63,396 nt of DNA from Candidatus Binatia bacterium (GTDB taxonomy: Bacteria; Desulfobacterota; Binatia; UBA9968; JAJDTQ01), in contig JAJEAI010000186.1 in the NCBI GenBank assembly GCA_022824205.1, positions 1-63,396 on the forward strand, written 5' to 3'. This document shows, one piece after another, positions 1 to 63,396 of this stretch. The notes under the pieces are model-generated. The model ran no database searches. It was not told the origin of the DNA and was given only the letters and a program-made list of their open reading frames with translations. The position numbers were made by a program, and so were the translations under genes. How positions within the stretch are numbered: the first letter of the stretch is position 1; each line of letters starts with the position of its first letter.

Positions 1-2
1 GG

Positions 3-254
3 GACTTCAAGGCGAAGGTGGCGCTGGAGGCGCTGAGGGGGGACAGAACGATCCAGGAGATCGCCACGCGGCACAAGGTTCATCCGAACCAGGTGAGCAC
101 GTGGAAGCAGCGGGCGGTGGCGGGGATGAAGGAAGTGTTCACGAAGGGGGCGGAGCGAGGGCGAGGGGAACACGAGGCGGAGATCCGGGACCTGCACGCG
201 AAGATCGGGGAGTTGACGGTGGAGCGGGATTTTTTGGCACGCGGGCTCAAGTGA
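3..254 (+). CDS. IS3-family transposase OrfA (partial at 5' edge)
   Basis: This is the DNA-binding subunit of an IS3 transposase. The frame is open to the window edge and begins with an FKAKVALEAL-type start region typical of OrfA, so only a few N-terminal residues are missing. A helix-turn-helix (around TIQEIATRHKVHPNQVSTWK) is followed by a helical, leucine-zipper-like tail. The stop codon overlaps the ATG of orfB. A slippery T TTT TTG close to the end lets ribosomes move into the orfB frame, giving the OrfAB fusion that is the active transposase in this family. Confidence 0.9.
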   Translation, partial: DFKAKVALEALRGDRTIQEIATRHKVHPNQVSTWKQRAVAGMKEVFTKGAERGRGEHEAEIRDLHAKIGELTVERDFLARGLK

Positions 255-290
255 TGAGCGTGGGGGAGCGCCGGGCATTGATTGAGCCCG
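230..290 (+). promoter_or_regulatory. Programmed -1 ribosomal frameshift signal (T TTT TTG plus stem-loop)
   Basis: The heptamer T TTT TTG at 230-236 is in the right phase of orfA (gaT TTT TTG). Five bases further on, cgggctcaa (242-250) can pair with ttgagcccg (282-290), forming a 9-bp stem around the orfA stop and orfB start. A -1 shift here leads directly into the orfB frame. Slippery heptamer plus downstream structure is the classic arrangement for making IS3 OrfAB. Confidence 0.8.
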
Positions 291-1444
291 GCCATCCCGA
301 GCTCAGCTTGAGCCGACAATGCCACCTGCTTGGAGTGAGTCGATCCTCGCTGTATCACGAGCCCAAGGGGGAGAGCGAGGAGAACCGGGCGCTGATGCGC
401 CGCATCGACGAGTTGTTTCTGGAGTGCCCCTTCTACGGCAGCCGCCAGATGGCCCGTCATCTGCGGCGGGAAGGCATCCGGGTGGGGCGTCACCGAGTGC
501 GGCGTTTGATGCGCCTGATGGGCCTGGAGGCCATCTACCAAGCGCCGCGGACCACCCGACCGCACCCCGAGCACCGGGTCTACCCCTATCTGCTCAAGGG
601 TGTCGCGATTGAGCGACCCAATCAGGTCTGGTGCGCGGATGTGACGTACATCCCTGTCCAGAAGGGCTTCCTGTACTTGGTGGCGGTCATGGACTGGGCC
701 AGTCGCCAGGTGCTCTCCTGGAGGCTGTCGAACACCCTCGATGCGCGCTTTTGCACCGATGCCCTCAAAGACGCCCTGGAACGCTACGGCCGCCCCGAGA
801 TCTTCAACTCAGACCAAGGCAGCCAGTTCACCAGCCTGGAGTTCACCTCCGTGCTCAAGGACTCCGGGGTCGCCATCTCCATGGACGGCAGGGGCCGGTG
901 CATGGACAACATCTTCATCGAGCGCCTGTGGCGCTCCCTCAAGTACGAGGCCGTCTACCTGCACGAACTCTCCGACGGCTTCCAGGCTCAGCGGCTGATC
1001 TCGAACTGGTTCGCCTTCTACAACACCCAAAGACCTCACTCCGCCCTCGCCGGCAACACCCCCGCCGAGGCTTACCTACACGCTCTCCCGCACCGCACCC
1101 AGCCCCCGCGTTCTTCTGAACCACCGCCCGCCGGCAACACACAAAACCCCGGAGTAGCAGGTGCAGCCAGGGAGTCAAGGCGCTACGCGCCTCCTCCGCT
1201 TCGCTCCGGCCCTCCGGGTGACTCCCTGCCCGCACCTGCTCAAGAGCACCTATGGCCGGAAGCGGGCTTCCGGCCTTCTGTCCGGCCCCCTCTTGACTAC
1301 CCCCAACCAGCCGAGGGGACCCTGCCCGATCCGGTTGAGTCCACCATGCCCCCAACGGGACCCTCCGGCCCCCTGCCGTCTTCCCCTTCACGGCCGGTTC
1401 AACCTCAACCGCATGACGTGTTAAACAGGACCTTGGCGGCATGA
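254..1444 (+). CDS. IS3-family transposase OrfB (DDE integrase)
   Basis: The catalytic subunit of the IS3 transposase. An HTH_21-like region (about residues 45-105) is followed by an rve integrase core. The DDE triad is visible as D129 (WCADVTY), D187 (NSDQG) and E223 (FIERLW), with the canonical 35-residue D-E spacing. The core is intact to HSALAGNTPAEAYL. The usual length is about 280 residues, but this frame continues to 396 through a Pro/Ser/Arg-rich tail coded by GC-rich DNA with a hairpin at 1254-1275. That tail is probably read-through of the non-coding IS end after loss of the normal stop. It may be translated alone from the ATG or as OrfAB by frameshifting. Confidence 0.9.
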   Translation: MSVGERRALIEPGHPELSLSRQCHLLGVSRSSLYHEPKGESEENRALMRRIDELFLECPFYGSRQMARHLRREGIRVGRHRVRRLMRLMGLEAIYQAPRTTRPHPEHRVYPYLLKGVAIERPNQVWCADVTYIPVQKGFLYLVAVMDWASRQVLSWRLSNTLDARFCTDALKDALERYGRPEIFNSDQGSQFTSLEFTSVLKDSGVAISMDGRGRCMDNIFIERLWRSLKYEAVYLHELSDGFQAQRLISNWFAFYNTQRPHSALAGNTPAEAYLHALPHRTQPPRSSEPPPAGNTQNPGVAGAARESRRYAPPPLRSGPPGDSLPAPAQEHLWPEAGFRPSVRPPLDYPQPAEGTLPDPVESTMPPTGPSGPLPSSPSRPVQPQPHDVLNRTLAA

Positions 1445-1600
1445 TCCATTATCAGGAATACACCTTAACTCCGCCGCCTGCCTGTCCTACAAACCAGGAC
1501 CACCTCAGACGATTCGTAAGATTCTACTCCGCCGCTTAACCCTCACCTACAGTGACACTCCCCAATAATCCCCGCTCCGCCCTTCCAAACCCCATCCCGG

Positions 1601-2062
1601 TTGCCCCCAGGCCTCTCCGTGCTTCCAGCTTCTGCAACATCGAGGCTAACTAGACGTAAAACGGAGTCGGTTGCCGACGAACTGGGGTTTTATCCGGCGA
1701 AGGGCGGCGCCCTGGTGGCGGGGTTGATATCGTCCACCAGTGCCAAGGGCGGGCGGCTGGTGGCAATCTCCGTCCTTGGCGACTCTCCGTTGACCGGCGA
1801 GTTGGTGGAACGCAAGGCGGACCCTGCCGTTGTGGTTGTTTGGCGCGGACAGGGGGCGAGCGCCACGGCGGACGGGTCCGCGGACGTGCGGGCTTTCCAG
1901 GCTTGGATTCAATCCCACTGGCTTCAACCGCGGGAAAACCTGATTGTCGGGAACGCCATTTCCTTGACTACCCTACGCCGCGACGGGGCGGGGAACCCCG
2001 CCTTGAACAAGGCAAAGCACAAGGCGCGGATTGACCCTAATGGGAAAAGGACAGGGACATGA
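1601..2062 (+). pseudogene. Phage terminase large subunit, truncated remnant
   Basis: Residues about 40-80 (GGRLVAISVLGDSPLTGELV, then an ADPAVVVVW segment) match the stretch of terminase large subunits that holds the ATPase coupling motif. The end (a GNAISLTT segment, then NPALNKAKHKARIDP) matches the typical C-terminus, where the nuclease domain ends in a lysine-rich helix and an RIDP/RIDG motif. Intact large subunits have 400-600 residues; here about 150 remain and the two conserved parts are much closer than normal, so the Walker A/B region and most of the nuclease domain are gone. The true start is unknown; the first ~35 codons are probably not native. The family call rests on recalled motif patterns and is moderately sure. 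Confidence 0.55.
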
Positions 2063-2196
2063 CCGAATCACAGAAACTCGCGCTTGACATTTCCGAGAAG
2101 CGGCAAGCCCTTGTCGAACTGACCGAAGCCGTGAACGCGGCGGCGGACGGGCCGACCGACGAACCGACCAACAAGCGTATCCACGGAGCGAACTAG
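2059..2196 (+). CDS. Small phage-associated protein of unknown function
   Basis: A 45-residue frame starting at an ATG that overlaps the preceding stop (ATGA) and ending just before the prohead protease remnant. It begins MTESQKLALDISEKRQALVE and looks like a single amphipathic helix with a short charged, Pro/Thr-containing tail. Tight coupling to the terminase frame suggests it belongs to the same phage operon. It could be an intact small head-module gene or the N-terminal piece of a larger lost gene; I do not recognise it. Confidence 0.4.
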   Translation: MTESQKLALDISEKRQALVELTEAVNAAADGPTDEPTNKRIHGAN

Positions 2197-2198
2197 TA

Positions 2199-2464
2199 GT
2201 GACGGAATACCGATATTTCGAGCTGCGGGCGGACCTCGACAAACGCGAACTGTCTGGCGTCGCCATGCCATACGGCGACGTGGCGGTCCGTGGAACGTTC
2301 AGAGAACGGTTCGAGCCGGGCACGTTCGGCGACGTCGCAAGCGCGGACGTGGCGTCCGTGAGCGCATGAAAAACGGTGTCCGCGTGGTGTCGCAGGCCGT
2401 CCTTGGCGGAATCGCCGTGGTGGACGCGCCAGCCTATCCGGGGTCCGTGGTCGCGGCTAGCTAG
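2199..2464 (+). pseudogene. Prohead (HK97-type) serine protease, internally deleted
   Basis: The first frame (GTG at 2199, stop at 2367-2369) gives an N-terminus with LSGVAMPYGDVA and GTFRERFEPGTFGDV, the signature start of HK97-family prohead proteases. A second frame (2366-2464) gives RVVSQAVLGGIAVVDAPAYP, the signature end of the same family. About 80-100 residues that should lie between, including the catalytic His/Ser region, are missing and the two ends are out of frame. The gene cannot encode an active protease. This is the firmest evidence for a prophage remnant here. Confidence 0.75.
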
Positions 2465-2804
2465 GCGGCTAGGCGTCCCCGCGCCGGTCGCGCTCGATAC
2501 TTGGGAAACTGTCGGCATAGGGCTTGGGGGGTTGTTGGCAAGCTTCCTCATGGGGTCATGGAGGGGTTAGCGTTAGCAGCCGGGAGGGGACAACCGGCTG
2601 CCTTCGTGACCCCCGTTCCGTTGAAGTTGCCCGGACCCCTTCCCTATCGTCGGGGCAAGGGCGCAACCCCCCGCGGCCGTGGGGGCAAGGTTCGCCGGTT
2701 CCGTGCCGCTGGTGTCCTTGCCCCCGTTCCTGCTTTCCCTGGTGACATATCGGTGACACGGCTTTTACGCCCTTCCCTGATTCCCGTGTACCTACTGAAA
2801 TCAT
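2465..2804. other. Intergenic region, no supported gene
   Basis: About 340 bp between the prophage remnant and tRNA-Lys. A hydrophobic stretch (VGIGLGGLLASFLMG) can be read around 2505-2565 but has no credible start codon. I see no repeat, promoter or attachment core that I can defend. Confidence 0.4.
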
Positions 2805-2880
2805 TGGTGAGCCGTGCCGGGATCGAACCGGCGACCCTCTGCTTAAAAGGCAGATGCTCTACCTGCTGAGCTAACGGCTC
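2805..2880 (-). tRNA. tRNA-Lys (anticodon TTT), CCA encoded
   Basis: On the minus strand the sequence folds into a full cloverleaf: acceptor GAGCCGT/ACGGCTC, D-arm GCTC/GAGC, anticodon stem TCTGC/GCAGA around loop CTTTTAA (anticodon TTT), and T-arm GCCGG TTCGATC CCGGC. The discriminator is A, and CCA is encoded at 2805-2807. The mature body is 2808-2880. Its closeness to phage genes makes it a candidate integration site. Confidence 0.95.
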
Positions 2881-3117
2881 ATGGCGGGCTATACGGTGGA
2901 GTCGGTCCGGATCCGGATCAACGTACTGTTCAATGTACCAGAGGGGCGTTGCAGCGGGCAAGACAGTGCCAGGGCATCCTCGTCACGTGGGCGGCGTTCT
3001 GGTAGAGATGAACCGTTCGCGGCAAGAACCCTGCCGGCAATCGTAAAATCGTGAGAACGCAGGAACACCGAGTGCGTTCCCGTGTATCGGCCTGGCCAGC
3101 CAAGAGGAGAGACACCA

Positions 3118-4206
3118 ATGCTGTTGATCGCCGACCCTGACGTACAAGAGGTCCTTCGGGTGGAGGATATCATCGACGACATGGAACGGGCCTTCGCGGA
3201 GGAGGCGCGGGGGGTCGCGGTGAACAAGCCGCGCACGCGTTACAAGGTGCCGCCGGACCGGGACTCCGACGGCTACATGGCGAACATCATACCGGGCGCG
3301 GTGCCGAGTTCCGGGGTCGCGGCGCTCCGCTATGACTCGATGGTGGTGCGGGAGCGGATGGTGGAAGGGCTCAAGCGCATGGACTACCCGTATCCGGCGC
3401 GCCGGAGCTGGGGCTTCGTGCTGCTGTTCAACCTGGAGGACGCGGAGCCTCTGGCCATCATCCACGATTTCAGCCTGTCCGCCATTCGGGTGGGCGCCAC
3501 CACGGGCGTGGCGACGCGGGCGCTGTCGCGGGAGGACAGCCACGTAGTGGGGCTCTTCGGTTCGGGCAACGAGGCGGTGCAGAACCTGGCGGCTATCTGC
3601 GCGGTGCGGGACGTGCGCGAGGTACGCGTCTACAGCGTCACCAAGGAGCACCGGGAACGGTTCGCCATGGAGATGACCGGCAGGCTGGACATCCAGGTGC
3701 GCCCGGTGGACAATGCCCGGGCCGTGGTGGAAGGCGCGGACATCATCATGTGCGCCACCAATGCCAGCACGCCGGTGTTCGACGGCGACTGGCTCGTCCC
3801 CGGCCAGCTCGTCACCACCATCGTCAACACCGACGGCGTGCACCGGCGCACCGAGGCGGATGCCACCACGTTCACGAGGGCGGATCTCGTCGTGCTCAAC
3901 AACAAGGAGACCTCGCTGCACAACCAGCAGCGCGAGATGCTCGACCTCATCGACGAGGGCAAGCTCGGCTGGGACAAGATCTGCGAGTTGGGACAAGTCC
4001 TCATCGGCGAGAACCCGGGACGCAAGAGCGCGGACGACATCATCTACTACAAGAGCAACACCGGCGTCGGCATCCAGTTCGCCGCCGCGGGCGCGGTGAT
4101 CTACGAGGAGTGCAAGAAGCGGGGGCTCGGCCGCGAGCTGCCCACCGAGTGGTTCGGCGCCGACCTGGGCGAGTGGCTGGACAAGGGGTACTCGCCGTCG
4201 CCGTAG
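3118..4206 (+). CDS. Ornithine cyclodeaminase/mu-crystallin family protein (copy 1)
   Basis: A 362-residue NAD(P)-dependent enzyme of the OCD/mu-crystallin family. Known members are ornithine cyclodeaminases, alanine dehydrogenases and ketimine or imine reductases. The Rossmann fold is marked by VVGLFGSGNEAVQNLAA at about 143-158; IRVGATTGVATRALSRED just before it is the family's conserved dimer/substrate segment. The ATG at 3118 was chosen because GAGGAGAG lies just upstream and the protein begins at the usual point; 12 more N-terminal codons are open. It leads a same-strand cluster with an amidohydrolase, a ferredoxin and a flavoprotein, so the substrate is probably a catabolic intermediate rather than ornithine (inference). 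Substrate cannot be read from sequence. Confidence 0.85.
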   Translation: MLLIADPDVQEVLRVEDIIDDMERAFAEEARGVAVNKPRTRYKVPPDRDSDGYMANIIPGAVPSSGVAALRYDSMVVRERMVEGLKRMDYPYPARRSWGFVLLFNLEDAEPLAIIHDFSLSAIRVGATTGVATRALSREDSHVVGLFGSGNEAVQNLAAICAVRDVREVRVYSVTKEHRERFAMEMTGRLDIQVRPVDNARAVVEGADIIMCATNASTPVFDGDWLVPGQLVTTIVNTDGVHRRTEADATTFTRADLVVLNNKETSLHNQQREMLDLIDEGKLGWDKICELGQVLIGENPGRKSADDIIYYKSNTGVGIQFAAAGAVIYEECKKRGLGRELPTEWFGADLGEWLDKGYSPSP

Positions 4207-4336
4207 GCGGGACTCGTGATTCCCTTGTCCGCGGGCTCACGGTTCCATTGGCTGGTGCCCGGCGCGAGCGGCGACGGGGGCCGCCCGCAACGGCCAACAG
4301 AAGATCTCAACAAGTTCCAACAGCACGAGGACTCTC

Positions 4337-5311
4337 ATGGTCGTCGACTTCCAGCATCACTACGTGCCCAAGGAGATAGCCCGGAAGCACGGGCTCTACT
4401 CGGAGACGCCGTCCTTCGCCAAGCTCGACACCGGGGTGCCGCGGCTGACCATGCACGCCCGTCTCTACGATGCGGAGTTGCAGCTCCGGGACATGGACGA
4501 GGCCGGCGTGGACGTGTCCGTGCTGTCGTGCCTCCTGGGCTGGGACGCCACCCTGGAGGACAACCGCGCCATCAACGACAGCCTGGCGGAGTTGCAACGC
4601 CGCCATCCGGGGCGCTTCGTCGGCTTGGCCCAGGCGCCGCTGCTGGGCGGGCCGGCCGCCATGGCCGAGTTCGATCGGGCCGTGGGCGACCTGGGGCTCC
4701 ACGGCGTCGCCACCACCTCCCAGTTCCGCGGGCTGCCGCTGGACTCCGAGCAGCTCTATCCGTTCTACGAAACGGTCAGCGCCCTGGACGTGCCCATCTT
4801 CGTCCATCCCGCCATGGTGCCGGAAGGCTACGGGCTGCTGCTGGACTACGACCTGGCGCGCATCCTGGGCCGCGAGGTGGACCTGGCCGTGGCCGCCACC
4901 CGCATCGTCGCCGGCGGCGTGCTGGCGCGCTTCCCCACCCTCAAGTTCGTCATCGGTCACTTCGGCGGCGGCATCGCCGGCGTGAAGGACCGGCTGGTGG
5001 CCAAGGCCTATCGCTTCGGCACCCTGGACAAGCCCTTCGAGCACTACTTCGACATGCTCTACTTCGACATGGCGGGCTTCGAAGGGGGCACCGTGGCCTT
5101 GGGCTGCGCCCTCCAGGGAATCCGCTCCGACCGGATGGTGTTCGCCACCGACTACCCCCAGGACTTCACCGGCGTCAGCACGGACACGGGCAAGGGCATG
5201 ACCGCGCTCAGGGACTACATCGACGCCATCCACGGTCTGCCGTTGACCGACGCCGAGAAGGACGCGATCATGGGCGGCACGGCGGCGAAGCTGTTGAAGC
5301 TGGACACGTAA
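4337..5311 (+). CDS. Amidohydrolase family 2 (ACMSD-like metal-dependent hydrolase/decarboxylase)
   Basis: A 324-residue TIM-barrel enzyme of the amidohydrolase-2/ACMSD group, whose members decarboxylate or hydrolyse small acids using one metal ion. Metal ligands are visible as His7/His8 (DFQHHYV), His157 (PIFVHPAM), His208 (FVIGHFGGG) and Asp272 (FATDYPQD). Length is normal for the family. It lies 130 bp after the OCD enzyme and 37 bp before a ferredoxin gene, so it is probably co-transcribed with both. A second, divergent member lies at 49330-50337. The substrate is unknown. Confidence 0.85.
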   Translation: MVVDFQHHYVPKEIARKHGLYSETPSFAKLDTGVPRLTMHARLYDAELQLRDMDEAGVDVSVLSCLLGWDATLEDNRAINDSLAELQRRHPGRFVGLAQAPLLGGPAAMAEFDRAVGDLGLHGVATTSQFRGLPLDSEQLYPFYETVSALDVPIFVHPAMVPEGYGLLLDYDLARILGREVDLAVAATRIVAGGVLARFPTLKFVIGHFGGGIAGVKDRLVAKAYRFGTLDKPFEHYFDMLYFDMAGFEGGTVALGCALQGIRSDRMVFATDYPQDFTGVSTDTGKGMTALRDYIDAIHGLPLTDAEKDAIMGGTAAKLLKLDT

Positions 5312-5348
5312 CCGCCGGGCGGCAACGTTCCGGCGCGCGAACGACACG

Positions 5349-5567
5349 ATGATCGTCGACATCGACCTGGAGAAGTGCACGAGTTGCGGGGACTGTGACC
5401 CGGTGTGCCCGGCGGACATCATCCACATGGAAGAGCAGGGCGGCCGGCTCGTGCCGGTGCTCAAGCACGTGGAGCACTGCGTGACCTGCTTCAACTGCGA
5501 GATCTTCTGTCCGGTGCAGTGCATCGACGTCCATCCCATCGTGAGGCGCCGGCCGCTTCCCTGGTAG
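5349..5567 (+). CDS. Two-cluster 4Fe-4S ferredoxin
   Basis: A 72-residue cytoplasmic electron carrier with two complete CxxCxxCxxxC motifs: Cys10/13/16/20 and Cys44/47/50/54, the first three spaced CxxCxxC and each motif ending in CP. It sits 56 bp before a fumarate-reductase-type flavoprotein. A 4Fe-4S protein paired with an FAD subunit recalls AprBA (adenylylsulfate reductase) and related flavin/Fe-S pairs, but this ferredoxin is much shorter than AprB. I infer that it passes electrons to or from the downstream flavoprotein. Confidence 0.9.
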   Translation: MIVDIDLEKCTSCGDCDPVCPADIIHMEEQGGRLVPVLKHVEHCVTCFNCEIFCPVQCIDVHPIVRRRPLPW

Positions 5568-5623
5568 CCGCGGCTCACGGAGCCGGCCCGACGCATTCCG
5601 CTGTTTCTCTGCCGTACCTGAAC

Positions 5624-7324
5624 ATGCTTGACACCATCGGCAGACTCATCGACACGGACGTGCTCGTCGTAGGCGCCGGTGCCGGCGGGCTCTGGGCCGC
5701 GCTGAGCGCCAAGCGGCACCTTCCCGAGGGCCGCGTCACCCTGCTCGACGCCCACATGGTGGGGCGTACCGGGCACACCGCTTTCTCCAATGCCTGGATG
5801 GTGGTGGTGACTCCCGACGACGACCTGGACGCGTGCGTGCGCGACATCGTGGAGGGGAACGAGTGGATCGCGGAGCAGGAACTGATCCGCGAGGTGCTGT
5901 CCGTCTCCCACTTCCAGTTGCTGGAGATGGAGAGGATGGGGCTCGTGTTCCCCAAGGAGGACGGCCGGTTCATCCGCCGTCCCACCCGCGGCCTCAAGGT
6001 CACCAAAGTGCTCAAGCCCGACGGTGGCGGACTGGAGTACTGCTGGCGCCTGCGCAAGGCGTTGGAGGCGGAGGGCGTGGACCTCCTGGAGCGCGTGTTC
6101 GTGACCGATCTTGCCCGGGACGACGGCGGGCGCGTGACCGGCGCCTTCGGCATCGACGGCCGCACCGGCGAGTTCGTCATCGTGCGCGCACGGGCCACCG
6201 TGCTGGCCACCAACAGCGTCACGTTCCGCGCCGGTTTCGTCCGGGACCTCACCGGCACCGGCACCCACCTGGCCTACGACGCGGGCGCGGTGCTCACCAA
6301 CGCCGAGTTCGGTTATCTCCGTCCCGGAACCCCCAAGTTCTACTTCGAGGGCATCACCTTCGCCATCCAGGACGGTGCCCGGTTCATCAACGCCCAGGGC
6401 GAGCCGTTCATGGAGCACTACGAGCCCGGCTGGGCAGACCGGGCGGACGTGCAACTGCTGAGCAAGGCGATGGTGCAGGAAAAGAAGGAAGGGAGGACTC
6501 CTCTTTACCTGGACATGTCGCTCATCCCGGAGGAAGAGCGCGGGCAATACCTGCAAAGCTCGGTGGCTTGGATGGACTATTTCTTCCGCAAGCTCGGCGA
6601 CCGGGCGCGCATCGACATGTTCGGAAGGACCGAATACTACCCGCTCTTCCAGATGACCAAGCTGGGGATCAAGACCGACGCCGCGTGCCGCTCTTCGGTT
6701 CCGGGTCTCCTGGCCGCGGGCTTGGCGCAGGCAAGTTGCGCGAGCCACTTCGCCGGCTTTCACATCGGCGCGTGCAACGGCACCGGCTGGATCGCCGGCA
6801 AGAGCGCGGCGGATGACGCCCGGCGGCTCGAAGGGCCGCGGGTGTCCGAGGGACGGGCGCGTTCGGTCAAGACCGAAGTCTCCGCGGAATGGCGCGACGG
6901 CCACGAGAAGAGCGACGACGACCTGCTGCGCGCGCTCCAGGCCCTGATCTTCCCGTACCAGGTTTCCATCCTGAAGCACGAGACCCGCATGCGGCAGGCA
7001 TTGGAAGAACTGGACGCCATCGCCGAGCGCGGCGCCCGGAGCCGGGCCGCCCACGTCCATGGATTCGTGCGCCTGCGCGAAACCCGGTGCATGGTGGAGA
7101 CGGCCCGGTTGATGCTGGAAGCGTCGCTGCTCAGGCGGGAGAGTCGCATGAGCCACCTGCGCGAGGACTTTCCCGACCGCGACGACGAGACGTGGCTCAA
7201 ATGGATTCTGATCGAGAAGGGGAGGGACCGGCCACGTCTGCGGACCGAGCCCATTGCGACACCCCTCGTGCCGCCGCCGACCCCTCGGGGTCTCTCCCGT
7301 AAAGACCGGCTCAACGCCCGCTAG
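5624..7324 (+). CDS. FAD-dependent oxidoreductase, fumarate reductase/AprA-like flavoprotein
   Basis: A 566-residue soluble flavoprotein of the succinate dehydrogenase/fumarate reductase/AprA superfamily. The dinucleotide-binding motif VLVVGAGAGGLWAALSAK is at about 13-30, followed by GRTGHTAFSNA. The AGFVRDLTGTGTHLAYDAGA segment has the family's 'GDG'-like region, and CASHFAGFHIGACNGTGWI near 450 is the second FAD contact. A helical C-terminal domain follows (about 470-560). The ATG at 5624 is placed just before the Rossmann fold; no strong ribosome-binding site is seen. The adjoining ferredoxin suggests Fe-S-linked electron transfer. It ends directly against the stop of the convergent OCD gene. 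Substrate unknown. Confidence 0.85.
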   Translation: MLDTIGRLIDTDVLVVGAGAGGLWAALSAKRHLPEGRVTLLDAHMVGRTGHTAFSNAWMVVVTPDDDLDACVRDIVEGNEWIAEQELIREVLSVSHFQLLEMERMGLVFPKEDGRFIRRPTRGLKVTKVLKPDGGGLEYCWRLRKALEAEGVDLLERVFVTDLARDDGGRVTGAFGIDGRTGEFVIVRARATVLATNSVTFRAGFVRDLTGTGTHLAYDAGAVLTNAEFGYLRPGTPKFYFEGITFAIQDGARFINAQGEPFMEHYEPGWADRADVQLLSKAMVQEKKEGRTPLYLDMSLIPEEERGQYLQSSVAWMDYFFRKLGDRARIDMFGRTEYYPLFQMTKLGIKTDAACRSSVPGLLAAGLAQASCASHFAGFHIGACNGTGWIAGKSAADDARRLEGPRVSEGRARSVKTEVSAEWRDGHEKSDDDLLRALQALIFPYQVSILKHETRMRQALEELDAIAERGARSRAAHVHGFVRLRETRCMVETARLMLEASLLRRESRMSHLREDFPDRDDETWLKWILIEKGRDRPRLRTEPIATPLVPPPTPRGLSRKDRLNAR

Positions 7325-8440
7325 CTAGAACAGATCCGGAAACAAGTCTTCCGGTATCTCGCGCCCGATTCCCCGGCTCACGGCCGCCTCGTAGACCTTG
7401 CCCGCCAGAGCGGCGAACTGTAGCCCGAAGCCGACGCTGTTGTTGAAGCAGGTGATCTGATCCGGGTCGGTGCGGCCCGGGTGGCGCCCGAGCAGGAGGT
7501 CGGGCACGTCGGGTAGCCGGCTCCAGTCGATCTGTGTCGCGTCGCCGGGAGGATAGCCGGTATCGATGTCCAGCATTACCTGTTTCGGCAGCGGGCCGTT
7601 GGCATTCTTGGCGATAAAGGCCGTCGGCCGGAGATTTTCCTTGGAGTTGACGGCGAGGACGTCGAAGCGCCCGAAGGACTCCGGCGCCAGCTCGCAGTGA
7701 CGCACGGTGCAGACGTACATGCCGGGCTCCAGCCAGCCGGTTTCGATCACCGGGGTCAGCGCGTTCGTCGCGATGACGACGATGTCGCTGCCGCGCACGG
7801 CTTCCTCGGCGCTGTCCATCGCGGCCACGTCGGGGCAACTCTCCCACCGAGGGTCCTCGACGAAGCGTTCTCGATGATCGGGGTTGGGACTGAAGACTCG
7901 AATCGACTTGATGCCCTCGACCGCGTTCAGCATGGCGTCCACGTGCGCGCCCGCCATGAAGCCCGTGCCCAGCACGGCGACGCTGGAGGCGCCGGGCCTT
8001 GCCAGGTATCTTGCCGCCAGGCCGGCGGCCGCGCCCACCCGCAGGTTGCGTATGTGGCCTTCGCTGACCAGGGCCAGCATGTCGCCCGTCTCCACGCTGA
8101 AGAGAAACAGCAATCCCCGCGTCACGCTGTGAGCCCGTTGGGTGCCGGGAGTCCGGTTCCGGCGAAAGTTGCCGTGGCGCTCCTCCCAGAACAGCTTGTC
8201 CGTAAGGAAACGGATCATGGCGTACTTCTGTGTGGACGCGGACATGGTCTTCAGGTTGTGGGCGCCCGGCAGGGTGTTCCCGTCTTCGTCCACGTAGGAA
8301 TCGGGAGTCAGGAGGTCGATGCGCGGGCTCGTGATGACCGCGCCCGTGCCGAGGTCGCGATAGACTTCCTCGAGCGTCTCCAGCGTGGTGCGCATGTCCA
8401 GAAGTCCCTGTGCTTCGGTGTTGTCGATGGCGAGTATCAT
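7325..8440 (-). CDS. Ornithine cyclodeaminase/mu-crystallin family protein (copy 2)
   Basis: A 371-residue OCD-family enzyme with a Rossmann motif SSVAVLGTGFMAGAH at about 152-166 and the conserved IRNLRVGAAAGLAARYLARP before it. It is clearly diverged from copies 1 and 3 (3118-4206, 24133-25212): it has an internal stretch around residues 65-105 (QKYAMIRFLTDKLFWEE) that the other two lack. Its stop codon directly abuts that of the flavoprotein gene, so the two units converge with no spacer. The upstream region contains a palindromic repeat element starting 40 bp before its ATG. Substrate unknown. Confidence 0.85.
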   Translation of the reverse strand: MILAIDNTEAQGLLDMRTTLETLEEVYRDLGTGAVITSPRIDLLTPDSYVDEDGNTLPGAHNLKTMSASTQKYAMIRFLTDKLFWEERHGNFRRNRTPGTQRAHSVTRGLLFLFSVETGDMLALVSEGHIRNLRVGAAAGLAARYLARPGASSVAVLGTGFMAGAHVDAMLNAVEGIKSIRVFSPNPDHRERFVEDPRWESCPDVAAMDSAEEAVRGSDIVVIATNALTPVIETGWLEPGMYVCTVRHCELAPESFGRFDVLAVNSKENLRPTAFIAKNANGPLPKQVMLDIDTGYPPGDATQIDWSRLPDVPDLLLGRHPGRTDPDQITCFNNSVGFGLQFAALAGKVYEAAVSRGIGREIPEDLFPDLF

Positions 8441-8480
8441 GAGGGCTCCTCTCTGACGCGATATCCCGGGATGATCGGCC

Positions 8481-8698
8481 CTGGTGTCGCGTCCCGCAAA
8501 TAAGTGGCATAATTTGCTGGTCTTTTCGCCGTCGGCTGCGTTACGTCACCCCGGGTTTGACCCGGGGTCTTCCTCGCGTGGTGCCCACCACTGGGGCGAC
8601 CGGGGCGACCGCGGGTCGCCCTTACGGGTCATCGCGCCTTGCCGACGACAAAAAATCCTGCGCAACTCATGCCACTCATTTGCGGGACGCGACACTAG
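8481..8698. repeat. Palindromic MITE-like element, copy A (218 bp)
   Basis: The element has 30-bp terminal inverted repeats (8481-8510 and 8669-8698) that differ at only two positions; the outer end reads CTRGTGTCGCG. The interior is a set of nested palindromes, for example ccccgggt..acccgggg near 8551-8569 and gcgacc..gggtcgcc near 8595-8620. No coding frame is present. The same core occurs inverted in copy B (11741-11951) and in part at 11680-11745 and 55091-55221. It lies between the promoter regions of two divergent genes. Non-coding, short and terminally inverted: MITE-like by definition, but no parent transposase is seen. Confidence 0.85.
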
Positions 8699-8838
8699 CC
8701 GGGACGTGTCGATCATCCTGGAACAGCCTGGAATTGTCAAGGTGGTCGTGCTGCCACGGATGTCCCGGTGTCCGGCTTCTTCAGGAATGCCAAAAAATCA
8801 ACAACCAATCGCGGTTCGGATATTTGCAGTTGTCTCTA

Positions 8839-8882
8839 TGGTGTCACCTATGTTTCTTTGTGGTGTCACCTATGTTTCTTTG
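8839..8882 (+). repeat. Perfect 22-bp tandem repeat, two units
   Basis: Two identical head-to-tail units, 8839-8860 and 8861-8882, each containing GGTGTCACCTATGTTTCTTT. They lie just upstream of a TATAAT box at 8894-8899. They could be a duplicated operator for the downstream operon. Similar GTNACCTATGT repeats occur at the ends of some IS21-like elements, so a relic IS end is an alternative (recalled pattern, not verified). Confidence 0.85.
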
Positions 8883-8893
8883 GCGCGTTTATG

Positions 8894-8899
8894 TATAAT
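8894..8899 (+). promoter_or_regulatory. Probable -10 box (TATAAT)
   Basis: A perfect TATAAT lies 65 bp before the ATG at 8965 in an AT-rich patch that stands out from the surroundings. No good -35 hexamer is found at 16-18 bp; that position falls inside the second 22-bp repeat unit, which fits activator-dependent use. It would drive the dioxygenase-STAS-PaaK operon. Confidence 0.5.
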
Positions 8900-8964
8900 C
8901 GGTCCGCCCTGCCCGTTGCGGTTGGGCAACAAGCTTCGCAGGCACTCACGACAGGAGGTGTAAA

Positions 8965-9531
8965 ATGGCACTCGATCCGGCAACGACCAGCGATACGTTC
9001 GCACGTTACATCGAGGAGCTTCGCACGCTGTGGAAGGACAGCAACGACGCGAATCTTCCCTTCAAGGTCAAGGAGGCGATGGAGCGGATGCTCGCATCCA
9101 CAAGTCCCGACGATCCCTGGATGGCGGAGATCATCCGAGACGCCGACCCGTCGAGAGAGCTTTACAGGGACCCTGACTACGGGTTCGTCCAGATGGGTCA
9201 CGTTCATCCTGAAGGACACGGCAACACGCCCCACGACCATGGGCCTTGCTGGGTGGTTTACGGCGCCTACACGGGACTCACCGAAATACCCCTCTACGAG
9301 CGCGCCGATGACGCCAGGAACGCCGACAGGGCCGATTTGCGCGTCAAGGAGGTCCACAGGCTGGGGCCCGGCGTCGTCTACCCGTACCTGACGGGCCAGA
9401 TCCACTCGACGCAGGTGGCGGAACCGCCTGCCGTGGTCTTCCGTTTCCTCAGCGCGGACCTGACGCGAATTCTGCGCCGGCGCTACAACCTGGAGACCGG
9501 GGAGGTGTCGCTGATCGAGCCGCTGGCATAG
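8965..9531 (+). CDS. Cysteine-dioxygenase-like cupin (thiol dioxygenase family)
   Basis: A 188-residue single-domain cupin. The 3-His iron site of the cysteine/thiol dioxygenase superfamily is visible as His90 and His92 (NTPHDHGPCW) and His147 (GQIHSTQ). Known members oxidise thiol groups of small molecules to sulfinates with O2. The ATG is preceded at 5 bp by a near-perfect AGGAGGTG. It is the first gene of an operon with a STAS protein, a small helical protein and a PaaK-type ligase. The substrate is not deducible: the region around the metal differs from classical CDO, so 'predicted metal-dependent DSBH enzyme' is the safe name. Confidence 0.75.
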   Translation: MALDPATTSDTFARYIEELRTLWKDSNDANLPFKVKEAMERMLASTSPDDPWMAEIIRDADPSRELYRDPDYGFVQMGHVHPEGHGNTPHDHGPCWVVYGAYTGLTEIPLYERADDARNADRADLRVKEVHRLGPGVVYPYLTGQIHSTQVAEPPAVVFRFLSADLTRILRRRYNLETGEVSLIEPLA

Positions 9532-9630
9532 GCGGCTGTCCATGGCTTGTGGGGGCGCGTCCCGTCTCCTCGGACATCGTTCATTTCCCCGCCGTCTCGG
9601 ACTCCGCCGAGCCGAAAGGAGTTGGAACGC

Positions 9631-9978
9631 ATGGACGTCGATGTCAAGTGGGGCCAGAAGGGCGAGATAGTGATCGCCATGCTGGCCGGTCGCTTCAGCA
9701 GCGCCAACGCAACCCTCTTCGAGCGTCTGTTGGAAAACGGCGTCGACTCCTCCAACGACGCCTTGATCCTGGACTTCGAGCATGTGACCTTCCTGAGCAG
9801 CGCCGGCCTGAGGGTCGCCTTGACCATTGCCAGGAAGTTCAAGGGTCCGGGGAAGAGGTTTGCCATTTGCGCGCTCCAGGAGGGGGTTCGCGCGATAGTC
9901 GAAGTGAGCGGTTTTGACAAGGTGATCCCGGTCTACGATTCACAGGTTTCAGCGGTGGAGGCATTGGAGAACGGCTAG
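9631..9978 (+). CDS. STAS-domain protein (anti-sigma factor antagonist-like)
   Basis: A 115-residue single STAS domain, the fold of SpoIIAA/RsbV. The diagnostic loop reads LILDFEHVTFLSSAGLRVAL at about 48-67, with the serine that is phosphorylated in classical antagonists. The ATG at 9631 has AAAGGAG upstream. No anti-sigma kinase or phosphatase is next to it, but an NCS2 permease with a C-terminal HATPase-like domain occurs at 46095. The position between a thiol dioxygenase and a PaaK-type ligase is unusual for a partner-switch component. Cytoplasmic. Confidence 0.85.
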   Translation: MDVDVKWGQKGEIVIAMLAGRFSSANATLFERLLENGVDSSNDALILDFEHVTFLSSAGLRVALTIARKFKGPGKRFAICALQEGVRAIVEVSGFDKVIPVYDSQVSAVEALENG

Positions 9979-10035
9979 TCCGTTCGTCCGATGGAGCGGC
10001 CCGAGAAGCGGAGGCAACTCTCAGGGGAGGAAACG

Positions 10036-10329
10036 ATGGCTGACGCCGCAAAAGACATGGAAGCCAGGATCGGCAAGATTCGAGACTCGGCGGATTTCAA
10101 CGTCGCTGGCGACAACATCGTCGACATCGCCGAATTCACGGTGGAGAAGCACGAGTTCAGGAACGGCGTCACCCTTTCCGCCGAGACACGCGAGCGAGCC
10201 GTCGCCGAGATCATGGACGTGCTGTGGCGGCGGGTGGAACAGTTGAGAGCGCGGCGGCAGCAGGTTCTTGCGGACATGTTCAATGCGGCCGAGGCAACGC
10301 TGAACGATGTCCTTTCGCAGCGCAAGTAG
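10036..10329 (+). CDS. Small helical protein of unknown function
   Basis: A 97-residue, charged, almost wholly alpha-helical protein that I do not recognise. Residues about 60-97 (RVEQLRARRQQVLADMFN and following) look like a coiled coil. The ATG at 10036 was chosen because AGGGGAGGAAACG precedes it; an in-frame ATG at 9991 would add 15 residues. It follows the STAS gene by 57 bp and overlaps the paaK-like gene by 23 bp, so translation is likely coupled. It could be the partner of the STAS protein (inference from position only). Confidence 0.65.
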   Translation: MADAAKDMEARIGKIRDSADFNVAGDNIVDIAEFTVEKHEFRNGVTLSAETRERAVAEIMDVLWRRVEQLRARRQQVLADMFNAAEATLNDVLSQRK

Positions 10330-11677
10330 CGGCCCTTCGGCCTTTGCCGCACCGTATCCCGGCGCCCCCGAAAGCCATGACATCGAGACCGCGCCGCCGG
10401 AGGTCATCCGGCAACTCCAGGGCGAGCGTCTGGCCGCCCTGGTGCGGCGCTCCTGGGACCACATCCCGTTCTACCGGGACCGCTGGAAGGCGTGCGGCAT
10501 CGAGCCCGGAGACATCCGCACCGCCGCCGACATCCAAAAGCTCCCGGTCATCCGCAAGAGCGACTTCGAGGACAGCCTCAGGCTCCATCCGCCTTTCGGC
10601 GACTACCAGGGGGACTTTTCGGCAGTGCGGGTCCAGGCCAGCTCGGGCACGTCGGGGAACCCCAAGCCGTTCTTCTTCACGCGCAACGACTGGGACATCA
10701 TCGCCCGGTTGTGGAGCCGGCGTTTCCATGCCCAGGGAGTGAGGGAAGGGGACATCCTTCAGGTCGTCTTCGCCTACACGCTCTTCATCGTCGGGTTCAC
10801 GGCTTCCGAGGGCGCCATGCGCCTGGGGGCGCTGGTGGTGCCCACGGGCAGCGGCAGCGTCACTCCGAGCGAGCGGCAGGTGAAGATCGCCAGGGACTGG
10901 GGCGTCACCGTGCTGGCGGGGACGCCGTCCTACGTGCTCCATCTGGCCGACGTAGCCGAGGCGCAGGGCTTCGACCTCCGGGAAGACTTCCGCCTGCGGC
11001 GCACGATCCATACCTCCGAGACCATGACGGAGCCGGCGCGGCGGGCCATCGAAGACCGCTGGGGCGTGTCCGCCTACGACAATTTCGGCAGCGTGGAGAC
11101 CGGTTCTCCCACCTTCGAGTGCGAGGAACGGAACGGCTACCACGTGAACGAGGACGCCTACATCTTCGAGGTCCTGGATCCGGCCACCCACGAGCCGGTG
11201 CCGCCGGGGCAGGAGGGCGTGCTGGTGGTCACCTGCCTCTTCAAGGAGGCGGCGCCGGTGATCCGCTACAACATCGAGGACCTGTGCGAGTTCATCGAGA
11301 ACGACTGCGGCTGCGGACGCGGTTTCCGGCGCATCTCGAAACTCCGGGGCCGCCTGAGCGACATGGTAAAGGTGAGCGGCATCCCGTTCTATCCGACCTC
11401 GGTGGAGACCGCCTTGGAGCGGCTGCCGCAGCTCACCCGCGAGTACCGGGTCACGGTGGACCGGGTGGGACAGCAGGACACGCTGATGGTGGAGGTGGAG
11501 ATGCGTCCCGGAGTCGAGGCCGGCAGCGAGATCAAGCGGCAACTGGAACGGGAGCTCAAGGTGGCGACGAATCTCACCATGGAGGGCGTGCTGCTGTCGC
11601 CCGGCGAGCTCGGCCGTTCCCTCGGGGTCGAGCACCGCATCAAGGTACGGCGGATTCGGGACAAGAGGCCGGCGTGA
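10307..11677 (+). CDS. Phenylacetate-CoA ligase family (PaaK-type AMP-forming ligase)
   Basis: A 456-residue AMP-forming acyl-CoA ligase of the PaaK branch, activating a carboxylic (often aromatic) acid to its CoA thioester at the expense of ATP. Visible motifs: RSWDHIPFYRDRWKACGI near the start, the P-loop QASSGTSGNPKPFFFT at about 110-125, YDNFGSVETG around 260, the RYNIEDL segment, and SDMVKVSGIPFYPTSVE with the C-terminal PaaK domain. Length is normal. The start lies inside the preceding gene. A partial palindromic repeat begins within a few bases of the stop. Substrate unknown. Confidence 0.9.
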   Translation: MSFRSASSGPSAFAAPYPGAPESHDIETAPPEVIRQLQGERLAALVRRSWDHIPFYRDRWKACGIEPGDIRTAADIQKLPVIRKSDFEDSLRLHPPFGDYQGDFSAVRVQASSGTSGNPKPFFFTRNDWDIIARLWSRRFHAQGVREGDILQVVFAYTLFIVGFTASEGAMRLGALVVPTGSGSVTPSERQVKIARDWGVTVLAGTPSYVLHLADVAEAQGFDLREDFRLRRTIHTSETMTEPARRAIEDRWGVSAYDNFGSVETGSPTFECEERNGYHVNEDAYIFEVLDPATHEPVPPGQEGVLVVTCLFKEAAPVIRYNIEDLCEFIENDCGCGRGFRRISKLRGRLSDMVKVSGIPFYPTSVETALERLPQLTREYRVTVDRVGQQDTLMVEVEMRPGVEAGSEIKRQLERELKVATNLTMEGVLLSPGELGRSLGVEHRIKVRRIRDKRPA

Positions 11678-11679
11678 CA

Positions 11680-11745
11680 TTCGTCATCGCGCCTTGCCGA
11701 CGACAAAGCGGATTCATCAAGCTGTTTGTGACGCAGGACACCAGG
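11680..11745. repeat. Half copy of the palindromic element (copy C)
   Basis: The stretch from tcatcgcgccttgccgacga to gacaccagg matches the right half of copy A (core, then a tail ending GACACCAGG). It begins immediately after the paaK-like stop and runs into copy B. No matching left half is present. The tail (GTTTGTGACGCAGGACACC) resembles the arm of the partial copy at 55091. Confidence 0.7.
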
Positions 11746-11951
11746 GTGGTGTCTGGTTGATTCGCAGCATAATATGCGGAGGATTGTTCGTTGTCGGCAA
11801 GGCGCGATGACCCGTAGGGGCGACCCGCGGTCGCCCCACGTGGCGGGCACCACGCGAGGAAGACCCCGGGTCAAGCCCGGGGTGACGTAACGCAGCCGAC
11901 GGCGAAAAAGACCCGCAGATCATGCTGCGAATTAACCAGACACCACACTAG
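11741..11951. repeat. Palindromic MITE-like element, copy B (211 bp)
   Basis: The core is the reverse complement of copy A (cgccttgccgac, gacccgcggtcgcccc, the ccccgggt palindrome, and cgccgtcggctgcg). The terminal arms read differently from copy A (GGTGGTGTCTGG against GGTGTCGCGTCC) yet pair with each other almost perfectly: 11743-11770 with 11923-11949. The right end abuts the start of the RNA ligase gene. No coding frame. Confidence 0.85.
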
Positions 11952-11953
11952 CC

Positions 11954-13105
11954 ATGGGTACCGTTCCAGCCATGGAAGACATCGAAAACGCCGCTCAAGT
12001 CCTGTCCCTGGACGCCAAGTGGCTCCAGGAGTTCGACGTCGTCGATCCCTTCAACGACGTGGCCCTGCGCGGCTTCCTCTCGCGCAGGCCGGATCGCCGC
12101 TACGGGGCGCTCGCGGTCACGCACGTGAACGAGGCGCCTGCGCCGCAGGTGGTCTACGCCACTCCCAAGCTGCACTACCCCTTCGACCGCCAGGGCAAGT
12201 TCAACTTTCCGCCGGTGCGGGAGATCGAGATCTTCGAAAAGTATGACGGCACCAACGTGCTCGCCTACGGCTATCACGACTCGGACGGACGCCGTTACCT
12301 CACCTACAAGCTGCGCCTGTCTCCCGTCCTGCGGAACGGCCGTTTCGGCGACTTCCTCGACCTCTGGCGGGAGATGCTGGCGCGCTATCCGGTCATTCCC
12401 GAGCTGGTGGACGTCAACGGCTGCTCTCTGAGCTTCGAGCTCTACGGCGGCCGAAACATGCATCTCATCCTCTACGAGAAGCCGCTGGACTGTGTGCTGC
12501 TCTTCGGCGTCACCGAGGATGGAACGCCCCGGTCGCCTTCGGTGCTGGACAGCCGGGGCGTGCCGACGGCGACGCTCTACGGCACGCTGGCGGGGGGCAA
12601 CGACCCGGTGGCGGAGTACGGCGCGATCCGCGAACGGCTGGAGCGCGGCAACCGCTCGGTGGAGGACGGCAGGATTGCCGGGGTGGAGGGTGCCGTGTGG
12701 TACGTGCGCACGCGGGACAACGCCACCGTGCTGTTCAAGTGCAAGCCCGAGTCCGTGGAGGAGGTGCACTGGGTCGGCGGCATCAACAAGACCGCGGTCA
12801 TCGCCACCTGCTGGAACCTGTTCGAGACCCAGGACGTGCTGACCTACGAGACCCTCTATCCGCTCCTGGCGGAGGAGTACGCGGACGACGAGATCGACGC
12901 CTTCAGGACCTGCATCGACGAGTGCATCGCCGCGGTGCGCGAGGAGATGGAGTTCAAGAGCCGCGTACTGGACGAATACCGGCAGGTGGGCATCAAGTTG
13001 TCCGAGGACAAGGGCGAGGTGATGCGCCGCCTTTCGGCCCGGTTCAAGAGGCAGGCAATGAAGAAGGTCTTCACCTTGATCGCGCTGGAGGAAGGGCGCC
13101 GTTAG
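11954..13105 (+). CDS. ATP-dependent RNA ligase-like nucleotidyltransferase
   Basis: A 383-residue protein with the covalent nucleotidyltransferase motifs of RNA/DNA ligases and capping enzymes: motif I EKYDGTN with nucleophile Lys96, motif III SFELYGG (about 160-166), motif IV VEGAVW with Glu245, and motif V FKCKPE with Lys262/Lys264. There is no DNA-ligase OB domain; the C-terminal ~110 residues are helical, as in RNA ligases of the Rnl3/Pab1020 type or T4 Rnl1. Known members seal RNA nicks or circularise RNA. The gene stands alone between a repeat and ubiD, with no RtcB, kinase or toxin beside it. An alternative start (MEDIENAAQ) is at 11972. RNA rather than DNA as substrate is inferred. 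Confidence 0.75.
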   Translation: MGTVPAMEDIENAAQVLSLDAKWLQEFDVVDPFNDVALRGFLSRRPDRRYGALAVTHVNEAPAPQVVYATPKLHYPFDRQGKFNFPPVREIEIFEKYDGTNVLAYGYHDSDGRRYLTYKLRLSPVLRNGRFGDFLDLWREMLARYPVIPELVDVNGCSLSFELYGGRNMHLILYEKPLDCVLLFGVTEDGTPRSPSVLDSRGVPTATLYGTLAGGNDPVAEYGAIRERLERGNRSVEDGRIAGVEGAVWYVRTRDNATVLFKCKPESVEEVHWVGGINKTAVIATCWNLFETQDVLTYETLYPLLAEEYADDEIDAFRTCIDECIAAVREEMEFKSRVLDEYRQVGIKLSEDKGEVMRRLSARFKRQAMKKVFTLIALEEGRR

Positions 13106-13243
13106 AACGAAGCGCGGCGGATACCGCCGAGGTACGCGAGCGTCCTCCCGGGGCACGGTGGCCCGAGCCGGAGGCATTTCGTTCACCTGCGATGGCGGTC
13201 CGTTCACTTGCAATCATCACTCCGGCCCCTTACGTTTGAGCGC

Positions 13244-14677
13244 ATGATTTTCGACGACAATCGCGCCTTCGTGGAGGCGCTGCGGCGGTCCGGCGACCTG
13301 GTGGAAGTGGAGAAGGAGGTGAGCTGGGACCTGGAGCTGGGCGCCATCAGCCGCCTGGCGTGTGAGAAGGACGGGCCGGCGGTGTGGTTCAAGCGCGTGA
13401 CCGACTACGTCGACGAGGTTTCCGTCTTCGTTAATCCGGTGGCCACTTGGCGGCGCATCGCCATCGCGCTCGGACTCTCGCCCACGGCCACGGTGCGGGA
13501 GATCTACGAAGCCTACGAGAAGGGCGAGGGCAACCCCATCGATCCGGTGGAGGTCCGGGAAGCGCCGTGCAAGCAGGTGATCCGGAAGGGAGCGGACGCC
13601 AACCTCTTCGACCTGCCCACGCCCATGCTGCACGAGGGCGACGGCGGGCGCTACCTGGGTACTTGGGACCTGGTCATCTCCAAGGACGTGGACAGCGGCT
13701 GGGTCAACTGGGGCATGTACCGGTTCATGGTTTACGACGCGCACCACCTGACCGGCTTCCCGCGCCCCACGAGCCATCTGGGCAAGGTTTTCCAGGACCA
13801 CTATGCGGCAAAGGGAAAGGCCATGCCCCTGGCCATCGCCATCGGCACCGACCCTTTGTCGCACTTCGCCGCGGCCGCCACCTACGCCCTGGGGGGCGAC
13901 GAGGCGAGCTTGGCCGGCGGACTGCGGGGGCGGCCGGTGGAGATGGTCCGCTGCGAGACCAGCGACCTGCTGGTTCCGGCCCACTCCGAGATCGTCATCG
14001 AGGGTGAGGTGCTGCCCGACCGGGTCGGGCTGGAGGGCCCCTACGGCGAGTACCCGGGCTACCGCACCGGCGAGATGGGCAACGGCATCCTGTTCCGCGC
14101 CACCGCCATCACGCACCGGGAGAAGCCCGTGCTCACGGTGGACGCCACCGGCTACAAGGACGACAGCTCCACGGTGACGGCCTTGTCCGGCGCCCTGGCC
14201 ATCAAACGCCGGCTGGAGCGCCACGGCGTGCCGGTGCGTGACGTCTACGTGCCGCCGGAGGGGGCCGTGCACCTGGCGGTCATGAGCGTGGACTACGGCG
14301 GCCAGGAAGTGGCCCGCAAGGTGCTGCGGGTGCTGACCTCACGCCGGGCGCTGCTCTCGAAGCTCTTCCTGGTGGACACCGACACCGACGTCTTCGACAT
14401 GGGCAAGGTGCTGCACGCCTTCTCCACCAAGTGCCACCCGGCCAACGGCATCCACGTGATCCACTACGAGGGCCGGGCCAACACCCTGACGCCGTGCTAC
14501 AGCCAGGCGGAGCGCGCGTCGCAAAAGGGAGCCACGGTGCTGTACGACTGCACGTGGCCGGGAGAGTGGTCGCGGGAGTGGGAGACGCCGGTGAAGGCGA
14601 CCCTGGACTCGATCTTCTCGGCGGAAGTGCGGGAGAAGGTGCTGAAGAACTGGAGCGAGTATGGCTTCAAGCAGTGA
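13244..14677 (+). CDS. UbiD-family (prenylated-FMN) decarboxylase
   Basis: A 477-residue UbiD-type reversible decarboxylase acting on aromatic or alpha,beta-unsaturated acids. The GPYGEYPGYRTGE segment (near 260-275) holds the conserved acidic residue of the PFGEFTGY-type motif, and KRVTDY, MYRFMVYD and HLGKVFQ fit the family's cofactor region. No UbiX prenyltransferase gene is in this window, so the cofactor must come from elsewhere. The ATG at 13244 lacks a good ribosome-binding site. The next gene overlaps its end by 17 bp, implying an obligate partner. Substrate unknown. Confidence 0.9.
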   Translation: MIFDDNRAFVEALRRSGDLVEVEKEVSWDLELGAISRLACEKDGPAVWFKRVTDYVDEVSVFVNPVATWRRIAIALGLSPTATVREIYEAYEKGEGNPIDPVEVREAPCKQVIRKGADANLFDLPTPMLHEGDGGRYLGTWDLVISKDVDSGWVNWGMYRFMVYDAHHLTGFPRPTSHLGKVFQDHYAAKGKAMPLAIAIGTDPLSHFAAAATYALGGDEASLAGGLRGRPVEMVRCETSDLLVPAHSEIVIEGEVLPDRVGLEGPYGEYPGYRTGEMGNGILFRATAITHREKPVLTVDATGYKDDSSTVTALSGALAIKRRLERHGVPVRDVYVPPEGAVHLAVMSVDYGGQEVARKVLRVLTSRRALLSKLFLVDTDTDVFDMGKVLHAFSTKCHPANGIHVIHYEGRANTLTPCYSQAERASQKGATVLYDCTWPGEWSREWETPVKATLDSIFSAEVREKVLKNWSEYGFKQ

Positions 14678-14981
14678 ACCGCCGGCCTGGGACACCTTCG
14701 TGCGCCGGCCGGCCGACGTGACCTGCGGTGTGGAGACGCCGCTGGTGCTGAGGGACTTGCGGCCGGGGCGGGCGAAGTACGGACTCCGGCACGTGGTGGG
14801 TGTCGTTCACGAGGGCGGCGGCCCGGGCGACCCGCTTGCGGTGCGCACCGTGGTGGGCGTGGCGCTGCCCGGTGCCTACACCGTGGAGATTGTCCGCCAC
14901 CTGCCGCAGGAGATCGCGGGGACACCGTATCAGGATTTCTACGCGGCGCTCCGACAGGCCGCGAAGGCGCCACGGGCGTAG
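14661..14981 (+). CDS. Small UbiD-linked protein of unknown function
   Basis: A 106-residue protein starting inside ubiD, so probably translationally coupled. It is beta-rich, with VRTVVGVALPGAYTVEIVRH in the middle and a helical end (QDFYAALRQAAKA). It is not the cysteine-rich 'D' subunit known from hydroxyarylate decarboxylases, and I know no family name for it. A role as a small subunit or substrate-specificity factor of the UbiD enzyme is inferred only from the overlap. Confidence 0.7.
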   Translation: MASSSEPPAWDTFVRRPADVTCGVETPLVLRDLRPGRAKYGLRHVVGVVHEGGGPGDPLAVRTVVGVALPGAYTVEIVRHLPQEIAGTPYQDFYAALRQAAKAPRA

Positions 14982-15115
14982 CGGATCGCCCTCATTCCCG
15001 TGGAGCCGCGGCACGGCATCTTGCACCACGACGCTCCGCGGCAAGGACGACGACACGCCCGTTGATTCATGGGCGGGCCGGCAGGGTTGAACCTCGGACG
15101 GGAAGGAATGGCCTT

Positions 15116-17077
15116 ATGATGACGAGATGGGCGTTTCTCATCGGTTCGCGCCACCGCCGCGGACGGCCGTGGGCGCCCGCGGCACGGGTGCTCGCGGGCC
15201 TGATGATCGCGGCGGGTTTGTTCCACCCCGGGTCCGCCGCCGCGCTGCCGCTCCCCGCCAACGACAGCGGCGTCACCGGGTACTTCGACACCACCGTCTC
15301 CATCGGAGCGGCCATGCGGGTGTCCGGACGCGATGAACTCCTGTTCAGTCGGGCCAGCGGCGGCAATGCGTACACCTTCAATAGCGACGACGGCAACCTC
15401 AACTACGACCGCGGCGACCTCGTTTCCCTCAACACCAAGGTGAACCACGAGTTGCAGCTCAACCTGGAGAATCCGGGCGCGGAGCTGAGCCTGTTCGGGC
15501 GGGTGCTGTACTTCTACGACCAGGTGGTCGCCGACGGAGACACCGAGCGCACGGCCCTGCCCGCCGCCGCCAAGCGGCACGCCGGACGCGACTTCCAGTT
15601 GCTGGACGCCTACGTGGCCGGCGACTTCGACGCCGGCGCCGTGCCGGTCTCGGTCCGATTGGGCAACCAGGTGATGAGCTGGGGCGAGAGCGTCTTCCTG
15701 CGCGGCGGCATCAACTCCATCAACCCGGCCGACATTGCCAAACTCCGGGTCGCCGGCGCAGAGTTGCGTGACGTGCTCGTGCCGGTCCCCGCGGCCAACG
15801 TCAAGATGGGCCTCGGCGACAGCTTCTCCCTGGAAGGCTTCTACCAGTTCCGTTGGAACCACACCGAAGTCGAAGCGCAAGGCACGTTTTTCTCCACCAG
15901 CGACATCGTGGGGCCCGGGGCGGACACCGTCCATCTCGGGCTCGGCCGTGGAAAGACCGAAAATAGTCCGGCAAAAGGGGATGACAGGGACGGCGCACGC
16001 GACCCGGCGTGCGCTCCCGGCGCCACCAGCCTGGGGCTCTGCTCGCGCGTGCCCCGGGCCCCCGACCGTGATGCCGGCGATCAGGGACAGTTCGGCGTGG
16101 CCCTGCGCTACTTCGCGGCAGCCTTGAACGATGCCGAGCTTGGACTCTATTACGCGCGAATTCATAGCCGTCTGCCGCTGGTGTCCCTTCACGCGGGCAA
16201 CCCGGCGAGTCTCAGGTGTGATCCCCGTGATATCAACTGTACCGGCTTTGCCGGCTCCATCCGGTATTTCCGAGAGTTCCCCGAGGGCATCGACCTCATG
16301 GGGTTGAGCTTCAACGGCGAACTCGGCGCCAGCGGTTTCACGATACAGGGCGAGGTCGCCTATCGCCGGAAACAGCCGCTCCAGATCGACAACGCGGAAC
16401 TCGTCTTTTCCGCGATGAGTCCACTTGGGCGACTCGGCCCGCCGCCCCCGACCGTACAAGGAGCCGCACGACTACTGTGGCAGAGGCGAGCTCAGACGGG
16501 GGTATGGCTCAGGGACAGCCAGACCGGCGAAGCGAGAGCGGGCGATGAGGTTCGGGGCTTCAAACGCAAGGACGTCGTGCAGGGAACTCTCGCGGTGTCC
16601 AGGGCGTTGGCCCCCATGCTCGGAGCCGACGGATGGGTCGTGCTGGCGGAGGCCGGCTTCACCCAGGTCCGGGGCATGGAGGACAAGTCGGAGCTTCGTT
16701 ACGATGGAACGGGCACCTGGACCAGCGGTAATCCGATCTTCACGGCCCGCGGAATCCAGCCGGTGACCCAGGAGACCGGCTTCGCCGATCCGTTCTCGTG
16801 GGGCTACCGGGCCGTGCTGCGGGGTGCCTACAGCAATGCCCTGGGGCCGGTGAACCTGGCGCCGCAGGTCGCCTTCGCCCAAGACGTCAACGGCACCGCG
16901 CCGAGGCCCATCGGCAACTTCGTGGAGGGGCGCAAGACGGTGACCCTGTCGGTTGAGGCGAGCTACCTCTTGTCGTGGCAGGCGCAACTCGCCTACACGA
17001 ACTTTTTCGGCGCCGGCCAGCACAATCTACTAGGGGATCGCGACTTCGTATCGTTCACGGTGAGCTATTCCTTTTGA
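15116..17077 (+). CDS. DUF1302 family outer-membrane protein
   Basis: A 653-residue DUF1302 protein with an N-terminal signal peptide (Arg-rich start, hydrophobic core VLAGLMIAAGLF, AAALP cleavage region). It begins GYFDTTVSIGAAMRVSG, has many alternating beta segments and ends in an aromatic SYSF, as outer-membrane beta-barrels do. GNQVMSWGESVFLRGGINSI is a characteristic family motif. The ATG at 15116 follows GGAAGGA at 8 bp. It is followed 19 bp later by a DUF1329 gene, the usual pairing. In pseudomonads such pairs accompany lipid or hydrophobic-substrate pathways; the function is not established. Confidence 0.9.
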   Translation: MMTRWAFLIGSRHRRGRPWAPAARVLAGLMIAAGLFHPGSAAALPLPANDSGVTGYFDTTVSIGAAMRVSGRDELLFSRASGGNAYTFNSDDGNLNYDRGDLVSLNTKVNHELQLNLENPGAELSLFGRVLYFYDQVVADGDTERTALPAAAKRHAGRDFQLLDAYVAGDFDAGAVPVSVRLGNQVMSWGESVFLRGGINSINPADIAKLRVAGAELRDVLVPVPAANVKMGLGDSFSLEGFYQFRWNHTEVEAQGTFFSTSDIVGPGADTVHLGLGRGKTENSPAKGDDRDGARDPACAPGATSLGLCSRVPRAPDRDAGDQGQFGVALRYFAAALNDAELGLYYARIHSRLPLVSLHAGNPASLRCDPRDINCTGFAGSIRYFREFPEGIDLMGLSFNGELGASGFTIQGEVAYRRKQPLQIDNAELVFSAMSPLGRLGPPPPTVQGAARLLWQRRAQTGVWLRDSQTGEARAGDEVRGFKRKDVVQGTLAVSRALAPMLGADGWVVLAEAGFTQVRGMEDKSELRYDGTGTWTSGNPIFTARGIQPVTQETGFADPFSWGYRAVLRGAYSNALGPVNLAPQVAFAQDVNGTAPRPIGNFVEGRKTVTLSVEASYLLSWQAQLAYTNFFGAGQHNLLGDRDFVSFTVSYSF

Positions 17078-17096
17078 CGGACGGGATCTGGATGAC

Positions 17097-18461
17097 ATGA
17101 TTGCGCGACAGACCATTGCGGCGACCGTGTTGGCATGGGCGGTCTTGGCGGCGGCGCCGGCGGCGGCCAAGGTGACGGCCGACGAGGCTGCCCGGCTGGG
17201 GGCGGAGTTGACGCCCCTGGGCGCGGAAAAGGCGGGCAACGAGTCCGGTACCATCCCTGCCTGGGAGGGCGGCATCACGAAACCGCCGCCCGGCTATCGG
17301 CGCGGAAAGCGCCTGGTGGATCCGTTCCCGGACGACAAGGCGCTCTTCACCATCACCGCGGACAATTTCAGACAGTACGAGGCGAACCTCACGCCCGGTC
17401 AGATCGCGGTGCTGCGGCGCTATCCCGAAACCTACCGGATGCCCGTGTACCCGACGCGGCGCACGGCGTCGGTGCCGCCGCGTATCTACGAGCGCACCAT
17501 TGCCAACGCCACGACCGCGATGCTTACCGGTGACGGCAACGGGGTGGTGAACGCCGCCGAGGGCATCCCGTTCCCGATTCCCAAGAACGGGCTCGAGGCC
17601 ATCTGGAACCACCTGCTGCGCTACCGCGGCAAGTCCGTGCGCGTCACCAGCGGCCAGGCCGCGCCCACGGCCGACGGCGCCTACGTCATGGTGCAGATCC
17701 GCGAGCAGGTGCTGTGGGGTTACCAGCAGCCCGGGGCCACCACGGAGAACATCGACAACAAGCTCGCCTACTTCCTCCAGGAAGTGCTGTCCCCGGCGCG
17801 GTTGGCGGGCGCGCTGGTCCTGGTCCACGAGACCCTGAACCAGGCGGCGGAGCCGCGCAAGGCGTGGGTCTACAATCCCGGCCAGCGTCGCGTCCGCCGC
17901 GCGGCCAACATCGGTTATGACAATCCCGGCACGGGCTCCGACGGCCAGCGCACCAACGACCAGGCCGACATGTACAACGGCGCGCCGGACCGCTACGACT
18001 GGACGCTGGTGGGGAAGCGGGAGATCTACATCCCGTACAACAGCTACAAGCTCGCGAGCGACCGCTACCGCTTCGACGACGTCCTGAAGCCGGGCCACAT
18101 CAACCCCGACCTGACCCGCTACGAGCTGCACCGGGTCTGGGTGGTGGAGGCGCGTCTGAAGGCTGGCACCCGGCACATCTTTCCCCGGCGCACGTTCTAT
18201 CTCGACGAGGACAGTTGGCAGATCGCGGTGGTGGACCAGTACGATGCCCGCGGCGAGATGTGGCGGGTCAGTCAGGCCTACATCGTCAACCATTACCAGG
18301 TGCCGGTGCTGTGGAGCACCGGCATGTCGATATACGACCTCCAGAACGGGCGCTATCTGGTCAAGGGGCTGACCAACGAATACGAGCCGGGGCGTTTCGA
18401 CATCGAGATGAACCCGGGCCAGTTCACGCCGCGGGCGTTGCGGCGCCGGGGCCGGCGTTGA
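17097..18461 (+). CDS. DUF1329 family exported protein
   Basis: A 454-residue DUF1329 protein with a clear signal peptide (TIAATVLAWAVLAAAPAAAK). The mature part begins with the conserved AARLGAELTPLGAEKAGN and carries IPAWEGGI, GNGVVNAAEGIPFPIPKNG and a C-terminal GRFDIEMNPGQFTPRALRRR. DUF1329 has an LolB/LolA-like beta fold and acts in the periplasm or at the inner face of the outer membrane (family knowledge). It is operonic with the DUF1302 protein upstream. A REP-type inverted repeat separates it from the convergent permease gene. Confidence 0.9.
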   Translation: MIARQTIAATVLAWAVLAAAPAAAKVTADEAARLGAELTPLGAEKAGNESGTIPAWEGGITKPPPGYRRGKRLVDPFPDDKALFTITADNFRQYEANLTPGQIAVLRRYPETYRMPVYPTRRTASVPPRIYERTIANATTAMLTGDGNGVVNAAEGIPFPIPKNGLEAIWNHLLRYRGKSVRVTSGQAAPTADGAYVMVQIREQVLWGYQQPGATTENIDNKLAYFLQEVLSPARLAGALVLVHETLNQAAEPRKAWVYNPGQRRVRRAANIGYDNPGTGSDGQRTNDQADMYNGAPDRYDWTLVGKREIYIPYNSYKLASDRYRFDDVLKPGHINPDLTRYELHRVWVVEARLKAGTRHIFPRRTFYLDEDSWQIAVVDQYDARGEMWRVSQAYIVNHYQVPVLWSTGMSIYDLQNGRYLVKGLTNEYEPGRFDIEMNPGQFTPRALRRRGRR

Positions 18462-18487
18462 CTGTGCGGTCATTCCCGACCCTCCAA

Positions 18488-18590
18488 TACGTCATTCCCG
18501 CGAAAGCGGGAATCCAGGCGGGGCGGGGCTTGGGGCAATGGAGCCGCCGCAACACCACCTCTGGATTCCCGCTTTCGCGGGAATGACGTA
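18488..18590. repeat. REP/dRS3-like inverted repeat pair
   Basis: Two oppositely oriented copies of GTCATTCCCGCGAAAGCGGG (18491-18510 and its complement at 18570-18588), each followed by an AATCCAG-type arm, 100 bp end to end. Each unit is itself a hairpin (cccgc-gaaa-gcggg type). It lies between two convergent genes, where it can act as a bidirectional transcription stop. Related copies: 23763, 28973, 62083 and 63350. Confidence 0.9.
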
Positions 18591-18630
18591 TTCGTAAGGT
18601 TTCCGATAACCCTGCTCCGCCGCTTGAACC

Positions 18631-19788
18631 TCATTGCCGCACCCCGTGCGGGTCGAGCGCGTCCCTGAGACCGTCGCCGATATAGTTGAACGCCATCACC
18701 GTGATGAAGATCAGGACGCCGGGGATGAGCACCCACGGGTGGAACCGGATCTGCGCGATGTCCATGGCCAGGGCCAGCATGTTGCCCCAGGATGCCTCCG
18801 GATCCTGGATGCCCAGACCGATGAGGCTCAGCCCGGATTCCCCCAGGATGTAACCGGGGATGGACATGGTGGCGGCGACGATGGCGTACGAGAACGTGTT
18901 GGGGAGGACGTGGCGGACGATGATGCGCGCGTGGGGAAGGCCCATGGCCCGCGCGCTCGTGACGTAGTCCATTTCCTTGATGGACAGCACGAGGCCGCGG
19001 ATGATCCGCGCAAGGCTGGCCCAACCGATGAAGCTCAGGATGACCACGATGGCCAGGTAGGTCTGGAACGACGTCCAGTCCGCGGGAATCGCCGCGCGCA
19101 GGGCCAGCAGCAGATAGAAGCCCGGCACCATCATCAGCATTTCGCACAGCCTTTGAATCAGCATGTCCGTGCGGCCGCCGAAATAGCCGGAGGCGCCGCC
19201 GATGAGCATTCCCAGGACGAACGTGATGGCCACTCCCACCAGTCCCACGGACAGGGAGACGCGGCCGCCGTGCAGCAGGCGGGAAAGGACGTCGCGGCCG
19301 AAATTGTCCGAGCCGAGCAGGAACAGCATGGGCCGGTTGGGGTCGGTGTGAGGAATGTCCTCCACGCCGCGCAGGCCGAACAGGTGGGTTCGTGTCTCCA
19401 TCAGCCCGAGGAAGCGGTAGGGGTCTCCGGTGACGAAGATTCCGATGGGGTAGGCCGTGCCCGGCACTTCGCGGTAGACCTTGCGCTGGTTCTCGTTGAA
19501 CTCGAAGGCGCTGTTGCGCACGTACGGCCACGTCAGGCCGTTCTCGTCGAAGACGTGGATCCAGGTGATCATGGGCGGATGATAGGCCTTCTTGCGGGCG
19601 CTGGCGGCATAGTGATGGGGTGAGAGGAAGTCCGCGAACAGGGCCGTGCCGTAGAGAAACACGAGGATCCAGAATCCCAGCATGGCCAGGCGGTTGCGCC
19701 TCAGACGGGACAGGGTGCGGCGGACCGGAGAGCGGGAGCCGGGTGCGCCGCGCTGTTGGCGGAGCGCGTTGTCGGGTTCGGGCGGCAT
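18631..19788 (-). CDS. Opp/Dpp-type ABC transporter permease (OppC-like)
   Basis: A 385-residue inner-membrane permease of the oligopeptide/dipeptide ABC family. After the first membrane helix (LAMLGFWILVFLYGTALFA) there is an extended extracytoplasmic loop (about residues 55-155, including FLGLMETRTHLFG and FLLGSDNFGRD). BPD_transp_1 helices follow, with the EAA-type loop ARAMGLPHARIIVRHVLPN. This loop is longer than in E. coli OppC but such OppC variants are known. The ATG at 19788 overlaps no gene; the upstream permease stop is 5 bp away. No OppD/OppF ATPase gene is adjacent. Confidence 0.9.
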   Translation of the reverse strand: MPPEPDNALRQQRGAPGSRSPVRRTLSRLRRNRLAMLGFWILVFLYGTALFADFLSPHHYAASARKKAYHPPMITWIHVFDENGLTWPYVRNSAFEFNENQRKVYREVPGTAYPIGIFVTGDPYRFLGLMETRTHLFGLRGVEDIPHTDPNRPMLFLLGSDNFGRDVLSRLLHGGRVSLSVGLVGVAITFVLGMLIGGASGYFGGRTDMLIQRLCEMLMMVPGFYLLLALRAAIPADWTSFQTYLAIVVILSFIGWASLARIIRGLVLSIKEMDYVTSARAMGLPHARIIVRHVLPNTFSYAIVAATMSIPGYILGESGLSLIGLGIQDPEASWGNMLALAMDIAQIRFHPWVLIPGVLIFITVMAFNYIGDGLRDALDPHGVRQ

Positions 19789-19793
19789 GGACG

Positions 19794-21662
19794 CTACCGG
19801 TAGCTGATGCGTGGATCGACCCAAGCCAGCAGGATGTCGGCAAGGAGATTGCCGATGATCAGCAGGAATCCCCCCGCCAGCGAGCTGGCCATGACCACGT
19901 AGATGTCGTAGGAGCGTACGGCGGTCAGCATCAGTTGCCCGATGCCGGGGTAGCCGAAAACGATCTCCACCAGGGCCGAACCGCCGATGAGGGTGGGCAG
20001 AAGGGAGCCGAAGCCCGCCACGAACGGGGTCACGGCGTTTCTCAGGATATGCTTGTAGTTCACCATGGTATCGGACAGGCCCTTGGCTCGCGCCGTGACG
20101 ACGAACTGCATGTGGCTCTTGTCCAGGAACTCCGCCCGCAGCACCCGCACCAGCGCCGCCATGGCGCCGGTTCCCAGCACCAGCACCGGCAGGACCAGGT
20201 GGCGCGCCAGGTCCGTCATGCGGCCCCACGTGCCGAGGTCATGGTAGTTCGCGGACGTGAGCCCTCCGATGGGGAGCAATTCGTAGAACGGGTTGGCGGG
20301 GTCGAGGTCATAGGTCAGGGATGCGCCGTAGAGCAGCAACAGCGCCAGGAAGAACGAGGGGACGGCCATGCCCATGTAGGCCATGAAGCCGAAGGCCTTG
20401 TCGCTCCAGGAGTAGGGATGGGTGGCGGAGTAGATGCCGATGGGCAGCGACAGCAGCCAGGTGAAGAGAATGGCCAGCACGTTCAACAGGATGGTGTTCT
20501 TGAGGAAGGGCCACATGGTGGTCCAGACGGGCTGGCGGTTGGCGATGGACTTGCCGAAGTCCGGCGCGCCGACGTGGAAACCGCTGCCGGCCTTCTCGAG
20601 CCGGATCTCGTCGACGAAAAGCGACCCCGGGACATCGCCGCGGAACGAGATCGGCCCCATGCGCGTGGTGTCCAGACCGGCGGCGTGAAGTTCCGTGAAG
20701 TCCACCGAGAGGGACGTGGTGACGCCGGGGGGCAGGAGCACGTCCGTCGCGTAGCCGTTGGCGTCCAGGTCCCGGAACGTCACGGTCGCCGTCATGGGCG
20801 GCGCCGGGGACGGAATGATCCTGAAGCCGACGCCGTCACAGCGGCCGAGATCGCCGAACCCCGCCGGGATGGCATTGCGGACCAGGGGCAGGCGGCGCGC
20901 CGGGTCCAGCGCATGGCGCACGGCGGCCACGGCCGTGTCCCCCGTCCGGCAGGAGACCTCCAGCACCGCGGGGCGGCCGCCGTGCTGTCGCGCGAACAGG
21001 AACATCCCCCTGAGCCTGTTCCGGTCCACTCCGAACCGGGCGTAATCGGCGTCGGTCAGCGCGATGGCCGCGGGCTCGTCCGTATCGATGGAGCGGCGCT
21101 CCTGGAACGCTTTCCCGTTGCTGTCCTGGATGCGCAGGAAAACGTCCGCCCCGCCCACCCGGTCGTTGCGGAGTTCCAATTCGACGGACTGGAAGTCATC
21201 GCCGGACCAGTGATTGCCGGGCCGCCGGCTGGCCGTGTTGGGGTTGTCCGTCTTCCCCAGCACGCCGGTCTCTCCGGGCGCGTCGAAATTGAAGGCAAGG
21301 CCGAAGGTGCCGTCTTCGGGGAGCGGCACGAGGATGGGCGTGGCGCTGCCGGAGATTTCGTAGGCTCTCCGGTTGGCGGCCAGGTCGACGTATTCGAAGT
21401 CGGCGATGCGGACGCGCTCCCTCGCGAAACGAACGTCGAACAGCACGCCGCGGAGCCATCGCAGGTACTGGGTGCCCCAGCCCTTGTCCGCGCCGAACTC
21501 GCGTTTCCACTGGCGCAGTTGCCGCTGGTCGAGGTCCGGCTGCAAGGCCCACTGGTTGAAGTAGTCCCCGGGAGCGATCTGGATGATCATGAAGATCACG
21601 AAGGTCAGGGCGAAGAGTGACGGTATCGTGATCAGCAGCCGCCTTGCGATGTATGCGGTCAT
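19794..21662 (-). CDS. OppB-like ABC permease with large extracytoplasmic insertion domain
   Basis: At 622 residues this is about twice the usual OppB/DppB length. Residues 1-80 are a normal OppB start (RRLLITIPSLFALTFVIFMI helix, then YLRWLRGVLFDVRFA). From about 82 to 360 there is an inserted soluble, beta-rich domain (SVELELRNDRVGGADVFLRI ... SFRGDVPGSLFVDEIRLEKA), reminiscent of jelly-roll carbohydrate-binding modules. The standard permease resumes at about 365 (APDFGKSI, FLKNTILLNVLAILFTWL) with the EAA loop ARAKGLSDTMVNYKHILRNA. The insertion falls where the first periplasmic loop should be, so the domain faces the periplasm. Same operon as OppC (downstream) and a DppA-type binding protein (upstream). 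Confidence 0.85.
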   Translation of the reverse strand: MTAYIARRLLITIPSLFALTFVIFMIIQIAPGDYFNQWALQPDLDQRQLRQWKREFGADKGWGTQYLRWLRGVLFDVRFARERVRIADFEYVDLAANRRAYEISGSATPILVPLPEDGTFGLAFNFDAPGETGVLGKTDNPNTASRRPGNHWSGDDFQSVELELRNDRVGGADVFLRIQDSNGKAFQERRSIDTDEPAAIALTDADYARFGVDRNRLRGMFLFARQHGGRPAVLEVSCRTGDTAVAAVRHALDPARRLPLVRNAIPAGFGDLGRCDGVGFRIIPSPAPPMTATVTFRDLDANGYATDVLLPPGVTTSLSVDFTELHAAGLDTTRMGPISFRGDVPGSLFVDEIRLEKAGSGFHVGAPDFGKSIANRQPVWTTMWPFLKNTILLNVLAILFTWLLSLPIGIYSATHPYSWSDKAFGFMAYMGMAVPSFFLALLLLYGASLTYDLDPANPFYELLPIGGLTSANYHDLGTWGRMTDLARHLVLPVLVLGTGAMAALVRVLRAEFLDKSHMQFVVTARAKGLSDTMVNYKHILRNAVTPFVAGFGSLLPTLIGGSALVEIVFGYPGIGQLMLTAVRSYDIYVVMASSLAGGFLLIIGNLLADILLAWVDPRISYR

Positions 21663-21717
21663 GTTCGGATCGTCCGCTTCTCAGTGAGCATGGCCCGGAC
21701 CGGAGGCGGAACACCGG

Positions 21718-23526
21718 TCATTCCAGGTAAAGTCTGCGCGCGTCGAACAGGTCGAAAAGGGTCGGCGTCACGTTGCCGAAGCGGTTCCGGAGTGCCGTGA
21801 TCCGTTCGGCGAGCGCCGTGTAGACCACGGGGACGTGATCGGAGGCGATCTGCTGGAACTCCCGGTAGAGCGCCACCCGCTTGCGGTGCTCCAGCTCGCG
21901 GCTGCCGCGGACGAAGAGATCGTCGATCCGTTTCTCCCACTCCGTGGCGGGCACCTCCTGGTTCGGGAACCACAAGTGGAGCCGTTCGCTGGAGTGCCAG
22001 AAATTGATGCCATGGTGCGGCTCCACCCCGCCCGTGAAGCCGATGACGATGGCTTCCCAATCGTAGGTGCTGGTGAGCTGGGACACGAGCTTGTTGAATT
22101 CCAGGAACCTGAGGTTGACGCGGATGCCGATCCTTTCCAGGTCCTGCTTCAACAGCGTGCACACGCGTTCCCGCACGGTATTCCCGGAGTTGGTGGCAAG
22201 GTTGAAGACGAGACTGTTGCCTTCGGCATCTTCCCGCACGCCGTCGCCGTCCACGTCGAACCATCCCAGGCCGTCGAGCAGCGCATTGGCCTTGCGGATA
22301 TCGTACGGGTAACGCGTCACGTTGGGATTGTGGAAGTCGCCGGCCGCGGGGCTCACCGCCGCCCACTGCGGATAGCCGAGTCCGTTCATGACGTTGTCGA
22401 TGATGCTGTCCTTGTCGATGCTGTGCGCCAGCGCCTTCCGGAAGGCCAGGGTCCGGAACCACTTCAGCTTGACGGGTTCCACGAACGGGGCGTCGTTGTT
22501 GGGGTTCTTGCCGGCGTTCATGTTCAGGGCGAGGAAGGTGGTGCCGAAGTTCGGTCCCCGCTTGTACAGGGTGAAGTTCTTCGCCGTTTCCTGCGGCTTC
22601 AGGATCGGGTAATGCTCGCCCGCTACTTGCAGGAAGTCGGTTTCACCTGCCTGGAACTTCAACAGTGCCGTGGCCTGGTTGGGCACCACCAGGTAGACGA
22701 TACGGTCCAGGTACGGCAGGGCGTTTCCGGCCGCGTCGCGTTGCCAGTATCGTGGGTTCCTCTTGAGGACGATGCGCTCGCCCGCGTCATAGCGCTCGAT
22801 GACGAAGGGGCCGGTGCCGATGATGTCGCCCGGCTCCGTACCGACGTCCCACGTGGACGTGAACGTTCCGTCGTCGACGTGCTTTTCCAGGATGTGCTTG
22901 GGATAGATGGAGGTGCCCATGGCGCGCAAGAAGGGCGCGAACGGCACCGGCAGGGTGACGCGCACCGTGTGATCGTCGATCTTCTCGACTTCGAGCTGGC
23001 CCTTTTCCCACGCCTGCGTGGCGTCGTCGCGATAGCGGATGGTGAGGCCCGGCCGGGCCGACGCCGGGATGGCGTCGTTGTAGATGATCTTGGTGAAAGT
23101 GAAGACGACGTCGTCTGCCGAAAAAGGAGCCCCGTCGGCCCATCGCACGTCCTGGCGCAAGAAGAAGGTCCACACGAGCCCGTCTTCCGAGGACTCCCAG
23201 CGTTCGGCAAGGGCCGGCTCCACCTCGGCGGTGAGCCAGGAGGTCTCGACGAGTCCTTCGAATACGTAGTCGAGAATCTGGGTGGAGGACGTTTCCGTCG
23301 AGATGGCGAGGTTGAACGTCTTCGGACCGGAGATCGTCGACAGGGTCAAGGTTCCACCCGGCTTGCCGATGGAGTACTCGAACCGGGCAGCGTTCTCCTT
23401 GAGTTGAGCGATGAGGTCGGCGTCCCGCGGAACCTTGTGCTGGGCAAGCGCGTGGACGGCCGGGAGAATCGTGCCGAGAGCCCAAATGATGACGGCGATG
23501 GTTGCTCGGAAACCCGTACTCTTCAA
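21718..23526 (-). CDS. Family 5 extracellular solute-binding protein (DppA/OppA-like)
   Basis: A periplasmic binding protein for the permeases that follow it. A TTG at 23526 is my preferred start: AAAGGA lies 8 bp upstream and it gives a signal peptide (ATIAVIIWALGTILPAVHALA); a longer TTG start at 23592 is possible. SBP_bac_5 features are complete: GGTLTLS near the mature start, LVWTFFLRQDVRWADGAPFS, GTGPFVIERYDAGERIVLKR and FRKALAHSIDKDSI. The mature protein is larger than DppA, as in binding proteins for bulky or unusual ligands. The gap to the OppB-like gene is 55 bp. The ligand is unknown. Confidence 0.9.
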   Translation of the reverse strand: MKSTGFRATIAVIIWALGTILPAVHALAQHKVPRDADLIAQLKENAARFEYSIGKPGGTLTLSTISGPKTFNLAISTETSSTQILDYVFEGLVETSWLTAEVEPALAERWESSEDGLVWTFFLRQDVRWADGAPFSADDVVFTFTKIIYNDAIPASARPGLTIRYRDDATQAWEKGQLEVEKIDDHTVRVTLPVPFAPFLRAMGTSIYPKHILEKHVDDGTFTSTWDVGTEPGDIIGTGPFVIERYDAGERIVLKRNPRYWQRDAAGNALPYLDRIVYLVVPNQATALLKFQAGETDFLQVAGEHYPILKPQETAKNFTLYKRGPNFGTTFLALNMNAGKNPNNDAPFVEPVKLKWFRTLAFRKALAHSIDKDSIIDNVMNGLGYPQWAAVSPAAGDFHNPNVTRYPYDIRKANALLDGLGWFDVDGDGVREDAEGNSLVFNLATNSGNTVRERVCTLLKQDLERIGIRVNLRFLEFNKLVSQLTSTYDWEAIVIGFTGGVEPHHGINFWHSSERLHLWFPNQEVPATEWEKRIDDLFVRGSRELEHRKRVALYREFQQIASDHVPVVYTALAERITALRNRFGNVTPTLFDLFDARRLYLE

Positions 23527-24132
23527 GATCCTTGTCCTTTCAGGGCATGACCGAGCCGGAGCGTCCGGCTGTTTTTCTGGGATGCGCCACAACTTGTGAC
23601 TTTACCATCAATTTATTGTGCATTCATGCGAGGCAGGCGATGATTGGATTTCCCGCCGTTGGCTGCAGGGCTATTCAAAGTCACCTCTCCCTCGCGTCGT
23701 CATTGATATGAGAATAAAATCTTGTTCAATGAATTCAGCTAGTTACAGAAGCCCCCTACAACCCGAATCGTCATTCCCGCGAAAGCGGGAATCCAGGGGT
23801 CTTGGAGGGGCTCTCGACACGGCGTTTCCCCACTCCACCCCGCCTGGATTCCCGCTTCCGCGGGAATGACGATTCGGGAGCTGTTGCCTCTCTCGGATGG
23901 AGTTTTGACGCAGCCTGTTTCGCGGGAATGACGACGCGTGGGAAGGTGACTTTCAAGGACAGACCGACTTTTGAATGATGGTCCTGCAGTTGGTTGACGG
24001 TTCGTTGCCCGTCGGTTTACGTTGAACACGATGGCGCGCGGCCGTCGCAAGCGGGCGCGGATCGCGAAACGCAAGAACCTGCGAGCATCGAAACAAGGGA
24101 CGGCCACGGGGCTGTCCGTGGGGAACCGCACC
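23527..24132. repeat. Intergenic region with REP/dRS3-like repeats
   Basis: The divergent gap between the binding-protein gene and the third OCD gene. At 23763-23877 there is an inverted pair of the cattcccgc-gaaa-gcggg repeat with ccgaatcg outer arms. A third, degenerate half (ttcgcgggaatgacg) lies at 23919-23933. The segment 23595-23750 is clearly AT-rich and probably holds the minus-strand promoter, but I cannot assign hexamers with confidence. No coding frame. Confidence 0.8.
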
Positions 24133-25212
24133 ATGCCTGACGACGATGTAAGGGTCCTGACCAACGAGGACATGGAGGGTCTCCTCGACATGGGGGAGAT
24201 CGTCGAGGCCGTGGAAACGGCCTACGTCGAGCTGGGCCGGAAGATCGCGGAGGGGATGCCGCGGCGCCGGCTGCACATGCCTCTGGAGGGGCAGGAACGG
24301 ACCTGGTACTGGCTGAACGTCATTCCCGGCGCCGTGCCGGCGTTCGATACGGCGGCCGTCCGCCTCGATTCGTCGCAGATCCGTTTCCGCAACGTCGGTG
24401 GCGCCAGCCGCATGGAGTTCCCCGGCGACTTCTCGGGCTTCGTGCTGCTCTTCAGCATCAGGGAGCGCGCGCTCAAGGGCATCGTCCACGACCATTACCT
24501 GTCGGCGCTGCGCGTGGGCGCCACCAGTGGCGTGGCGGCGAAGTACCTGGCGCGGCCGGACGCCTCGGTGCTGGGCATCTTCGGCAGCGGCACCCAGGCC
24601 CACGGACAGGTTTCGGCGCTGTGCGCGGTGCGGAACATCCGGGAGGTCAAGGTGTTCTCCCTCCGCGAAGAAAACCGCAAGCGCTTCGCCGCGGAAGTGA
24701 CCGAGCGCTACGGCGTGAAGGCGCGGGCGGTGCGGCGTCCGGAGGACGTGGTCCACGATTCGGACATCGTGGTCACCGCCACCAACTCCGGCGACCCGGT
24801 GTTCGACGGCGACCTGCTGGAGCCGGGCACGCATCTCGTGTCCATGATCGGTCCGGACTGGTTCGACAAGCGCCGGGAGCTGGACGACGCCGCCATCGAG
24901 AACTGCGACCTCATCGTGGTGAATTCCAAGGAGCAGGTGGAGATCGACGAGCAGCCGGAACTCATGTCGCCGATCCGCAAGGGCATCATCGGCTGGGAAC
25001 AGATCCACGAGCTGGGGGACCTGGTCATCGGCGCCATCGCCGGCCGCACCACCGCCTCCGAGATCACGCATCACAACAACAACTGCGGCATGGGCGTCCA
25101 GTTCGCCGCCATCGGCCACCTTGTGCTGGAGGAGGCCAAGAAGCGCAAACTGGGCACCCGGCTGCCGGTGGACCTCTTCATGACGCGGCGGACGGACGTG
25201 TCCTCCCCCTGA
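24133..25212 (+). CDS. Ornithine cyclodeaminase/mu-crystallin family protein (copy 3)
   Basis: A 359-residue OCD-family NAD(P)-binding enzyme. ASVLGIFGSGTQAHGQVSAL (about 144-163) is the Rossmann motif, preceded by LSALRVGATSGVAAKYLARP. It resembles copy 1 (3118-4206) in length and in the RRL/IPGAVP stretches more than copy 2. The ATG at 24133 was preferred because upstream codons are Arg/Lys-rich and unlike the family. A Sua5/YrdC gene follows after 37 bp. Substrate unknown. Confidence 0.85.
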   Translation: MPDDDVRVLTNEDMEGLLDMGEIVEAVETAYVELGRKIAEGMPRRRLHMPLEGQERTWYWLNVIPGAVPAFDTAAVRLDSSQIRFRNVGGASRMEFPGDFSGFVLLFSIRERALKGIVHDHYLSALRVGATSGVAAKYLARPDASVLGIFGSGTQAHGQVSALCAVRNIREVKVFSLREENRKRFAAEVTERYGVKARAVRRPEDVVHDSDIVVTATNSGDPVFDGDLLEPGTHLVSMIGPDWFDKRRELDDAAIENCDLIVVNSKEQVEIDEQPELMSPIRKGIIGWEQIHELGDLVIGAIAGRTTASEITHHNNNCGMGVQFAAIGHLVLEEAKKRKLGTRLPVDLFMTRRTDVSSP

Positions 25213-25249
25213 ATTCCGGCCATCATCGACCTTTTGCGGGAGACCTCTC

Positions 25250-25882
25250 ATGGCCACGACCCTCAGCATCGACCCCCATCACCTCAAGGGAAGGCACGTG
25301 GACCGCGCCGTCGAGGTGCTCAAGCGCGACGGCGTCATCGTCTATCCCACCGACACCATCTACGGCCTGGGCTGCGACGTCACCAGCAAGGCCGGGGTGG
25401 AACGCATCCGCCGCATCAAGGGGCGCGACGCCGACAAGCCCATGTCCTTCGTGTGCTCCGACCTGGTGCAGGTGAGCCGCTACGGCCACGTGTCCAACTT
25501 CGTGCATCGCATCCTGAAGCGGTTTCTGCCAGGGCCCTACACCTTCGTGCTCACCGCCACCAAGGAGACCCCCAGGGTGCTCCAGTCCAAGCAGAAGACG
25601 GTGGGCATCCGCATCCCCGACCACCCCGTGCCGCTGGCGCTGGTGGAACAGCTCGGCAATCCCGTGGTGAGCACCAGCGCCAACGAGAGCAACGAGGAGG
25701 TGGTGACGAACCCCGCCGACCTCGAGACCATTTTCGGGCACCGGGTGGATCTCATCATGGAGTGCGGCACGCTCCCGGTGCTGGCGTCCAGCGTGATCTC
25801 GCTGGTGGACGACCGCATCGCCATCCTGCGCGAAGGGCAGGGGGACCTGAGCTACTTCAAGAACGAGTTGGCCGCCGGCTGA
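25250..25882 (+). CDS. Sua5/YciO/YrdC family protein (threonylcarbamoyl-AMP synthase-like)
   Basis: A 210-residue single-domain YrdC/YciO protein. Known members make threonylcarbamoyl-adenylate for the tRNA t6A37 modification; YciO-type paralogues have weaker or unclear activity. Signature motifs: IVYPTDTIYGLGCDV (30-44), KGRDADKPMSF (57-67), PGPYTFVLTA (around 94-103), and VGIRIPDHP with NPVVSTSAN. There is no Sua5 C-terminal domain. The ATG has a GGGAG box upstream. Overall it reads more like YciO than TsaC, but this cannot be settled by eye. Confidence 0.85.
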   Translation: MATTLSIDPHHLKGRHVDRAVEVLKRDGVIVYPTDTIYGLGCDVTSKAGVERIRRIKGRDADKPMSFVCSDLVQVSRYGHVSNFVHRILKRFLPGPYTFVLTATKETPRVLQSKQKTVGIRIPDHPVPLALVEQLGNPVVSTSANESNEEVVTNPADLETIFGHRVDLIMECGTLPVLASSVISLVDDRIAILREGQGDLSYFKNELAAG

Positions 25883-26138
25883 CCGGCACTGCGTGCGTGC
25901 TCGTCGCGGATGTGCGGACGACTCCTGCTACAGTACGAACGGCCCCCGGCATCCGGCGCGCTGCTCGCGGATGTGGGTGCGACCCTTCGCGCGGTGCGCT
26001 TCCCTCGGCCTCGCGTTGACAGGAGAAAGGCGCTTGTGATAGGCATGCGGCCCCAATACCCCGTATACACGCAACCAGGCGGGTAGGCGCCGACCGCGCC
26101 AGGGTTTAACGGGCAATGCTGCAGCCAAGGAGGTTTTC

Positions 26139-27122
26139 ATGTTGCGCAAACTCATCGGATGGGCCCTGCTGTGTGCCGTCTTGTGGATGGCCGCGCCGGC
26201 CAGTGTTGCATTGGCGGCGGACAAGTACCCGAGCAGAACCATCACCTGGCTGATACCGTATGGTCCCGCCGGAGGGTTCGATCTTCACAGCCGGGCCATG
26301 ATCCTGGGAATGAAGAAGGCCCTCGGGGTCAACGTCATCATCCGCAACCGGCCGGGAGCGGGCGGCAACATTGCCTGGAACCTGACCTGGGCGGCCAAGC
26401 CCGACGGTTACACCATCTCGACCGTCAACATTCCGGGAGCCATCGTCTCCGAGTTGTTCGACAAGCCCAAGCCGCACTATCGGTTGAAGGAGTTCTCCTG
26501 GATCGGACAGATCTCCTCGGGCCCGTATGTGTGGGCCGTGGGCGCCAACACCCCGTTCAAGAGTCTGCAGGACCTGCAGGCGGCCGACGAGGTGCTGCTC
26601 ACCGGTGTAGGGGTCGGCGGCACGGCGTGGGTCACGGCGGCCCTGACCGCTTCGGTCCTGAAGTTCAAGCACCGGTTCGTTCTGGGCTATCCGAGCGCGC
26701 CTGCCGCCAACATGGGCATCGTGCGCGGAGAAGGGCACGCGCGGGGCCTGGGCCTGGATTCCCCGGGGCAGATGCAGTTTGTTCATGACGGCCACCTGCG
26801 GCCCCTGTGGGTGTACCTGGAAGAACGCTCGCCGGAGTTCCCCGACGTTCCGACCATCGGAGAGCTGGGGCATCCGGAGTTGACCGTGCTGGCTTCCCAC
26901 CGCGTGGTGACGGCTCCGCCGGGCATGCCCAAGGACCGGCTGGAGATCCTCCAGAAGGCGTTCAACGCGGCCACCAAGGACCCCGACGTCCTGGCGCGGT
27001 TCAAGCAGATGAAGGCCAAGATCGAGCCCGTGGTAGGTCAGGATTGGACGGACATGCTCAATGGCTTCTACGGCCTCATCGAGGACCACGGCGAAGTCTT
27101 CAAGAAGTCCTTGGGCAAGTAA
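26139..27122 (+). CDS. Orphan TctC/Bug-type tripartite tricarboxylate transporter binding protein
   Basis: A 327-residue periplasmic protein with a signal peptide (ALLCAVLWMAAPASVALAAD). The TctC fold is marked by YPSRTITWLIPYGPAGGFD at the mature start and NRPGAGGNIAWNLTWAAKPDG. AAGGAGG lies just before the ATG. No TctA or TctB gene is near; a cupin gene follows after 48 bp. Orphan Bug proteins are common and may use a shared permease or act as sensors. One of three TctC-family genes in this window. Confidence 0.9.
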   Translation: MLRKLIGWALLCAVLWMAAPASVALAADKYPSRTITWLIPYGPAGGFDLHSRAMILGMKKALGVNVIIRNRPGAGGNIAWNLTWAAKPDGYTISTVNIPGAIVSELFDKPKPHYRLKEFSWIGQISSGPYVWAVGANTPFKSLQDLQAADEVLLTGVGVGGTAWVTAALTASVLKFKHRFVLGYPSAPAANMGIVRGEGHARGLGLDSPGQMQFVHDGHLRPLWVYLEERSPEFPDVPTIGELGHPELTVLASHRVVTAPPGMPKDRLEILQKAFNAATKDPDVLARFKQMKAKIEPVVGQDWTDMLNGFYGLIEDHGEVFKKSLGK

Positions 27123-27170
27123 TCGTCACGGCGCGAGAACGCCCGTGCAAGGTGGGAAAGGGGAGCCTGC

Positions 27171-27521
27171 ATGCAGGCAGTGAGACTCTACACCGGGGAT
27201 GACGGCGAATCCCATTTCGAGGATATCGACCTCAAGTTCGAACCTGATCGCCAGATGGAAAGCGCAGCCTTGGGGGCCGCCAAGAGCGTCAACGTGCGCC
27301 GGGTCCCGCCCGGCGTGCTGCTCGAATGGCATCCGGCGCCCCGGCGGCAATACCTGTTCACGCTTTCGGGCGCGTGGGACATCGAGTGCGGCGGGGGAGA
27401 GGTGCGGCGCTTTCAGGCCGGCGACATCATGCTCGCCGACGACCTCACCGGTCGAGGGCACCAGAGCCGGGTCATCGGTGACGAGCCGCACGTGTTCGCG
27501 GTGGTGCCGCTCGCGGACTGA
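27171..27521 (+). CDS. Small cupin-domain protein
   Basis: A 116-residue single cupin. LEWHPAPRRQYLFTLSGAWDI (about 46-66) and FQAGDIMLADDLTGRGHQSR (84-103) are cupin motifs 1 and 2. Motif 1 has one His rather than the usual HxH, and motif 2 keeps a His, so metal binding is uncertain. It follows the TctC gene and may be co-transcribed. The function is unknown; it could be an isomerase or a ligand-binding protein. Confidence 0.75.
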   Translation: MQAVRLYTGDDGESHFEDIDLKFEPDRQMESAALGAAKSVNVRRVPPGVLLEWHPAPRRQYLFTLSGAWDIECGGGEVRRFQAGDIMLADDLTGRGHQSRVIGDEPHVFAVVPLAD

Positions 27522-27648
27522 CCGCGACCGGCAGACTTGTCAGGCAGCACGGCAACGGCGCAAGCCGACTCGGGCCCCGGTGCCCGGTCGGCCTGCGCTA
27601 CGCCTTCCAATTCGATCCGCGGATCAAGCCAACCGGGGGAGCGACGGG

Positions 27649-28428
27649 CTACGCGCTGGCGGCGGATGCGCCGCCGTCCACCACCAGGGTGGTTCCGGTG
27701 ACGAACGACGATTCGTTCGAGGCCAGGAACAGGATCGTGCACGCCACTTCCCGCGGCTCCCCCCAGCGTTTCATGAGCGTGTGCTGCGCGCCCGTTCGGC
27801 GCAGTTCGTCCTCGCCGACCCCGCGTGCCTCCGCGCGCGCAATGTGGAAGGGCGTGATGGTGGGGCCGGGGCACACGGTGTTCACGCGAATGCCGTGCCC
27901 TACCTCCTCGATGGCCAGGGTCCGGCTCAGGCTCACCACCGCGGCCTTGGTGACGTCGTACTGCCCCATCCCCGCACGCCCGGTAACCCCGAACACCGAA
28001 GACACGTTGACGATGCTGCCGCCGTTCCGGGCGCGCAGCAGCGGTACGGCCGCCTTGCAGCAGTGGACCGTGGCCATGAGGTTGACCGCCAGGATGGAGT
28101 CCCAGGAGTCCTTCTCGGCATCGGCCAAGGCTCCGTAGACCCGGATGCCGGCGACGTTGACAAGGATGTCCAGTCCGCCGAAGTGGGCGCCCGCGGCGGC
28201 CACCGCCCGGCGCGCCTCGGCCTCGGCGCTCAAGTCGGCCGCAAGCGCAAGTATGTCCGCCGAGGGAGCCCGCTCTCGAATCGCCGCGGCGGCGGCCTCG
28301 GCGGCGGTACCGTCGCGGTCGACGACGGCCACACGAGCCCCTTCCTCGGCGAACAGCATGGCGGTGGCGCCGCCGATGCCCCCGCCGCCGCCGGTGATGA
28401 ACGCGACCTTGTCCTGGAGGCGGCCCAC
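27649..28428 (-). CDS. Short-chain dehydrogenase/reductase
   Basis: A 259-residue classical SDR. The cofactor motif is GGGGGIGGATAML (TGxxxGxG type, 14-26), with NVAG at about 90, Ser in NVSSVFG and the YxxxK pair in YDVTKAAVVSLS. The end VDGGASAASA lacks odd features. Known role: NAD(P)-dependent oxidation/reduction of alcohols and ketones. The start is GTG. It follows the GlcG-like gene by 7 bp in one operon. Confidence 0.9.
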   Translation of the reverse strand: MGRLQDKVAFITGGGGGIGGATAMLFAEEGARVAVVDRDGTAAEAAAAAIRERAPSADILALAADLSAEAEARRAVAAAGAHFGGLDILVNVAGIRVYGALADAEKDSWDSILAVNLMATVHCCKAAVPLLRARNGGSIVNVSSVFGVTGRAGMGQYDVTKAAVVSLSRTLAIEEVGHGIRVNTVCPGPTITPFHIARAEARGVGEDELRRTGAQHTLMKRWGEPREVACTILFLASNESSFVTGTTLVVDGGASAASA

Positions 28429-28435
28429 GCGCCGG

Positions 28436-28894
28436 TTACCGTGAGTGGCCCAGGGCCGAGCGCATGGCCACGTCGGCCGCCGGGAACGTGAAGCCTTCCG
28501 CCTCGAGCGCCGCGGCGGCCACTTCCTCGTCCTCGTGCGGCGCGGCGCCGCTCACGCCGATGCCGCCCACCACTTCGTCGCCCATCCAGACGGGCAAGCC
28601 GCCCTGGCCGATGGCCATGCGGCCGTCGTGTATGATCTGGACGCCGGCGTAGAACACCGGTTTGGGGTTGGCTTTCTCCTCCAGACCCCCCGTGCTCTGG
28701 CGGAAGGCCGCGGCGGCGAAGGCCTTGCCGCGGGCGATGTCCGGCGCCACGAACTTGGTTCCGTCCATGCGCCCGGCCCACATGAAGTTGCCGCTGGCGT
28801 CCACCACCGTGACCGTCACCAGGTAACCCTTTTCTTCAGCCACGCGGATGCCCGCATCCACCAGCGCCCGCGCCTGTTTCATTCCAAAGCTCAA
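28436..28894 (-). CDS. GlcG/HbpS-like (DUF336) haem-binding family protein
   Basis: A 152-residue protein of the GlcG/HbpS family: AEEKGYLVTVTVVDASGNF, AFRQSTGGLEE and the conserved GLPVWMGDEVVGGIGVSGA loop. HbpS binds and slowly breaks down haem; GlcG-type members are found beside glycolate or propanediol genes and their role is open. The start is TTG with GAGGAGA 7 bp upstream. First gene of a two-gene operon with an SDR. No signal peptide, so probably cytoplasmic. Confidence 0.85.
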   Translation of the reverse strand: MSFGMKQARALVDAGIRVAEEKGYLVTVTVVDASGNFMWAGRMDGTKFVAPDIARGKAFAAAAFRQSTGGLEEKANPKPVFYAGVQIIHDGRMAIGQGGLPVWMGDEVVGGIGVSGAAPHEDEEVAAAALEAEGFTFPAADVAMRSALGHSR

Positions 28895-28972
28895 GGCAAG
28901 TCTCCTCTCTCCATGTTGTCAACGGCCCAATGTCATGCCCACCGAACAGGGTGTGCAAAATCGTCAGGCAGG

Positions 28973-29010
28973 CGAATCGTCATTCCCGCTTTCGCGGGCA
29001 TGACGATTCG
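28973..29010. repeat. REP/dRS3-like palindrome, single unit
   Basis: A near-perfect 38-bp palindrome, cgaatcgtcat / atgacgattcg around cccgc-ttt-cgcggg, with one mismatch in the arms. Same family as the repeats at 18488, 23763, 62083 and 63350. Located between the GlcG and HicB-like genes, both on the minus strand. Confidence 0.85.
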
Positions 29011-29064
29011 CGGGGGCCGGCGCCGTTCCGTGGCGTGGCGGAGTCCTGTCGCAGGAGCGAGGTG

Positions 29065-29328
29065 TTACACACCCTGTCTCCCGCCCCTCATGAGCCTCTC
29101 CAGCGGAGGGCGCGGCACCGGGATGTCCGTGCCCGCGGCGAGAAGCTCGCGCACCATGCGCTCGCGGTTGCGGTCGAGGTCGTCCAGGGCCTCCTCCGGT
29201 GACAGCCCCTCGCCGAAGCAACCCGGGAACTCCGGGTACTCGGCCCGTCGCAGCCACCGTCCGTCGGCCCCCCGGACCGCGGCCACGCGCAGCACGTAGG
29301 GCACGGCCATGTACTCTTCAAACGTCAC
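29065..29328 (-). CDS. HicB-like antitoxin family protein
   Basis: An 87-residue protein with the partial RNase-H-like HicB fold: RRAEYPEFPGCFGEGLSPEEALDDLDRN is the hallmark, split here as YPEFPGCFGEGLSPEEAL. HicB proteins neutralise the mRNA interferase HicA. No HicA-type partner (small double-stranded-RNA-binding fold) is seen on either side, and the C-terminal DNA-binding domain is absent. The start is GTG at 29328; an ATG at 29310 is possible. Orphan HicB-like proteins are common and may have no toxin. Confidence 0.75.
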   Translation of the reverse strand: MTFEEYMAVPYVLRVAAVRGADGRWLRRAEYPEFPGCFGEGLSPEEALDDLDRNRERMVRELLAAGTDIPVPRPPLERLMRGGRQGV

Positions 29329-29406
29329 GTTCTTAAAACGTCGGTGTTGTCACTGTTTCCGCCGCCGGCTGGGCTCAAGGTGTTCCCTGGTAACGACGCC
29401 CGCGAC

Positions 29407-30711
29407 CTACGAGGCGATGTTCACGCGGTCCTGTACCGCCTCGACCCATACCGCGTCCCGGGGCAGCCGCACCGAGGTGGCGCGGACGTGGTGAAGCCGC
29501 GGGTCCAGGCCCGGCGGGTCCGCTTGCCCCTCCCGCAGCATCCTGGCCGAGTCGATGAGGCACTTGCGTACCTTGATGATGGCGGTGTCGCTGGTGCCAA
29601 GGCGCTCCAGGGTGCGGTCGAAGATGGGACCCTGGCTCTCGGTCATGGCACGGTCCTGCATGCCGAAACCGGGAATGCCGCAGAACATCCGCGTGCGGTG
29701 CGCCTCCCAGTCCATGCCGTAGTCGTCGTCCGGCGTTGCCGCGGGGCGGACGTCGCCGTAAGGCTCGTTGGTAGGCGGGCCGAACCGCGTGATGTGGGAA
29801 CTGAAGCCGTCGGCCAGGGACGCGAGTTCTTCTTCCCTCAACGGGCGCGTGGGATGCCACGTGATGGTCCAGTTGATGAGGTGCTCATCGTCCGCCGGCA
29901 CCCACGCGTGCGAGTGCAGGATCGGGTCCTCGTCCTGGGGCGGCGGCATGGTGTAGAAGGGCATGAGGAACTGCGTGATGCGCCAGTAGTAATGGTCGTC
30001 GGCGGCATTCCGCCGGGCGCCGATCATGACGCCGTAGTCCGTGTCCACCACCTCGAAGCGCGGGCTCCGGTCCGTGGTGCCCACCGCGGTGTCCACGCCG
30101 AAGCCGGCTTTCTCGAGGCTCTCCAGGGAACGGCGGTCCGTGGTGTCCAGCGGCGCGTGCAGGAACGAGATGTGGCTGGAATCGATGCCGCCTTCCAGTG
30201 CCTGGAAGTAGTTGTTGCTCTGGTAGTACTTGGAAATGAAGCGCTGGTTGTCCGCCAGCCCCAACCACTCGAAGTCCGGCAACTCGGTCATGTGTGCGGG
30301 ATCGCCCATGAACGCCCACACCACCCCGCCACGCTCGCGGCAGGGGTAGGCGGGATGCCGCACGGCATGCTTGAAGTCGGTCTCCGGCGACTCGTTGGGC
30401 ATCTCCAGACAGCGGCCGTCGAGGCCGTACTTCCAGCCGTGATAGCAGCAGCGCAACCCGTCCGGCTCGACGCGCCCGTAATAGAGCGACACGCGCCGGT
30501 GCGAGCACAACTCGCCCAGCAGGCCGGCCTCGCCCCGTGTCGTGCGGAACGCCACCATGCTCTCCCCCAGGATGCGCACCCTCTTGGTGCGCCCCCCGGC
30601 CTCCAGCTCGCTGGAAAGGACCACCGGCACCCAATAGCGCCGCATCAGCGCGCCCATGGGCGTGCCCGGGCCGACTTGTGTCAATGTGTCGTTGTCTTCT
30701 CTGGTCAGCAT
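29407..30711 (-). CDS. Rieske non-haem iron oxygenase, alpha subunit (copy 1)
   Basis: A 434-residue oxygenase of the phthalate 4,5-dioxygenase-like branch. The Rieske cluster ligands are Cys69-x-His71 and Cys88-x-x-His91 (GLRCCYHGWKY). The mononuclear iron site is seen in EGGIDSSHISFLH (D-x2-H-x4-H). Such enzymes hydroxylate or demethylate aromatic acids using electrons from a separate reductase; none is adjacent. Close in layout to copy 2 (33847-35028), with the same VGPGTP, ALMRRYW and ILGE stretches. Likely monocistronic. Confidence 0.9.
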   Translation of the reverse strand: MLTREDNDTLTQVGPGTPMGALMRRYWVPVVLSSELEAGGRTKRVRILGESMVAFRTTRGEAGLLGELCSHRRVSLYYGRVEPDGLRCCYHGWKYGLDGRCLEMPNESPETDFKHAVRHPAYPCRERGGVVWAFMGDPAHMTELPDFEWLGLADNQRFISKYYQSNNYFQALEGGIDSSHISFLHAPLDTTDRRSLESLEKAGFGVDTAVGTTDRSPRFEVVDTDYGVMIGARRNAADDHYYWRITQFLMPFYTMPPPQDEDPILHSHAWVPADDEHLINWTITWHPTRPLREEELASLADGFSSHITRFGPPTNEPYGDVRPAATPDDDYGMDWEAHRTRMFCGIPGFGMQDRAMTESQGPIFDRTLERLGTSDTAIIKVRKCLIDSARMLREGQADPPGLDPRLHHVRATSVRLPRDAVWVEAVQDRVNIAS

Positions 30712-30985
30712 GCGCGTCCTCGATCCCGGTGTGATGCTCTGAGCCTAAAGAACTACAATCGGCATTCCGTTTGTGTCAAGCATGGGCTAGAAACGCCCAA
30801 GGCTGAGGCTGGTCTGGTGAGAAAGTCGGTGCGCTGCCATCTTCTTGCCGCCGGGATCGTTGCGGGTGCCCACAGGCTGTGCTTCCGGCCTTTCCGCAGC
30901 ACTTGAAACTGACGCAGTACCGGCGAATCGAGCCGTTTGATTGGCCACAAAATCCCGTTATCATCCGTCGATGGATTGATGCGGA

Positions 30986-31252
30986 GTGTGCGCCATGCTC
31001 AATCGGCGCGGTGGGTACGTGTTGTTCGGCGTCACGCCGGAAGGCATCATCGTGGGCCAGCAAGTGAGCGAACGGACGCTGGAGGAGGTAAGCGCCGAGA
31101 TACAACGGATAGATCCGCCGGCATTTCCAGAGATCGAGAGAGTCCGAGTAATCGTGGTTTGGCGGAGTCAATTGGTCGTGGACTGGCGGCCAGATGGAGA
31201 CGATGTGGACCGGGACAAGGCAAATAGACTCCTTGGCCTTGGGGGGGCTTAG
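30986..31252 (+). pseudogene. AlbA_2 (Schlafen-type) domain fragment
   Basis: CAMLNRRGGYVLFGVTPEG followed by IVGQQVSERTLEEVSAEIQR is the core of the AlbA_2 nucleotide/nucleic-acid-binding domain found at the N-terminus of COG2865 regulators. The normal N-terminal ExK segment is missing upstream, and after IERVRV the frame changes to unrelated sequence, suggesting a frameshift. A full-length relative is at 43007-44452. Probably a dead fragment. Confidence 0.65.
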
Positions 31253-31482
31253 GGGGTCTCATTGGGGTCCAATAGCGGGCTTATTGGATGGTGCAAATCA
31301 ACCGACGTTAAACCGCGGGCGATGAAGGCCCAAGCTCTTGGAATGCACTTGGAGTCGTGGGTGACGGGTCACAAATTCTTTCGCTGATCGGTGGTCTCGG
31401 GAGTCAAGAAGGCGGTTTCGGAGGTCAGGGAAACATGCATCGCGTGCGCGGAAGAAAGCGTGGTTTGGCAGGGAGGCTCGGT

Positions 31483-32001
31483 ATGGACGGCGGCTTTTGG
31501 TTCATGTTCGGGGCTAGCATCGTCGTCGGCGTGTTCGTGCTCTATTCCTACGGTGCGCACAGGGCGCTGGAAGGCCTGTCGAGCGGGGGCCAGCTTCTCA
31601 TGGCCACGCTCCCAAAGATGATCTTCGCCTTCACCGTGGCGGGCCTGATCCAGGTCATCCTCCCCACCGACCTGATCTCTGTGTGGATCGGCGAAGGCTC
31701 GGGGCTCAAAGGGCTCCTGATCGGCACGGTGGCGGGCACCTTCACGCCGGGTGGGCCGATGATGCACTTTCCCATCGTCGCCTCGTTGCTTCACTCCGGG
31801 GCCGGCTCGGGTCCCATCATCGCCTACCTGACGGCCTGGTCCCTGCTCGGGCTTCACCGCCTGGTCATCTGGGAGATCCCCATCCTGGGCTTCGAGATAT
31901 CGGCGGTGCGTTTCGTGGCGAGCCTGGCGCTGCCGCCGCTGGTGGGCTTCGTGGGATCGTATCTGTTCCACAGCCTGCCGACCCGGCTTCCGGGTCCGTG
32001 A
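31483..32001 (+). CDS. YraQ/UPF0718-type permease, short form
   Basis: A 172-residue polytopic membrane protein with about five helices. FTPGGPMMHFPIVASLLHSG is the family's characteristic half-repeat signature. Full-length YraQ/ArsP proteins have two such halves and about 8-10 helices; this is a half-size form that probably dimerises. The ATG at 31483 follows GGGAGG. No second half-gene is adjacent. Substrate unknown (ArsP relatives export organoarsenicals). Confidence 0.75.
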   Translation: MDGGFWFMFGASIVVGVFVLYSYGAHRALEGLSSGGQLLMATLPKMIFAFTVAGLIQVILPTDLISVWIGEGSGLKGLLIGTVAGTFTPGGPMMHFPIVASLLHSGAGSGPIIAYLTAWSLLGLHRLVIWEIPILGFEISAVRFVASLALPPLVGFVGSYLFHSLPTRLPGP

Positions 32002-32119
32002 TTGTCAGAGGCGTTCGAAACCCGGGCAGACTCCCGTCGCTCCGGTTGATCCGGGGACCTGGTTTCGACATCCCCGGCGCCCGTTCCGTCGAATCAGACT
32101 CTCGGTTCCGTGCCGTGCG

Positions 32120-33730
32120 CTACGAACGCGAGTCTGCCGGCTCGTCCTTGACGAGGTCGATCTCCCAGGACAGGTAGCGTTCCATGTCCTCGCGGGACTT
32201 GCCCAAGGCGCCCCTCCACACGCTGTGGCCGAAGTCGGCTTGCGCGTCCTCGGTGGAGACGCCCGTGCCTTCCAGGCCGTCTTCCAGTGCGCGGCCGGCG
32301 CTCTCCCACGCTCGGGTGCCGCCTTCGATCACTTGCACCTCGGTGTATCCGAGTTGCCGCAGCGTCCCGGCGGCCAGGGTGGAGCGGATCGCGTTGTCGC
32401 ACACGATCACCAATGGGGCGTCCCTGTCCGGTGCCATGGCCTGGATGTCGAGTTCCAGGCGTCCGCGGGGAACCCAGCGGGTGCCGGGAACGTGGGCGAA
32501 TCCGTATTCGCCGATGCTGCGCACGTCGAGGGCGAGGCCGGACGCGTCCAGGTGCGCCTGGAGCCCGGCCGCATCCGTGAAGCGCGTAAGGGCGCGCGCT
32601 TCATGGAGTCCGAAGACGTCGGGTTCCGGCACGTCCTGCTCAAGGGGCAGACCGGCGTCACGCCACCGTCGCAGACCGCCGTCCACGACCGACACGTCGC
32701 GGAAACCGAGCTGTTGCAGCAGCGACGCCGCCCATACCGGCCGCAGGTCATCGTTGGAGATCAGAAATACGGGGGCGGCGCGCACGGCCAGGAAGTTCTC
32801 ATGGGCCAGGGCCATCTGTCCCAGCGGGAGCGAGATGGCACGCGGAACATGGCCGGCCTGGAACTCTTCCGGCAAGCGCACGTCCAGGAGGTAGAAAGCG
32901 TTGTCGGAGTCGTAGACGCCACGGAACGTCTCCAGCGGGCAGCGGCGCACGCCCTCCGCCGAGGCGAGGGCGTCCGTGGCCCGTTGGATACGCGCGGCGC
33001 GCGCTGCCGACACCGTCGCGGGTGTCTCCCGTCCCGGCCCCTCGGCGATGTCATGCCCGGACAGGAACCAGCCCATGACGCCGTTCTCCAGGGCATAGAC
33101 ATTGTCGAAGCCGTTGTCGTGCAGCAGCTTGGCGCCGAGGATGCCGCGGGTCCGGCCCGCGCAGCTTACCACCAGCGTGGTGCCGTCGTTGAGCGGCAGG
33201 CGCGGCGCGTCCACCAGCAGATTGCCGCCGGGGATGTGGTAGGTGTCGGGAACGTGGCCGCGCAGGTACTCCTCGCGCGAACGCACGTCCACCACCACCA
33301 GGTCCTCGCCGGCCGCGCGCCGGCGCGCCAGCTCCGGCGCGCTCATGTGGGTCACGGCGCCGCCGTGGGCCACCCGCTCGCCGTATTCCTTGCCGTGCAC
33401 GCCCCATCCCGAACGCACCGGCAGCCCCTGCCGCTGCCACGCCCCGACGCCGCCGGCCAACACCCGGACGTCGCCGTAGCCCATGCGTCCCAGGGTCTCC
33501 GCCGCCAGCGCGCTGCGGCGTCCGTCATCGCACAACACCACTACCGGAACGCGCGCGTCCGGCACCATCACGGGCAGCCGCAGCTCCAGCGTGCCCCGGT
33601 TGACCGGACTGGTCCCGGCGATCTGCGCGCGGGCGAACTCGCCGCGCTCGCGTACGTCGATGCAGGCGTAGGGCTCGTCCGAGGCGAGCAATGCCTGTAA
33701 GGCCGAGGGCTCGATGGTGGGATGGCTCAA
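32120..33730 (-). CDS. Four-domain rhodanese-like sulfurtransferase
   Basis: A 536-residue protein made of four consecutive rhodanese domains. Active-site loops: domain 1 VVLCDDGRRS, domain 2 VVSCAGRTRG, domain 3 FLISNDDLRP and domain 4 IVCDNAIRS. Domain 3 has Asn at the cysteine position, so it should be catalytically inactive. A TTG at 33730 is preferred because GGAGGAG lies 5 bp upstream; an ATG at 33766 would add 12 Arg-rich residues. Convergent with the YraQ-type gene and downstream of a Rieske oxygenase on the same strand. Known members move sulfane sulfur; the acceptor is unknown. Confidence 0.9.
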   Translation of the reverse strand: MSHPTIEPSALQALLASDEPYACIDVRERGEFARAQIAGTSPVNRGTLELRLPVMVPDARVPVVVLCDDGRRSALAAETLGRMGYGDVRVLAGGVGAWQRQGLPVRSGWGVHGKEYGERVAHGGAVTHMSAPELARRRAAGEDLVVVDVRSREEYLRGHVPDTYHIPGGNLLVDAPRLPLNDGTTLVVSCAGRTRGILGAKLLHDNGFDNVYALENGVMGWFLSGHDIAEGPGRETPATVSAARAARIQRATDALASAEGVRRCPLETFRGVYDSDNAFYLLDVRLPEEFQAGHVPRAISLPLGQMALAHENFLAVRAAPVFLISNDDLRPVWAASLLQQLGFRDVSVVDGGLRRWRDAGLPLEQDVPEPDVFGLHEARALTRFTDAAGLQAHLDASGLALDVRSIGEYGFAHVPGTRWVPRGRLELDIQAMAPDRDAPLVIVCDNAIRSTLAAGTLRQLGYTEVQVIEGGTRAWESAGRALEDGLEGTGVSTEDAQADFGHSVWRGALGKSREDMERYLSWEIDLVKDEPADSRS

Positions 33731-33846
33731 GGGTCTCCTCCGGTTGGCGTGCGTGCGGCGCGCCATGAATGGGACGGCTGCCGAGGTTCACGTCGTCATC
33801 TGAAACAATTCATCGTGGTGCGGATGGGAACCGGGGACGCGAGGGG

Positions 33847-35028
33847 TCAGGCCACGTGCGCGGGCCGCGCCGCGTACACGATGGCGCCCGAGGTGGTAGG
33901 CACGCGGGCGGCCGTCCCGGGATCGCGGATGATCCCCTTGGGGTCCTTGCCGGCCCTGACGTCGTCGATGGCGGTCTTGAGTATCTTCCGGAACAGCAGC
34001 ACCCCTTCGTCCGAGCTGACGTGGCGCTCCATGCCGTGGATGACGATCCCGCCTTGGCCCTCCTGGGCTTCCTTGTCGTCGGGAAAGCGCTGGCTGTACT
34101 CGTAGTCACGGGCGCCCCGGCCCGCCGGGGCGAGCTTCTCGCGGCCGGACAGCTCCCAGGTGTCGACCCCGTCCGGCACCCAGCGGATGCTGGCGCCGAG
34201 TTGGTGGGTGTCGTCCACCGGGACGCAGAAGGACACCCGGTCCACTTTCTCCGTCACGGGCTCGTCCGTGTAGGTCAGGTGCACGTTGAGCGGCATGATG
34301 TTCTCCCAGATGACGTCGGCCCAGCGTCCGTCTTCCATCTTGCGCGTCATGACGAAGCGGATGCCCATGTCGGTTTCCTCGTAGACCAGCCGCTCCGGCA
34401 GGGTCGAATGGGCCTGGGTGGGGAACTGGGCGCCGCTGTGCACCGTGTGCAGCCACACCGCATGGAGCGCGTCCATGAGGTTTTCCTCGCTCTGGAGCCA
34501 GTTGCAGTCCTGGGCGCCGCCCACCCGGGGTCCGAAACGCGCCTTCAGCGTGCCCCCCTCCGCTTCCAGGACGTCGTAGCGGGGCAGCAGCGGCATCTTC
34601 TCAAGCGGCCCCATGTAGGCGAACAGCAGCCCGCCGTACTCTTGCACCGGGTAGGCGGGGTGCCAGATGTGGTCCTTGACGGTGCTGTCGGGAGGTTCCA
34701 GCGGCATGTCGAGGATGCGGCCCTCCACGTCGTAGAGCCAGCCGTGGTAGCAGCAGCGCAGGCCGTCCCGTTCCACCCGCCCGTATTCCAGCGAGGTGCC
34801 CCGGTGGCTGCAGCGGAAGAACAGGAGACCCGGGCGTCCCTGTCCGTCCCGGAACGCCACGAGGTCCTCGCCCAGGATGCGGATGCGCTTGGGCAGGTCG
34901 GTGAGATCGGCGGAAAGGCAGACCGGTTGCCAGTAGCGCCGCATCAACTCGCCGCAGGGGGTTCCCGGTCCCACGCGGGTCAGTTCTGGGTCCAGCTCGG
35001 GAATCTTGAGGCCGTAGGCGCTGCGCAT
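33847..35028 (-). CDS. Rieske non-haem iron oxygenase, alpha subunit (copy 2)
   Basis: A 393-residue aromatic-ring oxygenase. Rieske ligands are Cys73-x-His75 and Cys92-x-x-His95 (LRCCYHGWLYD); the catalytic iron site is in NLMDALHAVWLHTVH. The ATG at 35028 was chosen at the point where similarity to copy 1 begins (LTRVGPGTPCGELMRRYW). Divergent from a haem-oxygenase-like diiron gene across 225 bp, so the two may be co-regulated. No reductase gene is adjacent. The rhodanese gene follows after 116 bp on the same strand. Confidence 0.9.
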   Translation of the reverse strand: MRSAYGLKIPELDPELTRVGPGTPCGELMRRYWQPVCLSADLTDLPKRIRILGEDLVAFRDGQGRPGLLFFRCSHRGTSLEYGRVERDGLRCCYHGWLYDVEGRILDMPLEPPDSTVKDHIWHPAYPVQEYGGLLFAYMGPLEKMPLLPRYDVLEAEGGTLKARFGPRVGGAQDCNWLQSEENLMDALHAVWLHTVHSGAQFPTQAHSTLPERLVYEETDMGIRFVMTRKMEDGRWADVIWENIMPLNVHLTYTDEPVTEKVDRVSFCVPVDDTHQLGASIRWVPDGVDTWELSGREKLAPAGRGARDYEYSQRFPDDKEAQEGQGGIVIHGMERHVSSDEGVLLFRKILKTAIDDVRAGKDPKGIIRDPGTAARVPTTSGAIVYAARPAHVA

Positions 35029-35122
35029 GGCGTTCCTCCTTGCCTGTCCGTCCGCCGGCGTCACGTTCCGCGAGAGCGGACGGGGAGCTGTCGCGCCGGC
35101 TCCAGGGCACCGTTTGGCAGCG

Positions 35123-35151
35123 GATATATCAACAGCCGCTTGGGTAGTAAA
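35123..35151 (-). promoter_or_regulatory. Possible sigma-70 promoter for Rieske copy 2
   Basis: On the minus strand TTTACT (35151-35146) and TATATC (35128-35123) are separated by exactly 17 bp, about 95 bp upstream of the ATG at 35028. Each box matches consensus at four of six positions. This is the most AT-rich part of the divergent gap. Confidence 0.35.
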
Positions 35152-35253
35152 GCGCGCAGGGAGCCTGGCCGCTTCGTTGACACGCCATGGAGGGTTCTGA
35201 TACGGGCCGGGAAGGGCGCGTGGCGCGCTGGTCCCGAGAGAAGGAGCGGTAAC

Positions 35254-36102
35254 ATGGCCGATGCCCGGACGGATGTGATAACCACCAAGACCTTTTTCCG
35301 GATGCCGCCGGAAACCGATGGCCCGGCGCTTTCTCCGGACGAGTACGAAGGGCGGTTCCTTCAGGCTCAGGCCGATACGGTGCGGGCGTTTCCCAATCAT
35401 CCGCTGATTCCCGACGAGGTCCGCAACGACCAGGAGAAGGCCAGGCGGTACTTCGGCGTGTGGCAGATGAACCACAGCTTCTTCGCCAAGATGTTTCCCA
35501 GTTACCTCATGAACATTGCCGCCAAGTGCCCCTATCAGGACGTGCGGCGCGAGATACTGCACGATTGCTGGGACGAAGAGGTGAGCGATCCCGACGCCGA
35601 CGGCATGTGCCACATCGAGGTGCTGTACTACGATTCCCTTCAACTCGGCATCACCCGCGAGGAAGCGGAGGCATTCGAGCCTACCCCGGTGTTCATGGCG
35701 TGCATGCACGCGCTGGACAATCTCAGCCGCACGCTGTCGTGGCAAGGGGGCTACGCCGCGGTAGGCGGCCTGGAGAGCATCCGGGTGGCGGTCAAGCGCG
35801 GCTACCTCGACAAGGGCGAGTTCGAAGGCCCGTGGGCGGCCAACGCCAACACCGTGGAGAAGCTCTGCGGCATCCCCCACGGCTCGCTCAGGAACGCCGG
35901 CCTCCACCAGGCCAAGGACCAGCTCCATGGGGGCGGCGTGCTCGACATCCTCAAGAAGTACGCCACCACACGCGAGATACAGGAAGAAACGTTCTGGGCC
36001 ATCAGGACGGCGCGGTCCTTTCGGATGCTCACGACGCGGGAGCAGATCCGCTTGGCGCGGGCGGCCATCGGGCTTCCCGCCGACGAGCTCGTCGTTACTT
36101 GA
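35254..36102 (+). CDS. Haem-oxygenase-like (HDO/PqqC-type) putative diiron protein
   Basis: A 282-residue all-helical protein of the TenA/PqqC/iron-containing redox enzyme superfamily. The middle segment DCWDEEVSDPDADGMCHIEV, followed by YYDSLQLGI, has the Glu/Asp/His spacing of haem-oxygenase-like diiron oxidases. Known members cleave C-C bonds or N-oxygenate small acids with O2. AGAAGGAG precedes the ATG. It is divergent from a Rieske oxygenase gene and about 190 bp before a NitT/TauT transporter operon. Both enzymes need O2 and iron, so a shared aerobic catabolic route is plausible but unproven. Confidence 0.75.
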   Translation: MADARTDVITTKTFFRMPPETDGPALSPDEYEGRFLQAQADTVRAFPNHPLIPDEVRNDQEKARRYFGVWQMNHSFFAKMFPSYLMNIAAKCPYQDVRREILHDCWDEEVSDPDADGMCHIEVLYYDSLQLGITREEAEAFEPTPVFMACMHALDNLSRTLSWQGGYAAVGGLESIRVAVKRGYLDKGEFEGPWAANANTVEKLCGIPHGSLRNAGLHQAKDQLHGGGVLDILKKYATTREIQEETFWAIRTARSFRMLTTREQIRLARAAIGLPADELVVT

Positions 36103-36292
36103 TGCGCCGTACGGTGGCTGGTTTCCGAATGCGCGGCTGTCACGTTGTTTGACAGGGAACCCGTGATCGGACTAACATCGGCGCGCCTGCGTTAAACGTC
36201 AGGCTGGCGGAGTCTTCGCATGGCCGGTGCGGGCTCCATGCGCGGGCTCCCGAGGCCGCGGAGCGACTGATCGGATACGGAGATACTCATTC

Positions 36293-37159
36293 ATGGCCAA
36301 ACAGGAGGAATTGACGCTCGGAACAGGGGGGGTGGCGACGCCGGAAGCGGACCCGTCTCAGGGGCCGCGGAAGCCCGCCTCCGTCTTTAGCGAGGCCGGC
36401 TGGGACGTCTCTCTCCGCGTCGGCTCCATCCTCGCGCTCATCTTTGCATGGTGGGTGATGGGCCTCTTCTTCCCGCCCGCGCTCATCCCGAGGCCGTGGG
36501 AAACGTTCGCGGAAGTAGGCGCCATCATCAAGACGGGGGAATTATATCACCACATGGGCAACACGCTTTGGCGTGTGTTCGTGGGATTCGGCCTCGCCAT
36601 GCTGGTGAGCACGCCGCTGGGGATCATCATGGGGAGCTTCCGCAACCAGGAGAGCTTCTTCGAGCCTCCGGTGATCCTCGGTCTCACCATGCCCGGCCTC
36701 ATCTGGGCGCTGCTGATGCTCATGGTCTTCGGCATCAAGGAGATCAGCGCCTACCTCGCCGTGGCCGTGACCATCTCCCCGATGCTCACCATCAGCATCT
36801 GGCAGGGAACCAAGTCCATCGACAAGGACCTGATCGACATGAGCACGGCATTCCACGCCAGCGTGTATTCCAAGCTGGTGGACGTGATTCTGCCGCAGTT
36901 GGTGTCGCATATCCTCGCCGCCATCCGTTACGGCCTGGGGCTGGCGTGGAAGGTGATCGTGCTGGTCGAAGGCTTCGGCTTCAGCAACGGTGTCGGCTAT
37001 CAGGTCATGCACCAGTTCGACCTCTTCTCGGTGAAGGGGGTGCTGGCCTGGGCCATCACGTTCCTGATCGTCATGATCTTCCTCGAGTTCGGCGTGGTCG
37101 GCGTGCTGGAGCGCAGCGTCACGCGCTGGCGCCCGCGTGTCGAGGCTTGGAGGCGGTAA
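36293..37159 (+). CDS. NitT/TauT-type ABC transporter permease
   Basis: A 288-residue inner-membrane permease of the SsuC/TauC family with about six helices. Visible: the FPPALIPRPWETFAEV entry loop, TLWRVFVGFGLAMLVSTPLG and the EAA-type loop FHASVYSKLVDVILPQLVSH. The ATG at 36293 gives a normal ~45-residue cytoplasmic N-tail; 22 more codons are open upstream. The stop abuts the GTG of the ATPase gene with no gap. First gene of a three-gene operon (permease, ATPase, binding protein). Ligand unknown. Confidence 0.9.
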   Translation: MAKQEELTLGTGGVATPEADPSQGPRKPASVFSEAGWDVSLRVGSILALIFAWWVMGLFFPPALIPRPWETFAEVGAIIKTGELYHHMGNTLWRVFVGFGLAMLVSTPLGIIMGSFRNQESFFEPPVILGLTMPGLIWALLMLMVFGIKEISAYLAVAVTISPMLTISIWQGTKSIDKDLIDMSTAFHASVYSKLVDVILPQLVSHILAAIRYGLGLAWKVIVLVEGFGFSNGVGYQVMHQFDLFSVKGVLAWAITFLIVMIFLEFGVVGVLERSVTRWRPRVEAWRR

Positions 37160-37933
37160 GTGGCCTACGTACGGATCGACGAAGCTGTCAAGTTCTTTTC
37201 CCGCGAGGACGGCTCGCCGCTGAAGGTGTTGGACGGCATCTCCTTCGACACCAAGGAATACGGCATCACGGCGCTTCTGGGGCCGTCGGGCTGCGGCAAG
37301 TCGACGCTGTTGAACATCATCACCGGCCTTGAGCGCCTCGACCATGGGCGGGTGGACATCATTTCCAGCGACGAGGACGAAGAGCGGGCACACCCGCAGT
37401 TGGGCTACGTGTTCCAGGACCCGAGGCTGCTCAACTGGAAGCGGGTGGAGGACAACCTGAAGTTCGCCCTCAAGGGCATGGAGGTGCCGGCGGACGAGTG
37501 GGACGAGAGGCTGGACAAGTACCTGTCGCTGGTGGGCCTGACGGACTTCCGCAAGCAGTACCCTCTGTACCTGTCCGGCGGCATGCGGCAACGCGTGGGT
37601 CTGGCGCGCGGCCTCGTGATCGAGCCGCAAGTGCTGTTGATGGACGAGCCCTACAGCAAGCTCGACCAGCTCACGGCGCGGCAGTTGCGGGAGGACACGC
37701 TCCAGATTTGTTCCCGGCTCAAGCAGACCGCCTTGCTGGTGACCCACGACGTGGAGGAATCGTCCTACATGGGGGACCGGATCGTGATCTTTTCCGCCCG
37801 CCCGGCGCGTATCGCGGCGGTCTACGAGAACCCCCTGAAGTCATCGGAGCGGGATACCGACGACATGCGGTTCATCGAGTTCAAGAAGGAAGTGCTGGAA
37901 ACCATACTCAACCTGGTGAAGGAGGAAGCATGA
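37160..37933 (+). CDS. NitT/TauT-type ABC transporter ATP-binding protein
   Basis: A 257-residue ATPase subunit. Walker A is LLGPSGCGKSTLLN (about 42-55), the Q-loop is in GYVFQDPRLLNWK, the ABC signature is YLSGGMRQRVGLARGL and Walker B is VLLMDEPYSKLD, with His in LLVTHDVEES. The start is GTG directly after the permease stop, and the TGA overlaps the ATG of the binding-protein gene, so all three genes are translationally linked. It drives uptake in the inner membrane. Confidence 0.95.
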   Translation: MAYVRIDEAVKFFSREDGSPLKVLDGISFDTKEYGITALLGPSGCGKSTLLNIITGLERLDHGRVDIISSDEDEERAHPQLGYVFQDPRLLNWKRVEDNLKFALKGMEVPADEWDERLDKYLSLVGLTDFRKQYPLYLSGGMRQRVGLARGLVIEPQVLLMDEPYSKLDQLTARQLREDTLQICSRLKQTALLVTHDVEESSYMGDRIVIFSARPARIAAVYENPLKSSERDTDDMRFIEFKKEVLETILNLVKEEA

Positions 37934-38934
37934 TGATCGCGAGAATCAAACGGTTTCGTCTACTGGTCCTGGCCGCGGGGCTTTTCCTGTTCGTTCCGGG
38001 CCTGTCCGTGCCGGCCCTGAGCGCGGATCTGCCCGTGGTGGAGTTCGGTCTGCCCTCCGGCGGGGTCTTTGGCCTGGGCGGCCAGTACATGATCGACAAG
38101 AAGCTCGACCGCAAGAACGGCTTCATCGCCAAGCCGCGCTGGGGCGGAGTGGCCAACGTCGAGCGCCTCATCGCCATCGGCGCCATCCCCGTGGGTCTGG
38201 CCACCGTGGAGTCGGCCCTGCGCGCCAACATGAAGGGCATTCCCCTCAAGCTGGTGCAGCCCTACATGAGGACGATGCACAACTATGTCCTCGTTCGAAA
38301 GGACTCCCCCTACAAGACCATCAGCGACCTCAAGGGGAAGTCCATCGCGGTGCCGCGGGAAGTCACGTCGGCCTATAACCTTTTCGACTTCATGATGAGG
38401 AAGCAGGGCGTCTCCATCGAGAAGGACTTCCAGCTCAAGAAGCTTGGCGCCGCCGGCATCATCGCGGTGATGGAGAAGGGCGAGGTGGAAGCCGCGCTCC
38501 ACTGGGAAGCGCACGTGACGCGGATGCTGGCCACCGGCAAGTACCGCTCCATCGCGAAGCTGGGCGACGTGATCACCCAGGTGCTGAACAAGGACATCCA
38601 CATGTTCGGCTGGGTGGGCGCGCAGGAGGCCTGGGCGAAAAAGAACCCCGGGGTCGTCGGGAAGATTCGCGCCGCGTGGCAGGAGATGATCGCCGGCGTC
38701 CAGAACGATCCCGAGCACTTCCGCAAGTACGCAAAGAAGATCTTCGGGCTGGAGGGGAAGGAAGTGGTCGACCTCGGCTACGAGCGAGTCAGGCCTTTCC
38801 TGCTTCCCGCCGACTTCCAGTGGCCGAACCCGAAGAACCTGGCGAATCAGAAGCAGTACCTGAAGGACGGCATCGCGCTGGGGATTTTCCCCAAGGAGGC
38901 CGAGGCACAGATCGACGGTCTGTTCGTGCCGTAG
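37930..38934 (+). CDS. NitT/TauT-type substrate-binding protein
   Basis: A 334-residue periplasmic binding protein (NMT1/SsuA-like). The signal peptide is clear (FRLLVLAAGLFLFVPGLSVPALSADLP). Typical segments are YVLVRKDSPYKTISDLKGKS and AVPREVTSAYNLFDFMM. The first ATG (37930) overlaps the ATPase stop, with GGAGGAA upstream. The ligand may be a sulfonate, nitrile or aromatic acid and cannot be read off. A strong hairpin follows the stop by 46 bp. Confidence 0.9.
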   Translation: MMIARIKRFRLLVLAAGLFLFVPGLSVPALSADLPVVEFGLPSGGVFGLGGQYMIDKKLDRKNGFIAKPRWGGVANVERLIAIGAIPVGLATVESALRANMKGIPLKLVQPYMRTMHNYVLVRKDSPYKTISDLKGKSIAVPREVTSAYNLFDFMMRKQGVSIEKDFQLKKLGAAGIIAVMEKGEVEAALHWEAHVTRMLATGKYRSIAKLGDVITQVLNKDIHMFGWVGAQEAWAKKNPGVVGKIRAAWQEMIAGVQNDPEHFRKYAKKIFGLEGKEVVDLGYERVRPFLLPADFQWPNPKNLANQKQYLKDGIALGIFPKEAEAQIDGLFVP

Positions 38935-38980
38935 CGGTGGCGTAGGAGGAAAGCCGGGCTCAGTGAGGCGCGGCGAGGGA

Positions 38981-39019
38981 ACAAGGGCCGGGGAAGGGTA
39001 CTCCTTCCCCGGCCCTTGT
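38981..39019 (+). terminator. Strong hairpin, probable terminator of the NitT/TauT operon
   Basis: A perfect 17-bp stem: acaagggccggggaagg (38981-38997) pairs with 39003-39019 around a 5-nt loop (gtact). There is no U-tract after it, so it may act as a weak intrinsic, Rho-assisted or RNA-stabilising structure. It marks the boundary between the ABC operon and the restriction-modification genes. Confidence 0.7.
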
Positions 39020-39175
39020 CCGTGGGTATCGCTGACAAACAACCCACTGGAGTCCCCCCTCTCTGCTGGCACAAACTCCCGTACATCACTGCTCTCCGGC
39101 CTGGCGTTGACTTTCTATGGACCTTGCCACAAGCTACTGTCAGGACGACAAGATGACACGGTGGGAGTTCAACAG

Positions 39176-40069
39176 GTGAAACAACCGTTCTTGACCACGC
39201 ACCACGGAGTTCTCTACGACGCAGATTGCCTGGAGATTCTTGCGCGTTTGAAGACCGGGGTTATCGACACCGTTTTTGCGGATCCGCCATTCAATCTCGG
39301 GAAGGACTACAGGAACGGGTACGACGACACGGTGGCGCGGTCCGAATACCTGGCTTGGTGCAGGGACTGGATACTGGAATGTTGCCGCATTCTGAAGCCG
39401 GGCGGGGCATTTTTCCTCTATGCAACACCCGAGCTTGCTGTCCAATTTGCTCCGATCATGGCAGAGCGCCTGAGCTTTAGACATTGGATCGCCTTGACAA
39501 TGAAGGGCACCTATCCGCGGGGGAACAAGCTCTATCCGGCACACTATGCCCTCCTGTACTACACGAAGGGAACCCCCCGTGTGTTCAACAAGCTTCGTTT
39601 GCCGATCGAAACCTGTCGACACTGTGGCAAGGAAATCCGGGACTACGGCGGCCACCGCAACAAGATGAACTCCGAGGGTGTGAACTTGACGGACTTTTGG
39701 GTTGACACGTCTCCGAACCGTCACAGGAAATTCAAGGTCCGGCCCGGAGTGAATGAACTGAAGATGGTGATTCCGGAGAGAGCCATCCTCATTTCGACGA
39801 AACGGGGAGACATCGTGTTCGATCCTTTCGGAGGTGGAGGTTCCACATATCAGGCAGCGGAGAAGCTCCATCGCAACTGGATAGGGACCGAGCTTTACGA
39901 CTCCATCCACATACGGGAACGTATGAAGGAGAGCTATTCTCTTTTTCCTGCTCAAGAGGCACGGTTCGAGTTCGAGGGACTGTTCACTCATGAAGATAAG
40001 CCAGATCCGGTTTTACGGAGGGTCGAGGGACAAGGTGTGTCGTCTCGGACTGTCACACATATTTCTTGA
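39176..40069 (+). CDS. Type II DNA methyltransferase (beta-type, amino-methylating)
   Basis: A 297-residue DNA methylase. The catalytic motif IV is DPPFNLGKDY (about residues 39-48), and the AdoMet-binding FxGxG motif comes later (VFDPFGGGGSTYQAAEKL, about 217-234). That order defines the beta class, and DPPF favours N6-adenine over N4-cytosine. A CRHCGKEIRDYGGHR insert looks like a small Zn-ribbon. The GTG at 39176 follows GGGAG; a GTG at 39161 is also possible. Base composition is visibly less G+C-rich than the neighbours, indicating transfer. The end overlaps the restriction gene by 80 bp. Confidence 0.85.
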   Translation: MKQPFLTTHHGVLYDADCLEILARLKTGVIDTVFADPPFNLGKDYRNGYDDTVARSEYLAWCRDWILECCRILKPGGAFFLYATPELAVQFAPIMAERLSFRHWIALTMKGTYPRGNKLYPAHYALLYYTKGTPRVFNKLRLPIETCRHCGKEIRDYGGHRNKMNSEGVNLTDFWVDTSPNRHRKFKVRPGVNELKMVIPERAILISTKRGDIVFDPFGGGGSTYQAAEKLHRNWIGTELYDSIHIRERMKESYSLFPAQEARFEFEGLFTHEDKPDPVLRRVEGQGVSSRTVTHIS

Positions 40070-40553
40070 GCTCCTTGAGATCCTTGTTTCAACAGATATT
40101 CGTGTACTCGAAGAAAAACAGGCGAACGGTGCAGGCCGCGTTCGCGAGCTGATCGACGAGAGTTTCGGCAAATACGAAGACTGGGTCCAGGCGAAGTCGG
40201 GCGATGTCGATTGGGTGAAGCGATTCCGCTACAACCAGACCATCGTATCAAGAATGGGGGTCGAGATTCAGGTTTCCGGGCGAAGCGATCTCCTGGCCCG
40301 GGACATCATCCACATACGCAATAGCCTCCAGGATAGTCACATCGACGTCGGTGTCATAGTCGTCCCGTCCGATGAGTTTGCGTTTCTTTTGACCGACCGC
40401 GTCGCCAGTTTCAGCTATGCCGTTCAGTACGTCGAGCAGGAATTGCGGGAAGCGAAGGACTATCCCATCGTATTGTTGGCGGCCGAGCATGATGGATATT
40501 CGGAGAGTCCGCTTCCGAAAAAGACTACGAACATGGGCAGCAAGGAGTCCTGA
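39990..40553 (+). CDS. BglII/BstYI-like type II restriction endonuclease
   Basis: A 187-residue protein overlapping the methylase gene. The segment MGVEIQVSGRSDLLARDI, then a SHIDVGVIVVPSDEF segment, resembles the BglII/BstYI group, in which the PD-(D/E)xK lysine is replaced by Gln: here Glu92-x-Gln94. The upstream catalytic Asp is not obvious (Asp72/Asp74 are candidates, but BglII spacing is shorter). Known role: cleavage of GATC-type palindromes that the partner methylase protects. Stops 2 bp before the fbp ATG. Same lower-G+C composition as the methylase. Assignment is from motif pattern. Confidence 0.65.
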   Translation: MKISQIRFYGGSRDKVCRLGLSHIFLELLEILVSTDIRVLEEKQANGAGRVRELIDESFGKYEDWVQAKSGDVDWVKRFRYNQTIVSRMGVEIQVSGRSDLLARDIIHIRNSLQDSHIDVGVIVVPSDEFAFLLTDRVASFSYAVQYVEQELREAKDYPIVLLAAEHDGYSESPLPKKTTNMGSKES

Positions 40554-40555
40554 AC

Positions 40556-41548
40556 ATGGCGGCAGGCACCACGCTGACGCGACATCTCGTCGAGGAAGGG
40601 GGATGGCGCAACGATGGAGCGGAGGATCTGCGCTCGCTCCTGGAACCCATTGCCCTGGCGGGAAAGATACTTGCCCGCGAGGTCGACCAGGCCGCCCTGG
40701 CCGGCAAGCTGGGTCTGGCCGGGGACCAGAACGCCACCGGAGACATGCAGAAGAAGCTCGACGTCATCGGCAACGACGTCGTGATGGATGCGTTCTCGAG
40801 TTGCAGCGTGGTGGCGGGCATCGCGTCGGAGGAACTGGCAGAGCCGGTGGTGATGAGCACGTCCGACGACGCGCGTTATCTCCTGTGCACCGATCCCCTG
40901 GACGGCTCGTCCAACACCGACGTCAACGCGCCGCTGGGGACCATCTTCGGCATTCTGCGGCGCCACCGGCAAGGGGAGCTCTCCGGTGAGGAGTTCCTCC
41001 AGCCGGGCTCGGAGCTGGTGTGCGCCGGCTACGTGCTCTACGGCACCAGCACGCTGCTGGTGTACACGGTGGGTGCGGGGGTGCACGGCTTCACCCTGGA
41101 CCGGGGGGTGGGAGAATTCATCCTGTCCCACCACGACATCCGCTGTCCGGAGGCCGGCACGATCTACAGCGCGAACGTCGGACGGCACAAGGAATGGGGC
41201 GCGGGTGTGCGGAAGTATCTGGACCATGTCACGGAGAAGGACAAGCCCAGCGGCCGGCCCCACTCGCTGCGCTATACTGGGGCGCTGGTGGCCGATCTGC
41301 ACCGCTGCCTGCTGGACGGAGGCATGTATCTCTATCCCGGCGATCCGGGGAGTCCCAACGGCAAGCTGCGGCTGCTCTACGAGTGTGCGCCGCTGGCGTG
41401 CGTGGCGGAGCAGGCGGGGGGCGCGGCCAGCACCGGGCGCGGGCGCGTGCTTGACGTGGTCCCGGAGGCGGTCCATCAGCGCACGCCCATGGCCATCGGC
41501 AGCGCCGACAACGTGGCCCTTTACGAACGATTCATGGCGGAGGAATGA
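40556..41548 (+). CDS. fbp: Fructose-1,6-bisphosphatase class I
   Basis: A 330-residue class I FBPase, removing the 1-phosphate of fructose-1,6-bisphosphate in gluconeogenesis. Metal and substrate motifs are CTDPLDGSSNTDVN (about 117-130), IASEELAEP, and GGMYLYPGD with KLRLLYECAPLA near the C-terminus. Length is normal. The ATG is only 2 bp after the restriction endonuclease stop, so its expression is now tied to that insert unless a promoter lies inside it. The aldolase gene follows after 22 bp. Cytoplasmic. Confidence 0.95.
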   Translation: MAAGTTLTRHLVEEGGWRNDGAEDLRSLLEPIALAGKILAREVDQAALAGKLGLAGDQNATGDMQKKLDVIGNDVVMDAFSSCSVVAGIASEELAEPVVMSTSDDARYLLCTDPLDGSSNTDVNAPLGTIFGILRRHRQGELSGEEFLQPGSELVCAGYVLYGTSTLLVYTVGAGVHGFTLDRGVGEFILSHHDIRCPEAGTIYSANVGRHKEWGAGVRKYLDHVTEKDKPSGRPHSLRYTGALVADLHRCLLDGGMYLYPGDPGSPNGKLRLLYECAPLACVAEQAGGAASTGRGRVLDVVPEAVHQRTPMAIGSADNVALYERFMAEE

Positions 41549-41570
41549 GTCCGCCCGAGGAGGCTGAGTG

Positions 41571-42494
41571 ATGACCGAGAGAGCAAGAGAGGTTCTGAGC
41601 TGGTACGGAAGCGACAATCCCGGGACCCTGACCAACCTGGCCCGGATGCTGAACCATGGCCGCCTCGGCGGCACCGGCAAGTTCGTGATCCTGCCGGTGG
41701 ACCAGGGCTTCGAGCACGGCCCGGCGCGGAGCTTCGCCCCGAACCCCGCGGGCTATGACCCGCGCTACCACTTCGAGCTGGCGCTGGACGCGGGCTGCAA
41801 CGCGTACGCGGCGCCGCTGGGCTTTCTCGAGGCTGGCGCGCGCGAGTTCGCCGGGGAGGTTCCGCTCATCCTCAAGGTCAACAACCACGACCTCCTGAAC
41901 GACGAAAGGGACCCGACCCAGGCGGTCACCTCCACCGTGGAGGACGCCTTGCGCCTGGGCTGCGTGGCCGTGGGCTTTACCATCTATCCCGGGTCGGAGC
42001 ACCGTTTCGGAATGTACGAGCAGATCCGTGAAATCGCCCGGGAGGCCAAGCGCAACGGCCTGGCGGTGGTGATCTGGTCCTATCCGCGGGGCTCCGGGCT
42101 CAGCAAGGCCGGCGAGGCCGCCGTCGACGTGTGCGCCTACGCGGCGCAGATCGCGGCCCAGCTCGGCGCCCACATCATCAAGGTGAAGTTCCCCGGCGAA
42201 AACATCGAGCAGGACGCCGCCCGCAAGGTCTACGAAAAGGAAGGCGTGCCCATCGCCGATCCCGCGGACCGGATCCGCCACGTGGTCCAGTCGGCCTTCG
42301 ACGGGCGCCGCATCGTTATATTCTCCGGCGGCCCCGCCACCACCGACGAGGCGCTGTTGGCGGAGATACGCGCCATCCACCAAGGCGGCGGTTTCGGGTC
42401 CATCATTGGCCGGAACTCGTTCCAGCGGAGCAAGCCGAATGCCCTGGCGCTGCTCGACAAGGTCATGTGCATCTATGCGGGCGAAGATCTGTGA
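41571..42494 (+). CDS. fbaB: Class I fructose-bisphosphate aldolase (DhnA/FbaB type)
   Basis: A 307-residue Schiff-base aldolase of the DhnA family, the gluconeogenic partner of FBPase. FVILPVDQGFEHGPARSF starts the barrel, VIWSYPRGSGLSK follows in the middle, and HIIKVKFPGE contains the expected Schiff-base lysine. The end IIGRNSFQR is the phosphate-binding strand. The ATG at 41571 has GAGGAGG upstream (a GTG one codon earlier is possible). Operon with fbp. Confidence 0.95.
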   Translation: MTERAREVLSWYGSDNPGTLTNLARMLNHGRLGGTGKFVILPVDQGFEHGPARSFAPNPAGYDPRYHFELALDAGCNAYAAPLGFLEAGAREFAGEVPLILKVNNHDLLNDERDPTQAVTSTVEDALRLGCVAVGFTIYPGSEHRFGMYEQIREIAREAKRNGLAVVIWSYPRGSGLSKAGEAAVDVCAYAAQIAAQLGAHIIKVKFPGENIEQDAARKVYEKEGVPIADPADRIRHVVQSAFDGRRIVIFSGGPATTDEALLAEIRAIHQGGGFGSIIGRNSFQRSKPNALALLDKVMCIYAGEDL

Positions 42495-42629
42495 CCGGCG
42501 ACTCTCCGTCAGTCCTGGGCCCTTCGACAAGCCCGGGACAGGCGTAGCGGGTCCTGAACTCGTTCCAAGCCGCCCGAAGTCCAAGGGCGCGTTTGCGGTT
42601 CGCCCACTCCTGTGCTAACCGTAGCCGCC

Positions 42630-42788
42630 ATGCCTCTCCAGAGAACAGCGGAAATCAAGCGCCGGCGCAGGCGGCGCAAGAGTCTGGCAAAGCTGCGCGT
42701 GAAGCTTCAGGCGGCCCGCACCGACCAGGCGCGCGCCAAGGTGCTGGACAAGGCCTTCAAGATCTCGCCCACCGCGGTTCTGGAGTAA
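42630..42788 (+). CDS. Small basic protein (DUF6800-like)
   Basis: A 52-residue, very basic protein: MPLQRTAEIKRRRRRRKSLA, then a helical stretch rich in Lys/Arg, ending TAVLE. It resembles the short Arg-rich helical proteins filed as DUF6800, which often sit alone between operons; that name is recalled, not checked. Probably nucleic-acid binding. It lies 135 bp after fbaB and is followed by a hairpin at 42845-42871. Confidence 0.6.
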   Translation: MPLQRTAEIKRRRRRRKSLAKLRVKLQAARTDQARAKVLDKAFKISPTAVLE

Positions 42789-42844
42789 TCCGGGCTCAAA
42801 GAGCCGGACGGGTCGACGGCCCGGACGGCCCCAACCCCGCGATC

Positions 42845-42871
42845 CGGAAACCTCGTTCACAGAGGTTTCCG
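42845..42871 (+). terminator. Hairpin after the small basic protein gene
   Basis: A perfect 10-bp stem, cggaaacctc / gaggtttccg, with a 7-nt loop, 57 bp after the stop. No U-run follows on the plus strand. It lies between convergent genes, so it may serve both. Confidence 0.55.
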
Positions 42872-43006
42872 TCCGATGGACAGAGATGACGTGAACGGCG
42901 GCGGCAACTCCACCCGTCCCGCATCCGTCAGGCCGGAGCGCTCGAACCAGCCCGTGACCTTCCACGTAGGCGCCCGCGATGCCCGCCACCCTTGCGAAGC
43001 CCTCGC

Positions 43007-44452
43007 TCAAAACGGCTCCACGACCCGGTAGCTCCGGCTCTTGGGCTTGACGGGGGCGAGGATGCCCATCTTGACCAGGCCGCGGATGTCGCGGTACGCG
43101 GTGTCGCGGTCCACTTCGGCGATACGCTGGTAATCGGCGGTGGAAAGGGACTTGCCGTGGGACAGCGCGTATACCAGCAGCCTCTGCTGGCGCGGGCCGA
43201 GCCGCGAGCGGTCGAAGCGGTCCAGCCATTTGAGCGTTTCGTCGTCATAGATGGGGGTGTTGCTCAGGGTCACGGTGAAGAAGAAACCCTCGGCGCCGAA
43301 GTCGGGCGGGTGGAGAGCATTCTGTTCCATCTGCTGGAACATGCGCGGAACCCCTTCGCCGATCTCGCGCATGTAGCCCAGGTCCGAGAGCACGCGTACC
43401 AGCAGGGGGTTGCGCGAGAAGTGCACCCGCTCCTGCCGTTTCAGGTGCTCCATGGTGACGGGTGCGGGGAGCGAGCCCGGGCTGCGCATCTCCAGGCGGT
43501 CGTCGAACATCCACACCTCGATCTCCGCTCCGGTGATGGCGTAGTCGCGATGGCCGACGGCGTTCACCAGCGCTTCCTGCCAGGCGAAAGAGGGGTATTC
43601 CAGCCGCTCCTTGAAGAACAGGTCGTGCAGCACCATGCGTTCGCGAATATGCTCCTTGATCCGGCCTACCGCCTCGTCGATGAGCACCCACAGCGGCTGC
43701 TCGATGCGCACGCGCCGGACCACGTTCAAGGACTCGCCGTAGCGCCGCTCGGTGCCCTCGTACTTGACGAAATCGATGCCGCAGCGCGGGTGCCATTGGG
43801 AGGGTTCCTTGGCGAAGAGCAGAAGGGCGGCCATGGAAATCTGCGGCTGGTCCGCCGGCCCGCTCACGAGGTGGTACGGGCGTGCCAGCGTCGACCGCGG
43901 GTCGGTGCGCGCGCCGACGCGTTCGTTGAACGATTCCAGGGCGACCGGATCCAGATCGTCCCAGGTGGCACGGTGGACGTGTTGACGTTCGTAGGAGTAC
44001 GACAACTTGGCTTCCTGGAGTCGCCGTATCTGTTCGGGAGGCACCGCGGGATTTTCCGAGGCCACGCGGTAGAACGTCCGACCGCTGGCCACGCGGCGCA
44101 CTTCCAGACCCGGCGCCGCCTCGAACCGGAGCAGCAGCAGGTTGCCGAGATCGATGCGCTCGTACAACGGAGAGAGCGGCGGATTGAGCAGTCTTTGCGG
44201 GACCTCGCTGAGTTCGCGGATCTCATCCTCGGAATAGGGCACACCGGTGAGGCTCTTGTCGGGCTCGACTCCCACCAGGAGGACGCCGCCATCGGCGTTG
44301 GCCATGCCGTCGAGGAGCCGCGCGATCTCTCTCCCGAGGTCCCGGGGCCGTTTGGTCTGGACCCCGCGCTTCTTCGGGTCGTAGGCGCTGATGAATTCGA
44401 GGAACTGGCCCCGATCTTCCTTCAACAGCGTTTCCAGCTCACGTCCAGGCAT
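43007..44452 (-). CDS. AlbA_2-HATPase_c_4-wHTH regulator (COG2865, RecG-like annotation)
   Basis: A 481-residue three-domain protein. Residues about 15-130 are an AlbA_2/Schlafen-type domain (EFLEFISAYDPKKRG, GGVLLVGVEPDKSLTG). The middle is HATPase_c_4: FAWQEALVNAVGHRDY is its N-box and REIGEGVPRMFQQME the G-box region. The C-terminus (DYQRIAEVDRDTAYRDIRGL) is a winged helix. Proteins of this plan are often mislabelled ATP-dependent helicases; they are thought to be transcriptional or defence-related regulators. A broken AlbA_2 fragment is at 30986. It stands alone here. Confidence 0.85.
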   Translation of the reverse strand: MPGRELETLLKEDRGQFLEFISAYDPKKRGVQTKRPRDLGREIARLLDGMANADGGVLLVGVEPDKSLTGVPYSEDEIRELSEVPQRLLNPPLSPLYERIDLGNLLLLRFEAAPGLEVRRVASGRTFYRVASENPAVPPEQIRRLQEAKLSYSYERQHVHRATWDDLDPVALESFNERVGARTDPRSTLARPYHLVSGPADQPQISMAALLLFAKEPSQWHPRCGIDFVKYEGTERRYGESLNVVRRVRIEQPLWVLIDEAVGRIKEHIRERMVLHDLFFKERLEYPSFAWQEALVNAVGHRDYAITGAEIEVWMFDDRLEMRSPGSLPAPVTMEHLKRQERVHFSRNPLLVRVLSDLGYMREIGEGVPRMFQQMEQNALHPPDFGAEGFFFTVTLSNTPIYDDETLKWLDRFDRSRLGPRQQRLLVYALSHGKSLSTADYQRIAEVDRDTAYRDIRGLVKMGILAPVKPKSRSYRVVEPF

Positions 44453-44517
44453 GATCGTCGGTATGAATCGTCGCTACTGCCATCGAGCCCGCCCGGGCGA
44501 CGGCCGGGAAAGACACC

Positions 44518-44543
44518 GTGGCGGGTACCCGGGTTCCCGCCAC
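44518..44543 (-). terminator. Hairpin downstream of the PepT-like gene
   Basis: GTGGCGGG and CCCGCCAC form a perfect 8-bp stem around a 10-nt loop, 8 bp past the stop of the minus-strand peptidase gene. A short tcttt follows on the minus strand. Plausible weak terminator. Confidence 0.5.
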
Positions 44544-44551
44544 GCGATGGT

Positions 44552-45703
44552 TCAGCGGCCGCCGTCGCCTTCCAGTCGCAGCACCTCGTGGATGATCCGC
44601 GCCGCGCTTACGAGATCGTTGACGTCCAGCCATTCGTGCACGGTATGGATGTCACGCATGCCGCTGGCCAGGTTGGCGACCTCGAGTCCCCGCCGGTTCA
44701 GGACGTTGGCATCGCAGCCGCCCCCCTTGGCCACGGTGTCGACGGTGAATCCGAGGTTGCGCGCGGCTTCGTGCACGCGCCGGATGATGGCGGTTTCATG
44801 GGAAACGTCCATGCGGTCGTATTCCCGCACGATCCGGGCCTCCACCCGCGCCTCGTGAACGCGGCCGTCCAGTTCCACCGCGGCGTCGGCCGCGGCCCGC
44901 CGCAGGCATGCGTGCATCGCTTGCGTCTGCCGCTCCAGCTTCTCTTCGTCGTGGCTGCGCACCTCGCCCGTGAGCATGACCCGGTTGGGCACGATGTTCA
45001 CGGCGGTGCCGCCGCTTACGAGGCCGAGGTTGGCGGTGGTCTCGTCGTCGATGCGTCCCAGCGGCATGGCCGCGATGCCCTGGGCCGCCACCTGGATCGC
45101 GCTGATGCCCCGCTCGGGACAGATTCCGGCGTGAGCCTCCAGGCCGTGGACCTCGAACTCCAGGTGGTTCACCGCCGGCGCCTTCGTGATCAGGAACCCC
45201 ACCGAGTCGCTGTCGAGCACGAGGCCGGTCCGGGCGCGCACGAGGCCCAGGTCCAGATTCTTGGCACCCAGGAGCCCTACCTCCTCGCATATGGTGAAGA
45301 CCACGTCGACGTCCCCGTAAGGTACGCCGTCCTCGGACAAGGCCTCGATCACCTCCAGGATGATGGCGATGCCGCTCTTGTCGTCGCCCCCGAGAACGGT
45401 CCGCCCGTCGCTGCGGATGACGTCGCCCTCCACCACGGGTACCACGCCCTCACCGGGCGCCACGGTGTCCATGTGCGCGGAAAGGAGCATGGGTTCCGTG
45501 CCGGCCGCACCCCCGCCGAAGTGGGCGACCAGATTTCCCACCTCGCCGTCTACCGCGGCCCCCGCGTTGTCCATGAATACCGTGCCCCCCAAGGACTCGA
45601 GGATCTCCGTGAGTCGCGTCGCGATGGCGCCCTCCCGGCGCGACAAGCTATCGATTCGAACCAACTCCAGAACGCGTTCCTTGAGGCGCGTCTTGTTGAT
45701 CAA
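44552..45703 (-). CDS. M20-family metallopeptidase, PepT-like
   Basis: A 383-residue dinuclear zinc aminopeptidase/deacylase. Metal and catalytic residues: HMDT in LLSAHMDTVAPG, GGDDKSGIA, CEEVGLLGA (Glu-Glu), VLDSDSVG and the late His in HTVHEWLDV. The dimerisation lid lies between (FEVHGLEAHAGICPERG). PepT-type enzymes trim tripeptides, but related proteins hydrolyse other amides. The start is TTG with GAGGAGG 9 bp upstream. No signal peptide: cytoplasmic. Monocistronic. Confidence 0.9.
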   Translation of the reverse strand: MINKTRLKERVLELVRIDSLSRREGAIATRLTEILESLGGTVFMDNAGAAVDGEVGNLVAHFGGGAAGTEPMLLSAHMDTVAPGEGVVPVVEGDVIRSDGRTVLGGDDKSGIAIILEVIEALSEDGVPYGDVDVVFTICEEVGLLGAKNLDLGLVRARTGLVLDSDSVGFLITKAPAVNHLEFEVHGLEAHAGICPERGISAIQVAAQGIAAMPLGRIDDETTANLGLVSGGTAVNIVPNRVMLTGEVRSHDEEKLERQTQAMHACLRRAAADAAVELDGRVHEARVEARIVREYDRMDVSHETAIIRRVHEAARNLGFTVDTVAKGGGCDANVLNRRGLEVANLASGMRDIHTVHEWLDVNDLVSAARIIHEVLRLEGDGGR

Positions 45704-46094
45704 GGAAAACCTCCTCCAAACCGATCGCCGCGTTAGGCGAACGGACTCATGCGGTGAATCGCCGTGCCACGGGCCCGCGCGGTTCTCCGGTCGGGCTTCG
45801 GACGGCAGGGCAGTCTACTACGAATCAGGCAGCCAGGTCCATGCGCTATGGCGAATTTGTCGCCGTATTTTAATGAGTGAATCGTTTCAAATCAAGGAGT
45901 CGCGAGGCGAAACCCCAGTTTTCGCATGGGTCATTCACGAATCGTATATCAAGCGGGTCGGTCGACCACGTAACGCGTCACGCTAGTTGGATCGTTGGGT
46001 ATCCTTTGGTATCATTCGCGCGGGCCAAGTTGATTCATGCAAATTGCCAACGCATCGCGGACGTCCGAGCCCCCAGCCGTCTTGAGGACTTGCC
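45704..46094. other. Intergenic divergent region, no supported gene
   Basis: 391 bp between the divergent peptidase and NCS2 permease genes. It is less G+C-rich than the surroundings in 45850-46040. A 37-codon frame (45873-45986, MSESFQIKESRGETPVFAWV start) has a tattttaATG context but no ribosome-binding site, and I do not call it. Promoters for both genes must lie here; no clear hexamers. Confidence 0.45.
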
Positions 46095-47852
46095 ATGCAA
46101 CATCCCGGAACCCATGCCCGTGCCGGCATTCGCTACCAGCCCGACGAAAAGCCCCCCTTTTTGTTGACGGCCGGCCTTGGCCTTCAGCTTGCGATCCTCT
46201 GTATCTCCGGGGTCGTCCTGACTCCGGCCATCGTAATCCGGGCAGCGGGCGGAGCCGAAGGGTTCCTTTCCTGGGCGGTCTTCGCGGCCGTCGCCGTAAG
46301 CGGCCTCACCACGGTGCTCCAGGCGGTGCGGCTGGGCCGCTTTGGTGCCGGCCACGTGCTGCTGATGGGAACTTCCGGCGCCTTCATCGCGGTGTGCGTG
46401 ACCGCGCTGGCCCAAGGAGGGCCGGCGCTGCTCGCCACCCTGGTCCTGGCCTCGTCGTTCTTTCAGTTCATCGTGTCGTCACGGTTGTCGCTGCTCCGGC
46501 GGGTGCTCACGCCGGCGGTGGCGGGTACCGTGCTCATGCTGATCCCGGTCACGGTAATGCCCATCATCTTCGACATGCTCGGCGACGTGCCGGAGGGGTT
46601 CCCGGCGTCGGCCGCCCCGCTGAGCGCGCTGGTGACCGTGGCGGTGATCCTGTGCATCGCCCTGAAGGCCAGCGGATCCCTGCGCCTGTGGGCGCCGGTC
46701 ATCGGCGTCATCGTGGGATCCCTCGTAGCCGGCGGCTTCGGCCTCTATAACACGGGGCTCGTGGCTAGTTCCGCGTGGATCGGGCTTCCGGCCGGCGATT
46801 GGCCGGGCCTGGATCTGGGTTTTGGCGCGGCCTTCTGGGCGCTCTTGCCCGCTTTCGTGTTCGTGACTCTGGTAGGAGCCATCGAGACCATAGGCGACGG
46901 CGTGGCCATCCAGCGGGTGTCGTGGCGCGGCCCACGGGCCGTGGACTTTCGCGCGGTGGAGGGCGCGGTGGCGGCCGACGGGGTGGGCAACCTGCTCTCC
47001 GGGCTTGCCGGGACGGTGCCGAACACCACGTATTCCACGAGCATCTCGGTGACCGAGTTGACGGGTGTCGCCTCGCGCAACGTCGGCGTCGCCATCGGGG
47101 TCATCTTCATCCTGTTGGCTTTTCTTCCCAAGGCGTTGGCGCTCATCCTGGCGATTCCGGCGCCGGTGGTGGCCGCCTATGCCACGGTGCTGCTGGCCAT
47201 GCTGTTCGTCGTGGGCATGAAGGTGGTGCTCCAGGAAGAGATCGACTACCGCAGCGGCCTCATCGTTGGCGTCTCATTCTGGGCCGGGGTCGGGTTCCAG
47301 AACGGGGTGATCTTCCCCGAGTACTTCGGCGGTTTCGCCGGCGGCCTCTTGCAGAACGGCATGACCGCGGGCGGGCTGGTGGCCATCCTCATGACCCTCT
47401 TCGTGGAGTTGACGGCTCCTCGTCCGAGCCGCGTCGAGCTGGAGTTCGGAGTGGAAGCGTTGCCGAAGATCCGCGAGTTCCTCGCGGGCTTCGTTTCAAG
47501 CGGCGGCTGGGACAAGGCGACGGCGGACCGCCTGGACGCGGTGGCCGAAGAAACGCTGCTCACGCTCATGGGCCAGGGCGAGGCCGGCGCGGGAGAGGGG
47601 CAGCGGCGCTTGCGCCTGACGGCCCGCAAGGAGGGTGGCGGCGCACGCCTGGAGTTCGTGGCGGCGGTGGGGAGCGAGAACATCGAGGACAGCATGGCCC
47701 TGCTGGGAACCGGCCCCGTGGAGGCGCCGGACGAGCACGAGATATCGCTCCGGCTGTTGCGTCACCTCGCCTCCAGGGTGCATCACCAGCAGTATCACGG
47801 GACGGACATCGTGACCGTTCACCTGGACGCCGTGGGGAAGAGAAGCCCGTGA
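46095..47852 (+). CDS. NCS2 (xanthine/uracil) permease fused to a HATPase-like domain
   Basis: A 585-residue protein. Residues about 20-435 are an NCS2 nucleobase:cation symporter with about 14 helices; VFVTLVGAIETIGDGVAIQR holds the substrate-binding acidic residue, and AGTVPNTTYSTSISVTELTG is the family's GxxxTxxxxN-type segment. Residues about 445-585 are a soluble domain like the RsbW/HATPase_c_2 fold (ADRLDAVAEETLLTLMG as N-box region; ISLRLLRHLASRVHHQQYHG at the end), although its glycine boxes are poor. Normal NCS2 proteins have 430-480 residues. The tail could sense or regulate transport. Divergent from the peptidase gene. Confidence 0.85.
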   Translation: MQHPGTHARAGIRYQPDEKPPFLLTAGLGLQLAILCISGVVLTPAIVIRAAGGAEGFLSWAVFAAVAVSGLTTVLQAVRLGRFGAGHVLLMGTSGAFIAVCVTALAQGGPALLATLVLASSFFQFIVSSRLSLLRRVLTPAVAGTVLMLIPVTVMPIIFDMLGDVPEGFPASAAPLSALVTVAVILCIALKASGSLRLWAPVIGVIVGSLVAGGFGLYNTGLVASSAWIGLPAGDWPGLDLGFGAAFWALLPAFVFVTLVGAIETIGDGVAIQRVSWRGPRAVDFRAVEGAVAADGVGNLLSGLAGTVPNTTYSTSISVTELTGVASRNVGVAIGVIFILLAFLPKALALILAIPAPVVAAYATVLLAMLFVVGMKVVLQEEIDYRSGLIVGVSFWAGVGFQNGVIFPEYFGGFAGGLLQNGMTAGGLVAILMTLFVELTAPRPSRVELEFGVEALPKIREFLAGFVSSGGWDKATADRLDAVAEETLLTLMGQGEAGAGEGQRRLRLTARKEGGGARLEFVAAVGSENIEDSMALLGTGPVEAPDEHEISLRLLRHLASRVHHQQYHGTDIVTVHLDAVGKRSP

Positions 47853-47870
47853 TCGAGGGGCCGTGGAAAA

Positions 47871-47947
47871 TGGTGGCGGTGGCTGGACTTGAACCAGCGA
47901 CGCCGCGGATATGAGCCGCGTGCTCTGACCAACTGAGCTACACCGCC
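47871..47947 (-). tRNA. tRNA-Met (anticodon CAT), CCA encoded
   Basis: A minus-strand cloverleaf: acceptor GGCGGTG/CACCGCC, D-arm GCTC/GAGC, anticodon stem CGCGG/CCGCG around loop CTCATAT (CAT), T-arm GCTGG TTCAAGT CCAGC, discriminator A, CCA at 47871-47873. Body 47874-47947, 74 nt. The paired first acceptor base (G-C) excludes initiator tRNA; tRNA-Ile2 with a modified CAT anticodon cannot be excluded. Confidence 0.9.
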
Positions 47948-48210
47948 ATTGTAGGAAAGAACGCCCGCGAAGGGACCGAGGCACGAGTCTCTTCATCATA
48001 AAACGCGCCCCGCGAACATGCAAGCCGTGGCCCTCCGTGCACCGCGCCACGTTCGCTTGCCTTGCAAAACTCCCGCGCAATCATTATTAGACAGCGGAGG
48101 CGGCCGTTCTTCGTATGGATGGCTGCGTGGCCCCGACGTGACCTCCGACCCGAGGGGATACTTCCTTAACGGTCGATGAGCGGTCGCGTCTTCCAAGGAA
48201 GGATATCGCC

Positions 48211-49248
48211 ATGCGGGGTTGGGTCACACACGCGTTCAAGGACATGCGCCTGGAGGACTTGCCGGAACCGGAGGGCCGTCCAGGCTGGGCGGTGCTGAAG
48301 ACCCTGGTGGTGCAGCCTTCCGTGACGGAGGTCCAGCTCTTCTACGGCGAGCGCTCCAACAGCTACGAGAAGGTGAAGAAGAAACTGGCGAAGGGACCGG
48401 AGCCCCTGTTCGGGCACGAGTTCTGCGCCGAGATCGTCGAGATCGACAAAGACAACCGGTTCGGTTTGGCGGTGGGCGACCGGGTGGGGGCCACGCACAC
48501 GGAGATCGGCACCATCGGGCGGGACTTTCCCGGGCTCTTCTCCGAGTACGCGGCGGTGCCGCTGGACGCCCTCGCCAAGATCCCCGAAGGCATCAGCGAC
48601 TGGGAGGTGTCGGCGCTCCAGCCGCTGACAAGCTGCGTGCACAACCTCCAGGTCCTCGGCGTGACGCTGGGGGATACGGTGCTCGTCCTCGGCCAGGGCG
48701 TCATGGGCCTCAACTCGGCCCAGGCGGCCAAGGCGGCGGGCGCGGACACGGTCATCGGCACGGACATGCGGCCGGAGATCCTGGAGCTGGCCAAGGAGCT
48801 CGGAGTCGACGTCACCATCGACGCCTCGAAGGAGAACGTGGTGGAGGCGGTGATGGACCTGAGCGCCGGCAAGGGGATTCCCTTCGTCATCGAGGCGGCC
48901 AGCGGCAGCCCGCAGATGGGGCTCTCCGGCGGCGCCACGGTGTCGGAGGCGGTGGCGTGCGTGGCCACCGGCGGCAAGGTGCTCAGCATCCCGCACTTCC
49001 ACGAGCCCGTGACCCTGGACTTCAACTACCTGCGCGCCAAGCGGGTCACCTACATGTTCCCGCCGGAGCTGGCCCATCCTTCGGAGATGACCCTGGCCGC
49101 GCGGTTGGTGGCGCAGAAGCGCATCAACATCGACCCCATGATTACCCACAAGCTGGAGGGCATCGAGAAAATGACCGAGGCGCTTGAGATCACGGCCAAC
49201 AAGTCGAAGTACGGAGCGCTGAATCCGGCGCAGGTGCGGTTCTCCTAG
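48211..49248 (+). CDS. Zinc-type medium-chain alcohol dehydrogenase family protein
   Basis: A 345-residue MDR-family NAD(P) oxidoreductase. GHEFCAEIVEI is the catalytic-domain signature, and VLVLGQGVMGLNSAQAAKAA (about 151-170) is the Rossmann motif with VIGTDMRPE after it. It lacks the four-cysteine structural zinc lobe. AAGGAAGGA precedes the ATG. It is the first gene of a same-strand block with an amidohydrolase and the three tripartite-transporter genes, so it probably acts on the imported compound or its product. Confidence 0.9.
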   Translation: MRGWVTHAFKDMRLEDLPEPEGRPGWAVLKTLVVQPSVTEVQLFYGERSNSYEKVKKKLAKGPEPLFGHEFCAEIVEIDKDNRFGLAVGDRVGATHTEIGTIGRDFPGLFSEYAAVPLDALAKIPEGISDWEVSALQPLTSCVHNLQVLGVTLGDTVLVLGQGVMGLNSAQAAKAAGADTVIGTDMRPEILELAKELGVDVTIDASKENVVEAVMDLSAGKGIPFVIEAASGSPQMGLSGGATVSEAVACVATGGKVLSIPHFHEPVTLDFNYLRAKRVTYMFPPELAHPSEMTLAARLVAQKRINIDPMITHKLEGIEKMTEALEITANKSKYGALNPAQVRFS

Positions 49249-49329
49249 CGGGGACCTCGTGGTAGACTCGCGCTCGACGATTCCCGATACGAAACCGGAC
49301 GAAACGAAGTAACCCCTAAGGAGGCAACC

Positions 49330-50337
49330 ATGGACGCCAAGATAATCGACGCTGACGGACACGTCAGGGACCGGGACGCGGACATCCGCGCTCACATGGA
49401 AGATCCCTGGCACAAGCGCGAAGGCTCGCTGCTGCCGTCGGACGAGTGGGACTCGAGCATGTTCGGCACCCTGGGCATGAACATCACCGACGTGCCCACG
49501 CGCCTGCGCGACATGGACACCGAGGGCATCGAGGTGTCGGTGCTGTTTCCCACCGGCGCGTTCCACGTGAACCGCATGCCGGAGAAGGCCTACGCGGGAG
49601 CGTTTTCCCGCGCCTACAACAACTGGATCTCGAGCCTGTGCGGCGAGGCGCCGGAGCGGCTCAAGGGCGTCGGCGTGGCGCCCTTCCAGGACGTGCCCGC
49701 GGCGGTGGAGGAGATCAACCGCGCGGTCACCAAGCTGGGCGTGGTGGGGATCACGGTGGGCACCTTCGGCATGAAGGACCACTTGGGACAGGAGCTTTTC
49801 TGGCCCATCTACGAGGAGCTCGAGCGGCTCAACGTGCCGTTGCTGATCCACAACTCCCGCTCGGGGCCGGCCGGGGAGAACCGCTTCGATACCTTCCTGT
49901 TCAAGCACACCATCGGCCGTCCCTTCGAGACCATGCTGGACTGCGCCGCGCTCATGTACGGCGGCGTACCGGAGCGGTTCCCGAAGCTGCGCATCGCCTT
50001 CCTGGAGTGCGGCGTCGGCTGGGTGCCCTACTGGATGGACCGGATGGACGAAGAGTACGAGCACCGTCAGTCCGAGGCGCCGCTGCTCAAGGCCATGCCC
50101 AGCGAGTACATGAAGGCGGGCAACTGGTACTACGCGGCCGAGCCGGAGGAGGAGAGCCTTCCCTACGGCATCGAGCGCATCGGCGACAAGAACATCGTGT
50201 TCGCCTCCGACTACCCGCACTGGGACGGCATGTTCCCCAACGTGACCAAGACCATCAAGGAACGCTCGGACATTTCCGAGGACTTCAAGAACAAGTTCCT
50301 GGGCGACAACGCCAAGGCGCTGTACGGCTGGAACTAG
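49330..50337 (+). CDS. Amidohydrolase family 2 (ACMSD-like), second copy
   Basis: A 335-residue TIM-barrel metal enzyme: IDADGHV at the start (metal His11), LLIHNSRSG, FLECGVGWVPYWMDRMDEEYE and FASDYPHWDG at the end. This subgroup, with ECGVGW(V)PYWMDRMDE, is distinct from copy 1 (4337-5311) and common beside tripartite transporters. An AAGGAGG box precedes the ATG. It lies 81 bp after the dehydrogenase gene and 31 bp before tctB. Substrate unknown; hydrolysis or decarboxylation of a carboxylic acid is expected. Confidence 0.9.
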   Translation: MDAKIIDADGHVRDRDADIRAHMEDPWHKREGSLLPSDEWDSSMFGTLGMNITDVPTRLRDMDTEGIEVSVLFPTGAFHVNRMPEKAYAGAFSRAYNNWISSLCGEAPERLKGVGVAPFQDVPAAVEEINRAVTKLGVVGITVGTFGMKDHLGQELFWPIYEELERLNVPLLIHNSRSGPAGENRFDTFLFKHTIGRPFETMLDCAALMYGGVPERFPKLRIAFLECGVGWVPYWMDRMDEEYEHRQSEAPLLKAMPSEYMKAGNWYYAAEPEEESLPYGIERIGDKNIVFASDYPHWDGMFPNVTKTIKERSDISEDFKNKFLGDNAKALYGWN

Positions 50338-50368
50338 AGTCGCGGCCGGCAACAACGGGGCTTTTCAC

Positions 50369-50860
50369 GTGCGACTGACAGCCAGGACCGGTTTCAGCAT
50401 TCTGGTCCTCGTCTTCTTCTGCTACCTGGTCTGGGAGGCTCAGGAGTGGCGCCTGCAGGCGCGCCTCTTCCCCTGGGCCATCGGCATCCCCATGATCCTC
50501 CTGGCGATCTTCAACATCGTGCAGGAGGTCAGAGGACCGAAGGAGGAGGCAGGGACCTCCCAGGATACGCCCACCGATTTCCAGTTCACGCAACCCCTGG
50601 ACATGTCGGTGGCGGTGCGGCGCACCGTCACGATTCTGTCCTGGATCGTGGGGTTTCTGGCCGGCATCTGGCTCGTGGGGTTTTCCATTACTGTCGCGTG
50701 CATGACCTTCGGTTTTCTGAAGATTCAGTCGAAGGAAGGTTGGCCCATGTCGTTGATCCTCACGGCGTCGGCCTGGCTGGTCTATTACGTGGTGTTTGAA
50801 CGTACGCTGCTGCTGCCGTTTCCCGATGGCAAGGTCTTTCTGTGGCTGGGGTTGGACTAG
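50369..50860 (+). CDS. tctB: Tripartite tricarboxylate transporter small subunit TctB
   Basis: A 163-residue membrane protein with four predicted helices and a soluble loop (about 55-80), as in TctB. FPWAIGIPMILLAIFNIVQE is typical. The start is GTG just after the amidohydrolase. It is the small membrane subunit of the secondary transporter formed with TctA; the binding protein TctC lies between the two genes here. Function of TctB within the complex is not well defined. Confidence 0.85.
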   Translation: MRLTARTGFSILVLVFFCYLVWEAQEWRLQARLFPWAIGIPMILLAIFNIVQEVRGPKEEAGTSQDTPTDFQFTQPLDMSVAVRRTVTILSWIVGFLAGIWLVGFSITVACMTFGFLKIQSKEGWPMSLILTASAWLVYYVVFERTLLLPFPDGKVFLWLGLD

Positions 50861-50928
50861 CCGGGGTGGGGTATGGGAGCAGCAAGGGCGAGTTCCAACT
50901 GTCGGGCTTCAACCAAGGGAGGTGTGTA

Positions 50929-51987
50929 ATGACGAAACGAGCCATGGGTCGAACGATTCTCGGGCTGTTTCTGGCCGGGTTCCTTTTCATGAGCCTCGCG
51001 GGTCAGGCAACAGCCAAGGACTTCTACGAAGGCAAGACGATTCGCATTATGGTCTGTTGCTCGCCGGGTGGGTTCTACGACCGGTGGGCCAGGCTGTTCG
51101 CGCGTTATATGGGTAAGTACATACCGGGCAAACCCGAGATCATCGTGCAGAACATGCCCGGGGCAGGTGGGCTCATCGCCACCAACTACGTCTACAAGGT
51201 CGCCAAGCAGGACGGCACGGCCATCGTCTCGCCACTGGGCGGACAGTACCTGGACCAGGTGTCAGGGCGGAAGGAGGTGCTGTTCGATTTCGGCAAGTTC
51301 CAGTGGCTGGGGACCCAGGAAATCAGTCACTCGGTGCTCTTCTGCCGCAAGGACTCGAAATTCCAGAGCGTCGACGATCTGGTCAGGATCAAGGACAACC
51401 CGGCGAAGCTGGGCAACACCGGGACCTCGGGCAGCAGCTACTTCATCGGCAAGGTCCTGGAGAAGGCCGCGGGCGCGAACTTCAACTTCGTCATGGGCTA
51501 TCCGGGAGGCAGCGAGATCGACCTCGCGGTGGAAAGAGGAGAGGTTGCGTGCCGCGGCATGACCATTCCCCCGCACTTCGGGCGTGAGCCCTATCTGACG
51601 TGGCACAAGAAGAAGTTCATCACGCAGTTGGTGCAGACCGGAAGCGAGCGGGATCCGCGCATGAAGGATGTTCCCACGCTCACCGAGGTGATGGACAAGT
51701 ACAATACTCCCGCCGACGTTCGGGCCATCGCCAGGGTGATCTTCGCCAGCGGCGACTTTGGGCGCCCGCTCGGGGTAGGGCCGGGAGTCCCCGCGGACCG
51801 GGTCAAGATGCTGCGTACGGCCTATCTCAAGGCCTTGGCGGATCCAGGGCTGATGGCGGAAGCCGAAAAGGGCCGGATGACGCCCGTGATCCCGAGCAGC
51901 GGCGAGAAGGTCCAGGAACTGGCCGAGTTCGTGTCGAGCCAGCCCAAGGAAGTGGTGGACGGCGTGAGGGGGATCCTCGGGAGGTAG
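50929..51987 (+). CDS. tctC: Tripartite tricarboxylate transporter binding protein TctC
   Basis: A 352-residue periplasmic binding protein. The signal peptide is LGLFLAGFLFMSLAGQATAK; the mature part starts DFYEGKTIRIMVCCSPGGFYD and has NMPGAGGLIATNYVYKVAKQ, the Bug family signature. GGGAGG precedes the ATG. It belongs to a longer subfamily with the FYEGKTIR start, shared with the gene at 57677. Sits between tctB and tctA (10 bp to tctA). Delivers a carboxylate ligand to TctAB. Confidence 0.9.
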   Translation: MTKRAMGRTILGLFLAGFLFMSLAGQATAKDFYEGKTIRIMVCCSPGGFYDRWARLFARYMGKYIPGKPEIIVQNMPGAGGLIATNYVYKVAKQDGTAIVSPLGGQYLDQVSGRKEVLFDFGKFQWLGTQEISHSVLFCRKDSKFQSVDDLVRIKDNPAKLGNTGTSGSSYFIGKVLEKAAGANFNFVMGYPGGSEIDLAVERGEVACRGMTIPPHFGREPYLTWHKKKFITQLVQTGSERDPRMKDVPTLTEVMDKYNTPADVRAIARVIFASGDFGRPLGVGPGVPADRVKMLRTAYLKALADPGLMAEAEKGRMTPVIPSSGEKVQELAEFVSSQPKEVVDGVRGILGR

Positions 51988-51997
51988 CTGACACGCC

Positions 51998-53521
51998 ATG
52001 ATGTTCGACGCCTTCATCGAGGGACTGCTTCACGTCCTTTCGTGGCCGGCCTTCGGGTTTCTGCTCCTGGGGGCGTTCGTGGGGTTCGTCGTGGGAATCC
52101 TTCCCGGCCTGGGCGGCTTGGCCACCCTGGCGCTGATGCTCCCGTTCGCCTACAAGATTCAGGAGCCGATCTCGGCCTTTGCCTTTCTCCTGGGGATGCA
52201 TGCCATCACCGGCACCACCGGTGACCTCACCTCGATTCTCTTCGGCATCCCGGGAGAGGGCACGGCCGCGGCCACCATCATGGACGGGTACCCGATGACC
52301 AAGAACGGCGAGGCCGGCCGGGCCATGGGCGCCGCGCTCATGAGCTCGCTGGTGGCCGGCCTCGAAGGCGCCGTCATCCTGGCCCTCGCAATTCCCATCA
52401 TGCGCCCGCTGGTGCTCTTCTTCGGCTCTCCCGAGCTGTTCATGCTGGCGATTCTGGGAATCACGTTCATCGCCTCGCTGAGCGGATCGTCGCTCACCAA
52501 GGGCCTCTTGTGCGGAGGCATCGGTCTCATGCTGGCGTCTATAGGGGTCGATCCCCAGACCGGGACGCTGCGTTACACATTGGGCACGCTGTATCTCTGG
52601 GATGGCCTGAGCCTGGGACCCGTGGTGGTCGGGCTCTTCGCCATCCCGGAGATCATCGATCTGGCGGTGCGCGGCACCAGCATCGCCGAGGCCAAGGTCG
52701 AGAAGATCACCGGCGTCATGGAAGGGGTCAAGGACACCTTCCGCCACTTCGGTCTGACCATGCGCTGCGGTTTCATCGGGGCGTTCATCGGCGCCTTGCC
52801 GGGACTGGGCGGCGGCGTGTCGCAGTGGCTCGCCTACGGCCACGCGGTGCAGTCGGCCAAGGACAAGAGCGGCTTCGGCAAGGGCGACGTACGCGGCGTC
52901 CTGGGGCCCGGCGCGGCCAACAACTCCCGCGAAGGGGGCAACCTCATACCCACGGTGGCTTTCGGCATTCCCGGCAGCAGCGCCATGGCGATCCTGCTGG
53001 GGGCGTTTCTCATCGTCGGCCTGAACCCGGGTCCGGAGATGCTCACCAAGCACCTGGACGTGACCTTCGCCATGGTGTGGATCCTGGTGGTGGCCAACAT
53101 CCTCACCGCGGGCGCGTGTTTCCTGTTCCTGAACCAGCTCGTGAAGCTCACTTTCGTGCGCGGCCACCTGCTGATTCCGTTCCTGCTCATGTTCGTGTTC
53201 CTGGGTGCCTTCGCCGCCCACAATAACTTCAGCGACATCATCGTCACCGTCATCTTCGGGCTGGTGGGCTACGTGATGGTGCTGTTCCAGTGGCCGCGAC
53301 CTCCCTTCGTGCTCGGTCTGGTACTGGGGACCATCGTCGAGAACTACCTCTGGATCTCCAGCAGTGCCTACGGTGCCGGCTGGCTGGTGCATCCTACGGT
53401 CGTCTGCATCGCTCTTCTGATCGCCGGGACGCTGATCTACTCGGCCATTCAAGCGCGCAGGGGCCGTTCGCTGGAGGAGGATCTCGAGAAGAGAATAGGG
53501 GTCGAGGGCACGCGCCAGTAA
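51998..53521 (+). CDS. tctA: Tripartite tricarboxylate transporter large permease TctA
   Basis: A 507-residue membrane protein with about 12 helices. VGFVVGILPGLGGLATLALM-type start (GILPGLGG), AITGTTGDLTSILFGIPGEG and the repeated GALPGLGGGVSQW motif later show the two-fold PGxGG repeat of TctA. GPGAANNSREGGNLIPTVAFGIPGS is also diagnostic. Normal length. It forms the ion-driven channel with TctB and takes substrate from TctC. Last gene of the five-gene block 48211-53521. Confidence 0.95.
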   Translation: MMFDAFIEGLLHVLSWPAFGFLLLGAFVGFVVGILPGLGGLATLALMLPFAYKIQEPISAFAFLLGMHAITGTTGDLTSILFGIPGEGTAAATIMDGYPMTKNGEAGRAMGAALMSSLVAGLEGAVILALAIPIMRPLVLFFGSPELFMLAILGITFIASLSGSSLTKGLLCGGIGLMLASIGVDPQTGTLRYTLGTLYLWDGLSLGPVVVGLFAIPEIIDLAVRGTSIAEAKVEKITGVMEGVKDTFRHFGLTMRCGFIGAFIGALPGLGGGVSQWLAYGHAVQSAKDKSGFGKGDVRGVLGPGAANNSREGGNLIPTVAFGIPGSSAMAILLGAFLIVGLNPGPEMLTKHLDVTFAMVWILVVANILTAGACFLFLNQLVKLTFVRGHLLIPFLLMFVFLGAFAAHNNFSDIIVTVIFGLVGYVMVLFQWPRPPFVLGLVLGTIVENYLWISSSAYGAGWLVHPTVVCIALLIAGTLIYSAIQARRGRSLEEDLEKRIGVEGTRQ

Positions 53522-53606
53522 GGTCCGGGTTGGCACACGCCCTTGATGCCAAGTTCCGTGCGGCGGGGTCCAAGAGGCTGCCGCTTCTACGCGTTGTTCG
53601 TAAGAC

Positions 53607-54479
53607 ATGCTAGCTGTTGCCTTGGCACTGCTGGCCTCCCTTGCCTTCGCCTGCACGGCCACGCTCGTTCAACGCGGCGTCCGCTACCTGGATCCCTTCA
53701 GCGGATTGCTGGTCGACCTCTTCTGCAACGGGGTGCTGCTCTGGCTCTTCGTCTTCGCCTTTCACGATCCGGCGGAACTCTGGGCCGGCGCCAACCTGAT
53801 CTTCGTCGCCTCGGGGTTCATCGTTCCGGGCCTGTTCCGCCTCGTCGCCTTCAAGGGGATCGAGCGGCTGGGAGCGTCGGTTGCCACCGCCGTCCTCAAC
53901 TCCGCCCCGCTCTTTGCCGTGCTCCTGGCCATGCTGCTGCTCGACGAACAGCCCGGCCGGGCCAACCTGTTCGGCGCCGTGGCCGTGGTGTCGGGCCTCG
54001 TCTTTCTGTCGTGGAAAGGTGAAACGCGCTCCTGGCGCCTCCGGGACCTCCTGTTCCCGGTGTCCGGGGCTTTGTTCGCGGCGCTTCGCGACAACGTGGT
54101 CCGTCTCGGGCTCCTTGCCGGTCCGGCGCCCATGGTGGGCGCCAGCATCACCGTGACCACCTCTTTTCTGACCATGTCCGCGGCATATCTTCCGGTCCAC
54201 GGGTTGACCCGGTTGAGGAGTTGCGGGTGGGGCGCCATCGGCAGCTTCGCGCTGATAGGCTTCGTGCATTTTCTCGCCTATCTCCTTATGTTCTCGGCGC
54301 TGGACATCGCGGACGTCGCGGTGGTCTCCCCGTTGATTCACTGCTTCTCCCTCTTTACCCTGGCACTTTCGCCGCTTATCCTGGGCGACTCGGACCCGAT
54401 CACGCGGCGCAAGGTCGCCGCCACCTCCATGGTCGTGCTGGGCGTGCTGCTGATCGCGTGGTCGCGTTGGACCGCGTAG
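53607..54479 (+). CDS. DMT-superfamily (EamA) transporter
   Basis: A 290-residue inner-membrane protein with about ten helices in two EamA repeats (helix packing GASVATAVLNSAPLFAVLLA in the first, DIADVAVVSPLIHCFSLFTL in the second). Members export amino acids or other metabolites or import nucleotide sugars. 85 bp after tctA and 15 bp before pgsA; it may be co-transcribed with pgsA. Substrate unknown. Confidence 0.9.
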   Translation: MLAVALALLASLAFACTATLVQRGVRYLDPFSGLLVDLFCNGVLLWLFVFAFHDPAELWAGANLIFVASGFIVPGLFRLVAFKGIERLGASVATAVLNSAPLFAVLLAMLLLDEQPGRANLFGAVAVVSGLVFLSWKGETRSWRLRDLLFPVSGALFAALRDNVVRLGLLAGPAPMVGASITVTTSFLTMSAAYLPVHGLTRLRSCGWGAIGSFALIGFVHFLAYLLMFSALDIADVAVVSPLIHCFSLFTLALSPLILGDSDPITRRKVAATSMVVLGVLLIAWSRWTA

Positions 54480-54494
54480 GAGTCCGTCACCGTC

Positions 54495-55088
54495 ATGTGG
54501 ACGCTGCCGAACCTGCTGAGCCTGTTCCGGATCCTGTTGGTCCCGTTCCTCGCCTGGCTGCTCGCGTTCACCGATCCGTTGTCATGTGCGCTGGCGGCTC
54601 TCGTCTTCATCATCGCCTCGCTCACCGACATGCTGGACGGTTACCTGGCGCGCCGCAACAAGAGCGTCTCCGACTTCGGCAAGATTCTGGACCCCTTGGC
54701 GGACAAGCTCCTGGTGGTGACCGCGCTCATCATGCTGGTGGCCATCGATCGGCCAGGCGACGCGTATGTCCCGGTGTGGCTGGTGGTGATCATCGTCGCG
54801 CGGGAGGTAGCCGTCACCGTGCTGCGCGGCATTGCCTTGTCCGAGGGCATCGTCATTCCGGCCGATACGGTGGGCAAGTACAAGCTCCTGGTACAGACAT
54901 TCGCCCTGGTGGCCTTGATGATCCACTACCGCTATTTCGGCATCGATTTCTTCGTCGGCGGGATGTACTTTCTGGCGCTTTCCACCGTGCTGGCGCTCTG
55001 GTCCGGGGTCGAGTACCACGTGCGGTTTCTCCGTTCCCTGCGCGTTCGCTCCCGGCTCTCCGGGTCTTCGCGGCGGGAAGGAGGCTGA
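54495..55088 (+). CDS. pgsA: CDP-diacylglycerol-glycerol-3-phosphate 3-phosphatidyltransferase
   Basis: A 197-residue membrane enzyme making phosphatidylglycerol phosphate. The CDP-alcohol phosphotransferase motif D-G-x2-A-R-x8-G-x3-D-x3-D is complete in DMLDGYLARRNKSVSDFGKI plus LDPLADK. NLLSLFRILLVPFLAWLL is the usual first helix. Six helices are predicted. The family also includes cardiolipin and phosphatidylserine synthases; the WTLPNLLSLFRI start favours PgsA. Confidence 0.9.
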   Translation: MWTLPNLLSLFRILLVPFLAWLLAFTDPLSCALAALVFIIASLTDMLDGYLARRNKSVSDFGKILDPLADKLLVVTALIMLVAIDRPGDAYVPVWLVVIIVAREVAVTVLRGIALSEGIVIPADTVGKYKLLVQTFALVALMIHYRYFGIDFFVGGMYFLALSTVLALWSGVEYHVRFLRSLRVRSRLSGSSRREGG

Positions 55089-55090
55089 TC

Positions 55091-55221
55091 CTGGTGTCGT
55101 GTCTCACAAACAGGTTTGCAAAGACGCGGAGGATTCTTCGTCGTCCGCAAGGCGCTATGCCACGTTTTCGTTGTCGGCAAGGCGTATGCCACGTAGGGGC
55201 GACCCGCGGTCGCCCCCAGCG
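55091..55221. repeat. Partial palindromic element (copy D)
   Basis: Begins CTGGTGTCGTGTCTCACAAA, close to the outer arm of copy A (CTGGTGTCGCGTCCCGCAAA). It then carries the ggaggatt..gtcggcaaggcg and gacccgcggtcgcccc core of the family, with the caaggcg-ctatgccacgt stretch duplicated (near 55150 and 55188). No matching right arm is found. It starts 2 bp after the pgsA stop and precedes tRNA-Gly. Confidence 0.7.
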
Positions 55222-55279
55222 TGAGTGGGTGAGTTCGTTTGACAAGCATTTGGGGATAATGTAAGAAACCGCGAAGGAT

Positions 55280-55356
55280 GCGGGTGTAGCTCAGTTGGCT
55301 AGAGCGTATGCTTGCCAAGCATAAGGTCGCCGGTTCGACCCCGGTCACCCGCTCCA
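55280..55356 (+). tRNA. tRNA-Gly (anticodon GCC), CCA encoded
   Basis: A plus-strand cloverleaf: acceptor GCGGGTG/CACCCGC, D-arm GCTC/GAGC, anticodon stem TATGC/GCATA with loop TTGCCAA (GCC), T-arm GCCGG TTCGACC CCGGT, discriminator T, CCA at 55354-55356. Body 55280-55353. It lies 50 bp before the rdgB start. Confidence 0.95.
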
Positions 55357-55406
55357 TACTCCCCAGGAAGTTCCAAGGCCCCGCCTTCTCCACCACCGGA
55401 ACGGCC

Positions 55407-55970
55407 GTGTCACGAGAGCTTATGTTTGCGACCTCGAACCACCACAAGTTCGCCGAGGTACGGGCGATACTTGGCGACCGCGGCATTCCCGTCGCGATGA
55501 GGGCGATGGCGCTTCGGGAGATTCAGGCGGACACGCTCGAAGAGATCGCCGCGGAGAAGGTCCGGGAGGCGCGGCGGCTGGTCGACGGCCCCGTCATCGT
55601 CGAGGACACGGGCCTGTTCATCGATGAATTGCGCGGGTTCCCCGGACCGTACTCGGCCTATGTGTTCCGAACCGTGGGGAATCCGGGCATTCTGCGGCTT
55701 CTGGAGGACGCGGCCGACCGACGCGCGACATTCAAGTCGGTGTTCGCTTATGGCGATGCCGGCGGCTCGGTGAAGTGCTTCGGCGCGGAGGCGCCGGGAA
55801 CCATGGCGCTCACGTGCCGCGGAGAGGGATGGGGTTACGATCCGATCTTCGTGCCCGACAATGCCTCGGGCCGAACCTACGGCGAACTGGGCGATGACAA
55901 GAACCGGCTTTCCCATCGTCGAGCGGCTCTGGAAAAGCTCGCTCGCTGGGTGCAAGTCGGCCACAGGTGA
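55407..55970 (+). CDS. rdgB: Non-canonical purine NTP pyrophosphatase (RdgB/HAM1)
   Basis: A 187-residue house-cleaning enzyme that hydrolyses ITP, XTP and dITP to monophosphates. Signature parts: FATSNHHKFAEVRAIL (6-21), VEDTGLFIDELRGFPGPYSA, GWGYDPIFVPDNASG and SHRRAALEKL. A GTG at 55407 gives the family start; an ATG at 55422 is possible. Length is slightly below the usual ~195. Directly downstream of tRNA-Gly. Confidence 0.9.
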   Translation: MSRELMFATSNHHKFAEVRAILGDRGIPVAMRAMALREIQADTLEEIAAEKVREARRLVDGPVIVEDTGLFIDELRGFPGPYSAYVFRTVGNPGILRLLEDAADRRATFKSVFAYGDAGGSVKCFGAEAPGTMALTCRGEGWGYDPIFVPDNASGRTYGELGDDKNRLSHRRAALEKLARWVQVGHR

Positions 55971-56059
55971 CGTGGCCCGACCGCTACGTGTACGGTCGGT
56001 TCACTTTTTTCAACATGGCCGGGTTACATTGACCCGGCGTTTCGTTCGGGAGTGTATTG

Positions 56060-56290
56060 ATGATCCAATTTGAAGCCGTCAGCATTGGCGACTTGATCTG
56101 TGCGGCCATCACCCTTATCGTGGGCAGTGTCTTGTGCGGGCTCATATGGCGGGGATTGCGCGAGATGGAAGTTTTCGCCATCGAACGCAGCCAACTCGTG
56201 GATGCCCAGAGCAGGGCGCTCCTCGAAATCGCCCGAGGCATACGGGAAGTGCTGGAGCGATCCGACAACAACGAACCTCGTTGGGATTAG
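56060..56290 (+). CDS. Small single-helix membrane protein
   Basis: A 76-residue protein with one membrane helix (IGDLICAAITLIVGSVLCGLIW) and a charged helical tail rich in Glu/Arg (ERSQLVDAQSRALLEIARGI). I do not recognise it. GGGAGTG lies just before the ATG. It follows rdgB by 89 bp. The design (N-terminal anchor plus helical cytoplasmic tail) suits a scaffold or regulator, but there is no direct evidence. Confidence 0.55.
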   Translation: MIQFEAVSIGDLICAAITLIVGSVLCGLIWRGLREMEVFAIERSQLVDAQSRALLEIARGIREVLERSDNNEPRWD

Positions 56291-56496
56291 GGGCCGGTTC
56301 AGAACGAAGGGCCGGAACACCGCGGTACCCGCCTCGTCAGCCAGCCATCACACAAACGGTCCCTCTCCCCACCGTCACCAGCTCCAAAGATCTCGTGTTT
56401 GCCTGAAACGAGTGGGGTGTTCATTCGCCCATCCGATTCGATGCCTGCGTGCATGGGGTCTCAGGCGGCTCAGCAGCCGCCGGGGTCTTGGGCGCG

Positions 56497-57652
56497 TTAC
56501 GCGGGCGGGTGGTCGCGTCGACGACTGCGTCCCTGAACGAGTTGAACGGCGACGATCACGACAATCACGCCGAGTCCGACGATGTCCGTTCCCAGGTCAG
56601 GTACGATGAGCAGCGGTCCAACACAGAACAGAGGCACGCGCAGCACCATGGACAGGGGACCGAACAGGTAGCCTCCCGATGCGGCGGCCATCACGACCAC
56701 GCCGCCGCCGGCGGTGGCAAGGACTTGAAGTATTTCTCGCGGCCCGCCGATCAGCAGCAACGCCGGATTGAGGGTGAACGCATAGGGGATGAGAAACCCG
56801 GGCACGGCCAGGAGAAACGCTCGTGCCCCGGTGCGCCACATGTTGGCGCCGCTGATGCCCGCGGCGGCGAAGGCCGACAACGCCACCGGCGGCGTCACCA
56901 TCGAAAGGATGCTGAAATAGAGGATGAACAGGTGCGCCGGCAAGGCCGGGACGCCGAGGGTCTGCAGGGCCGGGGCCACCAGGATGGCGGAGACCAGATA
57001 GGCCGCCGCCGTCGGCATCCCCATTCCGAGGATGATGGTGAGGATCATGGCCCCGCTGAGGGATATGGCGAGGGAGTCGCCGGCCATGTCCAGCAGCCAA
57101 CGCTGAAGTCGCAGGGCCATGCCCGTATGCACCAGGGTACCCACGATGATCCCGGCCACCGCCGAAGGGATCGCCACCTCCGAGGCCGAGCGCACACCGC
57201 CGGTCACGGCCTGGAAAATCGCGCCGGGTCTCATTCGGGTCGCTTTGCGGAGCAGGCTGACCAGGATGATGAGGACGATGGTATAGGAACCGATGGTCAT
57301 CAGGGAGAACTGGGAGATGAGCAGGCAGACCATGAAGCCGAGCGGAATCAGCAGATGCCACCGCTCGGTCAGTCCGGCCAGGTGCTCCCGGATCGGCAGA
57401 TCGAGATCGGGCTTGAGCCCGTTGCGCAGGCTGTAGAAGTGGACCAGCAGGAACAGCGCCGTGTAGTAGAGTGCCGCCGGAACAATGGCGGCGGACACCA
57501 CTTCGACGTACCGGACGCCGACCATTCGTATCCGCCCGTGTACAGCGGCAGGACTGCGCGAAGCACCATACCAGCGCGACGCCCGCATAGACATAGCGGA
57601 CAACGCGCGCCGGTACGGTGGTCGAGATGACGGACAGGCTGGGCGAAGCCAT
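56497..57652 (-). pseudogene. TRAP transporter fused permease (TAXI type), internally deleted
   Basis: The downstream 350 codons match the C-terminal half of DctM-type fused TRAP permeases: GVRYVEVVSAAIVPAALYY, IIVGTLVHTGMALRLQRWL, ILGMGMPTAAAYLVSAILVA and MVTPPVALSAFAAAGI. The upstream part (57652-57560) reads in another frame as a short N-terminal start with one helix (VVRYVYAGVALVWCFAQ). Intact proteins have 620-700 residues, so about 250-300 residues from the middle are missing and the two ends are out of frame near 57550. It cannot be a full transporter. It follows a TctC-type gene by 24 bp. Confidence 0.7.
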
Positions 57653-57676
57653 CGCGGCACGGGGCTTCGGAGCGGG

Positions 57677-58747
57677 TTACTTCTTCGGAAAGAGAATCCC
57701 CTTCAGCTTCTGGACCACTCCGGGTGACAGTGCGTCCAGTGATTTCACGACCTTCAGCACCTCTTCGCCGCCCGAAGGATCGATGTACAAGCGGGTCTTC
57801 CTGGCGTCGGCCAGGAACTGCGGATCCCGCATCGTCTTCATGAAAGCCGTTCGAAGCGTCTTTACGCGTTCCGGCGGCGTTCCCGGAGGCAGCGCGTAGA
57901 TGCGAGTGAGCGCGGCAGGATCATGGATACCCGCCTTGATGAGAAGCCGGGCCTCGTCGGTCTTGGCAAAGCTGATGTCCAGGGGGACGTCTGGAAGCGC
58001 GCTGTGCTTCTTGGGAGACATCTGCAGGACCGGCACCGCATCGCCGGACTTGAACTTCGCTCCCCAGGTGGCGCTCAAGGCCGTCCAGCTCAGTCCACAA
58101 ATGCCGTCCACCTCGCCCTTCTCGGCGGCCAGGAGCATACCGGGTGCGCCTCCATACCCCTCGATCAGCTTGATGGGGAGACCGATGGCGGCGTCCAGCA
58201 ACCTGGGGCCGTCGTTGGTGGAATTGCCGGGGCCCGTGCCGGAGAGCTTGACCGGTCTTGGCGAGTTCATCCACTTGTTCATGTCCGTGATGCCGCTCGC
58301 CTTGGTGAAGGCACAAACGGAAATGGTCGATTCCGGGACTCCGATGAACTCGTACTTGCTGGAAACGAACTGTATTCCCCTTTGTCCGTAGAGACGCGCC
58401 CAAAAAAGGCTTCCAGGAAAGTTCCCGATGGTCAGGCCGTCGGGTTTCGCTTTCCTGTATACGTAGTTGGCCGATATGAGCCCCCCTGCACCGGTCATGT
58501 TCTGTACCAGGAACGTCGGGTTTCCCGGGATATAGCGTCCCATGTGCCGGCCTATGGCACGCGAATACAGGTCGAAGCCGCCACCCACGGAGAACGCCAC
58601 CACGATGCGGATGGTCTTGCCCTTGAAAAACATGTCCTCCGCGGCCGAACTGCCAGACATGCCGACGGATCCCGCCGTCAGCGCCACGGCCATCACCGCG
58701 CACATCGTCAAACGTGACGAACGCTTACGCCCGTTGCTCTTGCCCAT
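57677..58747 (-). CDS. TctC/Bug-type binding protein beside a broken TRAP permease
   Basis: A 356-residue periplasmic binding protein of the TctC family: signal region LTMCAVMAVALTAGSVGMSG, then MFFKGKTIRIVVAFSVGGGF, and NMTGAGGLISANYVYRKAKP. It resembles the TctC at 50929 and not the TAXI-type binding proteins that normally serve fused TRAP permeases. AGGAGGGG precedes the ATG. The only transporter gene in the operon is the TRAP permease remnant downstream, so the protein may be an orphan. Confidence 0.85.
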   Translation of the reverse strand: MGKSNGRKRSSRLTMCAVMAVALTAGSVGMSGSSAAEDMFFKGKTIRIVVAFSVGGGFDLYSRAIGRHMGRYIPGNPTFLVQNMTGAGGLISANYVYRKAKPDGLTIGNFPGSLFWARLYGQRGIQFVSSKYEFIGVPESTISVCAFTKASGITDMNKWMNSPRPVKLSGTGPGNSTNDGPRLLDAAIGLPIKLIEGYGGAPGMLLAAEKGEVDGICGLSWTALSATWGAKFKSGDAVPVLQMSPKKHSALPDVPLDISFAKTDEARLLIKAGIHDPAALTRIYALPPGTPPERVKTLRTAFMKTMRDPQFLADARKTRLYIDPSGGEEVLKVVKSLDALSPGVVQKLKGILFPKK

Positions 58748-58951
58748 GTCCTGGTCCCCTCCTGGTTGATTGCCTCGCGTCCCCGGCCTGGCGGCTACGG
58801 CGACAATGACGGGTAGTCTGGCGCGACCTTAGACTCTCCATCAACATGTTGTCAACGGCGAATGGCGGGGTGTTGCGGCTGCGCGACGGTAGGACCAGTC
58901 CGCCCATGGTGCCGCTGACCGGTTCGATGCTGGTCCGTCGGCGGCTCGACC

Positions 58952-60361
58952 TCAGGTTGACATTGCCCGCTGGTGGTCCTGCAGCACCCGTGCAACGCAG
59001 CCCGTGAGGTTGATGCCGGTCTCGATGTGGAGAAACTCGTTGGGCCCGTGGGCGTTGGACCTGGGGCCCAGCACGCCGGTGATCATGAACTGGGCTTGCG
59101 GGAACTTCTCCGCCAGCATGGCCATGAAGGGGATGGTGCCGCCCTCGCCGGTGGCGCAGGCGTCCTTGCCGAAGAATTCCCGGGAGGCGCGGGACATGGA
59201 CTCTTCCAGCCATGGCGCGAACGGCGGCGCGTTCCATCCGCCGGTGCCCTGTCCCGGTTCGAAAGCCACCCTGGCCCCGTAGGGCGGGTCCTTGGCGAAC
59301 GTGTTCCGCAGGCAGGTCACCGCGGCATCGGGATCGGCGGTAGGTGGAATACGCAGAGACAGCTTGACTTGGGTCTCCGGGCGCAGGACGTTGCCGGCCT
59401 GTTCCAACGCGGGCAGTCCCGCGGCGCCGATGATTTCGAGCTGCGGCCGCCAGGTGCGGTTCAGCACCAGTTCGGTGGGGTCGTCGACCACGGGCGTGGC
59501 TCCGGGTTGGAAGGGATACTCCCGGTACACTCCCTCGCTCAGCACCCCGGCCGCGACCCGGGCCTGCGCCAGCCGGTCGGACGGGATCTCCACGTGCAGT
59601 TCGGGTGGCAGGATCGTCCCCGTGCTCTCGTCCTCCAGGCGGCTCAGCAGGCGCCGGAGAACCCGGAAGCTCGACGGCACGATGCCGCTGGCCGCGCCCG
59701 AATGCACCCCTTCGGTCAGCGTCGACACCGAGAGCGTGGCGTTGATCACGCCGCGCAACGACGTGGTGACCCACAACCGTTCGTAGTCGCCGCATCCCGA
59801 GTCCAGGCACACCACGAGTTCCGGCGTGCCGATCCGGTCCGCGAGGGCATCCACATAGTGGGGGAGGTCGAAGCTGCCGCTCTCCTCGCAGGCCTCGATG
59901 AGGATGACGCAGCGCGCGCAGGGAATGGACTCGAGTTGCAGCGCCATGATGGCCGTCAGGGCGGCGAACATTCCGTAGCCGTCGTCGGCTCCGCCGCGGC
60001 CGTAGAGCTTGCCGTCCTCCAGCACCGGTGTCCACGGCCCCAGGCCCGGCCGCCATCCCTCCATGGGAGGCTGCTTGTCCAGGTGGCCGTAGAGCAGCAC
60101 CGTGCCCCGTCCCGATCCTGGTATTTCCATCAGCAGCAGCGGCGTCCGGCCTTCGGCCCGGGCCACGTGAGGCTCCATGCCCGGAACGTTCCGATCCCGG
60201 GCCCAGCGGGCGAAGAGCTCCACGGCCCGGTCCATGTGGCCGTGCTCCCGCCACCGGGGATCGAAGGCCGGGGACTCGTTGGGGATGGCGATGTACTCCA
60301 TCAGCGCCGGGACGATGCTCGTCTCCCAAGTGTCGCGTATGAATGACTGAATCGGCATCAT
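58952..60361 (-). CDS. M20-family dipeptidase/deacylase
   Basis: A 469-residue zinc peptidase of the ArgE/DapE/CPG2/carnosinase-like group. Visible sites: LLYGHLDKQP (H-x-D), GRGGADDGYGMF (metal Asp), EACEESGSFD (catalytic Glu and metal Glu), LDSGCGDYE and the late HGPNEFLHIE. The lid domain has GVHSGAASGIVPSS. The double ATG at 60361/60358 marks the start. It hydrolyses dipeptides or N-acyl amino acids; the substrate is unknown. It is 46 bp after thiI on the same strand. Cytoplasmic. Confidence 0.9.
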   Translation of the reverse strand: MMPIQSFIRDTWETSIVPALMEYIAIPNESPAFDPRWREHGHMDRAVELFARWARDRNVPGMEPHVARAEGRTPLLLMEIPGSGRGTVLLYGHLDKQPPMEGWRPGLGPWTPVLEDGKLYGRGGADDGYGMFAALTAIMALQLESIPCARCVILIEACEESGSFDLPHYVDALADRIGTPELVVCLDSGCGDYERLWVTTSLRGVINATLSVSTLTEGVHSGAASGIVPSSFRVLRRLLSRLEDESTGTILPPELHVEIPSDRLAQARVAAGVLSEGVYREYPFQPGATPVVDDPTELVLNRTWRPQLEIIGAAGLPALEQAGNVLRPETQVKLSLRIPPTADPDAAVTCLRNTFAKDPPYGARVAFEPGQGTGGWNAPPFAPWLEESMSRASREFFGKDACATGEGGTIPFMAMLAEKFPQAQFMITGVLGPRSNAHGPNEFLHIETGINLTGCVARVLQDHQRAMST

Positions 60362-60407
60362 GTTTCCTGTCGCCCGCGGGAAGTCCCGCCGGGGCCATGA
60401 TCCTCCA

Positions 60408-61574
60408 TCACGCCTCCGGGAAGGAAAAGCGCTCCACCTCCACGTGATCCGCTCCCAGGGCCGCCAGTTCATCCAGGTCCAACGCCGCCTCGGCCTCGCG
60501 CACGCGCCGCAGCGTGGCCTTCACCGCGGGATGGCGCGGCACGAAGAGCTGGCAACAGTCCTGATCGGGCAGGACCGAGGTCTCGAAGGTGCCGATGTCA
60601 ATGGCCTCGTCGATGATCTCCTGCTTGTCCATGCCCACGAGGGGGCGCAGCACCGGGAGGCGTGCGGCCTCCTCGATCACCGCGATGTTGGGCAGCGTCT
60701 GGGACGCCACCTGCGCCAGGCTCTCGCCGGTGACCAGCGCTCGGGCGCGCTCCTTGGCGGCGATGATCGAGGCGATGCGCAGCATCATCCGGCGATAGAT
60801 CACCACCCGCAGGGGACGCAGCACCGCGGCCACGATGCTTCGCTGGATCTCGCCGAAGGGCACGAGATACAGCCGGGAATGGAACTGGTAGCGGGTGAGC
60901 ATGTCCACGAGCGTCTTGGCCTTCTCCTGGGAAGAGCGGTCGAGAAACGGGCTGCTGTGGAAATGGACGTAGATGAGCCGGCAACCCCGTTTCATCATCC
61001 GGTAGGAGGCCACCGGCGAATCGATGCCGCCGGAGATGAGCGACACGAGGCGCCCACTGGCGCCGACGGGAAGCCCGCCCGGTCCCGGTGCGCGCCCGAG
61101 GCTCACGAACGCGCTGGACGGCAGGATCTCCACGGAGACCGTCAGCTCGGGGCGGGTCAGGTCCACCCGCGCACCGGAGTGCCTCTGGACCAGGGCACCC
61201 AACTCCCGATTGATGTCGTTGGAGGTGAGCGGGAAACGCTTGTCCACGCGCCGGGCCTCGATGCGGAACGAGTCGAAGGACTGTCCCTGGAGGGCCTGGA
61301 GCACGTGGTCACCCAGGGCGGCCATGTCGTTGTCCGTGCGTTCCACCAGCGAGAAGTTGGCGATGCCGAAGACCCCGGCGAGCCGTGCGGTCACTTCGAC
61401 CGCGGGCACGTCGTGGTTGAAGTTCAGCAGCAGCCGCGACGAGGCATTGCGGATCTCCTTGAGCCCCAGCCCGCGCAGCGCCGTGCTGATGTTCTTCTTC
61501 AGGTGTTCGACGAAATACGCGCGGTTGCCGCGTTTCAGCGCGATCTCGTGGTACCTGACCAGGGCCGAGCGCAT
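60408..61574 (-). CDS. thiI: tRNA 4-thiouridine synthetase ThiI (short form)
   Basis: A 388-residue tRNA U8 thiolation enzyme. The N-terminal ferredoxin-like and THUMP domains start at ALVRYHEIALKRGN; the PP-loop ATPase motif is LISGGIDSPVASY (about 175-187). It lacks the C-terminal rhodanese domain of E. coli ThiI, as in many bacteria where a separate rhodanese or cysteine desulfurase gives the sulfur. The ATG at 61574 fits the homology boundary; longer starts at 61610 and 61640 exist. Divergent from a cupin gene across 83 bp. Confidence 0.9.
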   Translation of the reverse strand: MRSALVRYHEIALKRGNRAYFVEHLKKNISTALRGLGLKEIRNASSRLLLNFNHDVPAVEVTARLAGVFGIANFSLVERTDNDMAALGDHVLQALQGQSFDSFRIEARRVDKRFPLTSNDINRELGALVQRHSGARVDLTRPELTVSVEILPSSAFVSLGRAPGPGGLPVGASGRLVSLISGGIDSPVASYRMMKRGCRLIYVHFHSSPFLDRSSQEKAKTLVDMLTRYQFHSRLYLVPFGEIQRSIVAAVLRPLRVVIYRRMMLRIASIIAAKERARALVTGESLAQVASQTLPNIAVIEEAARLPVLRPLVGMDKQEIIDEAIDIGTFETSVLPDQDCCQLFVPRHPAVKATLRRVREAEAALDLDELAALGADHVEVERFSFPEA

Positions 61575-61657
61575 TTCCGAGAGATAGCAGATTCCCGCCA
61601 ACTTTTGCATGCAGCATCCCTGTGGTACCATGTCCGGCAACTGGGAGGTGTTTGTTC

Positions 61658-61984
61658 ATGGACGTGTTCAAGAAGGTATCGGAGATCACGCAATTCTCGC
61701 CCGAGAAGATGCAGAAGAACGGCGTCTTCGCCACCGGGCAACTGTTCTGCGACGTCTACTGCTTCGAGCCGGGACAGTCTCAAACGGTTCACACGCACCA
61801 GGGAACCGACAAGGTGTACTTTGTGATCGAAGGCAAGGGCGTGTTCCACGTGGCCGGGGAACAGCGGGAACTCGGCGAGGACGAGGTCGTGTTGGCGCCC
61901 TCGGGCGAGCCCCACGGCGTGGAGAACCCGGGCCCGGACCGGCTCAAGCTGCTGGTGATGATGGCGCCGCCGCCGAGCCATTGA
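61658..61984 (+). CDS. Small cupin-domain protein
   Basis: A 108-residue single cupin with both motifs intact: QTVHTHQGTDKVYFVIEGKG (HxH, then the Glu position taken by Asp/Lys) and APSGEPHGVENPG (His). It likely binds a divalent metal. GGGAGGTG precedes the ATG. Divergent from thiI. The family is common and functions vary; no specific role can be assigned. Confidence 0.8.
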   Translation: MDVFKKVSEITQFSPEKMQKNGVFATGQLFCDVYCFEPGQSQTVHTHQGTDKVYFVIEGKGVFHVAGEQRELGEDEVVLAPSGEPHGVENPGPDRLKLLVMMAPPPSH

Positions 61985-62082
61985 GGCGTTTGCACTGAAA
62001 GAACGCCATGGCGAAAAGCCTCATTTCCACGAAGCAGGCCGTGTCATGGCTTCACTTGGAAAAGAGAGTGCGCCCACGCCCC

Positions 62083-62116
62083 GAATACGTCATTCCCGCG
62101 GAAGCGGGAATCCAGG
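62083..62116 (+). repeat. REP/dRS3-like repeat, single unit
   Basis: One unit with gtcattcccgcggaagcggg and an aatccagg arm. It differs from the 18488 copy by one base in the loop region. It lies 22 bp before the SnoaL-like gene and ends near its ribosome-binding site (GGGGGAGG). Confidence 0.85.
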
Positions 62117-62137
62117 GGTGGGGGAGGTAGGACGCTC

Positions 62138-62554
62138 ATGGCCGCGGAAGAATCGGTCAACGACGTCAACCGGCGGTTCTACGAGGCCTTCGAAAGCCTC
62201 GACTTCCGGCGCATGGAAGGCATCTGGCTGCGCGAGGACTACATCAAGTGCGTCCATCCCGGCTGGGCGCTGCTCACCGGCTGGGACGCCGTGATGGAGA
62301 GCTGGAAGCGCATTTTCGAGAACACGCAGGAGATGCGCTTTACCCTGACCGACGTGCGGGTCCAGGTGCAAGGCGGGTTCGGCTGGGTGACGCTGTACGA
62401 GAACCTGAACTCCACGCTCGAAGGGCAAAGCAACGCGGCCGTTGTGCTCACCACCAACATCTACGAGGAACGCCCGGAAGGTTGGTTCATGATCCATCAC
62501 CACGGCTCGCCCGTGATGATGCGCCAGCCCGAGCCGCATCCCACCGTGCAGTGA
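62138..62554 (+). CDS. SnoaL/DUF4440-like NTF2-fold protein
   Basis: A 138-residue NTF2-like protein: VNDVNRRFYEAFESLDFRRM at the start, CVHPGWALLTGWDAVMESW and VLTTNIYEERPEGWFMIHHH at the end. The WxxHxHxS-type end and length match SnoaL_3/DUF4440 proteins, which act as small-molecule isomerases, hydrolases or binding domains. GGGGGAGG precedes the ATG. It overlaps the next SDR gene by 4 bp, so the two are coupled. Confidence 0.8.
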   Translation: MAAEESVNDVNRRFYEAFESLDFRRMEGIWLREDYIKCVHPGWALLTGWDAVMESWKRIFENTQEMRFTLTDVRVQVQGGFGWVTLYENLNSTLEGQSNAAVVLTTNIYEERPEGWFMIHHHGSPVMMRQPEPHPTVQ

Positions 62555-63270
62555 CCATACTCCAGGACAAAGTCTGCATCGTCACCGGGGCGGGCCGGGG
62601 AATCGGCCGCGCCATTGCGCTGGAGGTGGCGGCGAACGGTTGCCGCGTCGTGCTCGCGTCACGGACGGAGGAGCAGTTGGAGGCGGTTCAGGCGGCCATC
62701 GCGGAGCGGGGAGGGGAGGCATCGCCGTTCCCCGCCGACCTGTCCGGCGAGAAAGATCTCGCGGCCCTCGTCGAGCACACTCTCGACCGCTTCGGCACTA
62801 TCGATTTCCTGGTCAACAACGCCGGCTGGGGCGTCAAGGCCGACGTTGTCAAAAGCAAGGTGGAGGATTGGGAGCGCACCCTCCGGGTCAACCTGCTGGC
62901 GCCCATGATGCTCAGCCGTCTGGTGCTGCCGACGCTCATCGCCCGGCGCACCGGCGCCATCGTCAACGTATCCTCGATCTCCGGGCGGGTAGGGCAGGCC
63001 GGTTCCGCGGCGTACGCTGCCTCCAAGTTCGGGCTCATCGGCTTCAGTCAGTCCTTGTTCGAAGAGGTGCGGGAACAGGGCATCAAAGTCGCCGCGATCC
63101 TGCCCGGCTTCGTCGACACCGACATGATCCCCCCGGTCAAGTACCTCGATCGCTCCCGGATGATCCAACCGGAGGACGTGGCCCAGGCCGTGCTCTTCGT
63201 CCTCACCGCGCCGCCCACAGCCTGCCCCGTGGAGATCACGGTACGCCCGCAACGCACGCCGTATAGGTAG
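62551..63270 (+). CDS. Short-chain dehydrogenase/reductase
   Basis: A 239-residue classical SDR: VTGAGRGIGRAIAL (TGxxxGxG, 10-23), NNAGWG, Ser in NVSSISG and YAASK for the YxxxK pair. The end EITVRPQRTPYR is seen in the YdfG/FabG-like branch. The start is GTG at 62551, overlapping the SnoaL-like stop. It reduces or oxidises an unknown keto or hydroxy compound. Second SDR of the window (27649-28428 is distinct). Confidence 0.9.
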   Translation: MTILQDKVCIVTGAGRGIGRAIALEVAANGCRVVLASRTEEQLEAVQAAIAERGGEASPFPADLSGEKDLAALVEHTLDRFGTIDFLVNNAGWGVKADVVKSKVEDWERTLRVNLLAPMMLSRLVLPTLIARRTGAIVNVSSISGRVGQAGSAAYAASKFGLIGFSQSLFEEVREQGIKVAAILPGFVDTDMIPPVKYLDRSRMIQPEDVAQAVLFVLTAPPTACPVEITVRPQRTPYR

Positions 63271-63349
63271 GACGGAATCCGGTGCGTCATCGCGCGGGAC
63301 GGGCTGTGTCAAGACTCCGCACGGAAAAGAAACGCTACCCACCCCCCGA

Positions 63350-63380
63350 GACGTCATTCCCGCGAAAGCGGGAATCCAGG
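63350..63380 (+). repeat. REP/dRS3-like repeat at right edge
   Basis: One unit with gtcattcccgcgaaagcggg and an aatccagg arm, identical in its core to 18491-18510 and 23770-23789. It may be the first half of an inverted pair cut by the window edge. Confidence 0.85.
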
Positions 63381-63396
63381 GGTTGGGAGGGGCCAT

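Follow-up and report, generated by a model that had tools for sequence, protein, structure and literature searches.

An OppB-like ABC importer permease of Binatia with a predicted 291-residue periplasmic domain inserted between TM1 and TM2

The oppABC locus and the anatomy of its permease

The stretch of DNA analysed here, referred to as the window, is contig JAJEAI010000186.1 of a Candidatus Binatia bacterium (63,396 nucleotides), which holds an operon of oppA-, oppB- and oppC-like genes (Table 1), a layout kept in all genomes found to carry the insertion described below. An earlier note on this DNA, made from the letters of the sequence, had given the correct coordinates for the oppB-like gene but no strand, and had recognized a separate DppA-type binding protein beside the permease, which the oppA-like gene bears out.

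Table 1. Features of the oppABC locus (positions in the window).
Feature	Position	Strand	Evidence
oppB-like permease gene, product of 622 residues	19794..21662	minus	kept in seven genomes
OppB residues 1-75: TM1, scoop-motif region, short helix alpha-3	21438..21662	minus	PF19300; gap-free against DppB 2-74; TM1 by hydropathy
OppB residues 76-366: inserted domain, extracytoplasmic, beta-sandwich by prediction	20565..21437	minus	without family match
OppB residues 367-622: TM2-TM6, EAA/coupling loop TARAKGL	19797..20564	minus	PF00528; DppB 77-337 alignment
gene for an oppA-like binding protein (SBP_bac_5); signal peptide of the soluble type, no lipobox; uncertain start codon	21718..23592	minus	PF00496, E 7.8e-89
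oppC-like permease gene (OppC_N and BPD_transp_1), with the true start close to where oppB ends	18631..19794	minus	Pfam; synteny

Both ends of the permease are ordinary OppB, as had been read beforehand. First, residues 1-79 match BPD_transp_1_N (PF19300) with 30.4 bits against a cut-off of 23.8, and residues 406-620 match BPD_transp_1 (PF00528) with 125.5 bits against a cut-off of 26.4. Second, in the alignment with E. coli DppB (8z1v), residues 2-74 pair with DppB 2-74 without gaps, and a second, gapped block pairs residues 368-621 with DppB 77-337 (E 1.4e-38), including the TARAKGL motif. Since the two aligned blocks end and resume there, the insert was delimited as residues 76-366, that is, 291 residues, close to the limits of 80-365 proposed earlier. 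It maps to the first periplasmic loop, again as proposed, after the scoop motif and alpha-3 and ahead of TM2. None of the named OppB equivalogs of NCBIfam (Opp4B, NikB, DppB and others) is reached, the best being Opp4B with 243.8 bits against a cut-off of 450, a low score because the insert and sequence divergence reduce it. The insert has no hydrophobic stretch of membrane-spanning grade by hydropathy and, by homology, should be a soluble domain on the periplasmic side. We regard it as almost certain that the gene encodes an OppB/DppB-type permease of a type I ABC importer, with a 291-residue domain inserted in the periplasmic segment between TM1 and TM2.

The operon has no ATPase genes, and a single ABC ATPase motif was detected in the window, at 37279 on the plus strand. 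Across the whole genome there are about 15 OppB loci and 14 matches to oligo_HPY, equivalent to about seven ATPase pairs, and therefore the ATPases are probably shared among its OppB systems. Some of the oligo_HPY matches are not beside any OppB (C133:19747-20944).

The surroundings of the operon have features of their own. Genes for DUF1302 and DUF1329 proteins lie side by side at 15062-18461, convergent with oppC, and most carriers have such a pair adjoining the operon. Both sides of oppABC hold REP-like palindromes consisting of CGTCATTCCCGCGAAAGCGGGAATCCAGG and its complement, with arms of 32-49 nt (18486-18592, 23762-23878 and 23918-23940), and similar motifs occur near 62100 and 63360. 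Two plus-strand genes, at 11954-13105 and 29344-30906, encode products of 383 and 520 residues that are 75-90% conserved in those carriers whose neighbourhood was read, with zero Pfam matches at E 1e-5. A 548-residue protein with four rhodanese-domain stretches is encoded at 32120-33766 on the minus strand, and a gene for a TctC/Bug-type receptor, present as one copy in the window (26139-27122), occurs three times in tandem in another carrier (G004, locus L022, 14054-18413).

Integrity, constraint and distribution of the insertion

In 46 insert-less OppBs from Binatia, most of them encoded in operons that share the A-B-C gene order, the positions matching residues 75 and 367 are adjacent, with a gap of 0 in all 46, and so the insertion is a clean one. 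Seven of the nine genomes of the genus, including that of the window, carry it at the same point, with a length of 290-291 residues in permeases of 621-622 residues, and the insert of the window is 71-86% identical to those of the other six. The two remaining genomes (99% and 76% complete) have no close match to oppA or oppB at all. An assembly fault, which the earlier note had named as a possible undoing of its proposal, is excluded by the presence of the same insert in seven separately assembled genomes, one of which is a single contig of 4.2 Mb, and with GC3 equal across the gene (0.90 in the insert, 0.89-0.91 in the flanks) the probability of any assembly or frame artefact is virtually nil.

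The dN/dS of the insert is 0.27, against about 0.08 in the two membrane parts, 0.15 in oppA and 0.13 in oppC. Hence the frame is translated across the insert and purifying selection acts on it, though less tightly than on the membrane parts, and the domain is less constrained than its neighbours, namely, the membrane parts, OppA and OppC. Its alignment across the seven genomes has many invariant residues, and zero frameshifts or losses.

Searches for the insert elsewhere gave the following results. First, a scan of a genome collection, done with two peptide patterns only, returned four loci, all from the same genus, in Candidatus Binatia or Deltaproteobacteria MAGs. Second, a profile search of the insert (148 genomes of the class; 391 relatives) matched only the seven carriers, and the other OppB copies of the window genome all lack it. 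Third, plasmid records yielded zero matches to the insert, and among 3548 plasmid records with an OppB match none covers 80% of the protein. Some other OppBs of Binatia have long open frames, of 452-670 residues, and these proved to be upstream frame extensions, with a loop gap of 0. As far as searched, the insert is restricted to the genus, where it is common to the permeases of seven of the nine genomes; this is the outcome of the sequence search that had been suggested together with the original proposal.

Phylogenetic analysis of the permease core groups the seven carriers in one clade with support of 100/100, which adjoins 30 insert-less OppBs of Binatia (100/99) on a stem of 1.42 changes per site. 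Since the carriers form a single clade, one gain of the insert would be the simplest history. Unsampled relatives outside the class could also carry it, and the long stem leaves the time and place of the gain wide.

No OppB with a comparable insertion, and no carbohydrate-binding module (CBM) fused to a permease, was found in the literature searched, and Pfam and NCBIfam give no described extension of this kind. This is in agreement with the earlier statement that no characterized Opp system is built this way. An OppB with such an insert is, in this sense, not previously described, and the kind of transporter itself is already known.

Fold of the inserted domain and the case for carbohydrate binding

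Modelled from its sequence alone, the full-length protein gave no usable structure (pLDDT 40). The model of the insert obtained with six relatives has a mean pLDDT of 58.6 and reaches 80-92 over insert residues about 101-210, which are predicted to form a beta-sandwich, flanked by outer parts of uncertain structure. This prediction, together with the lack of membrane-spanning stretches, fits the previous description of the insert as a beta-rich, soluble domain.

The same note went further, likening the insert to a CBM of the jelly-roll type and suggesting a two-step capture of an unusual, perhaps glycosylated or large, ligand; in such a scheme a glycan or glycopeptide would be kept close to the pore until OppA or the channel takes it over. 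In a Foldseek search with the insert model, confident in its middle only, the CBM22 tandem of Xyn10C ranked first, at E 0.012 and a probability of 0.21, and nothing scored at E below 0.001. The top of that list includes CBM6, CBM4, CBM11, CBM16 and CBM32 in addition to the CBM22 tandem, but viral coat proteins and Ig-type domains score alike. VIA-align gave a top Z of 7.5 (3rj2), a level that its own note calls common, and placed CBMs, the N-terminal domain of an exo-agarase and agarase-type domains at Z 5-6. MalF P2 is missing from the fold-match lists, an absence that excludes nothing. The predicted strand order suggested an internal duplication into two like modules, which was rejected after comparison of the halves by sequence and by HMM gave chance scores.

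Sequence-based searches for a carbohydrate-binding family gave one lead, Agarase_CBM in Pfam, which two of the seven members touch over about 42 residues (E 0.11 and 0.26), with a best score of 12.6 bits against a cut-off of 26.3. No family of Pfam or NCBIfam reaches its cut-off on the insert, the NCBIfam search being empty; a sequence search of the PDB with the insert gave nothing convincing; and Agarase_CBM exceeds its cut-off in none of 145 Binatia genomes. Among its 291 residues the insert also counts a single Trp and four Tyr, which would be few for a sugar-binding face.

The insert therefore has something in common with CBMs such as CBM22, CBM11 and Agarase_CBM, namely, a weak resemblance to their beta-sandwich fold, but differs from them in having no significant sequence match and few Trp and Tyr, and in not being attached to an enzyme. 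A jelly-roll fold is plausible on the model, and the matches do lean towards CBMs, yet they are weak (Foldseek E 0.012, Z of at most 7.5) and no family scores over its cut-off. With fold matches this weak and the sequence assigned to no family, capture of a carbohydrate stands as a lead rather than a finding, and we consider it unlikely. The fuller version, an Opp system with two receptors in which a capture module of the CBM kind, fixed on the permease, delivers its ligand (a glycan or glycoconjugate) to the pore or to OppA, is very unlikely. If the domain itself does bind a ligand, it would represent a design new to this class of transporters.

Candidate roles and comparison with known transporters

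In E. coli DppABCDF, the part of DppB that follows TM1 and precedes helix alpha-3 contains a scoop motif (residues 32-62) made up of two helices and a loop. This motif inserts into the DppA cleft and closes off the cavity, with E41 and R42 at its tip contacting DppA (PMC12136057). Inspection of the alignment revealed that the scoop-motif region is kept here at full length and ungapped, with Q41 and P42 at the tip, and that the insert lies between DppB positions 74 and 77, just after the intact scoop motif and alpha-3 and before TM2. Because the matching DppB segment extends into its binding protein when the latter is docked, we infer by homology that the inserted domain would stand next to bound OppA, on the periplasmic face and beside or under this protein.

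This position, together with the precedent of MalF P2, is what remains as a guide to function. It leads us to propose, tentatively and by analogy, that the insert may serve as a platform for docking or orienting OppA, raising encounter or selectivity, much as the Ig-like P2 loop of MalF does for MalE. Transport proper would run by the ordinary Opp cycle, with ATPases supplied from elsewhere in the genome, as the operon has none. A role in docking or steering OppA seems somewhat more likely than carbohydrate capture. Against it, the insert outpaces both OppA and OppC in evolution (dN/dS of 0.27 versus 0.15 and 0.13).

Two specific links with OppA were discarded. First, an electrostatic fit was rejected since both partners are mostly net negative: there is no charge complementarity, OppA being net negative in all six carriers scored and the insert negative in five of seven and positive in two. 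Second, OppA is a lipoprotein in 36 of 39 insert-less operons of Binatia (L058-L106) versus none of six carriers, where it has a plain signal peptide; an automatic lipoprotein flag at L019, due to a Cys in the middle of the core with no lipobox, was not counted. However, none of 11 binding proteins at insert-less OppB loci of the window genome (G000, L107-L119) is a lipoprotein either. Thus, non-lipidated OppA is a trait of the genome rather than tied to the insert, and the idea that the insert compensates for a lost lipid anchor was rejected on account of this control and because only one evolutionary event is available. The anchoring of binding proteins, therefore, differs by lineage, and some of those of the window genome have Tat-type signals.

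Alternatively, the insert might bind some other protein of the periplasm or outer membrane, or peptidoglycan, so siting the importer at its supply. A large soluble beta-sandwich predicted on the periplasmic face would suit such a role, and the DUF1302/DUF1329 pair, which is LolA-like and of putative outer-membrane type, adjoins the operon in several carriers. However, this pair was not found beside the operon in two of the carriers, G004 and G008, and it is therefore not an obligate partner; we give this explanation a small chance. Distinctly unlikely is that the domain is a tolerated ornament of the lineage, gained once, folded, hardly affecting transport and left to drift by weak constraint. 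Its restriction to the genus and a dN/dS that exceeds the value for the permease core by a factor of three to four speak for this explanation, but a near-invariant length (290-291 residues) with no frameshift or loss in seven genomes, many invariant residues and a dN/dS well below 1 speak against it.

Docking or steering of OppA remains the reading that we prefer. The first periplasmic segment of OppB/DppB has lately been shown to act as scoop and seal for the binding protein, and a natural and selected insertion of a whole domain at this very place offers a ready means of studying how peptide importers tune docking, selectivity and ligand handover.

Among known transporters, MalF P2 is a folded periplasmic loop, located between TM3 and TM4, that works with the maltose-binding protein, and it reportedly interacts with MalE (Daus 2009 and Grote 2009, both cited in PMC3328499). 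MalF and the permease of the window are both type I permeases that bear a large folded periplasmic domain and have a soluble binding protein beside them. However, MalF belongs to another permease family, and contact with the binding protein, a proposal for the window insert, has been shown for P2. Since the insert lies between TM1 and TM2 rather than between TM3 and TM4, the likeness would be an analogy of function only.

YejB and a mycoplasma OppB (PRK15133 and MMSYN1_0165 in NCBIfam) belong to the OppB family, and also have an extra-long N-terminal part before TM2, with about 114 and 163 model positions ahead of the matched core. However, these additions are far smaller, and nothing points to the same domain. 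Another close comparison is with E. coli DppB (8z1v; PMC12136057), which has the same transmembrane core, an EAA-type coupling loop and a scoop region of equal length, and whose operon likewise places a binding protein and a C-type permease gene alongside. The window operon differs from that of DppABCDF in having no ATPase genes, and its permease from DppB in the two residues at the scoop tip and in the 291-residue domain that follows.
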